Part shown: positions 1 through 37,848 of the stretch, in pieces
How positions within the stretch are numbered: position 1 is the stretch's first letter
Layout of the letters: each line of letters starts with the position of its first letter
Virus record (IMG/VR): IMGVR_UViG_3300047462_000187
Coordinates: 1 to 37,848 of that record
Direction: 5' to 3' (one strand)
Source of the DNA: a virus
Length of the DNA stretch: 37,848 bases
Program-made: the position numbers and the translations under genes
Notes under the pieces: model-generated
Databases searched by the model: none
What the model was told of the DNA's origin: nothing
The model's input: only the letters and a program-made list of their open reading frames with translations

Positions 1-1
1 T

Positions 2-86
2 TGGTGCGGATGAAAGGAGTCGAACCTTCACGCCTTGCGGCGCTGGAACCTAAATCCAGTGCGTCTACCAGTTCCGCCACATCCGC
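2..86 (-). tRNA. tRNA-Leu (anticodon UAG)
   Basis: Read on the minus strand, a 7-bp acceptor stem (GCGGATG with CATCCGC), a long class II variable arm (CGCC-GCAA-GGCG), a T-loop TTCGACT and an encoded CCA end are all present. The anticodon stem CTGGA/TCCAG encloses the loop TTTAGGT, which gives anticodon TAG and leucine CUN decoding. The gene reads away from the phage genes, so its 5' end faces them. It may be phage cargo or a flanking host gene. The usual prophage arrangement, integration at the tRNA 3' end, would put the phage on the other side, so this tRNA is not an obvious attachment site. Confidence 0.95.
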
Positions 87-88
87 GT

Positions 89-138
89 TCCGCTAGAGGC
101 CTTATAACACAAGGGTTTTTGGCGCTAGCGGATTTTTT
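89..138 (+). terminator. Possible intrinsic terminator upstream of the tRNA
   Basis: An 8-bp inverted repeat TCCGCTAG (89-96) / CTAGCGGA (125-132) is followed on the plus strand by six T residues (133-138). The geometry suits a rightward transcript, but no rightward gene is seen. On the minus strand the same segment carries TTATAA (102-107), 15 nt before the tRNA 5' end, which could be the tRNA -10 box; no good -35 was found. The 28-nt loop makes the hairpin weak. Confidence 0.3.
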
Positions 139-180
139 CAGAACCCTTCGAATTGGAACGAAATGGGCCCGAAAAGGGCA

Positions 181-214
181 GTCCGGGACCAGGAGTCCCG
201 GAATAGTCCCGGAC
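181..214. repeat. Alternative hairpins between the late operon and the tRNA
   Basis: GTCCGGGAC (181-189) can pair with GTCCCGG (195-201, 7 bp) or with GTCCCGGAC (206-214, 9 bp). The two foldings exclude each other. The element lies past the last late gene. Its role is unknown; it could help end or process the late transcript. Confidence 0.45.
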
Positions 215-251
215 GGTGTTCTATAGCCGTTCTCCCCCGGGGCGCAGTGCG

Positions 252-290
252 GGCGGGGTTGCAAGATGCCGCGCATTTTACAACCCCGCC
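252..290. terminator. Strong hairpin just past the last late gene
   Basis: A perfect 10-bp inverted repeat, GGCGGGGTTG (252-261) and CAACCCCGCC (281-290), surrounds a 19-nt loop. It begins 23 nt after the last late gene ends. T-rich sequence follows only on the plus strand (291-301), so as an intrinsic terminator it suits rightward transcripts better. For the leftward late mRNA it may instead be a 3' stabiliser or a Rho-dependent end. Nothing else was recognised between 87 and 313. Confidence 0.45.
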
Positions 291-313
291 TGTTTTCGTT
301 TTCAGATCGGCGT

Positions 314-979
314 TTAAGACGCCGGCTTTACGGCAGGAACCACGACGGGCGCGGCGGCCGCCGCGGCGCTGGCCTTGGCAGCCCAAGCATCAATTTTCGC
401 CTTGGCCGTTGCGGCTGTGGATTGAATAATCGCATTCATTTCGGGCGTGACGGCGGCCGCAACGTCGGTTCCGACAGGACCGCCTGCGGCCGTAAGCTGC
501 GCCTTAACGAACAGGTCGGCAGCCGTCGTTAGTCCGAGGTCCAGTGCGTCGACATCCTTATCCAGGTCGGGCGCGACGGCGACGAGCGTGCTTTCAACGG
601 CCTTTTTGGCGTCGCCCACGAGCCCTTCAAAGGCGGCCGTGACGTCCGAGCTAATGGGGCCTGCTGCGACTTTCAGCTTGTTCAGGAGATCCTCAAAAAA
701 TCCGCCGACAGCGCCAGGCGTGACGAGAGGGGGGCTTTGCGTATTCGTGGTCATGTTGTTTCCTTGAGTGCCGGCCGATGAGAGGTCGCTGGCTTCGACG
801 GGCGGCATATCGAAAGCTGGCGTGAGGTGTCCGACGCCTGAAAGCGCAGAGGCGTCCAGAGCGTCGAAAGCGGAATGGGTCCAAAAAGGCGGCGTCGAGC
901 TGAGCGCGGCAGTACGCTTGCCCAAAAGGCCGCAAAGCCAATGGCGGCCTTTCAACACCAGGTCGGGGCTACGCATCAT
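314..979 (-). CDS. Ala-rich protein of unknown function, last late gene
   Basis: I do not recognise this protein. The frame opens at an ATG overlapping the Rz stop codon (ATGA at 976-979), giving 221 residues. A second start at 754 has a better ribosome site (AAGGA, 6-nt spacing) and would give 146 residues. The product from the second start begins MTTNTQ. It has amphipathic helices rich in Ala, Val and Asp and ends in an Ala/Val/Pro tail, with no signal peptide, membrane segment or catalytic motif. The first 75 residues of the long form have plausible codon use, and dropping them would leave a gap of about 220 bases in a compact operon, so the long form is kept. It follows the spanin genes and probably belongs to the lysis or end-of-operon region. 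Confidence 0.6.
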   Translation of the reverse strand: MMRSPDLVLKGRHWLCGLLGKRTAALSSTPPFWTHSAFDALDASALSGVGHLTPAFDMPPVEASDLSSAGTQGNNMTTNTQSPPLVTPGAVGGFFEDLLNKLKVAAGPISSDVTAAFEGLVGDAKKAVESTLVAVAPDLDKDVDALDLGLTTAADLFVKAQLTAAGGPVGTDVAAAVTPEMNAIIQSTAATAKAKIDAWAAKASAAAAAAPVVVPAVKPAS

Positions 980-1569
980 GGCGACGTTTTGAATGCAGCC
1001 GATTGGGCGCGGATGAACGCTTGCAGGTCGCTCAGCTGCTGGGCGTCGGCGTGGCAGGCGCCGTAGTTGTCAACGATGAGGCTCCCGAACTGCGAAGGTG
1101 TGATGACCGAGGCGGCGCCATCAGATTGGCCGGCGGGAAGGGATATGCCGGACACGTCGACCCCGATGGCGGCTGCGTCGTGCACGCGCACAAGGCCCCA
1201 AGGAATAGCGAAATCATGATCAGTCTGAGCCGTGACATAGGTCGGTATCTCCTTGATTTGCACATCGTGAATGAGTTGGATTTTGGTCTGCGCCCGGGCC
1301 TCCTGCGCCTGTGCCTGGACGGTGATCTGGCCCGACGTGCGCTCGATGGCGGACGCCCGCGCGGCGGCTTTCGCCTCAGCGACCAGGAGGATTTTGTTTT
1401 TGGCTGCGAGCGAATCCGGAAGCCGGAAAGTGTGGGCGAACGGGCCGACATGGACCGTCCACGAGGGCCAGCCGGCTGGACGATGCTCATAGGCTATGCC
1501 CAGCCAGAAGAGGCTTGTGGCGCAGAACATCGAAACGAACAGGCCAAAAAGGCCGCCGATCATCTTCAT
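976..1569 (-). CDS. Rz-like inner-membrane spanin subunit
   Basis: The 197-residue product starts with one hydrophobic segment (about residues 4-26, with GLFGLFVSMF) and continues with an Ala/Gln/Glu-rich helical region (about 60-110) suited to a periplasmic coiled coil. This is the layout of an i-spanin, which sits in the inner membrane and pairs with an outer-membrane lipoprotein to fuse the membranes at lysis. The assignment is strengthened by an Rz1-like lipoprotein gene lying wholly inside it in another frame. At 197 residues it is longer than lambda Rz (153), and the C-terminal 80 residues, which have two cysteine-containing stretches, are unassigned. The ATG at 1569 has GGAG 9-10 nt upstream. 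Confidence 0.7.
   Translation of the reverse strand: MKMIGGLFGLFVSMFCATSLFWLGIAYEHRPAGWPSWTVHVGPFAHTFRLPDSLAAKNKILLVAEAKAAARASAIERTSGQITVQAQAQEARAQTKIQLIHDVQIKEIPTYVTAQTDHDFAIPWGLVRVHDAAAIGVDVSGISLPAGQSDGAASVITPSQFGSLIVDNYGACHADAQQLSDLQAFIRAQSAAFKTSP
1032..1238 (-). CDS. Rz1-like outer-membrane spanin lipoprotein, embedded in Rz
   Basis: This 68-residue product lies entirely within the Rz-like gene in a different frame. It starts with a lipoprotein signal: basic MSRLRL, a hydrophobic run, then L-C-A-C, with Cys19 the likely lipidated residue. The mature part is about 50 residues and rich in proline (QPPSG, YPFPP, MAPPR and a C-terminal Pro/Ser/Thr tail), as in known Rz1 proteins. A strong ribosome site AAGGAG (1249-1254) lies 10 nt before the ATG at 1238 and is hard to explain otherwise, because it sits in the middle of the Rz gene. 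The role would be the o-spanin that contacts the Rz coiled coil across the periplasm. The frame is open further upstream, but that Arg-rich stretch looks non-coding. Confidence 0.8.
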   Translation of the reverse strand: MSRLRLIMISLFLGALCACTTQPPSGSTCPAYPFPPANLMAPPRSSHLRSSGASSLTTTAPATPTPSS

Positions 1570-1596
1570 GGCAATGTCTCCAATGTTGCGCGCCGT

Positions 1597-1887
1597 TTAT
1601 TCGTCGACGTCGGGAAGCGGGACTGTTTGGCCTTTCAACGCGTGAAAGCAGTCGTCGAGAAACTGGATTTGTCCGTCGCGCACGAAGCTGTGGCAGCGTC
1701 GCGAAGGCTCCGACTGGAAGACCAGAATGGACGGATGAAACGTCGGCCGCTCCTCGTCCCCGTTAAAGGTCCAGAGCTGGCGGGCGCCTCGCGTATGGGG
1801 GGCATGGCCATATCCGCAGCCGGGGCATTCGAAGAGCCAGCTTTCGCGGGTTCCGGTTTCGTCGAAAAGGCGGATGACCTTGGCCAT
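1597..1887 (-). CDS. DUF6527-like protein in the lysis cassette
   Basis: The 96-residue product carries CPGC (21-24), WTFNGD (39-44), RPTFHPS, then CHSFVRDGQIQFL (65-77) and a closing C-x-H pair (80-82). Its last residues are GQTVPLPD. This pattern matches the small phage family known as DUF6527 from memory, usually next to endolysin genes; the biochemical role is unknown. The Cys and His residues suggest a bound zinc. The ATG at 1887 lies 2 nt after the endolysin stop, so the two genes should be co-translated. Confidence 0.7.
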   Translation of the reverse strand: MAKVIRLFDETGTRESWLFECPGCGYGHAPHTRGARQLWTFNGDEERPTFHPSILVFQSEPSRRCHSFVRDGQIQFLDDCFHALKGQTVPLPDVDE

Positions 1888-1889
1888 AG

Positions 1890-2414
1890 CTAGGGCGCGA
1901 CCCGCACGCCGCTGGCGAGCTGGTCAGCCAGGTTGAAGGCGCGATGATGGCCGACTTGGAGCGCCCACTTATCGGGTTGGCCCGGTAAGCCGACCATCTC
2001 GATCCGCGCCGTATCCCAATGTCCGAGCTTCACGGCCAGCAGGAAATGTTTCCACTCCAACAGGCCATGGACGCCCAGATTATAGGCCAGGTTCACGAAC
2101 ACATCCTGACGCGCGTCGTTTAGTGATCGCCACCATGGGATAGCCAGGTCGAACTGGCGCTGAATCGTTTGGATGCGTTGCGCCAGAAAGTCGTCAGCCT
2201 CTTCCTGAGTGACGACGGTATTCGGTCCGACGGTCGGCCCCGTCTGGCCGTATCCGACAGTCCACGGCGCGCCGGATAGATGCTCCCAGCCAAGCGGGCG
2301 CTCAGCGAGCGGGAGGCGTAAAGCCTCGCCAAGCGGACTGTCCGGGTCCGCATAGGCGTGCAGGCGGCAGGCTTCGTACGCGCCAATATCCTTGGCGCAG
2401 TAAGGCGTCGTCAT
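1890..2414 (-). CDS. Endolysin, GH24 (T4 lysozyme-like) muramidase
   Basis: The 174-residue product would cut the MurNAc-GlcNAc bond of peptidoglycan at the end of infection. Motifs include the catalytic glutamate in AYEACRLHAYADPD (Glu14), the aspartates at 23/25, and the following T-V-G-Y-G-x-T segment (52-58). The order is that of the GH24 family, but about 26 residues are inserted between the Asp and the TVGYG motif. AYNLGV and FLLAVKLGHWDTA match later helices of the fold. There is no signal peptide, so export would need a holin. The ATG at 2414 has AAAGGA 7 nt upstream. A longer open frame to 2516 exists, but it would read through a palindrome and overlap the upstream gene. Confidence 0.88.
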   Translation of the reverse strand: MTTPYCAKDIGAYEACRLHAYADPDSPLGEALRLPLAERPLGWEHLSGAPWTVGYGQTGPTVGPNTVVTQEEADDFLAQRIQTIQRQFDLAIPWWRSLNDARQDVFVNLAYNLGVHGLLEWKHFLLAVKLGHWDTARIEMVGLPGQPDKWALQVGHHRAFNLADQLASGVRVAP

Positions 2415-2437
2415 CGCAATGTCCTTTGAAGTGAAGA

Positions 2438-2454
2438 TGCGCGCGGCGCGCGCA
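2438..2454. repeat. GC palindrome copy 1 (TGCGCGC-GGC-GCGCGCA)
   Basis: A perfect 7-bp dyad around a GGC centre lies in the 52-nt gap between the holin-region gene and the endolysin, 24 nt upstream of the endolysin ATG. The same 17-mer recurs exactly at 13564 and 21027, and variants occur at five more sites. Confidence 0.9.
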
Positions 2455-2466
2455 GTCAGGGGGAAA

Positions 2467-2856
2467 TCAGCCGACAGCGGGGATCGGTATGCCTTCGCGG
2501 CGCAGCGCCAGTTCAAGGATGCTGATGCGTTTTTCGGCCGCGCTCAGCTGGCTCCTGCAGGTTTCATCTTCGGTTTCCAGCGCATCGATGCGGCTGCGCA
2601 GGCCTTCGATTTCGTCCTTGAACTGGCCTAACAGGGCGGTCGAATGATCGTTCAGCGCCTGCTGAAAACGCGCCTGGCTGTCCAACATCGCCGCCGGCGC
2701 GTCCGCCTTGGCCTTGGACCTCGCTGACAGCCAGGTCCAGAAACCCCACAGGCCGCCGACACCGCCTGCGCCCGCGCCGGCCGTCAGGACAGGAAGCGAC
2801 GAGCTGAGAAAATGGCCGATGATGTTTGTGTCCGCAGAACTGGGGGCCAGGTTCAT
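2467..2856 (-). CDS. Membrane-anchored coiled-coil protein in the lysis cassette
   Basis: The 129-residue product has one hydrophobic segment rich in Gly and Ala (about 20-43, ending GFWTWL), then a long charged helix (about 55-120) with heptad-like spacing. The topology would be one transmembrane span with a cytoplasmic or periplasmic coiled coil. It lies between a two-span holin candidate and the endolysin, and its ATG overlaps the stop of the upstream gene (2853-2856, ATGA). A role as holin partner, antiholin or second spanin-like protein is possible. I do not recognise the family. Confidence 0.65.
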   Translation of the reverse strand: MNLAPSSADTNIIGHFLSSSLPVLTAGAGAGGVGGLWGFWTWLSARSKAKADAPAAMLDSQARFQQALNDHSTALLGQFKDEIEGLRSRIDALETEDETCRSQLSAAEKRISILELALRREGIPIPAVG

Positions 2857-3107
2857 TGGCCAGACCCTGCGCCGTCCACGTGAGCCGCGACCGCTGCAGC
2901 GGCTTTACTTACGCCGGCAAATGTCAACGCCCCGCCGATGGCGCCGACGATCATCGACAAGATTTCGCGATTGTTCGGCGGAACTTCATGAAAGACCAAG
3001 GCGGACCCCAGCCAGCCCAGGATGACCAGGGCGACGGCCGATAAGATGGCTTGATAGTTTATGCCCGGCGCACGCGCGCGCGCCGGCGATGGCGGAAGAT
3101 CAGCCAT
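2853..3107 (-). CDS. Putative holin with two membrane spans
   Basis: The 84-residue product has a short basic N-terminus, a hydrophobic segment (about 20-39), a polar turn containing PPNNRE, and a second hydrophobic segment (about 48-72). Two spans, small size and a position upstream of the endolysin fit a class II holin, which would form the inner-membrane lesion that releases the endolysin. The ATG at 3107 has AGGAG with 6-nt spacing. The assignment is by topology and position only. Confidence 0.6.
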   Translation of the reverse strand: MADLPPSPARARAPGINYQAILSAVALVILGWLGSALVFHEVPPNNREILSMIVGAIGGALTFAGVSKAAAAVAAHVDGAGSGQ

Positions 3108-3130
3108 GAAGCGCTCCTAAAATTGGAAAT

Positions 3131-3149
3131 AATAAAGCGTTGGAAACGC
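3131..3149 (-). terminator. Weak terminator-like hairpin before the lysis cassette
   Basis: On the minus strand GCGTT-TCC-AACGC (3149-3137) is followed by TTTATTATTT. The stem is only 5 bp. It lies between the last fibre gene and the holin gene, so it could lower transcription into the lysis genes. Confidence 0.3.
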
Positions 3150-3174
3150 GCGCTGCTGTTGTGCAGAGCTGTTT

Positions 3175-3801
3175 TTAAGGCCAGCCGACGGTCAAATTAA
3201 GTGCAGACAGCGCCGCCAAAGTTGTGCAGGCATTTACCTGCGCGATAAGACTTTGTGTGTTCGCGTAAACGGCGTTTATGTAAGTCAATGCGGCTGAATA
3301 AAGGGCTTGAAGGTCAGCCAGTGTAAACGTGACGAAAACGTTGTCGATGATTTCCCAAGCGATCGTCGTGCCCGCAGGCGCAGCGGCCAATTGCTGGAGC
3401 CGGGTCTGGATATCGATCTGGTCCTGAGTGCCTAACGTAACAAAATAAGTCGTGCTGCCGAATACATATTTCATAGCAGCCAAGCGCGCCTGTTTAATGG
3501 TTTGTAATTGTAGCAATTGCTCCGTCTGTGCTGTAGAGACAGCCCCCGCAACTTGGGCGCTTGTTAAAGGCGTGACAGTATAATTTGCGACAACTTGTGT
3601 TGAACCTATTTCATAAGCTGGCGCGGATATAGTCTGAGATGTCGGATCATATGAAGGCGCGGTATCTATAACCGGCAGAAATCCAAACTCCGCAACTTCT
3701 GCGTCTGACAGCAGATTAAACCCCGTGATATTCTTCCAGATCGGAGGCAAAACATTTTGCGTGCCGACAACAATATTATCTTGAACAAGAGCATATGACA
3801 T
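3175..3801 (-). CDS. Tail fibre-associated protein, DUF4376-like
   Basis: The 208-residue product begins MSYALVQDN, like many short fibre-assembly proteins. Its C-terminal half (about 100-208) has the pattern of the DUF4376 phage domain: a helix with ARLAAMKYVF, a middle WEIIDN-F-TFTLADLQALYSA segment, a helix of AQVNACTTLAALSAL type, and a terminal GWP. Such proteins sit at the end of tail-fibre operons and are thought to help fibre folding or form the fibre tip. The gene directly follows a spike-like fibre gene and is less GC-rich than the replication genes, as expected for receptor-binding modules. Confidence 0.65.
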   Translation of the reverse strand: MSYALVQDNIVVGTQNVLPPIWKNITGFNLLSDAEVAEFGFLPVIDTAPSYDPTSQTISAPAYEIGSTQVVANYTVTPLTSAQVAGAVSTAQTEQLLQLQTIKQARLAAMKYVFGSTTYFVTLGTQDQIDIQTRLQQLAAAPAGTTIAWEIIDNVFVTFTLADLQALYSAALTYINAVYANTQSLIAQVNACTTLAALSALNLTVGWP

Positions 3802-4731
3802 TTATGCGCTCACATCTAGGGATTGAACGAAGCCGCCTACCCAAGCGCCGCCCGTGTCTGCGCCGAAATCAATTGGACTGGTCGGTGAAACCGAATTCGA
3901 TCCCTCCGCCGTGACAACGCTGGCCGAACTTGCCGCAGGGCTGTAGGTGTAGGTCGCCGCGTCGGCAGAGCGCGTAGCGGTTCCTAAAGCATTCGACAAA
4001 ATGGGGCTGCTTGCGGCCGAACCGTTTTCCTGCTGAAAACACCAGTAATTGAATGTCACCGCCGTGGAAACATTGGACCCAAACCAGCCTTGCGTGCCGG
4101 AGCTAATCAGATTCCAGTAGCAAAAAAGCTCATAATAGTTGATGACCGACGTAAAGGATATAATGCATCTATACCAACTGGTAGATTCTAATTGTTGAAT
4201 AGAGGCTGTGCATCCATAGGACTGTGTAACAGTTCCGTTGATTATGTCGAAATTAGCGTAGGCTTGATACCCGGTAAAGCTGGGATTAAAAGCAAATTGC
4301 AAAAACTGCGCAGGATTAGACCCTGCGCTTTGAATATACCAGGATAAGGTTTGGGTTGTTCCATCGACTACCGGGCCGCCGTTCCAATAATAACCCCCCG
4401 AACTGGAAAGCTGAACCGCGCCTGTGGAACCGGACGGGTCAGTTTGCCCCGATGTGCCAGCAGGCAACTCACCGGACGGCATAAGGTTTGTAGACGCCTG
4501 TTCGATCAACAGGCCCAAATCGGTAACGCGTGCCGCATTGGCTGCAAACGTCGTCAGAGCGCCAGCGGATGTCTCGGCGTAGCCGCCTTGCGAGGGCCCG
4601 GTGATCGAAAGGCCGGGGACTGCACTTAAGACGTAGCCCGTGCCGTCAACGGTATAGATTCCCGCCGCGAAGTTTAACGTCGTCGATAAAGCCGATGCTT
4701 CAACAGTCCCTAGAAGACGCAGCGACCGCAT
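3802..4731 (-). CDS. Tail fibre or spike protein with carbohydrate-binding-like domain
   Basis: The 309-residue product is rich in Ser, Thr, Gly, Tyr and Trp, with the feel of an extended beta-sandwich virion protein. The segment from about residue 70 (RVTDLGLLIEQASTNL) through LSWYIQ, W-RC-ISFT and FNYWCFQQENG resembles the phage head-spike or concanavalin-like fibre domains found in exchangeable receptor-binding genes. The ATG at 4731 shares one base with the upstream stop (TAATG). The coding sequence is relatively AT-rich around 4120-4340, which suggests recent exchange. The sugar target is unknown. Confidence 0.6.
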   Translation of the reverse strand: MRSLRLLGTVEASALSTTLNFAAGIYTVDGTGYVLSAVPGLSITGPSQGGYAETSAGALTTFAANAARVTDLGLLIEQASTNLMPSGELPAGTSGQTDPSGSTGAVQLSSSGGYYWNGGPVVDGTTQTLSWYIQSAGSNPAQFLQFAFNPSFTGYQAYANFDIINGTVTQSYGCTASIQQLESTSWYRCIISFTSVINYYELFCYWNLISSGTQGWFGSNVSTAVTFNYWCFQQENGSAASSPILSNALGTATRSADAATYTYSPAASSASVVTAEGSNSVSPTSPIDFGADTGGAWVGGFVQSLDVSA

Positions 4732-5150
4732 TATATAAACCGGGCATAGACGGTCTCACCGCCGTCGCAGGACCAGATCACAATCCAATCTACGCCGGAT
4801 GTCTGGAGCGTTCTGGTCGGCGTGGACTGCACCGCGCCGGTAGACGTCACCCAATTCATCGTCGGCCAGGTAATGGCGGCGCTTCCGCCGTTGACGACTT
4901 CCAAAACGTATTGCGCAAAATTCCCCGACGCGGGCCAGTTCGACAGGGCGATGGTGATCGCCCCGCCGACTGTGATTTTCTTGGCGTCGCCCTGGGCATG
5001 ATTGAGCGTGACCGTGCCGGTTGAGACTGTTCCTGCGTCCACGACGGGAGTGGCTGGTATAAGCAGGGGGTCCAGCGTATCCCCGCTAGCGGACGCAATT
5101 TCGTTGGAAGCGCCATTTGCGTTTAAATAGACGGGGTTACGCTGGGCCAT
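4731..5150 (-). CDS. Small virion fibre or decoration protein, unknown
   Basis: The 139-residue product starts MAQRNPVYLN and is dominated by short beta-prone segments (GTVTLNHAQGDAKKITVGG, IVIWSCDGGE). It resembles modules that recur in phage fibres, where a repeated GAxTIALSNWP-like unit forms a beta-sandwich. It lies in a run of six structural genes between the tail tip and the lysis cassette. No strong ribosome site precedes the ATG at 5150. I infer a fibre role from position and composition only. Confidence 0.5.
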   Translation of the reverse strand: MAQRNPVYLNANGASNEIASASGDTLDPLLIPATPVVDAGTVSTGTVTLNHAQGDAKKITVGGAITIALSNWPASGNFAQYVLEVVNGGSAAITWPTMNWVTSTGAVQSTPTRTLQTSGVDWIVIWSCDGGETVYARFI

Positions 5151-5156
5151 GGCGGC

Positions 5157-5672
5157 TTAGACCAGCTGCGCGGCGGGATAGGGCTGAAAATCCAGCACCG
5201 TGGCCGATAGCGCCTGCCCGACCTTCTGGCTGGTATAGCCACTTCCGGAGACAGGCGCCGTCGCTTGCACCGCGCCCGCCGTCGCCGTTGACAAAAAGGC
5301 GTCGCCGACCGTCAGGCCAGTCAATCCCGTGATCTGGCCAGAGCGATAAATTGTGGCGGACGCGCCAGCTGCGACCGCAGCTTGGACAAATCCATGCGCG
5401 GGCTTGTAGCTTCCCGCAGCCGCCGATGCGTTACGAACGGCCAGCGCACCGGCAGACGAATAAAGATTCACCAGCGCACCCGCCGCGAGCGCTTCGGTCG
5501 AGTTGACCACGACGGTATCTTGCCCAATGCCGGCCGGCATCATGGTTTGATCGAGTTGGCCGGCGCTATTCAGGGCCGGGATTTGATTGGCGTTGCCGAC
5601 GCCGCCGACGAGGACCGCCGTGAATTCGGTATAGACGCCCGCGACGAGCTTGATGAGATTTGGAACAGCCAT
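5157..5672 (-). CDS. Putative virion fibre protein
   Basis: The 171-residue product has a conserved-looking N-terminus with the motif IPALNSAGQLDQTMMP (about 31-46). That motif is common in small phage structural proteins that link a fibre base to a repeated beta domain. The rest alternates VVVNSTEALAAGALVNLYS-like strands and ends in a Pro/Ala tail. It could be a fibre or head-decoration subunit. The ATG at 5672 has AAGGA with 6-nt spacing. Function is inferred from composition and neighbours. Confidence 0.5.
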   Translation of the reverse strand: MAVPNLIKLVAGVYTEFTAVLVGGVGNANQIPALNSAGQLDQTMMPAGIGQDTVVVNSTEALAAGALVNLYSSAGALAVRNASAAAGSYKPAHGFVQAAVAAGASATIYRSGQITGLTGLTVGDAFLSTATAGAVQATAPVSGSGYTSQKVGQALSATVLDFQPYPAAQLV

Positions 5673-5682
5673 GGTTGGTCCT

Positions 5683-6171
5683 TCAGGTTAAGGCGATGGG
5701 AGGTTGAGGGCGGATCAAAATCGTCGTCGGCGACAGAGCGATACCGATGACGAGGCAAACGCCGGAAGTGGGCGGCGTCTGTGTCGGAAGGCCAAGCGGG
5801 CCAAGGAAGAGCAAAGCGCCAGGCGTCCAGGACCAGCCCGTATCCGTAAGCTCGCCCGATCCCTGAATTTGCACTTCAGCGCCCTGCGCAGCCGCGCCCA
5901 GCGTCACGCCCAGGAACAGTTGCGCTTCTGCCAGGGTTGGCGTCGTGGGGGCTTTGGCGGCCCCTGGCGTTGCGACATCGGCGGTCACACCATAGCCGCC
6001 TTGCAGGTTCTGAGACGCTGTAAGGGTGAGGTAAGCTGATCCCGCGCCGCCGCTGACGCCGGGCGCGCCTGGCGGTCCCGCAGGGCCTTGGGCGGCGGGC
6101 GTGACCAGTAAGCCGATCTGACCTTCGACGGTCTGGATGACCGAAGCCTTGGGTTCGCAGGCGGCGATCAT
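5683..6171 (-). CDS. Collagen-like tail fibre protein
   Basis: The 162-residue product contains a short collagen-type run, GPAGPPGAPG, followed by GGAGSAYLTLTASQNLQGG. Phage fibres often use such G-x-y segments as trimer-forming stalks before a globular domain, and the C-terminal 100 residues look beta-rich. The ATG at 6171 overlaps the upstream stop (ATGA at 6168-6171); an upstream ATG at 6195 exists but would overlap the previous gene by 28 bases. The gene belongs to the receptor-binding module. Confidence 0.6.
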   Translation of the reverse strand: MIAACEPKASVIQTVEGQIGLLVTPAAQGPAGPPGAPGVSGGAGSAYLTLTASQNLQGGYGVTADVATPGAAKAPTTPTLAEAQLFLGVTLGAAAQGAEVQIQGSGELTDTGWSWTPGALLFLGPLGLPTQTPPTSGVCLVIGIALSPTTILIRPQPPIALT

Positions 6172-6548
6172 GACGGCTTCACCATAACTGGCCAAACGGC
6201 GCCCTGGACGTTGCCAAGCGGGTCTGTGAGTTTCAGATGAAAGGTGATCGATCCGGGCATGACGTCGGCCAGACCAAGCGTCTGCTGCGTGGTGATCGAC
6301 GCATAAAGCTTACCGATTGTCGGCGGCGTCGCTGGATCGAGTTCAACAGCCGCGGCGAGCATCTGCGTTTGCCCATCCGCCGACCATTGGAAATAGGCCG
6401 ACATCTCAAAGCCCGTCAGGTCTATGCCCGCACCCGTCGGGTCCTGATTGATGAAGGGCCGGGACCAGGGGAACCCTGGGACGATAGACAGCGGGGATTT
6501 TGAATAGGCTACGGCGCCATTCGGGGGTGCGTTCAAGGCCGCCTCCAT
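6168..6548 (-). CDS. Baseplate or fibre-associated beta protein, unknown
   Basis: The 126-residue product looks like an all-beta domain (IDLTGFEMSAYFQWSADG, GSITFHLKLTDPLGN), similar in style to baseplate or receptor-binding accessory proteins that bind fibre ends. The start is uncertain. The ATG at 6548 lacks a good ribosome site, but GGAGG lies 5 nt before a TTG at 6536, which would give a protein four residues shorter. A GC palindrome lies 26 nt upstream of the ATG. The gene is coupled to the collagen-like gene by an ATGA overlap. Confidence 0.55.
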   Translation of the reverse strand: MEAALNAPPNGAVAYSKSPLSIVPGFPWSRPFINQDPTGAGIDLTGFEMSAYFQWSADGQTQMLAAAVELDPATPPTIGKLYASITTQQTLGLADVMPGSITFHLKLTDPLGNVQGAVWPVMVKPS

Positions 6549-6573
6549 TGCATTGACTGTCGGTGTGCAAAGA

Positions 6574-6590
6574 TGCGCGCCGCGCGCGCA
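6574..6590. repeat. GC palindrome copy 2 (TGCGCGC-CGC-GCGCGCA)
   Basis: A perfect 7-bp dyad with centre CGC lies in the 53-nt gap between the tailspike gene and the next gene, 26 nt upstream of that gene's ATG. The arms are identical to copy 1; only the centre differs. Confidence 0.88.
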
Positions 6591-6601
6591 GACGGCGGCG
6601 G

Positions 6602-8554
6602 TTAGCTAACGCTGGCGCCGTTTATCGTGAAGACGTTGGACGATCCAAAGCCGCCCGAGCTATCCGACCCAGCGGGGCCCGGCGCGTAAGCTCCGGCCCC
6701 TGATCCGTAGTAGCTGTTGGTGGATGGGGCGAACAGCGCGCCGTAATTTGACGACGCGTTGTCAGATGTGAAAATGCCGTGCGTAGCATAACTCGTCGAG
6801 CGGACGCTTGGACCAAACACCGCGTTAAATAGGTAATTGTTTGCAGCCAGATTAGAAATAAAAGCAACAGCCGCTCTATAAGGCAATAGAGTTGAAGACC
6901 CTTGATTTGTTGCGGGGTAAATATCTCCAGTGTCATCCAAATTCAAACCGTTGAACTTATTATAACCGCCTGAAACGACGAGGTTTGAACCCCAAGACTC
7001 CTGAAGACGGGCGCTGACAATGTTATTGCCTCCGCCCGTAATAAACATGTTGCAGCCCGTCGTCTGATCATATCCACTTTGACCATTGAATGAGCATTTT
7101 ATATTAATCAAATTATTGTTCGCCGCTGAATTAATCAGGTTTACCCCTGACCAACCATTGGCTTCGACGTGCAGACCATTGATATTTGCGTCGTAGCATT
7201 GAAAAATCAGCCCGGCGTAGTGGCAATTCAGGGCCTCCATGCCCAAAACGGTCCCGGCATTACGACCAATAATCTGCGCGCCGTTGCCGCTTGCTTCCCA
7301 ACAGCGAACCCCGGCAAACCACGGATAAGGGTCAGTCTGGGGCAAACTTGTAGTACCGTCTATACAGTTATAGACGAGACAATCGCTTTGAGAATAATTC
7401 CCTTGATAGCACTGATAATAGAAACCGCCATGAAATCCGACATTGATGAAGCACGGAAAATCATCTGTCACCAGATGGTTGCACATCAAGGGAAGCTGAG
7501 TTGTGCCGTAGGGATACCAAAGACCCGAGCTTTGGGTTTGATCTACCGGAATTGAATTTGGGATAGCCGTCGGCTTGCGGAAGAAATAACTGGTCCGGCC
7601 TCCCGCCCCGACAATAGCGCAGCGGGGCCCATACAGAAGCGGTCCGCAGATATAGCCGCCAGGCGGCAACATCAAAGCCTTGCCGTAGCTGTAGCTACCT
7701 AGGCCCCAGATCGCATTGAGCGCAGCCTGCATACCGGCGGTGTCGTCAGTACCCCACGCAAATCGACCCCCATTGGACACAACTGTGTTTGGGCTGACCG
7801 TGATCTGCGTCGCCGAGACATAGCCCGTGATGGTGTAGGTGGCGGGCGCGTAATTCGTATCCGAGCCCGTCGTAAAGCCTAATTTACCCACATCAGTCGG
7901 CCTAAACTGACCGCTGGGGCTGTTAATGACATTGGAGCCTGCGGTCCATGTCGCGTCTCTGACTTCTTGCAGATCGCCCTTGCAATTGTAAGGCGGGAGC
8001 TTTGGATTAATGACGCCGGTAAGGCCCAGACCCAGGACGCCTGCGGAGACGCCATATTCTCCCGGCAATCCGCCTGCAGACGTCATCGCGGCGCTGTAGG
8101 CCGGAAATACTTCGGAACCCAGCAACACCGAAATATCAGTTAAATCTTGCGTGCGCCGAGCTGGAAAAAAATTGACTTTTTTGAGCACACGCGCGCCAGA
8201 CGTCGCGCCATCTACGGACACCGCCCAGTTCGGGTTTGTGTCCGACAGTTCGAGCGTCCCGACACCAATTGCGGCCGGCGTCAACGCGTCAATATTCGCC
8301 GCTGTCAGCGACGTGCTCGCACCGCCCGGGTTGGCTGCTATGCCGGCGGGGCAAATCACGTAGCGCGTTACGCCGCCGCCATCTGTTAGCGGATAGTAAG
8401 GGCCGCCCGTGCCCGTGCCATCCGAAGTCGCAGCGCCGCCTGTGGCCGTGCCGCCCAGCCACGCGGTGAACTGGTCCTGCGCTGCGTTGAACGTCGCCAC
8501 AAGCGCCGCGACGCCAGCGGCCAGCTGCGCATTGCTGGTAGCAAGATCAGTCAT
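6602..8554 (-). CDS. Tailspike or receptor-binding protein with pectate-lyase-like beta-helix
   Basis: The 650-residue product has a helical N-terminal part (about 1-40), a small beta region, then a right-handed parallel beta-helix from about residue 265. The entry motif is GTDDTAGMQAALNA (268-281), the D-x-x-A-x-Q-x-A signature of pectate-lyase-fold spikes. Many short Asn/Gly-rich coils follow (NNNLINIKC, NNIVSARLQ, YNKFNGLNLD). Such spikes recognise and often cleave host surface polysaccharide. Catalytic residues cannot be named by eye. The ATG at 8554 overlaps the upstream stop (ATGA). The C-terminal half is distinctly AT-richer than the capsid genes, consistent with horizontal exchange. 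Confidence 0.75.
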   Translation of the reverse strand: MTDLATSNAQLAAGVAALVATFNAAQDQFTAWLGGTATGGAATSDGTGTGGPYYPLTDGGGVTRYVICPAGIAANPGGASTSLTAANIDALTPAAIGVGTLELSDTNPNWAVSVDGATSGARVLKKVNFFPARRTQDLTDISVLLGSEVFPAYSAAMTSAGGLPGEYGVSAGVLGLGLTGVINPKLPPYNCKGDLQEVRDATWTAGSNVINSPSGQFRPTDVGKLGFTTGSDTNYAPATYTITGYVSATQITVSPNTVVSNGGRFAWGTDDTAGMQAALNAIWGLGSYSYGKALMLPPGGYICGPLLYGPRCAIVGAGGRTSYFFRKPTAIPNSIPVDQTQSSGLWYPYGTTQLPLMCNHLVTDDFPCFINVGFHGGFYYQCYQGNYSQSDCLVYNCIDGTTSLPQTDPYPWFAGVRCWEASGNGAQIIGRNAGTVLGMEALNCHYAGLIFQCYDANINGLHVEANGWSGVNLINSAANNNLINIKCSFNGQSGYDQTTGCNMFITGGGNNIVSARLQESWGSNLVVSGGYNKFNGLNLDDTGDIYPATNQGSSTLLPYRAAVAFISNLAANNYLFNAVFGPSVRSTSYATHGIFTSDNASSNYGALFAPSTNSYYGSGAGAYAPGPAGSDSSGGFGSSNVFTINGASVS

Positions 8555-8760
8555 GCGATGGGAACGGCGCGCAGCGTCTTGGCGCGATAGGTCGCCGTCT
8601 TAGACATTGCATCCAGGTCGGCCGGAATGCCGTCAGGATAACTCCCGGCGTTGATCGTCGCGACAACCTGGTCCAGCAACAGGGCGACGTTGGCGCGAAC
8701 GGCCGACGCGCGCGACGGTGCGGTAGAGGTAGCCGGGGCCGAATTGGCGGTATCTGCCAT
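8551..8760 (-). CDS. Small protein between tail tip and tailspike, unknown
   Basis: The 69-residue product has a disordered Ala/Ser/Thr start, then a helix RANVALLLDQVVATINAG, and a C-terminus of short charged helices. I do not recognise it. It may be a small adaptor or chaperone for the spike encoded next to it. The ATG at 8760 is preferred over the ATG at 8769 because AAGGA lies 8 nt upstream of the former and would overlap the latter. Confidence 0.5.
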   Translation of the reverse strand: MADTANSAPATSTAPSRASAVRANVALLLDQVVATINAGSYPDGIPADLDAMSKTATYRAKTLRAVPIA

Positions 8761-8806
8761 GGGGATCATCCTTTGAGGAAAAGAGCCAGGTCGCGCCTGA
8801 CGAGCG

Positions 8807-11800
8807 TCAGCTCAGCGGCTGGTCGCGATATTCCGTGACCGCCGCGTTGCAGAGGTAGGTCGAGGTTTCATTGTCTGTGCCCGCGTTTAGCTGGGCATAG
8901 AAATTGAACGTGTGCGTCGCCGTAGTGCCGCCAAGATAGAAAAAGAACGTGCCCCGCTCTTCGGGAGAGCCACCCGTAATCCCGGCTGAATTTTGCGCCG
9001 TTCGACATTGATAGGTCTTAATCAGCGTCGTTCCGTCATAGACGGTGAGGGTCAAGTTTTGATCGTGATTAGAGCTGTTGTTTAAAATGCCGACGCTAAA
9101 ATCGATGCGCGTTTTAAAACCTTCCAGCGGGCAGCTAAGCGTTCCCACCAGGACGGCGGCGGAGTTACGCGCGCCCAGGCTCCGGACCGTTGTGTCCGTC
9201 AGTTCGAAAGACGCCGTGGTCGAGTTGGCCTGAAGGCTAGACGTGGAAACCGTATTTGCGGCGAGGGCGCCGGCCAGCTGAGCATCGCCGGCGGTGTCGA
9301 ACCAGATAAGGCCGTTTGTCTTCGACATGGCGGCAAGTGATGTCGCCGGCCCATACCAAAGAACCAGGTCATCGTTCGCGCCGAACGCAGGCCCAAAGGC
9401 CAGGGCGGCGGTCCCCACGGTCACCACATAAACGCCCGCGCTCGGGTCGATTTCGACGGACGCCCCAATCAGAAGTTTAGAAGCGAGCTTAGCGTAGCCA
9501 TTGGAAATTGTAAGAACATCAACCTCGACGCCATTGGGCAGATCGTTGGCGATCGACAGCACATCGCAGATCATTTTGATCGTGCTCACGCCATCTGAGG
9601 CGATAGTCACAGACGCCGCGTCACCGTTCGCAGACGCTTTGAACAGCAGGTAGGCCAAAACCTTTCCAGCCAGCGTCACAAGCGTTCCGGCCTGTTCGGT
9701 CGTTAGGGCCTGCAGATCGCCAACGCTCGATTGAAGAAGTTCTATATCTGCCGCTTGGCTGGCTTCGGCCGTCGAACTCGATTCCTGAAATGACGTGAAA
9801 GAACTATCCAAGCCATCGAAGTTCGATGTCAAAACATCCACGGCGGAGACACGCGCGGAGGTTTCATTGTTGATCGACAACGAATTAGATATCTGCGCCG
9901 CGGCATTGGAGTCTATGTCAGACTGAAGTCCAGCAACCGCCGTATCCAGGTCGGTCTGGACGCTCGCCACTTGAGCGCTTACGTCCCCCAAAGTGATCGC
10001 CGCCGCAGCCTGCGACTCTGTGACCATAGCCTGATCGGCGATCAATTCATCGACCTGGCCGGTTATGTCGCCGGCGCTGCGGTCGCCCACGTTAGCCGTG
10101 TTGGCCGAAACCAGGCCGCTTGGGACCGCGATGTCGGTCAACGTGACATAGGTCGAATACCAGTTGTCGGACGTGCGCCAGCGCACGCGAATGTCATAGG
10201 CGTTGCCGCCCAGAACATCCGTGACGTCACCGGCCGGATTGTCGCTGTGAAAGGGGCCAGACGCCGACGCCGCCCAGGCCGGGGGCGCCGCGCCGGTCGG
10301 CTGCAATTCGACCACCAGGTCTTGCTGCGACCCCGCTGTAACCGGATCACAGGATATGGCGATGACCGGATAAGAACTGCCGTCCGTCGCCGTGCGCACC
10401 GCGCCCACAGCCGTAAAAGTGGTTGGCGGATAGACGCCTTTTGTGACGACGATGCTGAGCGCCAGCGCCGGTTGCGAGACCTCGCCCGTCGTCAGAACGG
10501 TGCGGATTTCTACATCGATATTGTACGGCGGGACGGTGCTTCCCGTAGACACCTGGGCGTTGATGATGGGCGGTGTTGTGCACGACCTAGCCGTCGCGGC
10601 TACCGTCGGCATAGAATTCCAGGTTGAACTCGGGTCCTGCGCCAGAGACCTGCGCCAGCGGGCTGCAAACCCGGCTATGGGCGTCTGGCGCTGTTGAACA
10701 ACGGCGAAGGCGACGGTGATCCCGCTAGGGTCGCCCGTGGCGCCCAAGATTGTAGGGACAGGGGCGGCGACTTGCGTAGTCAGGGCGCTCTGGAGGGCCG
10801 CGATGGTTCCGGTTTCAGCAGCGACAATGGCGTCCGCATCGTACTTTTGCGCCGTGATCTGGACAGAGCCATCTGGCTGAGGCTGAACGTCGATAATCTC
10901 GACGTCTTCAGTCACAACGCCCGTCAGGCCGATGACAAGCAGGTCGCCAGGGTTAGGCGCTTCGTTCTGGGCGAGCGGCGTTCCGAAGACCAGATCGCGC
11001 GTCGTGCCGGCTGAGGTGACAATGGGGACGCCGCGCAGCACCTGGTCATTGCGTCGGACGTCGACGGTATAGGTTTGGCCGGCCTCAAACGTGACCTCGC
11101 CATCGAGCCGAACTCCGGCCACCAAGGCCCCGGACCATCGTCTAAACCTGACACGCGCCTCGCCAATGCCAAACAGGGTCGAGATATGGCGCACGGCGAC
11201 ACGGTCGCCGAAGGTGGAGGCGACGGCGTCTATGCCGGCCGTCCAGGAATGAGTCTCGACGAGGAGCTTTAGTTTGGCCAGAAAGACGCGGCCCTCGCGC
11301 TGGGCGCGGTCGGCGGTGCAGGCATATTGGAGGGTGAGAGATTCAAAAAGGGTCGCGTTCGCGCCGGTATAGCCGTCATTATAAACATAGAACCCGTCTT
11401 CTTGATAATCCTCATCGATATTGATGAACTGGACGAAGACTGCATGAACGGGGTCGGGAAAGACGCGCTTATATTTGTAGTTCTGGGCGTTGCGGCCTGA
11501 GAAGATTTGCCGAGGCGACGGCTTTTCATAATCGGGCACACAGCAGAGCGCCTGACCATTCCAGTAGAAATAACACCGGCCCAGCTTGCCGAGCTGCACC
11601 ATCAGATCAGATTGGCTGGTGTCGGTCATCACGATCTGGCCGCCATGCCAGTTCATGGTTTCGATCAGGGTGTATTGGGCCCCGAATGAGGCGTCGATTT
11701 CCGCCGCCGTAAGCGGATTGGCGGCCGGATAGCCCGTCATCATATAGCGGACCAAGGCGGCCGCGTTCGACGTGGGTTGCCAATTCACGGCATCGTACGT

Positions 11801-13150
11801 GGTCGGGTCGCCAGGCCAGGTTCCTGTCGTGGGATTGTAAATCGGCGCAAGCGGCGTCACGACGCCGCTGATCGTGCTGAGCGTGCCAGAGAAATCTTGC
11901 GTCGCCATGACCCGCAAGACGATCAGGGACAAGGTTTCGTCGGCTATGGCCGGCTCCGAGGAATTGTACGACCGCAGCGCCGTCCAATAGACGTCATCGA
12001 CACTGCGCGAGGTATCGCCGCCCCGCCGAATACGGCGCCCCACGCGAATGTCATATTGTCCCGATGGTACATCCCAAGCCACGGTTTGACGCGTCGGATT
12101 GTGCGTATTGCCTTTGATCCAAAGCGAGCCGGCCGGATAAGAATTGCCGTCGGCATCCGTGCCGGCCGGATAGCCGGGCACAGGTTGCCAAGCGTTTTGG
12201 CTATACGGCGAATACTCCATGTAGATCACGGCGTCCTGATCGTTCTCTTGGCCGCCGGACGTGGTGTAATAAAGCTCAGGCCAGAAAAGATCGATCTGCA
12301 GAGATGTGGCGCCCAGGCCCGACGTTTCGAGCGTCCAGTCTGCGTGCAGCGGATCGAGGTCGTTCTGAAACGACTGTTGATCCACTTGGGTTGGATAGAG
12401 CTGCGAGACGCGCGGACCGGGCGTCAGGAAGTACTCGATTGAATATTCCGACGTCGGATAGGCCGACAGCGGCGTCTGGCCGATCTTGATATCGGTCACC
12501 TGGCAGGGGCCGTAATGAACGCCCAGCATGACGGTCAGATAGGTGTCATTGCCGATCGTGGACGAGAACGCGCTTGCCGCCACATCGAACGCCCATCGCG
12601 TTGCCCCCATGCACAGCGGCATGGATTCGCGCAGGCGCAGCTGGTTGGATTGCCCTTGCAGGGAATAGATCGGATTGGTCGATTGCGGGTTGTTCGGACC
12701 GAATATGGCCGACAGGGCCAGCTCGCCGACAACATTGATCGCCGCGGCCGCCGCGACCGTAATGGCGACAGCGGCCGCCCCTTGTATGCCAGCATTGGCG
12801 AGCGCCGTGGCGAGCGGTCCGCCCGGGCCGGTGATGACAAAAGACGCCACCATGATAGCGATCTGCAGGGCGACTTCGAGGGGGTTTTTATGACCGCCGC
12901 CGCCGCCCTGAGGCATGACCACGATGTTGACGATTTCGCCCTGACGGGGAACGATTTTAAGCGAGGCTGGACGATCGACCAGCAAGAGGCCGTCGATATA
13001 CACATTGGTGCGCGGCAGGTCTTCTAAGGCTAAAAAGTCGTCTTGGCAGGCCTGCAGCAGGATTTCGCCAATGGTCAGGCCTTCAGCGATCGGAACCTTG
13101 TGCAAGGTCGGCGTGAATGGCTTAGGGGCAATGATGACGTCAGATGTCAT
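8807..13150 (-). CDS. Tail tip attachment protein, lambda gpJ-like
   Basis: At 1447 residues this is the largest gene. It forms the central tail fibre and tip that binds the host. The N-terminal 100 residues resemble a small ubiquitin-like tail assembly domain. They are followed by a G-rich turn and a hydrophobic stretch (about 95-150) resembling lambda gpI, which suggests an I-J fusion. The middle carries the TipJ tail-tip region, with WALYY-like and LYYTTSGGQEND segments. Fibronectin-like units follow (about 790-1000). A long coiled coil lies at about 1050-1155 (AQVASVQTDLDTAVAGLQSD), then a C-terminal beta domain. The ATG at 13150 overlaps the peptidase gene by 11 nt. The position after the NlpC/P60 gene is as in lambda. 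Confidence 0.88.
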   Translation of the reverse strand: MTSDVIIAPKPFTPTLHKVPIAEGLTIGEILLQACQDDFLALEDLPRTNVYIDGLLLVDRPASLKIVPRQGEIVNIVVMPQGGGGGHKNPLEVALQIAIMVASFVITGPGGPLATALANAGIQGAAAVAITVAAAAAINVVGELALSAIFGPNNPQSTNPIYSLQGQSNQLRLRESMPLCMGATRWAFDVAASAFSSTIGNDTYLTVMLGVHYGPCQVTDIKIGQTPLSAYPTSEYSIEYFLTPGPRVSQLYPTQVDQQSFQNDLDPLHADWTLETSGLGATSLQIDLFWPELYYTTSGGQENDQDAVIYMEYSPYSQNAWQPVPGYPAGTDADGNSYPAGSLWIKGNTHNPTRQTVAWDVPSGQYDIRVGRRIRRGGDTSRSVDDVYWTALRSYNSSEPAIADETLSLIVLRVMATQDFSGTLSTISGVVTPLAPIYNPTTGTWPGDPTTYDAVNWQPTSNAAALVRYMMTGYPAANPLTAAEIDASFGAQYTLIETMNWHGGQIVMTDTSQSDLMVQLGKLGRCYFYWNGQALCCVPDYEKPSPRQIFSGRNAQNYKYKRVFPDPVHAVFVQFINIDEDYQEDGFYVYNDGYTGANATLFESLTLQYACTADRAQREGRVFLAKLKLLVETHSWTAGIDAVASTFGDRVAVRHISTLFGIGEARVRFRRWSGALVAGVRLDGEVTFEAGQTYTVDVRRNDQVLRGVPIVTSAGTTRDLVFGTPLAQNEAPNPGDLLVIGLTGVVTEDVEIIDVQPQPDGSVQITAQKYDADAIVAAETGTIAALQSALTTQVAAPVPTILGATGDPSGITVAFAVVQQRQTPIAGFAARWRRSLAQDPSSTWNSMPTVAATARSCTTPPIINAQVSTGSTVPPYNIDVEIRTVLTTGEVSQPALALSIVVTKGVYPPTTFTAVGAVRTATDGSSYPVIAISCDPVTAGSQQDLVVELQPTGAAPPAWAASASGPFHSDNPAGDVTDVLGGNAYDIRVRWRTSDNWYSTYVTLTDIAVPSGLVSANTANVGDRSAGDITGQVDELIADQAMVTESQAAAAITLGDVSAQVASVQTDLDTAVAGLQSDIDSNAAAQISNSLSINNETSARVSAVDVLTSNFDGLDSSFTSFQESSSTAEASQAADIELLQSSVGDLQALTTEQAGTLVTLAGKVLAYLLFKASANGDAASVTIASDGVSTIKMICDVLSIANDLPNGVEVDVLTISNGYAKLASKLLIGASVEIDPSAGVYVVTVGTAALAFGPAFGANDDLVLWYGPATSLAAMSKTNGLIWFDTAGDAQLAGALAANTVSTSSLQANSTTASFELTDTTVRSLGARNSAAVLVGTLSCPLEGFKTRIDFSVGILNNSSNHDQNLTLTVYDGTTLIKTYQCRTAQNSAGITGGSPEERGTFFFYLGGTTATHTFNFYAQLNAGTDNETSTYLCNAAVTEYRDQPLS

Positions 13151-13553
13151 AAAACCCCTCTACCCGACCTTTCCATCGCGGATCATCGATGCGGGCGATC
13201 GACGTGTCCGGGCCGCGTTCGGCGTGAATGAAATTGCGGGCGTCCAGCATCAGCCCGACATGGGCGGGGCGCTTAAAGACGGAAAACAACACCACGACGC
13301 CAGGCGCGGCTTCGACGGTGCGCCAGGCGCAAAGGCGGTGCAAAATGAGATCCGCAATCGCCTCAAAATACGCACGGCCGACGAGGCCTGAGAGGGGATA
13401 GGCATCGCCCCAAAACGGCGTCGGCTGACCCAAGATTTCGCGGCGGAGCCAGCCGACGCAGCCTCGGCAATCCCAGCCGGTCGGGTCCAGGCCATGCAGC
13501 TTGTAGGGGACGCCCACATAGACGCCTGCGCGCTGATAGAGGCTTGGCGACAT
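13140..13553 (-). CDS. Tail-associated NlpC/P60 peptidoglycan peptidase, gpK-like
   Basis: The 137-residue product has a D-C pair (Asp28-Cys29) in GWDCRGCVGWLR, an HVG motif (His98) and a later His110. These are the positions expected of the Cys-His-His/polar triad of NlpC/P60 enzymes. The role would be local cutting of the cell wall as the tail tip engages. It is short, with only the catalytic domain and no JAB-type N-terminal metalloprotease domain as found in lambda gpK. The ATG at 13553 has AGGGAG with a 6-nt gap; that site touches a GC palindrome. A longer open frame to 13589 reads through the palindrome and is less likely. Confidence 0.82.
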   Translation of the reverse strand: MSPSLYQRAGVYVGVPYKLHGLDPTGWDCRGCVGWLRREILGQPTPFWGDAYPLSGLVGRAYFEAIADLILHRLCAWRTVEAAPGVVVLFSVFKRPAHVGLMLDARNFIHAERGPDTSIARIDDPRWKGRVEGFYDI

Positions 13554-13563
13554 CTGGGCTCCC

Positions 13564-13580
13564 TGCGCGCGGCGCGCGCA
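13564..13580. repeat. GC palindrome copy 3, exact match to copy 1
   Basis: TGCGCGC-GGC-GCGCGCA lies in the 39-nt gap between two tail genes. One end abuts the AGGGAG ribosome site of the NlpC/P60 gene, 11 nt before the ATG, so a hairpin here could affect its translation. Confidence 0.9.
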
Positions 13581-13592
13581 CCAGAACAATCA

Positions 13593-14087
13593 TCAGAACA
13601 AGCTGGGCGTCCGGGCGATGGTGTAGCGGGCGGCGCAGGCCGGTTCGGAATCGAACTCGCGCGGCTTCAAGGTTCCGGTGATGCGCGCGCCGGCGATTTC
13701 TGCATCCATCAAGACGGCGTTCGTGATCGCCATTTCCACCACATTGGGCGACGAGACCCGGACGGCCTGAATGTTGACGACGGGCTGACCGACGGCCGTG
13801 CGAATGGCGTTGGCGATTCTCACATCTGCGCCGTCGCCGATGACGATCTGAGTCTGGCGCACGGGTTCGGTCTGACCGGCGCCGCCCCAGGCCAGTTGAA
13901 ACGGAAAGAAGGTGTAGAACTGGCCATTGCTTTCCAGGCCCGGGTTATTGGCGTCAGAGCCGCCGGGATAGTTGGTGAACAGAAGCGGCGCAGAAAGCCC
14001 CGTCGCCGTAAGCGAAACCAAGATAGCGAGCGGTTCGACGTTTTCCGCATACAAGGCTTCGACCATGGCGAGGCTGACATTCTGCAT
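13593..14087 (-). CDS. Minor tail protein, DUF1833-like
   Basis: The 164-residue product begins with a helix rich in Glu and Ala (SLAMVEALYAENVEPLAILV), then beta segments including FTNYPGG and FYTFFPFQLAW. Its layout and position resemble the DUF1833 family of siphovirus tail proteins, in the lambda gene L slot between M and K. The ATG shares one base with the upstream stop (TAATG). It probably takes part in tail-tip assembly. Two C-terminal features (ACAARYTIARTP) are not assigned. Confidence 0.65.
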   Translation of the reverse strand: MQNVSLAMVEALYAENVEPLAILVSLTATGLSAPLLFTNYPGGSDANNPGLESNGQFYTFFPFQLAWGGAGQTEPVRQTQIVIGDGADVRIANAIRTAVGQPVVNIQAVRVSSPNVVEMAITNAVLMDAEIAGARITGTLKPREFDSEPACAARYTIARTPSLF

Positions 14088-14974
14088 TACGTCACCACCA
14101 GGCGCAGGCCGACTTCGGTAATGGTCCAGAGCCCTGCGTTTTGTACGGGCTTAGGCGCGCCGTCGGTCATCCAAAAGGCGACGCAGAGCTGTTGTGTGTC
14201 GGGTCGAACGACGAAAAAACCGCCGCGATTATTGAGATAGAACTGGTCGAGCGCATCGACTTGCGCGGCGTTCAACCGCATCTGCCCCCGAAAACTATAT
14301 TGCAACTCCGTATAGAGGTCTCGTGTGACGCCGATATTTGTATCTGTGGAATAGGACGTCATATTGCCCAGCGGTTCGGGCAATTGGCCGGCTTGAAACG
14401 GCGGCAGGATCGAGGGCCAGACCGGCAGCTGCAGGTCTGGATTCGTGTGAAACCCCGGGTCCCATACGGTTGGGCGGTTCCAGCCTGGGGCGGTCGCCAG
14501 ATAGGGCTTCAGAAGCGCGGCGGAATAGGCGCCCGACCCGGACATGTTGGTGCAGACGCCGATGCGCTTAAACGCTGCTCCGGCCGGCGCCGTCAGGCGG
14601 CCGTAGCTATAATTGAAAGTGAGCGGCAAGCCGCGGGAGGGGCCGCCAGACCCGTAAGGCGCCGCTGTCGTCAGCGGGATCGAGGTCAGTCCGCCGATAG
14701 GTGTGGAAGCTCCATTAAGCCATTGAACATACGCGCCAAACCCGTCGCCGCCTGATGTCGACCAGAAGGCGGAGGCCTCGACAGGTTCGCCCGCCGACGA
14801 AACGACCGGATCAGAGACGGCCACCATCTGGCCGTTTCCATTGCCCGTCAGCGAGAAGACCGCGCGACCTGGCGCGCCCAGGACGCTTTCGTCTACGACG
14901 AGCGCGCCGCCACCGCCGATATTCCAGTTAAGAAGCCCATCGAGGCCGCCCGCATTTTTCAGCGCGTTTCCCAT
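14087..14974 (-). CDS. Minor tail protein, gpM-like region with N-terminal beta domain
   Basis: The 295-residue product has two parts. Residues 1-160 look like a carbohydrate-binding-type beta-sandwich, with many Gly/Ser/Thr and Trp residues. Residues about 200-295 carry YSFRGQMRLNAAQVDALDQFYLNNRGGFFVV, which resembles the lambda gpM-type minor tail domain that caps the tail end next to the tape measure. The gene lies in the M slot, straight after the tape measure gene with a 3-nt gap. The N-terminal domain is unusual for this family and might be an added adhesion module. Confidence 0.65.
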   Translation of the reverse strand: MGNALKNAGGLDGLLNWNIGGGGALVVDESVLGAPGRAVFSLTGNGNGQMVAVSDPVVSSAGEPVEASAFWSTSGGDGFGAYVQWLNGASTPIGGLTSIPLTTAAPYGSGGPSRGLPLTFNYSYGRLTAPAGAAFKRIGVCTNMSGSGAYSAALLKPYLATAPGWNRPTVWDPGFHTNPDLQLPVWPSILPPFQAGQLPEPLGNMTSYSTDTNIGVTRDLYTELQYSFRGQMRLNAAQVDALDQFYLNNRGGFFVVRPDTQQLCVAFWMTDGAPKPVQNAGLWTITEVGLRLVVT

Positions 14975-14977
14975 GGG

Positions 14978-17900
14978 TTAGGGGCGCGTCTTCAGCGTTT
15001 TAGGCATGGTCTTAAGCACGCGTTCGAGCTTGCCGTTCGCCCCCATGCCGGCGACCCCTTTTTCCAGCATGGGCGTCAAGACGACCGCGACATCGCCGTT
15101 AGACCCTCGCGTCGCCTTGGCCTGCATGGGCTGGTTGGTGTTATTATGCAGGTGGACATTGGTGTTTCCGCCGGCGCTCGATTGATTGGCCATGGCGGTC
15201 GACGCGGCCGACTGCGCTTGCCAGCTTTGACGCCGCCGCGACTGTCCATAAGGATCATCGCCGATATAGCCGCCGTCGGCGAAGCCCGGCATGGGGTCGC
15301 CTTGATTGATGGCGTGCAAGAAATCCAAATGTCGGGCTGCAGCGTCTGCATTGACAATGTATTCGCCGTGAGAGACGCGCGCTGTTATCGAATCTGAACG
15401 CCCGGAACCAGGGCCAACAACGCGGCCGCCATCTGCGAAAGCCAGGTCGGGCAAGATCGTGGGCAAGATATCGGTCGGGAGCGCGGACGGCCCGACGATA
15501 TCGCCGGGGTCGAAAGGGTTGAAACCGTTTACGCCGTCAGACTGTCCAAGAAACGATGAAACCCCCGGTATGCCTGCAGTTCCGCCGCCCGATTTCAGCG
15601 CAAGGGCCGCAGTTTGGGCGGCCTGCGTGAGGGCGACAAAGCTTGTGTTTAACGTCGTCGTGGACGTGGCGAGGCTGGAATTCGCGACCTGAGTGCTTGC
15701 GCCGCCGAAAAGCTTCGTCAGGCCGGAATTATTGATTAGCCCTTCAATCGCCTTATCCACGGGCTGCAGGGCGATGTTGGTGACCTGTTTTAGGATTTGA
15801 TCTTCAATTGAGGTTACAACATCATTTAGCGCCTTTTTGAAGCTCGTCGTGCCCTCTTCGAGCTGGACAAGCGCCGACGAGACCTTGGTCATGCCGGCCG
15901 CCGCGTCGGCTTCCGCCATATCGAGCGGAGATTGCTGGCTCGATGGGTCGTACATCTTCGCCAGAGGGCTCAGCTGAGACCTGCGGAGGCTTTCCTGTTC
16001 TTGACCGTTTAGGGTCGATTGAGCGCCCGTCAGCGCCTGCCCTTGGGCTTGCAAACGGGCCGCCGTCGCCTGATCGCCGCGCGCCGCAGCGGCTTCGGCC
16101 GCGACCTGCAAGTGCGTCAGCAAGATTTGAGTCGCCGCGTCACGTTGTTTCTGGGCGATGGCGAGCTGTTCGCGCTCAATGGCGTTGCGTTGATCGGCTG
16201 TAGTGGCCAGGGCCTTGGCCGCTGTGAGGCTTGCCGTCTCAAAGGATTTGGCTTCCGTCCGGGCCGCGTTTTCCGCGTCCGCGACCTGCGCGGCGTTCAT
16301 TTCGGCCTGGGCGCGTTGGCGAGTCGCTTCGCTCACGCCAGTGACGTTTGTCACAGTATCCAGGCGCGCCTGAGCTTCCGCCTGTTGCAGCTCCAGAAGT
16401 TTCTTTTCGGCTGCAGCGCGCGCCTCAGGCGTCGCGCTTTGATCGCCCGCAGCCGCTGAAAGTACCTTCGTCTGGTAAGCGTTGCCTGCGGCCTGGGCGG
16501 CGGCGTCCGCTTGCGCGCCCCGTGCGGCCTCCTGTTCGCGAACGGCATTTTCCTGGGCGTCGTAAGAAGTATTGATCGCGGCCGTCGCCGTCGCGCGGTC
16601 AGCCGGCTTGATGTCGGTGTTTTTGTTTAAGTCGCTCAGGTCTTTACCGCGTGCGATTTCCAGCCGCTTCAATTCCAACGCCAGGCGATCATCTTTGGCG
16701 TTCTGGATTTGAAGCTCGCTCGCGGCCTGCGCCAGGCGCGTGCGGCGCTCTTCTTCGGTCAGGCTGGCGTCGCCCGCGATAGCGGACAAGGCGGCGGTAG
16801 CCTCCTGCGCCTTGGCGGCGGCTATTGTTTCCTGCGCCTTGGCCGTGGCCTCCTCAGCCTTGGCCGCCGCGTCACGGGCTTCTTTCGCGGCCGTGGCGTC
16901 TTTGTTGTCTTGAGCATCGTCACGACGTTGGCCACGGTTTGCGCCCAGAAGGGCGCCTTCGGCGACCTTTGTGGCCGCCTCTTGCGGCGTCAACACTTGC
17001 CCGGCGATCTGGACTTGCACCAACTGAGCCTGAAGACGAGACCTGTCGGCGCTTCCCGGCCGTGCGGCAAGTTCTGCGCGGATTTGCCCCTCTTGGGACT
17101 GGCGCACATATTCGGGAATCGAAGTTTCAATCGCCCGTTTCAGGGCGCTAATCAGCCGCTCGTCGTTTGCCGCGACTTCCGGAGATGTCCCTTTGAACCC
17201 AGTTGCCTGCTGGTTTTGAAGATCTGTGAGCTGCGCCTGATGCTTCTCTTTAAGGGCGATCGACGGGTCGTACTCGCGCGCGATATCTCCGGCGCGCTGC
17301 GATGCTTCGTTCGTTTGCGCCGCCTGTGTCTTGGCTTGATCCGCCGCCAACGCCGCACGTTGCTTCTGCAGCTGGTCAAGTTGGCTGGCCAAAGCCGCCG
17401 GGGCCAAACCATACCCGCCGTTGGCCGCCGATGAATTTAGCTCCGCCTTCACCTGAGCGATCTTCGCATCAAGCTCCGTTAGCTTTCCAACGTCCGGAAC
17501 GTGCGTCAGGCTGTAAAAGAACTTGCCCGCATTGGTCCAGGCGTCCCAAAACGCGGTCGAGACGACGTGGAGAACTTCGCCAAGCGCGTTCAAATGATCC
17601 GCAGCCCCAGCCGTCGCGGCCGCCAGTTGCTGAAGCATTAGAGTCTGGGCTTCGCCCCTCTGCCCAGACTCCTCAAGGTTACGGATTTGCTCCAGCTGGG
17701 CATCGCTGAGAAAGTGCAATTGCTCCGTGAGCTTCGCCGCACCTTCGGTCGGACTGGCGAAGGCCTTGGCAAGTTCCTCTGTCGCCTGTTTTGACCCCAG
17801 GCCGGTCGCGGCTGCAAAATCGCGCTGGACGGCGATCAGGCCGGTAAAATTCTCCGTTCCGATCTTGCCGGTGCGCAGAAAGGCCGTTTCCATGTCGTTC

Positions 17901-18955
17901 GCACTGGCGATGGACGTGCGCCCGGCCTTGGCGCCGGCTTCAGCCAGGGCGTCCAGCTGGCCCACAGTGGCGCCTGTGACGCGGCCTGCGCCGCTTAGCG
18001 CCCGCGCCAGATTTTCCTGACTGTCGGCGTAGGATTGCTCGGCCGCGCCTGCAGTTATCACCGCGGCGCCGAGCGCGGCGAACGCGCCCACAGGTCCCAG
18101 GGCGATCGCGCGCAGGGCGGCGAGAGACCCGGACAGGCCGCCCGACCCTTCGCCTGCCACCTGCAAAAGCCGCCCCATTTCCTGCGTCAGGGCCTGGACC
18201 GGATTGCGACCTGCCATGATGGAATCGCTTACGGCGCGTGCGGAGTGTTCCAGCTCCATCATCTGGGCCGACGTCAGCTTAATGCCTCCACCCAAGCCCA
18301 CGGCGGCTTTGGCGGCTTCGTCCATGGCTTTTTGGGCCGCCGCCGTCGCCGCGACGTGCTCGCCTTCGGTGATCACGCCCGCCTGCAACAGCGCGTCGGC
18401 TTCCTTGACGGCGCCAGAATACTTTTGCTGGGCGGCGTAAAGGGGATCAATGGAAGATTTGAGCGTCTTGGCCCGCGCCTCCAGCTGCTCCATTTCGCGG
18501 AGCTGTTCGGCGAAGGCGGCAGCCGACGCAGCCGCCGATCCCCCCGACTGTTGCGAGGTGAAACGCGCCGCATAGCTGGCCTGAGCGGCTTGTGCGGCCT
18601 GGGCGAGTTGCGCCTCCTGGCGTTGGCGTGCGGCGGCCATCTCCGCGCCTTGTTGCGCGAAATTGTCCTGAAAGACCGACGCAGAGGCCTGAGCGGACGG
18701 CGCGGGCCGATTGACGCCCAGGACTTCGTTGTAAGAGGCTTGGGCCTGTTTGCGGCTTAGGTCAGCTTGATAAGTCTCATTTGCGCGTCGGGCCTTGGCG
18801 ATCTGAGCGTCGGTGATGTTCCCAGCTGCAACCCAGGCGTCCGCCGTCTTCTGCGCGCCGGCTGCGCCGGCGTCGCCCAGCGAGCGCAGGTCGGCGCGGC
18901 TGTCAGCTGCGCCCTCAATTCCGACCCGCCAAACAATTGTGCCGCCATTGGCCAT
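14978..18955 (-). CDS. Tail tape measure protein, gpH-like
   Basis: The 1325-residue product sets tail length and is ejected into the host envelope. It is mostly alpha-helical and rich in Ala, Gln and Glu. The region at about 235-450 matches the lambda tail tape-measure core, including a hydrophobic segment (about 275-305, GPVGAFAALGAAVITAG). A long heptad-rich stretch follows (about 500-1100, many AQA/EQA repeats). The C-terminus has two ADGG turns (FADGGRVVGPG, FADGGYIG), as often seen in tape measures. By lambda proportion, about 850 residues for a tail near 135-150 nm, the tail would be roughly 200 nm. The ATG at 18955 has GAGGTG 5 nt upstream. Confidence 0.92.
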   Translation of the reverse strand: MANGGTIVWRVGIEGAADSRADLRSLGDAGAAGAQKTADAWVAAGNITDAQIAKARRANETYQADLSRKQAQASYNEVLGVNRPAPSAQASASVFQDNFAQQGAEMAAARQRQEAQLAQAAQAAQASYAARFTSQQSGGSAAASAAAFAEQLREMEQLEARAKTLKSSIDPLYAAQQKYSGAVKEADALLQAGVITEGEHVAATAAAQKAMDEAAKAAVGLGGGIKLTSAQMMELEHSARAVSDSIMAGRNPVQALTQEMGRLLQVAGEGSGGLSGSLAALRAIALGPVGAFAALGAAVITAGAAEQSYADSQENLARALSGAGRVTGATVGQLDALAEAGAKAGRTSIASANDMETAFLRTGKIGTENFTGLIAVQRDFAAATGLGSKQATEELAKAFASPTEGAAKLTEQLHFLSDAQLEQIRNLEESGQRGEAQTLMLQQLAAATAGAADHLNALGEVLHVVSTAFWDAWTNAGKFFYSLTHVPDVGKLTELDAKIAQVKAELNSSAANGGYGLAPAALASQLDQLQKQRAALAADQAKTQAAQTNEASQRAGDIAREYDPSIALKEKHQAQLTDLQNQQATGFKGTSPEVAANDERLISALKRAIETSIPEYVRQSQEGQIRAELAARPGSADRSRLQAQLVQVQIAGQVLTPQEAATKVAEGALLGANRGQRRDDAQDNKDATAAKEARDAAAKAEEATAKAQETIAAAKAQEATAALSAIAGDASLTEEERRTRLAQAASELQIQNAKDDRLALELKRLEIARGKDLSDLNKNTDIKPADRATATAAINTSYDAQENAVREQEAARGAQADAAAQAAGNAYQTKVLSAAAGDQSATPEARAAAEKKLLELQQAEAQARLDTVTNVTGVSEATRQRAQAEMNAAQVADAENAARTEAKSFETASLTAAKALATTADQRNAIEREQLAIAQKQRDAATQILLTHLQVAAEAAAARGDQATAARLQAQGQALTGAQSTLNGQEQESLRRSQLSPLAKMYDPSSQQSPLDMAEADAAAGMTKVSSALVQLEEGTTSFKKALNDVVTSIEDQILKQVTNIALQPVDKAIEGLINNSGLTKLFGGASTQVANSSLATSTTTLNTSFVALTQAAQTAALALKSGGGTAGIPGVSSFLGQSDGVNGFNPFDPGDIVGPSALPTDILPTILPDLAFADGGRVVGPGSGRSDSITARVSHGEYIVNADAAARHLDFLHAINQGDPMPGFADGGYIGDDPYGQSRRRQSWQAQSAASTAMANQSSAGGNTNVHLHNNTNQPMQAKATRGSNGDVAVVLTPMLEKGVAGMGANGKLERVLKTMPKTLKTRP

Positions 18956-18964
18956 GGGTTCACC

Positions 18965-19782
18965 TCAAGAATTGCCGAGCGGTTTCGACCGTTCGAGCGA
19001 TTTGACGACGGCGGCGACTTCGATGGCCATCAGGTACTCAACCAGCGCGAATTCATCCTGCGCGCCCAGAGCCTTGGCCGTGAAAAACGCTTCATTCATA
19101 TCGAGGCCGATAATGACGCCGGCGAAGCCCGCGCGCTTGACGACGCCTGGACGGTCGCAGGCTTTAAGGGCCGCCAAACCTTCTATGGTGTGCGGCCGGT
19201 TTTCCGTTTCGGGGCAGAGCGCGCCGTTTACGCGTCCGCCGGTTGCGCAGGCGTCGCCGAAAGATCGACAGGCGGCGCAGTGCTCAGCTCCGCCGCCGAA
19301 CCGCCATTCTGCGGCGGCGGAGATCCTTTTTTTTCTTCGGCGACCTTACGCAGGGGCGCATCGACCAGCCGGTTGAAAGCCGACAGAAGCACGGCGCCGG
19401 AACCCGGAAACGGTCCCAGTTGAAAAAGCTGTTGGATGTTCGGCTCTGTAATGGGGATGGGTAGCTCATCGCCATCCACGAGATTCCACTCTTCCAACAG
19501 GGCGGCGGCGCGAATGCAGGCCAGGTGCATGCGTGACCAGCCCCTGATAATGGCTGGGTCGCCCAGCAGCCCTACATCGGCCGGATCATAGCCATAGCGG
19601 CCGATTACGTCTTGGCCTTCATGATAGGCCGTGAGATCGCGGGCGATTTCGCCCTCGATAGCGGCGGCCGTAAGGCCGACCATGGGCCGCAGTTTCATGC
19701 GTACGCCGTATGGCAGATCATGCCATACGGCGACGCCGACAGATGCGCGGACGGCGCTAAAATCAACCTTGACCGTCGTCAT
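18965..19782 (-). CDS. Tail assembly chaperone GT, -1 frameshift fusion
   Basis: If ribosomes slip back one base in the A8 run at 19334-19327, residues 1-152 of the G-like protein join a 120-residue extension read to 18967, giving 272 residues. The -1 frame is open from the slip site to a TGA at 18965, with no ATG of its own upstream of 19104. The extension contains EWRFGGG soon after the slip, a Cys cluster (HCAAC and two later Cys), PETENRP and a helix with AGVIIGLDMNEAFF; these look genuinely coding. The region is the T-part that binds the tape measure in lambda-type chaperones. The fusion is inferred, not proved. Confidence 0.8.
19228..19782 (-). CDS. Tail assembly chaperone, gpG-like
   Basis: The unshifted product is 184 residues: a mostly helical domain (about 1-145, with MKLRPMVGLTAAAIEGEIARD and MHLACIRAAALLEEWN), then a low-complexity Pro/Ala/Ser tail (153-184) after the slip site. 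In lambda-like phages the G protein is made in excess and coats the tape measure with a few GT copies during tube assembly; neither ends up in the virion. The gene lies between the tube gene and the tape measure gene, as expected. Confidence 0.78.
   Translation of the reverse strand: MTTVKVDFSAVRASVGVAVWHDLPYGVRMKLRPMVGLTAAAIEGEIARDLTAYHEGQDVIGRYGYDPADVGLLGDPAIIRGWSRMHLACIRAAALLEEWNLVDGDELPIPITEPNIQQLFQLGPFPGSGAVLLSAFNRLVDAPLRKVAEEKKGSPPPQNGGSAAELSTAPPVDLSATPAQPADA
19326..19335 (-). promoter_or_regulatory. Programmed -1 ribosomal frameshift site
   Basis: The zero-frame codons are GAA AAA AAA GGA (Glu150, Lys151, Lys152, Gly153), which contain a slippery A-AAA-AAA heptamer (19333-19327) followed by G. 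This is the dnaX-like type of -1 shift site. Slippage gives AGG ATC TCC and an open frame to 18965. A GC-rich segment (19296-19325, CCGCCGCCGC and GGCGG blocks) follows and could stall the ribosome. Confidence 0.78.
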
Positions 19783-19783
19783 A

Positions 19784-20785
19784 TCAGTACGCGACCTGCG
19801 TGTTGACGAGGGTCGCTGTGATCATGGGGCCAGCAGCGCCGACTTCGCAACGGCCGGACAGCTTTTGCGTCATCAGGCCGCCATTTGAGGTCGGGACAGA
19901 AACGGGTTCAAACCGAACCGCCGACGCTACAATGGACAGCGAAAGGTACGTGCCCAACGAATAATCGAGCTCGACGGTGACAGGGTTTGGCAAAAAGCCG
20001 TTCGTGCCCGCCACGCCATAGGCGCGCAGCGTGTCGTCCACATACCGCGCCGTCAGATCGAACATGCCGTCGATTTTTTCGAGGAAGGCGTCCGACTGAA
20101 GGCTACTGCCGGCATAGCGATCGGTCGTTACGGTGTTGGTGATTTTCATCGACCCCGTGGTGATACGGCTGATCACATTTCCGCCGATCTTAATCACGCC
20201 GGAGGATTTGGGGATGCGGTTGGCGAGAGCGACCACGGTCGGCGCGCCCGCAATGGTCGCGGTGTAAGGGTCCGTCACCTGGCGGCCGACCAGGCTCATA
20301 TCGACAGCGGCATAGCCCTTGTCGGCGGCGATAGGAAAACTCGCATCTTTGACGATTGCGCCAATCATGGCTTCGAACTGCGTCGCGGCCAGCTGCTTTT
20401 CGATCGTGCGACAGGGCAGGGACACAGCGCCCGAGCTGAACACAAACGAGTTCGTGCCCGTCGGCGCCGGGCCTGCAACGGCCGTCACGACAGGCGCGCC
20501 CAACAGACCTTTCAGCCAATAGCCGATCTGCATAAGATCGAGCGGGACCGACATGGAGCCGTCGGCGTCTTCAACGCCAGGCGCAGCCGGGCGGGCGTCG
20601 GTCACATTGGCGTAGCCGGCTTGCCCCAGGACGTCATCGTCATCGAGTGGCTTCTTTTTGGTGAAGGTCGAGGAATAGGCGTTCAGCTCAAAAAACGAAG
20701 CGGTCGCTTCCGTGGTGAAGTTCGTCTGATCGGCCAGACGATGGGCGGTTGTACGGCCGCGCGCGAGATTGGTTGTCCCCGACAT
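19784..20785 (-). CDS. Major tail tube protein, gpV-like
   Basis: The 333-residue product has two halves of beta-strand pattern. The N-terminal region includes FFELNAYSSTFTKKKPLDDDDVLGQAG, and later segments include MQIGYWLKGLLGAP and SLVGRQVTDPYTATI. This style fits the larger phage tail tube proteins of alphaproteobacterial phages, which stack as hexamers to form the tail tube. The position between the terminator-like and chaperone genes is the gene V slot. The ATG at 20785 has GGAG with a 6-nt gap. Confidence 0.82.
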   Translation of the reverse strand: MSGTTNLARGRTTAHRLADQTNFTTEATASFFELNAYSSTFTKKKPLDDDDVLGQAGYANVTDARPAAPGVEDADGSMSVPLDLMQIGYWLKGLLGAPVVTAVAGPAPTGTNSFVFSSGAVSLPCRTIEKQLAATQFEAMIGAIVKDASFPIAADKGYAAVDMSLVGRQVTDPYTATIAGAPTVVALANRIPKSSGVIKIGGNVISRITTGSMKITNTVTTDRYAGSSLQSDAFLEKIDGMFDLTARYVDDTLRAYGVAGTNGFLPNPVTVELDYSLGTYLSLSIVASAVRFEPVSVPTSNGGLMTQKLSGRCEVGAAGPMITATLVNTQVAY

Positions 20786-20832
20786 ACATGTCTCCAGAGG
20801 TTAGGTGAAAGCGGCGAAACCGCGAAAACCGA

Positions 20833-21297
20833 TCAGCCGGCGGCTGAGGCGGCGACGTAGGTGATGTCGATATCGATCAGGGCGACCGAGACGTTGGGCG
20901 CATCGAACAAGGGCGAGTCGTCGTCCTCTGTGGTGTCGCCCAGCTCCGCCCAGACCTGGGGGTCGCCTGACCCGATGGTCCGGTCAGCCGCCAAGGCGGC
21001 TTCGATCGCCGGCACGGCCAGGTCCCTGCGCGCGGCGCGCGCATCCTCGTCGGGACCCGTTACGGCATAGGCGAGCGTGCATTTGCGCACGCCCTCCCAT
21101 TGGTTTTCCGGGCCGCTGTTGATCGTGACTTCGAACTTGCCCGACAAGAGGTTGGCGCTATCGCGCAGGTCGCAATCCAGGTCGCGCCAGCCTTCGTTTC
21201 CGGCCCTGTCGACGCGGATATCGCACGGAAAAACGTCAGGGATGTTGACAATGACAGTCCGCAGAAATTCCACGATTTGGGCGCGGCGCAAGGTCAT
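20833..21297 (-). CDS. Putative tail terminator, gpU-like
   Basis: The 154-residue product starts with a helix (RAQIVEFLRTVIVNIP) and continues with beta segments containing GWRDLDCDLR and FEVTINSGPENQWEGVRKCTLAYAVTG, ending in an acidic region. It has the size and position of the lambda gene U tail terminator, which caps the tail tube and joins it to the head. The evidence is mainly synteny. A GC palindrome sits inside the coding sequence and encodes an Ala/Arg stretch (DARAARRDL). Confidence 0.65.
   Translation of the reverse strand: MTLRRAQIVEFLRTVIVNIPDVFPCDIRVDRAGNEGWRDLDCDLRDSANLLSGKFEVTINSGPENQWEGVRKCTLAYAVTGPDEDARAARRDLAVPAIEAALAADRTIGSGDPQVWAELGDTTEDDDSPLFDAPNVSVALIDIDITYVAASAAG
21027..21043. 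repeat. GC palindrome copy 4, inside the tail terminator gene
   Basis: This copy is exactly the 17-mer of copies 1 and 3. It lies in coding sequence and specifies Ala and Arg codons in a part of the protein that looks like an exposed linker. Confidence 0.88.
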
Positions 21298-22028
21298 GAG
21301 CGGCTTCCCATTTCTGACAGCCGCACGGAGATCCCGGCGGTAAATTGCGCTTCGAAATTGGTGTCGAACTGGGCCAGGAGCTGACGGCCCCGAATGCGCT
21401 GTTTTAGGGTCGCAGTCTTGGTCAGTATGAACAGAACCGTATCCTGGCTTTTGCCGTCCCGACGCGCGCGATCATTCAAGCTCTTGCCGGGCGCCACCAG
21501 GACACCCGCGCCCAAAGCCTTGTCGATTTTGGGGATGAGTTTGCTATAGCCCAGGGAGGTAGCAACGCGTTCGACGGTTCCTGCTTCATCGACGAATCGC
21601 CCGCTGTCGTCGCGCCCTCGGTTCTGAGCTTTATTCAGCTCACGAATAATGGCCTTGGCTGGGCCAACCGGAACCGCAAGGTATTGACGGTTTTGAACCG
21701 TGATGGTCACGCCCAGCTCGAACGCGTCGATAATGACATTGGCTTTGTTAAAGATATAGGCGGCCGGCTCGACCGAAAAGCCGCCGCTAGGATAGACGCG
21801 ACCTTGCCAGGTCTTTGAGAGCTTCAACCCGTTATAGAACCCGCCTGCCGCGACATCAGCACGCAAGATGGCGAGGTTGGTCTTCATCACGTCTTGCATG
21901 GCGCCGGTGTGCGCGTAGGCGATGCGCTTTTCGGCGTCGTCCGCATCGCCCTGCAGGCGCTTTAGCGTCGCTGCGCGGACGTCTCCCGCCGTGCCGTTGA
22001 GGCGAAAAGAGGCCTTAATCCCAGCCAT
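21294..22028 (-). CDS. Tail completion protein, gpZ-position (DUF6441-like)
   Basis: The 244-residue product is basic, with the N-terminal region ASFRLNGTAGDVRAATLKRLQ, then a helix-rich part with the segment LKLSKTWQGRVYPSGG and a C-terminal part with TKTATLKQRIRGRQLLAQFD. It resembles the phage family DUF6441 from memory, which occupies the position of lambda gpZ. In lambda, gpZ is needed for tails to join heads and deliver DNA. The ATG at 22028 lies 3 nt past the upstream stop, and the downstream gene starts in an ATGA overlap. Confidence 0.68.
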   Translation of the reverse strand: MAGIKASFRLNGTAGDVRAATLKRLQGDADDAEKRIAYAHTGAMQDVMKTNLAILRADVAAGGFYNGLKLSKTWQGRVYPSGGFSVEPAAYIFNKANVIIDAFELGVTITVQNRQYLAVPVGPAKAIIRELNKAQNRGRDDSGRFVDEAGTVERVATSLGYSKLIPKIDKALGAGVLVAPGKSLNDRARRDGKSQDTVLFILTKTATLKQRIRGRQLLAQFDTNFEAQFTAGISVRLSEMGSRS

Positions 22029-22031
22029 GGC

Positions 22032-22385
22032 CTAGCCGCAGACCAGGGTCCATTCCGTCTGGTGCGTATCGTTGCGCGCCGGCGGATCGATGATGGAAAG
22101 GCGGCGTCCGATGGGCGCGCCCGTGGCGTCTACCAGCTGCACGATGTCGCCCCTTTTGGGATGAACGCCCGGTGCATTGGCCTCGACCTCGCTGACGCGA
22201 ACCCGAAAGACATTGCGCTCCAAGGTCTGGCGCCCCAATCCGCCGATCTGCCCCGCCTGGTCAGCCTGGTCCGGCAGGATGGTGAGCGGAACGCTTAAGG
22301 CTATGTCCGACGTCCAGAGCGCAGGAACGCCGTATTCGCCATAAACAATGGCCTGCATGAGGGCGATGTTGGATTGAGCCGACAT
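22032..22385 (-). CDS. Head-tail joining protein, gpFII-like
   Basis: The 117-residue product starts MSAQSNIALMQAIVYGEYGVPALW and contains a beta-rich part with RNVFRVRVSEVEANAPGVHPKRGDIVQL. It fits the small connector that completes the head and receives the tail, the lambda gene FII slot. The ATG at 22385 is chosen because GGAG lies 8 nt upstream; a GTG at 22394 in frame overlaps that ribosome site. Confidence 0.7.
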   Translation of the reverse strand: MSAQSNIALMQAIVYGEYGVPALWTSDIALSVPLTILPDQADQAGQIGGLGRQTLERNVFRVRVSEVEANAPGVHPKRGDIVQLVDATGAPIGRRLSIIDPPARNDTHQTEWTLVCG

Positions 22386-22409
22386 GCAGGCCACTCCGCG
22401 CGCGGGAGA

Positions 22410-23468
22410 TCAGCTCATCGTCAGTTTGACGAGCAGGTTCGGGCGCCGCCACAGCGGCAGGGGGTTCATTTGAGCTTTGAACTCAATGCCCGCGCCGTGC
22501 TTCATCACTTCGGTCGTAATGTGGATAAGATCGTCTTCAGGAGCCGGCTCGCCGTCCAGCACGCGGATATCCAAGGGGGGGGCGGCATAGGTGATATGGC
22601 TATCAACCGTGCCCGTCGGGAAGGCGTAGCCGGTATTGGCTTCGACGATGCGCGCGCTCGTGCCGCCCCACATGGGGACGTTCCAGCGGTATTCTTCAAA
22701 GATAATATCGCCGAATTCGAAATTGCGCGGACGATATTGGCCAGACACTTCCCGGTTCGGATTGGCCATCTTCGCGGCGTTATCCCAGTTCAGCCAGAAC
22801 TTGTTGACATTGGGATGGTTGATCAGCGCGTTGAAGAACAGCGTGTCCACGTAAACCTTGGCCCCGGTCATGACCTCGTCAGACAGGTTGTCTTCAAAAT
22901 AGCCAATCACAGTGGCGCAAGCCCCCAGGACATCGAAGGTCGCGCTGGAAAACTGGAAGTTGACGGTGTTTTGCGCGATCCCAAAAGCCGTGAACAGGTT
23001 GTAAAGCAGGGTTCCGGCGCCATCGACGATGTTGCCTTTGAGTGCAGACATCCGCATGAGCTCAAGCGTGATGTCGTGCTTTACGCGCATCCGCGACAGG
23101 CGCTTATTCATGATGTTGGCCATGGTCGCAGGCGATTTCTTGCGGGCGAAGATGGCCAGCATGGAGCGGATTTCCGCCGCCATCATGCTGTCTTCATGTG
23201 AGATGTTTGGGATTTTGAAGATCCGCGCGTTTTGCGTTTCGCGGCGGCCGACCGAAGACGGCTTGCCGTCCGGCGTCGCGGGCAGGGCGGAAATCACGCC
23301 GTTTTCGATGTCGATTTCGACGAAGGGCGACGCCATGCCTTCGACGGGAAACAAGCCGGCCTGGGCCAGACGGCTGGACAGGGGCGGCAGGACATTGATC
23401 GCATTCGTCAGCTCAATGGCTGTGAATGGAAAATTGATCGTATCCGTCTGAGTGATGAGCGAGGTCAT
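22410..23468 (-). CDS. Major capsid protein, gpE family
   Basis: The 352-residue product shows the lambda gpE family pattern: an N-terminal arm with FPFTAIELTNAINVLPP, a long helix (MMAAEIRSMLAIFARKK), the spine-helix region with KGNIVDGAGTLLYNLFTAFG, and beta segments of the A domain (VMTGAKVYVDTLFFNALINHP, EEYRWNVPMWGG). It is expected to form the T=7 shell together with the decoration protein encoded upstream. The ATG at 23468 is chosen over a GTG at 23480; the ribosome site for either is weak. Confidence 0.92.
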   Translation of the reverse strand: MTSLITQTDTINFPFTAIELTNAINVLPPLSSRLAQAGLFPVEGMASPFVEIDIENGVISALPATPDGKPSSVGRRETQNARIFKIPNISHEDSMMAAEIRSMLAIFARKKSPATMANIMNKRLSRMRVKHDITLELMRMSALKGNIVDGAGTLLYNLFTAFGIAQNTVNFQFSSATFDVLGACATVIGYFEDNLSDEVMTGAKVYVDTLFFNALINHPNVNKFWLNWDNAAKMANPNREVSGQYRPRNFEFGDIIFEEYRWNVPMWGGTSARIVEANTGYAFPTGTVDSHITYAAPPLDIRVLDGEPAPEDDLIHITTEVMKHGAGIEFKAQMNPLPLWRRPNLLVKLTMS

Positions 23469-23538
23469 GGTTGCGAGCACCTATGCTTAAGGGATTGGCC
23501 CGGCGATCATCGCTCAGGCGGATGGGGCAGGGTTGGGG

Positions 23539-23907
23539 TTAGCCAGTGACGCGGCTGACGAGCCCTAGCGCGGTCAGCTGGGCCAGGGCGGCGGCTTGCT
23601 GGGGCGCCGTAATGCCAACGGGCCAGACCAGCATGTCTTGGCGCAGGACGACGGGGCCGCGCGCCCAGTAAACGACATTGCCCGAGCTATCGCTGGGCGC
23701 CACGGCGACAGCGGCGGCGTTTTGCGTGCCGTCTGTGGCGCCTGGCGTAAGGGGCGAGACGCCGGAGGCGTTGAACCCCAGAACCGCGAACTGAGTGGCG
23801 GCTTGCCCAGCGTTCATGACGCCAGAATCGCGGGTGTAGATTTGATCAAGTTCAAGAACGACAATGGCGTCCGGATATACGGGCGCAATGATTTCAACGA
23901 CGTCCAT
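23539..23907 (-). CDS. Head decoration protein, gpD-like
   Basis: The 122-residue product is a small beta-rich protein with YTRDSGVMNAGQAATQFAVLGFN near residue 24 and VLRQDMLVWPVGIT near residue 86. Lambda gpD-type proteins trimerise on the expanded capsid and stabilise it. The gene lies between the protease and capsid genes, as in lambda. The ATG at 23907 has AGGAG with a 6-nt gap. The roughly 100-nt gap after the protease gene contains no gene that I can support. Confidence 0.82.
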   Translation of the reverse strand: MDVVEIIAPVYPDAIVVLELDQIYTRDSGVMNAGQAATQFAVLGFNASGVSPLTPGATDGTQNAAAVAVAPSDSSGNVVYWARGPVVLRQDMLVWPVGITAPQQAAALAQLTALGLVSRVTG

Positions 23908-24009
23908 GGACGGCTCCTATCTGTGGTGGGTTGGTGTCAGGAGGCGCGCAAAAAGAACGGGCGCGCCGGCCGTAATGACGTCGCCTGGCCTTATGGCCAG
24001 CCGGTCGAT

Positions 24010-24537
24010 TTACTTATTACCGTCGCGTTTGGCCTTTGCGTCGGCCATCAAGGCGGCGCCGAGAGCGCTTTTGCCTTCCATGGGCGATACGGCGTCTGCG
24101 CCCAGGCGCTGGGCGCCGCGCATACGCCGATCAATGGCGGCTTCGGTCCCCGACTGGGCCGGAACAGCGGCCATCGTCTTGAATTGTTCAAGCGTCAGGC
24201 CGGCCTTGATGGCCGCCAAGGCCGCTTGAGGATTGGCGCTGGCTTCGGGCGAGGCGGCGATGGCCTGGGCGCGATCTGCAGCGGCTTGAGGCGTCGCGGC
24301 CGGCGTCGTCGCCGTGCGCTCGCCCTGATCGATTTCGACTTGGCCTTCGCCGTCGCAATCCGGGCACTCTTCGCCGTCCATAGACCCGGTTCCGTTGCAG
24401 CTTTCGCAGACTGTCATGCCCTCATCGGGGTCTGTGACGGGATTTTCCGGCGTTGCGGCGGTCGGGATCGGCGCGGCGGCCGATGCGGTTGGGGCTGGAT
24501 GGCGATGGGCGGCGGTTTTTGGCTTCAAAATGGACAT
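24010..24537 (-). CDS. Internal-start scaffold protein, Nu3-like
   Basis: An ATG at 24537, in frame within the protease gene, has AGGAG (24544-24548) exactly 6 nt upstream, one of the best ribosome sites in the window. It would give a 175-residue protein starting MSILKPK, equal to the C-terminal part of the protease. By analogy with lambda Nu3, this is the scaffold that directs capsid protein assembly and is then removed. The N-terminal third is Ala/Pro-rich and likely flexible, a zinc-type motif with four Cys follows, and the C-terminal part is helical (about 110-175). Confidence 0.82.
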   Translation of the reverse strand: MSILKPKTAAHRHPAPTASAAAPIPTAATPENPVTDPDEGMTVCESCNGTGSMDGEECPDCDGEGQVEIDQGERTATTPAATPQAAADRAQAIAASPEASANPQAALAAIKAGLTLEQFKTMAAVPAQSGTEAAIDRRMRGAQRLGADAVSPMEGKSALGAALMADAKAKRDGNK

Positions 24538-25620
24538 ATCTGGCTCCTGAGAGGTTTGAGGGGCGGAACGCGGCGAAGACGCGGCGATTTTGGCGAGGCG
24601 AGGCGCAGCGGCGGCGGGCGTGTCGCTTGAAAAGCGGCTGAGAAGCGTCGCAAAGGCCTGTTCTTCGCTGCAGATCGCGTCCACGAAGCCCAGTTTGAGG
24701 CCCGACATGGCTGCATCATCATGGTCGGCCAGAAAAACCCGCGCTTGCGTCGCCAAAAGGTCGGTCGCGGTAAAAGCAGGGCGACCCGCCACCACATCGG
24801 CGATAAAATCGCGCCCGCATTGGGCGACTTCGGCCATAAAATCGGCGCGGGCTGAGGGTGAGAGGGCTTTCCAGCTGGCGCCATCGGTCTTGTGACCGTC
24901 GGCGGGGAATTCGATGGAGGTGACGACGAGGCCGGCTTTATTGAGCGCCTCTTCCTGGCTGACATGCAGCATCACGGCCCCGATAGAGCCCACCAGGCCG
25001 ACCTTTGGCGCGGTTATCCAATCGCCCTGCGCCGTAAAATAATAACCGGCCGAACACGACATATCGCAGTGGAAATGGATGGGTTTACCGCCCGCCGATT
25101 CTCGGTTTTCGCGGATGAACTGCGCCAGTTCGGACAGGCCGCCCGTGACGACGCCGCCCGGCGTGTCCATACGAATGAAAAGGCCTTTGACGCGCGCGTC
25201 ATCTATGGCTTCGCGCATCCCGGCCAGGATGGTGTCATAACCGTGATACCATTCCCCGCAGTAATACTCCCCGTGCGCGTCAATCGCGGTGTTGATCTGC
25301 ATCAAGGCCGCGCCTTGATACAAGGCCCAGCAGAACCCCTCGTCTTCAGGGTCGCCGAACATTTGCTGCGCCCAGAGCGGGGTGTAGGCATGCGTCGGCG
25401 GGGGCGGCGGCGGCCCGGCGTCATAATCGTCGTCATCCCAGGCGGCGGTGCGTCCACGGCCCAGGCCAACCTTCCTAAGCACGGCTTCAAGGCGGCTTTC
25501 GGTACGCATGCCGCGCGGATCAGATTGCGCGAGATGACGCAAAAGTTCCGTCGCCGCTGTGGGCTCAATCAGGAGCGGACGGCGCGCATAGCGCGTCGCC
25601 AGGTGTGCGAGATTGGGCAT
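24010..25620 (-). CDS. Head maturation protease with C-terminal scaffold, S49 family
   Basis: The 536-residue product has an N-terminal S49 (SppA-like) serine protease domain (about 80-330). The nucleophile is likely Ser190 in MSCSAGYY and the general base Lys244 in DGHKTDG. GGVVTGG and GSIGAV support the fold. Residues 362-536 form the scaffold, which is also made separately from an internal start, as for lambda C and Nu3. It contains two C-x-x-C-x-G-x-G units (405-412, 419-426), a DnaJ-like zinc motif unusual here. The protease would mature the prohead and degrade scaffold. The ribosome site before 25620 is weak. Confidence 0.86.
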   Translation of the reverse strand: MPNLAHLATRYARRPLLIEPTAATELLRHLAQSDPRGMRTESRLEAVLRKVGLGRGRTAAWDDDDYDAGPPPPPPTHAYTPLWAQQMFGDPEDEGFCWALYQGAALMQINTAIDAHGEYYCGEWYHGYDTILAGMREAIDDARVKGLFIRMDTPGGVVTGGLSELAQFIRENRESAGGKPIHFHCDMSCSAGYYFTAQGDWITAPKVGLVGSIGAVMLHVSQEEALNKAGLVVTSIEFPADGHKTDGASWKALSPSARADFMAEVAQCGRDFIADVVAGRPAFTATDLLATQARVFLADHDDAAMSGLKLGFVDAICSEEQAFATLLSRFSSDTPAAAAPRLAKIAASSPRSAPQTSQEPDMSILKPKTAAHRHPAPTASAAAPIPTAATPENPVTDPDEGMTVCESCNGTGSMDGEECPDCDGEGQVEIDQGERTATTPAATPQAAADRAQAIAASPEASANPQAALAAIKAGLTLEQFKTMAAVPAQSGTEAAIDRRMRGAQRLGADAVSPMEGKSALGAALMADAKAKRDGNK

Positions 25621-25646
25621 TAGAGGTTCCGGCGTTGGCGCGACGC

Positions 25647-25847
25647 TTAAGCGTCAGCGCGGTCCAAAAGGTCAGCCAATTCGTCAATCATCAGGTCAGA
25701 CGGCAGAGCGGCGCACAGGCGCACAAGTTGACGCTTGAAAACCCGAATATCGCGTGATCTGGGGCATCCTGCGTCGCCTATGGCCGTGCCATGACCTGAC
25801 ACAGCAGAATAGACGGCTTCGTCTATGTCTGATGCATCTGGGCGCAT
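25647..25847 (-). CDS. Small protein between portal and protease genes, unknown
   Basis: The 66-residue product ends in an acidic helix (DLMIDELADLLDRADA). I do not recognise it. It is translationally coupled to the portal gene (TGATG at 25845-25849) and lies in the head module, so a small assembly role is possible. The middle (GCPRSRDIRVFKRQLVRL) is basic. An alternative view is that it is a spurious open frame, but the precise stop/start overlap supports expression. Confidence 0.55.
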   Translation of the reverse strand: MRPDASDIDEAVYSAVSGHGTAIGDAGCPRSRDIRVFKRQLVRLCAALPSDLMIDELADLLDRADA

Positions 25848-27607
25848 CAGGCGGCGCGCCGATCATCGAGCTCGCGATCATGCGCCGACCCCGACACCAG
25901 AGCGCTTAGTCGGCCCAGAAAACCGCGCGACCGTCGCGACGTTGCGTTGGGCGCTTTGGCCGGCGCGCCTGGCGCAGGTTGGCCTTGATCATTGGACGGG
26001 TCGGGCGCTTGGCGCGCGGGGTTCTTTGTGTCTTCAATCGCTTGGGCGACAGATGCATCTGTGGTGGCCAAGCCCAGCGAGGCCTTGAACTTGGCTTCCC
26101 GCGCCAACTGCGTAAGGTTGTCGCGCCAATCCTTGCCCTCTTCGGCCGCAATGTCTTCCAGCGTCTTAAACTGGGCTTCTTCGGCCGCCGCATTGCCGAG
26201 GATTTCCTTGACCATATCCAAATGGCCTTGGCCTGGGCCAATCCAGCGGGCGGCGGCGTAAGCGTCCGGCGCATCCATAAAGTCAGGCGCGCCGGCGGGA
26301 ACCTTAAGATAACCGCGCGAAAAGGCTTCTTCCAACCAGGCGACGAAGAACGGGCGAATGACTTGCGCCTCGATCATCGACATCAGGACATCAGTATCGC
26401 GCAGGGCCATAAGCCAGCCGGCCCTAAGCGACGAATAATTGACCTGGCTTAAATCTCCGGTCAGTTCTTCGTACGTCACGCCCAGGCGCGCTGCGATGGG
26501 CCGCACAATGGCGCGAAAGAAGGGTTCAAACGGGGCGATGTCCCGCGTCGCCGTGGCCAGCTTGATTTCATCGCCGAAGGGCAAGACGGGCATGCGCGCG
26601 CCGCCGGCCATTTCCACAGGATGCTTGTCGTAAAAGCCTTCGCGGGACCCATCAAACTTGATCATGTCGTCAAGGCTGAAGTTTTCGCTGACGGCCTCGG
26701 GCCCAGCGCTGGATTGGACAAAGCCCACAAGAAGCGCGTTGATGGTGGCGTTCTGCAGGGTCGCGTCTGTAAACTTCGAAAGTGCGCGAAACGACTTCAG
26801 CGCCGACACGAACCGCGACACGCCGCGCGATTGACCGTCACGATCCGGTTCGAAGGCGTGAAGGACCTGCGGCCGACCCCACGGCGTAAAGCGCTCTATG
26901 CCGGTCCAGACATAGGAATTGACGGCAAAGAAGTCGTTCGGATGCTGTTCGCGAAACCAGTAGCGGATGGGAACGCCCGACCAGCTATGTTCGATTCCGC
27001 CCCGGAAAATCTGGTCATTGATCCGGTTCCAGGGATTGGACAGCCGGTCGGGATCGATGATGTTCAGCCGCGTCTTGTAGCGGGTATTTTCATCTTCAGC
27101 CCATTCGATGACGCTGGGCGATTCCCCGTCATTGCAAATATGGCTGACGATGAGGCGCCCCAGACCGCCAAAATCGAGCTTGCGCTTAGCGTCCATGGAG
27201 AAGTCATGGCCGTACGCGTATTGCTTCCATTCGAGCTCGATCTGTTCGCCCAGCGCCTGCGCCTGTTCCGGCGTAATGTTGAGAGCTTTGGCCATGGGGC
27301 GAGACGACAGGAGCCATCCCCGGCCCACGGCCGTGTTCTTCTTACGCGTGACGGCGGTCGCCGCGATGGGATCATTGCGGATTTGATCGCGCGCCCGCGC
27401 CGTGGCCTGGTCGCGGTAGGGAAGCCAGTCGAGGTCCGCGGAGCGCAGCCAAGAATGCCAGGCGTTAAACCAGGGGCCCGTCCGCTTGCCCGCTTCATAG
27501 GGCGCGCCCCCGCCGATTTCGATTTCGCCATTGGCGCTGGCGCTTGGCCTGGTGACCTGCGCCCAGGCTTGGTCGGCTTGGGCGCGCGTCATTTGCTGTT
27601 CACTCAT
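25847..27607 (-). CDS. Portal protein, lambda gpB family
   Basis: The 586-residue product matches the lambda-type portal family. Features are an N-terminal region with a helix containing ATARARDQIRNDP and AVTRKKNTAVGRG, the RNDIxRNA-like wing, the central LNIIDPDRLSNPWNR and ERFTPWGRPQVLHAFEP segments, and the stem and crown helices near 320-480 (APFEPFFRAIVRPIAARLGVTYEEL). The dodecamer forms the vertex through which DNA enters and leaves. The C-terminal 70 residues are Ala/Pro-rich and probably disordered. The ATG at 27607 has AGGGAG with a 6-nt gap. Confidence 0.92.
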   Translation of the reverse strand: MSEQQMTRAQADQAWAQVTRPSASANGEIEIGGGAPYEAGKRTGPWFNAWHSWLRSADLDWLPYRDQATARARDQIRNDPIAATAVTRKKNTAVGRGWLLSSRPMAKALNITPEQAQALGEQIELEWKQYAYGHDFSMDAKRKLDFGGLGRLIVSHICNDGESPSVIEWAEDENTRYKTRLNIIDPDRLSNPWNRINDQIFRGGIEHSWSGVPIRYWFREQHPNDFFAVNSYVWTGIERFTPWGRPQVLHAFEPDRDGQSRGVSRFVSALKSFRALSKFTDATLQNATINALLVGFVQSSAGPEAVSENFSLDDMIKFDGSREGFYDKHPVEMAGGARMPVLPFGDEIKLATATRDIAPFEPFFRAIVRPIAARLGVTYEELTGDLSQVNYSSLRAGWLMALRDTDVLMSMIEAQVIRPFFVAWLEEAFSRGYLKVPAGAPDFMDAPDAYAAARWIGPGQGHLDMVKEILGNAAAEEAQFKTLEDIAAEEGKDWRDNLTQLAREAKFKASLGLATTDASVAQAIEDTKNPARQAPDPSNDQGQPAPGAPAKAPNATSRRSRGFLGRLSALVSGSAHDRELDDRRAA

Positions 27608-27634
27608 GCTGCGCTCCCTGACCCGAACCGCCGA

Positions 27635-27651
27635 TGCGCGCGCCGCGCGCT
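27635..27651. repeat. GC palindrome copy 5, one mismatch
   Basis: TGCGCGC-GCC-GCGCGCT, differing from the consensus only at its last base, lies in the short gap before the portal gene, 28 nt upstream of the ATG at 27607. It touches the stop codon of the preceding small gene. Confidence 0.85.
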
Positions 27652-27898
27652 ATTTTGCGTCCGCGGACTTGGCGGCGGCCAAGGCCTTTAAGGCCGACGC
27701 AGAGTCGCGCAATTCGGCGACGATGTGGCCGGCCAGCGGATAGCTTCCCGTCGTGACAACCTTCACGATCGCGTCCGCAAACCGTGCGAGATGAACTTCG
27801 AGCGGAAGATCGGCGGCGTTGGTTTCAGAAGCGGCGGAGGCGGCGTCTTCAACAGAGGCGGCGTTTTCAACGACGTCGGTTTCGGATGTTTTGGGCAT
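27650..27898 (-). CDS. Small acidic helical protein in the head module, unknown
   Basis: The 82-residue product starts with an Asp/Glu/Ala-rich disordered segment and continues with helices (LEVHLARFADAIVKVV and SASALKALAAAKSADAK). I do not recognise the family. It lies between the gpW-like and portal genes and is probably a head-assembly or connector accessory. The ATG at 27898 has AGGAG with an 8-nt gap. Confidence 0.55.
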   Translation of the reverse strand: MPKTSETDVVENAASVEDAASAASETNAADLPLEVHLARFADAIVKVVTTGSYPLAGHIVAELRDSASALKALAAAKSADAK

Positions 27899-27909
27899 GG
27901 GTCGGGCTC

Positions 27910-28131
27910 CTAAATTCGGAAAGTGACCGCGCCGCGCGTGCGGCGACGGGGCGAGCGTTCCTTGGCTTCGAGCTCTTCAATTTGCTGAAGCAGGAAATCG
28001 GGGTTTGCCTTGGCGAAGGCCGTGCGCTGGCCCGCGTATTCGATTTCGGACACGGCCGTGCCGCCGGCGAGTGCATCGCGCTGGGCGCGCAGCGTCGCCA
28101 GTCGGGCGGCTTCCTGGGCGGTTAAAGCCAT
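27910..28131 (-). CDS. Head-tail joining protein, gpW-like
   Basis: The 73-residue product consists of two helices: ALTAQEAARLATLRAQRDALAGG and AKANPDFLLQQIEELEAKE. It has the size, helix layout and position (directly after the large terminase, before the portal) of lambda gpW, which plugs the head vertex and permits tail joining. The C-terminus is basic (RSPRRRTRG). The ATG at 28131 shares a base with the terminase stop (TGATG); a GTG three bases upstream is possible. Confidence 0.8.
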   Translation of the reverse strand: MALTAQEAARLATLRAQRDALAGGTAVSEIEYAGQRTAFAKANPDFLLQQIEELEAKERSPRRRTRGAVTFRI

Positions 28132-30218
28132 CACAGTCCCTTTCTGGCGGCGAAGAAATCGCGCTTGGTGTCATTGCCGGGATTTGCCGCCACTTCAGCC
28201 TTGGGAATAGCAGGCGGCGTCTCAGCAGCGGCGAACAGCGGCAGTGACATTTCAGGCGTCCGCGCCCGGGCGGCGAAGAGCGCTTGCCATTCCGCCGGAG
28301 TGCGGACAAAGGCGCCGCGCGACCAGGCCAGGGCCCTGGCGTAGACAGCCAAATCGAGACGTTCGTTGGCTTGGCCGGGCAGGCGCTCCCACCAACCGCG
28401 AGCGCCCGACCGCATGGTCTTGGGCTGGCGAAAGATTTCCGACGCATAGCCTTTGAAATCTTCTAGGGTCGCATCGATCGGATTGTAGAGGCCGCCGGGA
28501 AGGCGCACTTTGTCGGCGGCAAGAGTTGTCTGAAGGGCGCCATAGATGACGCTCTTCAATCCCCAGCCGCCCACCAGGTAGGGCTCCAGCGTCAGCGAAC
28601 CGCCATCGCGCAGGCGAATGGTTCGACGCTTGCCCCGTACAAGCGGCAATCCGTCCGCGTCGCTGGAACCTTTCAGAGCGAAGACATTGTGACGGCCCCG
28701 CACGAAGCGGTAGACCTTTTCCGTTACACCTTTTTTTCCGCCCAGATCGACGCCGAACGCGTCAAAACCGAGATCAACGGTCGCCTCGCCGACAAACCTT
28801 TGCGCCACCACCAGGCCAAGTTCAGCCCAGGCTTCCGGCTCCAAGGGATCAATATCAATGACGCCCCAGTCGAAGCGGGCGCAGCTCAGGTCAGGCCCGA
28901 AAGCGTAGGCGTCCCACTCGATCCGGTCGCCCTGGACGTCCGCGACGCCGATCACCTCGCAGGCCCAGGCCGGAATGACGCCGCGCTTGACGTACTTGCC
29001 CCGGGCGTCGAACAGCCGCTGATAGTCGGGCGCATCCGCCGCGTCATCCCAGGCCTGACCGAGCTTTTGCTGGTAAAATGTGATCAGGGCGCCGGGATCA
29101 GAACCGCAATCAACCGCTTTCTTGGCCTCGTCGTATTCGTCGAGCAGACGCGACCAGGATTTGAACGGCGAATAGGCCTGCCAGATGTGAAACGACGGGT
29201 CGCGCCCTGCAGACGTTCGCGCCTGCCAATGCGCTAAATCGGCCGCAGGAAAACAGGACGGCGGCGCCGGGTTTTCTGGATTTGCAAGAGACCCGCCGAC
29301 ATCCATGTCGCGGTCTTCATAGGTTTTAATCCAGACGCCACCCTCCAACAGAGCGGGCTTGTGAATTTCATCGATTAGTTCGCCACAGCCTTGGCATTTG
29401 AAGACAGCGCGGCCACCCTCGATACGCTTCATGGCCTGAAATTGCAGGTGTTGACGGGCGCCGCAATGCGGGCAGGCGACGTAGTAGAGGCGATGATCGC
29501 CCGCATTCAGCATTCGCGTGATGCGGCAGGAGGGCAGGCGCTTGGGCGTCGAGACGTGAAGCGCCTTGAACTCCTCATGGCCATCGCCACGCGTTTCAGC
29601 CTGTTTGATCGGGTCGCCACGGCCGCCCGCATCAGCTGGAAATTCCGAGACCTCGTCGCAGCATAGGCGCTTCACAGATCGGCCCTGCAGGCCCTTAGAG
29701 CTTGAGGCGGACGTGACATGCAGAAAGCCGCCCGGAAACTTTTTGAAGGCCGTTGTCGAGCCCGTCTGCGAGCGATCAACGATGTCACGCACCCGCCAGG
29801 GCTTTCCGCCCTCGACAGCGGCATCCAGCGTCGGTTGCCATTTGGTGTTGTTCCAGGTCCTCATCTCATCGAGGGACGGCAGAACCAGCATCATGGGCGC
29901 GGGGTCGTCGTTAATCGTCTGCCCGGCCCAGTTCATGAAAAGCTCGGATTTGAGCATCTGGGCGGCGGCGCAGACAATGCACCGACGAGCAGGATTGTCC
30001 GCGTCCAGAACCGACATGGGTTCAAGCGCGTAGGGGCTCGTCGAATTCATCCATTTGCCGGGTCGCGATGATCCGGACTCTGGACTTACGAAGCGATCCT
30101 CTTCCGCCCACTGGGCAATCTTGCGAACATTGATCGGCTGGGCTGCGGCGGATAACGCGCCGAACATAACGATCGCGGCGCTGGCCAGTCCTTTGATGTG
30201 GCGAAAGCTGCGCGCCAT
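28131..30218 (-). CDS. Terminase large subunit, gpA family
   Basis: The 695-residue product belongs to the lambda gpA family of DNA-packaging ATPase-nucleases. After an N-terminal hydrophobic start come KWMNSTSPYALEPM (typical of the family), an atypical Walker A-like segment CAAAQMLKSE (83-92), and Walker B in RLCCDEVSEFP (Asp188-Glu189). A zinc-binding pair of C-x-x-C motifs (249-252, 275-278) and a C-terminal nuclease region with DLGFDAFGVDLGG follow. The enzyme would cut concatemers and translocate DNA through the portal. The ATG at 30218 has GGGGAGG 7 nt upstream. Residues 10-26 are unusually hydrophobic, but this is common in the family. Confidence 0.92.
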   Translation of the reverse strand: MARSFRHIKGLASAAIVMFGALSAAAQPINVRKIAQWAEEDRFVSPESGSSRPGKWMNSTSPYALEPMSVLDADNPARRCIVCAAAQMLKSELFMNWAGQTINDDPAPMMLVLPSLDEMRTWNNTKWQPTLDAAVEGGKPWRVRDIVDRSQTGSTTAFKKFPGGFLHVTSASSSKGLQGRSVKRLCCDEVSEFPADAGGRGDPIKQAETRGDGHEEFKALHVSTPKRLPSCRITRMLNAGDHRLYYVACPHCGARQHLQFQAMKRIEGGRAVFKCQGCGELIDEIHKPALLEGGVWIKTYEDRDMDVGGSLANPENPAPPSCFPAADLAHWQARTSAGRDPSFHIWQAYSPFKSWSRLLDEYDEAKKAVDCGSDPGALITFYQQKLGQAWDDAADAPDYQRLFDARGKYVKRGVIPAWACEVIGVADVQGDRIEWDAYAFGPDLSCARFDWGVIDIDPLEPEAWAELGLVVAQRFVGEATVDLGFDAFGVDLGGKKGVTEKVYRFVRGRHNVFALKGSSDADGLPLVRGKRRTIRLRDGGSLTLEPYLVGGWGLKSVIYGALQTTLAADKVRLPGGLYNPIDATLEDFKGYASEIFRQPKTMRSGARGWWERLPGQANERLDLAVYARALAWSRGAFVRTPAEWQALFAARARTPEMSLPLFAAAETPPAIPKAEVAANPGNDTKRDFFAARKGL

Positions 30219-30243
30219 GGCCAAGCCTCCCCGACAAACGATC

Positions 30244-30831
30244 TCAGATCAGCGCCGCGCCTTCCGCATACCGTTCCGGCGCAGCGTAGGCGCCGACGCT
30301 CGCTTGAGCGGCTTCGCCGGCCGCGTCCATTTCGCGGGCGAACGCCCCCATGGCGGTTTCGAATTCCTGCCCCAGGAAGCGCGCAAGGGCGGCTTGGCGA
30401 TCAGCCGGTATGCCGAAGGTGGCGCAGATGCGTGACGCCGCATCGCGCCGGGCATTGTTGAAGGTCTTGCGCATGGCGGCGATGGCGGCCCGGGCGGCGG
30501 CTTCGACGTCTTCAACGGCGACCAGCTCGCCGCTTTCGCGCCCCAACTGGAGCGCTTTCAGGTCGCGTTCGATTTCTTCGCGTTCAACCTTGGCCGATTT
30601 CGGCCGTTCGACCCCAGCCCCGGCGGGCGAAGGGGTATGGGACTTTCCGACGGTTTCGAAGAGTTCTAAAGCCCGCTGGCGCTTGGCCTCGTCGAGGCGA
30701 CCTTCGAGCATTTGAAGGGTCGCGAGCACATCAACTTCTAAGCCATCGACGACGATGCGTCCATCAGCTTCGTACTTCGAGACCATTTGCTTGGAAATGC
30801 CGCAGAGCGAGGCGAAGGCGGAACGTCTCAC
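30244..30831 (-). CDS. Terminase small subunit, Nu1-like
   Basis: The 195-residue product starts with a winged-helix DNA-binding domain (about 1-40, containing FASLCGISKQMVSKYEADGR). A helical oligomerisation region follows (EAAARAAIAAMRKTFNNARRDAASRI). The domain order matches lambda Nu1, which recognises cos for packaging initiation. The GTG at 30831 has GGGAGGG 5 nt upstream; an in-frame TTG at 30867 would add 12 residues without a good ribosome site. Downstream, the large terminase begins after a 25-nt gap. Confidence 0.78.
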   Translation of the reverse strand: MRRSAFASLCGISKQMVSKYEADGRIVVDGLEVDVLATLQMLEGRLDEAKRQRALELFETVGKSHTPSPAGAGVERPKSAKVEREEIERDLKALQLGRESGELVAVEDVEAAARAAIAAMRKTFNNARRDAASRICATFGIPADRQAALARFLGQEFETAMGAFAREMDAAGEAAQASVGAYAAPERYAEGAALI

Positions 30832-30943
30832 GTCAACCCTCCCGTCAAACGTCAACCACTTTGGCAACCTGCCGCACTAGAGACACCCCGGGGCTCCGCC
30901 CGACCGTATTGCGCCGCGACCCCGGGAAGGACCCGCTGACCAT

Positions 30944-30960
30944 GGCGCGCGCCGCGCGGC
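30944..30960. repeat. GC palindrome copy 6, three mismatches
   Basis: GGCGCGC-GCC-GCGCGGC lies in the leader upstream of the small terminase gene, 113 nt before the GTG start. It keeps the core GCGCGCGCCGCGCG and shares its ends with copy 8. Confidence 0.75.
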
Positions 30961-31090
30961 GGCCAATCCAGCGGGGCGGACGAGGGATTGCCAGAGCGCC
31001 GGGCCGAGGATGAACCCATCAGTCCGGTTAGCAGTCCCTAGTGTTGTCGCTGCAATCCTGATTGCGCCTACTCCTGGCCGTTCGCCAATG

Positions 31091-31122
31091 AAAAGCCCGC
31101 GCTGCAGTGAAGAGACGCGGGC
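31091..31122 (-). terminator. Intrinsic terminator after the NusG paralogue
   Basis: On the minus strand GCCCGCG (31122-31116) pairs with CGCGGGC (31101-31095), 7 bp, with a 14-nt loop, and is followed by TTTTC. It lies 36 nt past the stop of the NusG-like gene and before the small terminase. The stem is strong, but the T tract is short, so it may be only partly efficient on its own. Confidence 0.7.
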
Positions 31123-31157
31123 CAGATTATGCGTGTTTTGGGGTATGGTAAGGACGG

Positions 31158-31712
31158 CTACCGCATATCAGCTTCCAAAACGGAAGTGATATGCAAGTCG
31201 ACGCGCGAATCGCGTCCGAGAATTGAGAGTAAGATCGTGATCCGATCAGCGTCAAGTCGGCGCTCGAACATGGCGTTCACGCCCATGAAGGGATCGACCT
31301 TGATGCGGACCTTATCACCGGGCTTGAATGGGAATGGCTTTGGCGCGGCGTCGGTCTTCAGCTGCAACGATCCCTCTATCTCACGGCTGCGCAGTTCGTC
31401 GATGAACCGATCCGGCACGAAAGCGGGATTGTCACCTGACGTGATGAGATTGTGGACGCCGTGAGTTGAGAAGATTGAGCGCCAGGCCTGAACGGTCGGA
31501 TCGATGCTCACGAACAGGTAGCGGGGCAGAAAGGGCGTAATCGGCCGTTTGGATGTCGGCGAGCAAAGACGCATTGGCAAATAAGTCTTGAAACCTTGAT
31601 ACTCAAGATTAAGTTTAGCTTTAGTTTCCTGATTTGGCTTGGTGTTAACAACATACCAACGAGGTCCAACTTCTACTTCTCTTTTATCCTTTAATTTATT
31701 TGAACTGTTCAT
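31158..31712 (-). CDS. NusG paralogue, putative late antiterminator
   Basis: The 184-residue product has an NGN domain (about 18-110) with WYVVNTKPNQETKAKLNLEYQG, PFLPRYLFVSID and RSIFSTHGVHNLI. A KOW domain follows (about 129-182), with FKPGDKVRIKVD and GRDSRVDLHI. NusG-family proteins bind the elongating polymerase; specialised paralogues such as RfaH and LoaP act on chosen operons. The position between replication genes and the late operon, followed at once by a terminator, suggests late-gene antitermination. The N-terminal 45 codons are strikingly AT-rich compared with neighbours. The ATG at 31712 has only a weak ribosome site; a longer frame to 31787 crosses a dyad. Confidence 0.82.
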   Translation of the reverse strand: MNSSNKLKDKREVEVGPRWYVVNTKPNQETKAKLNLEYQGFKTYLPMRLCSPTSKRPITPFLPRYLFVSIDPTVQAWRSIFSTHGVHNLITSGDNPAFVPDRFIDELRSREIEGSLQLKTDAAPKPFPFKPGDKVRIKVDPFMGVNAMFERRLDADRITILLSILGRDSRVDLHITSVLEADMR

Positions 31713-31765
31713 TTTGAGAGCCCTGGAAGGGGAAGGTGAAAACGAGGGTACGGACGAACGGACGA

Positions 31766-31786
31766 TGACATGGCGTGCACATGTCA
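31766..31786. promoter_or_regulatory. Operator-like dyad upstream of the NusG paralogue
   Basis: TGACATG (31766-31772) and CATGTCA (31780-31786) form a perfect 7-bp inverted repeat with a 7-nt centre, suited to a dimeric repressor. It lies 54 nt upstream of the NusG-like start. Two tandem ACGGACGA units (31750-31765) lie between the dyad and the gene. The binding protein is unknown; the HTH proteins of the early block are candidates. Confidence 0.55.
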
Positions 31787-31811
31787 CCTCACATGACGCA
31801 GGCGTATGCGC

Positions 31812-32027
31812 TTAAGGCGGAAACACTGTTCGTACTGTTCGTACTGTCCGTAACGCCATTAAATCCAATAGCTTAAGTAACGGACAGTGAACGGACAACG
31901 GACAGTATACGGTGACTTTCGCGCCGCTTCGAAAAGTGCGTTCCCCTTCGGTTCCAGCTACGGCGTCTCGCACTGTCCGTACTGTCCGTTTTTTGGACTG
32001 ATGGGTCCAGGGTTGGGGGCGGCTCAT
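31812..32027 (-). CDS. Doubtful small frame over the iterons
   Basis: A 71-residue frame starts at an ATG overlapping the helicase stop (ATGA at 32024-32027), which is the coupling pattern used elsewhere here. Its sequence, however, is mostly the translation of the iterons (RTVRTVRDA near the start, RTVRTVRTV near the end), with no recognisable domain. The overlap may be chance, or the short peptide may be real and the repeats may have arisen within it. I lean to non-coding. Confidence 0.25.
   Translation of the reverse strand: MSRPQPWTHQSKKRTVRTVRDAVAGTEGERTFRSGAKVTVYCPLSVHCPLLKLLDLMALRTVRTVRTVFPP
31825..31989. repeat. Iteron array (ACTGTYCGT), candidate origin or operator
   Basis: Seven copies of a 9-mer occur in three groups: three head-to-tail at 31825-31851 (ACTGTTCGT, ACTGTTCGT, ACTGTCCGT), two inverted at 31880-31888 and 31898-31906 (ACGGACAGT, with a partial copy between them), and two head-to-tail at 31972-31989. 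The array lies between the SF3 helicase gene and the NusG paralogue. The adjacent helicase fits an origin where the helicase or primase binds repeats; a repressor operator array is the main alternative. The 311 bases from 31713 to 32023 hold no other supported gene. Confidence 0.72.
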
Positions 32028-33673
32028 TCTGGCCACTCCACGTCCAAATCGGCGCCCGGTTCAAAGCCTTGAGCGCTTTCGGAAACGCCGCCGGCGCTGA
32101 TAGACGCCGTCTCGGCAGGGGGGCGGGGATTCGATTTTTGCGCCTCATCGGCGAGGCGATAGGCGCGAAGTTCGTCTTCGGTCCGAAGTCTAATCGGTCC
32201 TCGAAACTTCTGACCGGCGCTGTTTTTTCCGGCCAACATGATCTGACGATCGCGCAGGGCGTCCCCAAACGCTTTTTGGCTCATGATTCGATCATTCCCC
32301 TGATCTTCGCACCAGGCCTTGAATGACTTGTAGAGCACGCTCGAAAGCTCGCGTGCGTTCCTAGCCTCTTCACGGATCAAACAATATTCAGACAGCCAGT
32401 CGCCGAAAGGACTTGCCTGTTGACGCCAGTCACGCACGACGATTTTCAAACTGTCGGGCCAATTCAGGCCTTGCGCCATCCAGTCGCCGACGCCATCCAC
32501 GAGCCAGTTCAAAATGCCGGAAAGCTCGTTTTCTCGCAGTCGGCAGGGCAGGGTTCTATCGACTTCGCTGTCAGGAACTTTTCTGCGAAACAGCACAACG
32601 TGAATACGCCGGTAAATGCCGTCATCGTCGCCCTTGATGACTGGAAATGAATTGCACTCGAAAATCAGCTTTGGAACTGGCCGAAAATTAATTTGCTGCG
32701 AATGTAGATCGCGCGCAGCCAGCGGCTCGCCGCCTGTCCAACCCTTCAGCTTGCCTTCAGCGAGCTTGGCGCCGCGAGGTGGCTCTGACAGGATGACAAA
32801 GCGACTGTCACCCGCCAGGGCAATAATGTCGGGCTCTGGACCACGATTGACGGGATTGTTCGATTCTAAAAACGTGTCGGGTTTAGATGCGACGCCATAG
32901 GTTCCCAGGGCTTCGCGACAGGCGTCAAGCAAGGTTGATTTGCTATCCTGTCCCGGCCCCTGGACGAAGAAGAACGCCTGGTCCTGCGTGTTGCCCGTCG
33001 AAGCATAGCCGCACATACGATGAAACGCGGCTCGCTCATCTTTTTTGGCGAGCGCCTTTTCCAATACGCCCAGAAATTCCGGCGCTTTGGCGTCCGGATT
33101 ATAATTGGTGGCCGTGCATCGCGTTATACGGTCGGCCGGATTGTGCGGGGCAAGCGACTTTCGAAATTTTCCATCGCAATAGCGCATCTTCAACGTGCCA
33201 TTCAGGCAGTTGATCGCGTACAAGTCCTGATCGAAATCCGACAACGATGCGCCAAGATAGCTCTTCGCCTGTATAAGCATCGCGCTCGTCTTACCGGCCG
33301 AACCCGTTTCATTGGCGAATTTCCAGAAATCCTTGTCCGGTGTGCCTTTTTCTTTGAAAATGGGGTAAAGGCTTGGAATAAGCAGCGCCACCCTGTGGGC
33401 AAGCTTTCGAGCTAGGTCTTCGCCGCAGTCTCGATCCCAAAACCGACCGTTAAACCCAAACCAGCCCAGACCGAGAACGAATAAGAGCCGGCTGTTCGTT
33501 GAGTCGACCACCGGGCCGCTGTCGTCATCTTCAACCGCGCCGCCGGCCATGAGGATGAGGCGATAGGCGTTGCCCAGATCATTCGTCGCAAAAGACGCGA
33601 GGCGCTCCAGCGACGGTCCGCCGGAGCCTGGACGCGCCCGATCGCCAAACGGGGATGCGATGACCTCACCCAT
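32024..33673 (-). CDS. D5/P4-family SF3 replicative helicase
   Basis: The 549-residue product has a D5-N-type region (about 30-230) and an SF3 helicase core. The phosphate-binding loop is GPGQDSKST (239-247). Walker B lies at FVILSEPPRG (292-301), with WTGGEPLAARDL (312-323) after it. The sensor asparagine is Asn341 in KLIFECN, and arginines in YRRIHVVLF (354-362) act as fingers. Hexamers of this type unwind phage origins, often with a primase partner. The loop departs from G-x-G-x-N-G-K-S-T: Asn is Asp243 and the Gly before Lys is Ser244. The C-terminus looks like a winged helix (about 440-500). The ATG at 33673 overlaps the upstream gene by 8 bases. Confidence 0.85.
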   Translation of the reverse strand: MGEVIASPFGDRARPGSGGPSLERLASFATNDLGNAYRLILMAGGAVEDDDSGPVVDSTNSRLLFVLGLGWFGFNGRFWDRDCGEDLARKLAHRVALLIPSLYPIFKEKGTPDKDFWKFANETGSAGKTSAMLIQAKSYLGASLSDFDQDLYAINCLNGTLKMRYCDGKFRKSLAPHNPADRITRCTATNYNPDAKAPEFLGVLEKALAKKDERAAFHRMCGYASTGNTQDQAFFFVQGPGQDSKSTLLDACREALGTYGVASKPDTFLESNNPVNRGPEPDIIALAGDSRFVILSEPPRGAKLAEGKLKGWTGGEPLAARDLHSQQINFRPVPKLIFECNSFPVIKGDDDGIYRRIHVVLFRRKVPDSEVDRTLPCRLRENELSGILNWLVDGVGDWMAQGLNWPDSLKIVVRDWRQQASPFGDWLSEYCLIREEARNARELSSVLYKSFKAWCEDQGNDRIMSQKAFGDALRDRQIMLAGKNSAGQKFRGPIRLRTEDELRAYRLADEAQKSNPRPPAETASISAGGVSESAQGFEPGADLDVEWPE

Positions 33674-33992
33674 TAGCGCGGTCCAGACGTTCGACTTCGG
33701 CGACGATTAGCGCAGCGGCCTTTATTAGGTCTCTGCGAGGCGTAGTCGGTTTAAATACGCGTGGCGCCCAAGGCCAAAGGCCTTGGGCGTGCTTAAATAT
33801 TATTTGCTGAAATCGATATTGAAGATCAGCGAGAGATAAAAAACAAGAATATTCCGCTGACGATACATATGCGTAAGCTGCAGCTGCTTGAGCTAACTCG
33901 CCGCGATTATAAGAGTCGTCGTGTTGACGCGAATAATGCTTGTGGGTGATTTGACATTCCCGTTCAGCCGCGATTTCCTCGATCACACTCAT
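33666..33992 (-). CDS. Small conserved phage protein, unknown
   Basis: The 108-residue product has the pattern IAAERECQ, RQHDDSYNRGELAQAAAAYA, GLWPWAPRVFKPTTPRRDLIKAAALIVAEVERLDR. This arrangement (ER-Q, HDD, GELA-AA-YA, WPW, KP, RRDL-KA-ALI-AE-ERLDR) recurs in many proteobacterial phage genes, often near replication. It looks like an all-helical domain; no activity is known to me. The ATG at 33992 overlaps the Prim-Pol stop (ATGA) and has GGAGG with a 5-nt gap. Confidence 0.75.
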   Translation of the reverse strand: MSVIEEIAAERECQITHKHYSRQHDDSYNRGELAQAAAAYAYVSSAEYSCFLSLADLQYRFQQIIFKHAQGLWPWAPRVFKPTTPRRDLIKAAALIVAEVERLDRANG

Positions 33993-35776
33993 GAATTCCT
34001 CCAACGATCACTGAAACCGACGCCGCTCGATGGGCGCATGACATGCACGGCGGTTGCGCCGGCGCGACGCCAAGCCTGTTCAGCCAGTCCGGCGTAAAAC
34101 CTGGCGGCGATCTGGCCCGTCGCGACGTTTTTACGTGTGCCGCCGAAGATGCGGCGGGTGCGAAGTTCTGGCGTTCGCAGATCATCGCGAACAGCGAGCC
34201 AGACCTGGCGCGCGCCCTTCACGGTCCAGGGCGCCATGCTCGGGTCGCTGATGGGCGTTTCAGCATCGGCCCGGCCATAACGGTCGCCCATAAAACCGCC
34301 AGCGAAGGCGCTCAGCGTTGGCGCGAACACCAGGCCGACATCGTGTCCGCTTTCGGCCGCCGCGACGCCTAACGCCCAGGTGTCCTGCAGGTCCTGCGCG
34401 ATCAGAAGAGCACCGTCGGCTGGCCACGAGGAGAGAAGCGCGACCTTGCCGGACCTATCGCCCACAAAAGCTGTCGGCCGATCATGATCATCGATCAGCG
34501 GAATCAATGCGACCGCTTCGACATCGCCAGCCCAATCCGGATCATTTGACGCCGTGAGCGGAATGAGAAGACACGGCCCTAACCGATCTTGCCCAATAGG
34601 TGCGCCGGCGTGAGCACGAAGGCGCGATAAGGTTTCAGGCAGATCGGCAGAATTCAGGTTTCTATGACGAAACCAGGTGCGCACCATGCCGCAATCGGCT
34701 GACCTGGCTGACGCCCAAAGCTGGCGAGCGTTTCGGACGTCGACGGCTTGGGCCGCCGCACTAGCGACGGCCACGCGCCGTGGCGCCGCCGGTTCAAAGG
34801 CTTTGCGCTCAGGGGCGGATTCCGGCTTAAGCTCACCCTTGCGAAGCCCATTTTCTACGAGCTCTTCAAGCTGTTTTGGGTGCCAAGGAGTGTCCTGATG
34901 CTGGGCATGCCCGGCGCTGATCAGGCTTTCTTTGGCATAGGCGCGATCAATTTCGCCGCCGGCGACATAGGCGCCCAGAAAGCAGCCGTAGTTGAAAACC
35001 GAAATCCGCCGCTGACCAGGCCCAGCTGCAGCGACGGCCTTGCACGATGTCGATAAGATCGCCTCGCCGTAGCGTGTGGCGCGCCCAGATCGAATAACCC
35101 GGACGAGCGGCTTTGCAGCCGTGCTGATCTGTTCCGGCGGTTCCGCAAGCCGCAGGAGCCAGTCCGGCGCCTGGGCGAAGGGGCGATCAAAAGGCGCGCG
35201 CCGCGCGCACCAGGTGTAAATCCTGCCAGCCGGAATCCCCTTTTTCTCGTCGCCGGGATGGATCGAGGGCGGCGCGACGATATAGCCGCCATTGCCGCGC
35301 ACATCGATCTGAGGCCCGATCTTGGACGCCCGGCTCTTGATCTGAAACCGATCATCCCAGGCGAAGCACTGGTGACGTCCGCCGCCTGTGATCTGTTCGA
35401 CGGTTTCCGGCAGCTCGCCATGAACATCGGTCAAGGCCTTAGCGGACGCTTCGCCGACATCGCCATCCAGATCGAATACCCAGAAACCGCTGATCTTGCC
35501 CGTGGCGATGCCGATATTCGACTGGGGCGACGGATACACGGGCTTAAAGTCAGGCTTGCCAGGCTCTGGCGACGTCAAGGGAAGCGCGAGCTTGCCCGAC
35601 CACCAACCCGCGATAGTTTCCAGGTCTGTTGTGGCGGACAGAAATCCCAGGCTATGGCCATAAGGGATTTTGGTTTTTGGGCGGAGCGGGAAGACGGCGA
35701 TTCCCAGGCGCGCGTAGGCGAGGGCGGCCTCAGCGAGGGCGTTCGCGCCGCGTTGAAAGTCTTCTAGCCGTGTCAT
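33989..35776 (-). CDS. Prim-Pol DNA primase/polymerase with C-terminal Toprim-like region
   Basis: The 595-residue product begins with a bifunctional primase-polymerase domain (about 12-210). It shows YARLGIAVFPLRPKTKIPYG, the metal-binding D-x-D (Asp102, Asp104 in FDLDGD), the GGGRHQCF motif (His135), and QIDVRGNGGYIVAPPSIHPG (Asp158). It would lay primers and may extend them. The C-terminal half (about 350-570) resembles the DUF7146/Toprim region of other phage primases (ARQLWASARSADCG, AVALIPLIDD, LLIAQDLQDTWALGVAA), but the usual acidic pattern is not clear. The ATG at 35776 overlaps the upstream stop (ATGA), so it is coupled to the early block. It pairs with the SF3 helicase encoded two genes downstream. 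Confidence 0.85.
   Translation of the reverse strand: MTRLEDFQRGANALAEAALAYARLGIAVFPLRPKTKIPYGHSLGFLSATTDLETIAGWWSGKLALPLTSPEPGKPDFKPVYPSPQSNIGIATGKISGFWVFDLDGDVGEASAKALTDVHGELPETVEQITGGGRHQCFAWDDRFQIKSRASKIGPQIDVRGNGGYIVAPPSIHPGDEKKGIPAGRIYTWCARRAPFDRPFAQAPDWLLRLAEPPEQISTAAKPLVRVIRSGRATRYGEAILSTSCKAVAAAGPGQRRISVFNYGCFLGAYVAGGEIDRAYAKESLISAGHAQHQDTPWHPKQLEELVENGLRKGELKPESAPERKAFEPAAPRRVAVASAAAQAVDVRNARQLWASARSADCGMVRTWFRHRNLNSADLPETLSRLRAHAGAPIGQDRLGPCLLIPLTASNDPDWAGDVEAVALIPLIDDHDRPTAFVGDRSGKVALLSSWPADGALLIAQDLQDTWALGVAAAESGHDVGLVFAPTLSAFAGGFMGDRYGRADAETPISDPSMAPWTVKGARQVWLAVRDDLRTPELRTRRIFGGTRKNVATGQIAARFYAGLAEQAWRRAGATAVHVMRPSSGVGFSDRWRNS
35193..35209. repeat. GC palindrome copy 7, inside the Prim-Pol gene
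   Basis: GGCGCGC-GCC-GCGCGCA differs from the consensus only at its first base. It lies in coding sequence near the end of the Prim-Pol domain and encodes part of WCARRAPF, an exposed-looking Ala/Arg stretch. Confidence 0.8.
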
Positions 35777-36168
35777 GGCCTGAACTCGGCGAGAAGAGCG
35801 TCAAGACGCGCAGCGCTCGCCGCGTCCATGACATAGCCGTTGCCCCAAACTGTTTCGACATGAATGCCAAGCCGCAAATATTCGGGGCGCAAGCGGCTCA
35901 TAAAAACTTTGAGAATGTTTTGATCGGGACCGCCGTTAGGATCATCGCCGTAGATGAGGCCGTGCAACGCGTTATAGCTAAAGACGTGGCCGGGACGGCG
36001 TTTCAAAATCGCTGTTAGGCGCGCCGGAGTAGATGGCTGTCGTAACAAACGCTGTAATGCGGCGATCTCATTCACGCCGACCAGCTCCGCAATTAATGAC
36101 TTCAACCGAGAAATCTCTGCGGCCTGTTCGGCGATGATGTCGGCGGCAGACATGCGGGTAGAAGACAT
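35773..36168 (-). CDS. Stand-alone CtrA-like winged-helix DNA-binding protein
   Basis: The 131-residue product has an N-terminal helix (about 7-45) and a C-terminal OmpR/PhoB-type winged helix (about 55-117) with SYNALHGLIYGDD, QNILKVFMSRLRPEYL and HVETVWGNGYVMD. The last segment is close to the ETVWGRGYVL wing of alphaproteobacterial CtrA. The receiver domain is absent, so binding would not depend on phosphorylation. It may control phage early or late promoters, or hijack host cell-cycle promoters. The ATG at 36168 overlaps the methyltransferase stop (TGATG) and has GGGGG 6-7 nt upstream. Confidence 0.78.
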   Translation of the reverse strand: MSSTRMSAADIIAEQAAEISRLKSLIAELVGVNEIAALQRLLRQPSTPARLTAILKRRPGHVFSYNALHGLIYGDDPNGGPDQNILKVFMSRLRPEYLRLGIHVETVWGNGYVMDAASAARLDALLAEFRP

Positions 36169-36821
36169 CAACCACCCCCTTCGTCTGTGAATTGCAGGTC
36201 GCTGGCGCGGCTCAGGCGCTTACGCGTTCCTGGCGGAATGGGGACGAGGATTGGTGCATAGCCGCGCGGCTTGCGCGTCTGCAGCCAGATGAACCAGGAA
36301 TAGAAAGTGGCGGTTCGGCCCTTTTTGACCAGCCGACCCTTGTGCAGGGGAATGCGCTCTGAAAAGGGCGCCAGGATATGAAACGGCGCTATTTCATAAA
36401 GCAAGCGGTAGCGCGCGATGCCTTCCAACGCCCGCGTTGGCAGGAACATCGCAACCCCGCGCGTCGCGACATTGAGTGAACGGGTTACGAATTCAGGCGC
36501 ATGACGAAAAGGCGGATTGGTGATGATCCACTCAGGGGCGGCTACAGGCGCCGGTGCATCCGACAGAAAATCGTGAACCTGGCCATAACCGTAATCGACG
36601 AGATCACTGCAGATGACCGACGGGAAATAGTCTAGCAGTCCATGCGCGCCCGATCCGTGGCCGCAGGCGTTTTCCCAGACGATTTCAGCCATAGGGTCGA
36701 AGCGCTTCACAAGTTCGGCGCCTGCGCGAAACCCCCAGGGCCAGGTCGGGAAGAAATCCGGGTCCCAATCCGCAGTCGCCGCCCGCTGCGCCATGACGGC
36801 TATGTCATTGCGCGCCTTCAT
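36168..36821 (-). CDS. Putative adenine-specific DNA methyltransferase
   Basis: The 217-residue product has ENACGHGSG (50-58) in the place of the SAM-binding motif I, an acidic segment SDLVDYGYG (72-80), and NPPF (102-105), the catalytic motif typical of N6-adenine methyltransferases. A basic C-terminus follows. It lacks a large target-recognition domain, as do many phage orphan methyltransferases. It could protect phage DNA from restriction or alter gene control. The ATG at 36821 overlaps the upstream stop (ATGA at 36818-36821); a frame reaching 36887 would overlap the upstream gene by 70 bases and is rejected. Confidence 0.78.
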   Translation of the reverse strand: MKARNDIAVMAQRAATADWDPDFFPTWPWGFRAGAELVKRFDPMAEIVWENACGHGSGAHGLLDYFPSVICSDLVDYGYGQVHDFLSDAPAPVAAPEWIITNPPFRHAPEFVTRSLNVATRGVAMFLPTRALEGIARYRLLYEIAPFHILAPFSERIPLHKGRLVKKGRTATFYSWFIWLQTRKPRGYAPILVPIPPGTRKRLSRASDLQFTDEGGG

Positions 36822-37054
36822 GGCCAATCCCGCAAACGACGGGCGAGGGCGCGCACGACTAGCGACTGGCCCGTCGTTTCCAGCCATGGGACGAGGGCGG
36901 CGAACTCGTCGGCGTCAAAATGCTTCACCAAGACGCGGCCGTCGGCTGGCTTCAGTTCGACGATCCAACCGGCATCCCAAACGCTACGGATCGAGACGTC
37001 GATTTCATTGGCGTATAGGCCCTTCAACGTTTGCTCTAAGGACAGCTCGCTCAT
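36818..37054 (-). CDS. Small unknown protein of the early block
   Basis: The 78-residue product (starting MSELSLEQTLKGLYANEIDV) has a strand-rich middle (SIRSVWDAGWIVELKPADGRVLVKHF) and ends in a helix with RALARRLRDW. I do not recognise it. It is tied to both neighbours by ATGA overlaps (37051-37054 and 36818-36821), so it is clearly translated with them. The GAGG about 8 nt before the ATG is moderate. A possible role is a partner of the methyltransferase or regulator. Confidence 0.6.
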   Translation of the reverse strand: MSELSLEQTLKGLYANEIDVSIRSVWDAGWIVELKPADGRVLVKHFDADEFAALVPWLETTGQSLVVRALARRLRDWP

Positions 37055-37464
37055 GCGCCGCGCCTCAGGCGTTCGAGGTGCGCGACGCCCGTATCGGTTA
37101 TCGTCCAGCCTTTATTCGTGCTGGCGACCAGGGCGCGCGACCTGAGGTCGTAAAGGTGATTGTTGACGGTGAACGGGGTGAGCTTTGTCACCTCGCTGAT
37201 CTTTAAAATCGATTGAGGCGCGCGTGTTAGAGTCGCCAGGACGTGATGCTGGCCCGTAATCGGCGTCCAGGGCGCTTTGAAGACTGTCGTAGCCGGTCGA
37301 GGTGCGTCCACGGTCACGTCATAGAGTCGACGCACGTCTTGTTCATTACGCCCAAGATTGCGCGCCACCGCGCCCCAACTCGCGCCCAGGCTCCTCCATT
37401 TGGCGACCATTTCCCGCTCGCGGGCGACCGCGCCCACGCCAAAGCGTTCTTTCAAATCAGGCAT
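37051..37464 (-). CDS. Double helix-turn-helix regulator
   Basis: The 137-residue product has two DNA-binding parts. Residues about 16-48 (EREMVAKWRSLGASWGAVARNLGRNEQDVRRLYD) form a homeodomain-like helix-turn-helix, loosely like GcrA. Residues about 72-135 (HHVLATLTRAPQSILKISEV, then FTVNNHLYDLRSRALV and GWTITDTGVAHLERL) form a winged helix of the MarR/ArsR style. It may control early genes or the operators at 31766-31989. It starts one base after the upstream stop; its ribosome site is weak. Confidence 0.75.
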   Translation of the reverse strand: MPDLKERFGVGAVAREREMVAKWRSLGASWGAVARNLGRNEQDVRRLYDVTVDAPRPATTVFKAPWTPITGQHHVLATLTRAPQSILKISEVTKLTPFTVNNHLYDLRSRALVASTNKGWTITDTGVAHLERLRRGA

Positions 37465-37465
37465 G

Positions 37466-37834
37466 TCAGTCGTCCGCGTATGGTTTACGGATGGAGGAAA
37501 CGGGCGACCCGGAGTGCCGCGCGCGCGCCGCGCGGCCGTCGGCCTCGTCGAGAATGGCGACTACCTGGTCAGCCCATTGCAAAATCATCGGCGCAAGCGC
37601 AGCCCGCGCAGCAATCGTCGAACACCTGGCGAACGCGTTCAGCATGGCGCCCAGGGCAGAACAGACGAAACATTCGCCGCGATCTTGCGTCGGGCAAGTC
37701 CAAGACTCGCACCCCCTGGCGACCTGCGCCAACCCCGGCGTTATTTCGCGCGGATTTGTCGCCGCTTCGATGGCGCGTTCCGCCAGCCGCCGCCAGGCGT
37801 GGCGATAGGCGCTTTGCTGTGTCAGAGCCGGCAT
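37466..37834 (-). CDS. Cys-containing protein at the start of the early block, unknown
   Basis: The 122-residue product has five cysteines (42, 47, 55, 58, 71), four of them within 17 residues in CESWTCPTQDRGECFVC, suggestive of a zinc or cluster site. Helices flank it. The C-terminal region encodes GRAARARHSGS over a GC palindrome. I do not recognise the family. The ATG at 37834 has GGAGG with a 6-nt gap. It is the first gene of the visible operon; what lies upstream is outside the window. Confidence 0.6.
   Translation of the reverse strand: MPALTQQSAYRHAWRRLAERAIEAATNPREITPGLAQVARGCESWTCPTQDRGECFVCSALGAMLNAFARCSTIAARAALAPMILQWADQVVAILDEADGRAARARHSGSPVSSIRKPYADD
37520..37536. repeat. GC palindrome copy 8, inside the first early gene
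   Basis: CGCGCGC-GCC-GCGCGGC shares its core and its right end with copy 6. It lies in coding sequence and encodes Arg/Ala codons. The two arms pair over 5 bp instead of 7. Confidence 0.72.
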
Positions 37835-37848
37835 GGCGCGCCTCCGAA

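Follow-up and report, generated by a model that had tools for sequence, protein, structure and literature searches.

What opens the late operon of a phage that carries its own NusG paralogue directly in front of its terminase genes? To our knowledge, late-gene control is unknown for most phages. The window, by which we mean the whole stretch of DNA analysed, is a 37,848-base viral record from a virus of bacteria and has no end repeats. On its minus strand the order is Prim-Pol, D5 helicase, an intergenic stretch, nusG, a 290-nt leader, terS, terL, portal and a lambda-type late operon. The genes are as follows.

32024-35776, minus strand: upstream replication genes (D5/P4-type helicase, 32024-33673; Prim-Pol, 33989-35776)
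31158-31712, minus strand: NusG/RfaH paralogue gene P0001, 184 aa, ATG at 31712 and stop at 31158, with NGN at residues 18-108 and KOW at about 128-180
30244-30867, minus strand: terminase small subunit TerS (phrog_57), the first late gene; exact start uncertain
28131-30224, minus strand: terminase large subunit TerL, GpA type, by Pfam and PHROG matches
25847-27607, minus strand: portal, by Pfam and PHROG matches
1890-28130, minus strand: remaining presumed late operon, with portal, protease, decoration, major head, tape measure, tail tip J, tail fibres, spanin and endolysin

A preliminary description of this DNA held that the packaging genes open a late operon of about 30 kb, and this is borne out: terS, terL and portal come first, and head, tail and lysis genes follow to about 1890. 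A tRNA-Leu gene lies at positions 2-86 (minus strand), at the extreme edge of the record past the lysis genes, and may be an attachment-site marker or a phage-borne tRNA. An Rfam search of the window returned only a tRNA, with no JUMPstart and no other leader RNA. Between helicase and nusG, repeats of ACGGACAGT in both orientations are clustered at 31843-31989, and upstream of nusG in one relative (L043) a comparable layout holds eight ACAGACAGT-type copies. Both kinds of repeat may be replication iterons or operators. The idea that direct repeats ahead of nusG belong to the switch was rejected, since they are present in L043 and missing from most relatives.

The same description had reported an NGN-KOW protein of 184 residues at 31158-31712, and this is confirmed. 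The protein matches Pfam NusG (PF02357) with an E-value of 9.8e-20 and 71.3 bits against a cut-off of 22.2, and the NGN domain is followed by KOW, which places P0001 in the NusG/Spt5 superfamily. The RfaH model TIGR01955 gives 4.9e-32 and 111.1 bits, under its curated cut-off of 144.5, so the protein is better said to work like RfaH than to be RfaH. Its best PHROG is phrog_6386, "transcription antiterminator" (1.6e-20). Matches to the UpxY model (8.9e-18) and the LoaP model (8.7e-4) are weaker, and phmmer against RfaH chains gives E-values near 1e-11. An AlphaFold2 model built from 56 aligned relatives (pLDDT 90.5) has an NGN domain and a beta-barrel KOW domain. Foldseek places RfaH, as seen in ops-paused complexes (8phk, 6c6s), among the first three matches to this model.

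Substituting K10, R16, H20, T72 or R73 of RfaH produced the strong defects in its response to ops (PMC2871177). At these DNA-reading positions, by alignment to RfaH, P0001 has K, K, N, T and H: two identical residues, one conservative replacement and two changes. The replacement of H20 by Asn and of R73 by His counts against the antiterminator reading. Counterparts of RfaH I93 and F130 are present and that of E48 is not. The first 140 nt or so of the gene (31572-31712) are AT-rich, with a GC fraction of 0.37 vs 0.56 for the remainder, and most relatives differ here; this part is possibly a recombination joint or a promoter.

Searching with the P0001 protein by itself returned a near-identical copy of the window as its sole close relative, and an alignment query was needed to reach further. 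A NusG-paralogue profile was therefore scanned against 2.9 million viral contigs with the terminase not consulted, and the loci found were then searched with terminase profiles from five seeds. In all 66 loci with a detected TerL, the terminase gene lies downstream of nusG on the same strand, never upstream or on the opposite strand; two of these loci were fetched through TerL and so are not independent, and the count based on NusG similarity only is 64 of 64. The median distance to TerL is 1.2 kb, and 56 loci have it within 3 kb. Because the NusG proteins form 51 clusters at 50% identity and the downstream terminases are of GpA, HK97, P22 and Terminase_6 types, the arrangement is not restricted to a single family of phages. 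The gene order also holds in two that have been cultured, Bradyrhizobium phage ppBjS10J-1 and Microcystis phage vB_MweS-yong2, where protein identity is about 25%. A minority of loci, those without TerL, are polysaccharide clusters, the classic setting of RfaH. Six of the loci (L044, L045, L048, L050, L062 and L071) were set aside as host-type RfaH contexts of this polysaccharide kind rather than phage late operons.

Three further features, all between the end of nusG and terS, bear on how such a protein could act.

31157-31164, minus strand: ops-like core GCGGTAGC, overlapping the nusG stop codon (extended form TGCGGTAGCCGTCC, 31165-31152); proposed loading site
31091-31122, minus strand: intrinsic-terminator-like hairpin (stem, 31122-31095) followed by TTTT (31094-31091); proposed gate
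30904-30936, minus strand: cos-like sequence GCGGGTCCTTCC-N-ATACGGT, in general form GGGTCCTTCC-N(12-13)-ATACGGT, between terminator and terS

The cos-like sequence precedes terS in GpA-type relatives (L028, L036, L041 and the L144-L192 group) and is absent elsewhere among the loci tested; at 30936-30904 it may be a cos site or a binding site for TerS.

In E. coli, RfaH is recruited by a 12-mer, the ops element GGCGGTAGCGTG. The window octamer at 31164-31157, to which the preliminary description made no reference, equals its positions 2-9, a single block of eight of the twelve, and sits 34 nt 5' of the hairpin. It thus provides, in the leader of the presumed target operon, the linked ops element characteristic of RfaH-type regulators. 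An ops-like GGCGGTAGAG is also quoted in the literature (PMC2871177). That only positions 2-9 are kept counts against the ops reading, nearly every ops base being important for E. coli RfaH (PMC7593976).

Within the window by itself the octamer occurs three times vs 1.4 expected, which is uninformative, so the case rests on the relatives. When leaders are set side by side, a consensus GTGCGGTAGCC[GA]TCCA appears directly past the nusG stop in the relatives of the window phage. In regions from -60 to +250 around nusG stops, 27 kb in total, there are 27 exact copies of GCGGTAGC vs 16 in about 1.02 Mb elsewhere on the same strand; the opposite strand has none in the same near-stop stretches and 46 over its whole length. 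Counted by NusG clusters, 18 of 51 have the octamer near the stop vs 0.41 expected, an excess of more than 40-fold, with about three of the 18 being polysaccharide clusters. Coding constraint is no explanation for this conservation, since the motif is non-coding in most relatives. One locus, L063, carries a perfect E. coli-type ops (12 of 12 positions, GGCGGTAGCGTG) 13 nt before the end of nusG, with terminase downstream. About two thirds of the NusG clusters are without the octamer, and Bradyrhizobium phage ppBjS10J-1 likewise has no exact copy. Among the loci without it is a clade of eight (L057, L066, L069, L077, L083, L084, L096 and L109), with HK97-type TerL where detected, whose members share a GCAGCGCG(T)TTT-type element some 90-110 nt past the nusG stop, possibly another loading site or a terminator.

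The association was also approached in reverse, by searching viral contigs with nothing but the 15-mer TGCGGTAGCCRTCCA, which gave at least 87 loci. Among the matches listed, 7 of 87 have a NusG homologue, and in all seven of these the motif lies 10-46 nt past the NusG ORF on the same strand; one is a contig already known and six are new. Each new contig carries, in order, the nusG stop, a 7-nt gap, the motif, a further 25 nt or so, a CCCGCCC..GGGCGGGTTTTTC terminator (one base changed in L192), the cos-like site and TerL. Where covered, their portals are 50-53% identical to that of the window and their TerL proteins about 30%. The other 80 listed matches, which have no NusG nearby, are probably chance occurrences, as expected in so large a collection.

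The preliminary description had also reported a 7-bp GC hairpin with TTTT at 31091-31122, and this too is confirmed. The hairpin, GCCCGCG-14 nt-CGCGGGC, begins 35 nt past the nusG stop and folds with 9 pairs at about -17 kcal/mol; a simple scanner missed it because its loop limit was 8. A stem of equal grade arose in 2 of 2000 Markov-randomised leaders, although about 0.8 are expected per whole 37.8-kb strand, and the best leader terminator in the window outscored all 60 doublet shuffles. Leaders of the window's clade (the window, L032, L038/L039/L043, L046, L148, L180 and L185) have a strong hairpin followed by T, with dG from -17 to -31. Almost every one reaches the lowest p attainable with 60 shuffles, L148 standing at p 0.08, and terminator sites on the opposite strand are weaker or missing. 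GC hairpins of a similar kind but followed by just TTT, below the scan rule, occur in L034, L037 and L041, and L033/L036 have ops and no convincing terminator. The first family-wide scan found a terminator in 8 of 71 leaders, mostly from a few close-knit groups. The proposal that the terminator is the gate therefore stands as a plausible one for the window and its clade, where the hairpin is conserved, and was rejected as a defining feature of the family. In the window and its clade the regulator gene lies directly before the late operon with a terminator between, the arrangement of a Q-like locus.

In a phylogenetic tree the window falls within a group of 14 rows (support 90), 13 of which have the element, and phage and cellular rows are intermixed more than once. 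A basic residue at position 10 is found in 22 of 23 phage rows with ops vs 20 of 50 without, and Thr at 72 in 23 of 23 vs 29 of 50. Counted by rows, the association is far from chance; on well-supported branches there are just three independent pairs, few enough that the link of K10 and T72 with ops could come from shared descent.

We consider it likely that P0001 is a phage-encoded, ops-recruited RfaH-type antiterminator at the position of lambda Q, acting on polymerase that arrives from the upstream operon. The preliminary description had proposed the phage's own NusG paralogue as its late switch, and the position before the terminase, the linked ops-like element, the partly kept RfaH residues and the RfaH-like model all lend support. 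What the sequence establishes is the family of the protein, the order of the genes, the motif with its conservation, strand and position, and, in the clade, a conserved hairpin; pausing, binding, readthrough and timing are inferred, as follows. RNA polymerase from the replication operon, whose genes at 32024-35776 are the probable source of the transcript, would traverse nusG and reach the ops-like element that overlaps the stop codon. In the early phase of infection the enzyme would halt at the hairpin 34 nt beyond the element (31091). Once accumulated, the NusG paralogue would bind polymerase paused at the element, making contact with the non-template strand and the beta-prime clamp helices in the manner of RfaH, and would remain on it across the hairpin, the cos region and some 30 kb of late genes. 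Because loading requires crossing 31164, the polymerase must have started upstream of nusG or inside it. The position of the element within the 3' end of nusG would also make the late transcript an extension of the early one, with no separate promoter. The simplest circuit would be one long operon.

The most serious competitor, though we judge it improbable, makes the hairpin the ordinary end of an early transcript and has the late genes read from a promoter of their own in the leader, the paralogue acting on that transcript only as a general anti-Rho and translation-coupling factor. The failure of the terminator to be conserved family-wide would suit this account, as would the fact that the target of many antiterminators is Rho-dependent termination and not the intrinsic kind. 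Yet polymerase starting at any such promoter would already be downstream of the ops-like element and would bypass it; no sigma70-like site was found on the minus strand from 29000 to 37848, although the promoters of this host may differ.

Two other accounts detach the protein or the motif from late transcription. P0001 might be a cargo (moron) copy of RfaH that serves the surface-polysaccharide operons of the host by way of ops sites there, or that disturbs the host's own RfaH, an idea encouraged by the nearest plasmid and chromosomal homologues, which adjoin polysaccharide genes. Cargo genes, however, are usually variable in place, whereas this one has a fixed place and strand before the terminase in dozens of clusters, with an ops-like element linked, and we regard a cargo role as very unlikely. 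Less probable still, with hardly any weight in our estimate, is that the octamer serves packaging or some other DNA-level purpose, as part of a cos or pac site, instead of pausing polymerase. In the window phage it does lie at most 230 nt from the cos-like sequence, but it also stands beside NusG paralogues before HK97-type and Terminase_6-type terminases and by polysaccharide genes where there is no packaging; it is found each time on the non-template strand of the transcribed DNA, and its sequence equals the ops core.

The antiterminator reading draws on known systems without coinciding with any. With RfaH and ops of E. coli it shares the NGN-KOW protein, ops positions 2-9 on the same strand and the kept K10 and T72; it differs in that the P0001 gene lies at a phage late-operon boundary and acts beside itself, the 3' third of the window ops is CGT instead of GTG, and the KOW domain is predicted as a beta barrel where RfaH has an alpha hairpin, E48 not being kept. 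The resemblance to phage late antiterminators such as lambda Q, with GafZ of the Caulobacter GTA (PMC11150451) among them, lies in genome position and in the proposed job of passing a pre-late terminator. Q itself is an unrelated protein that loads near the promoter with a Q-binding element, whereas loading of P0001 is proposed at an ops-like element ending the regulator's own gene. LoaP and UpxY/TaA are likewise specialised NusG paralogues whose genes adjoin the long operon served, but those operons are for cell-surface or antibiotic products, and LoaP reads an RNA hairpin. It is already known that phage NusG paralogues are grouped in PHROGs, P0001 belonging to PHROG 6386 by score; that annotation comes without cis-element, position or a late-expression role. 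A mention of rfaH-like genes on prophages exists (PMC7593976). None of the open-licence papers searched treats a phage NusG paralogue as a late antiterminator or describes the Q-locus position across phages, the linked ops-type element or the late-switch model.

For NusG paralogues encoded inside the operons they serve, modes of recruitment have been described as unknown (PMC7593976). Having protein and landing site side by side in dozens of diverged versions offers a natural library for the reading of ops by NGN domains. The locus also gives a testable answer on late control, obtained from sequence alone, for a broad set of phages with at least four terminase types, and it suggests that the RfaH-ops mechanism extends beyond bacterial surface and conjugation operons. 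The arrangement, repeated in unrelated phages, is probably a little-noticed route to late-gene activation. On balance, and with less assurance than for P0001 itself, we favour the broader view that an RfaH-like protein with a linked ops-type element replaces Q in a widespread, separately evolved class of late switch, in which ops at the end of the regulator's gene would turn the early transcript into a late one by positive feedback, and that phages may be a main reservoir in which RfaH-ops pairs diversify.
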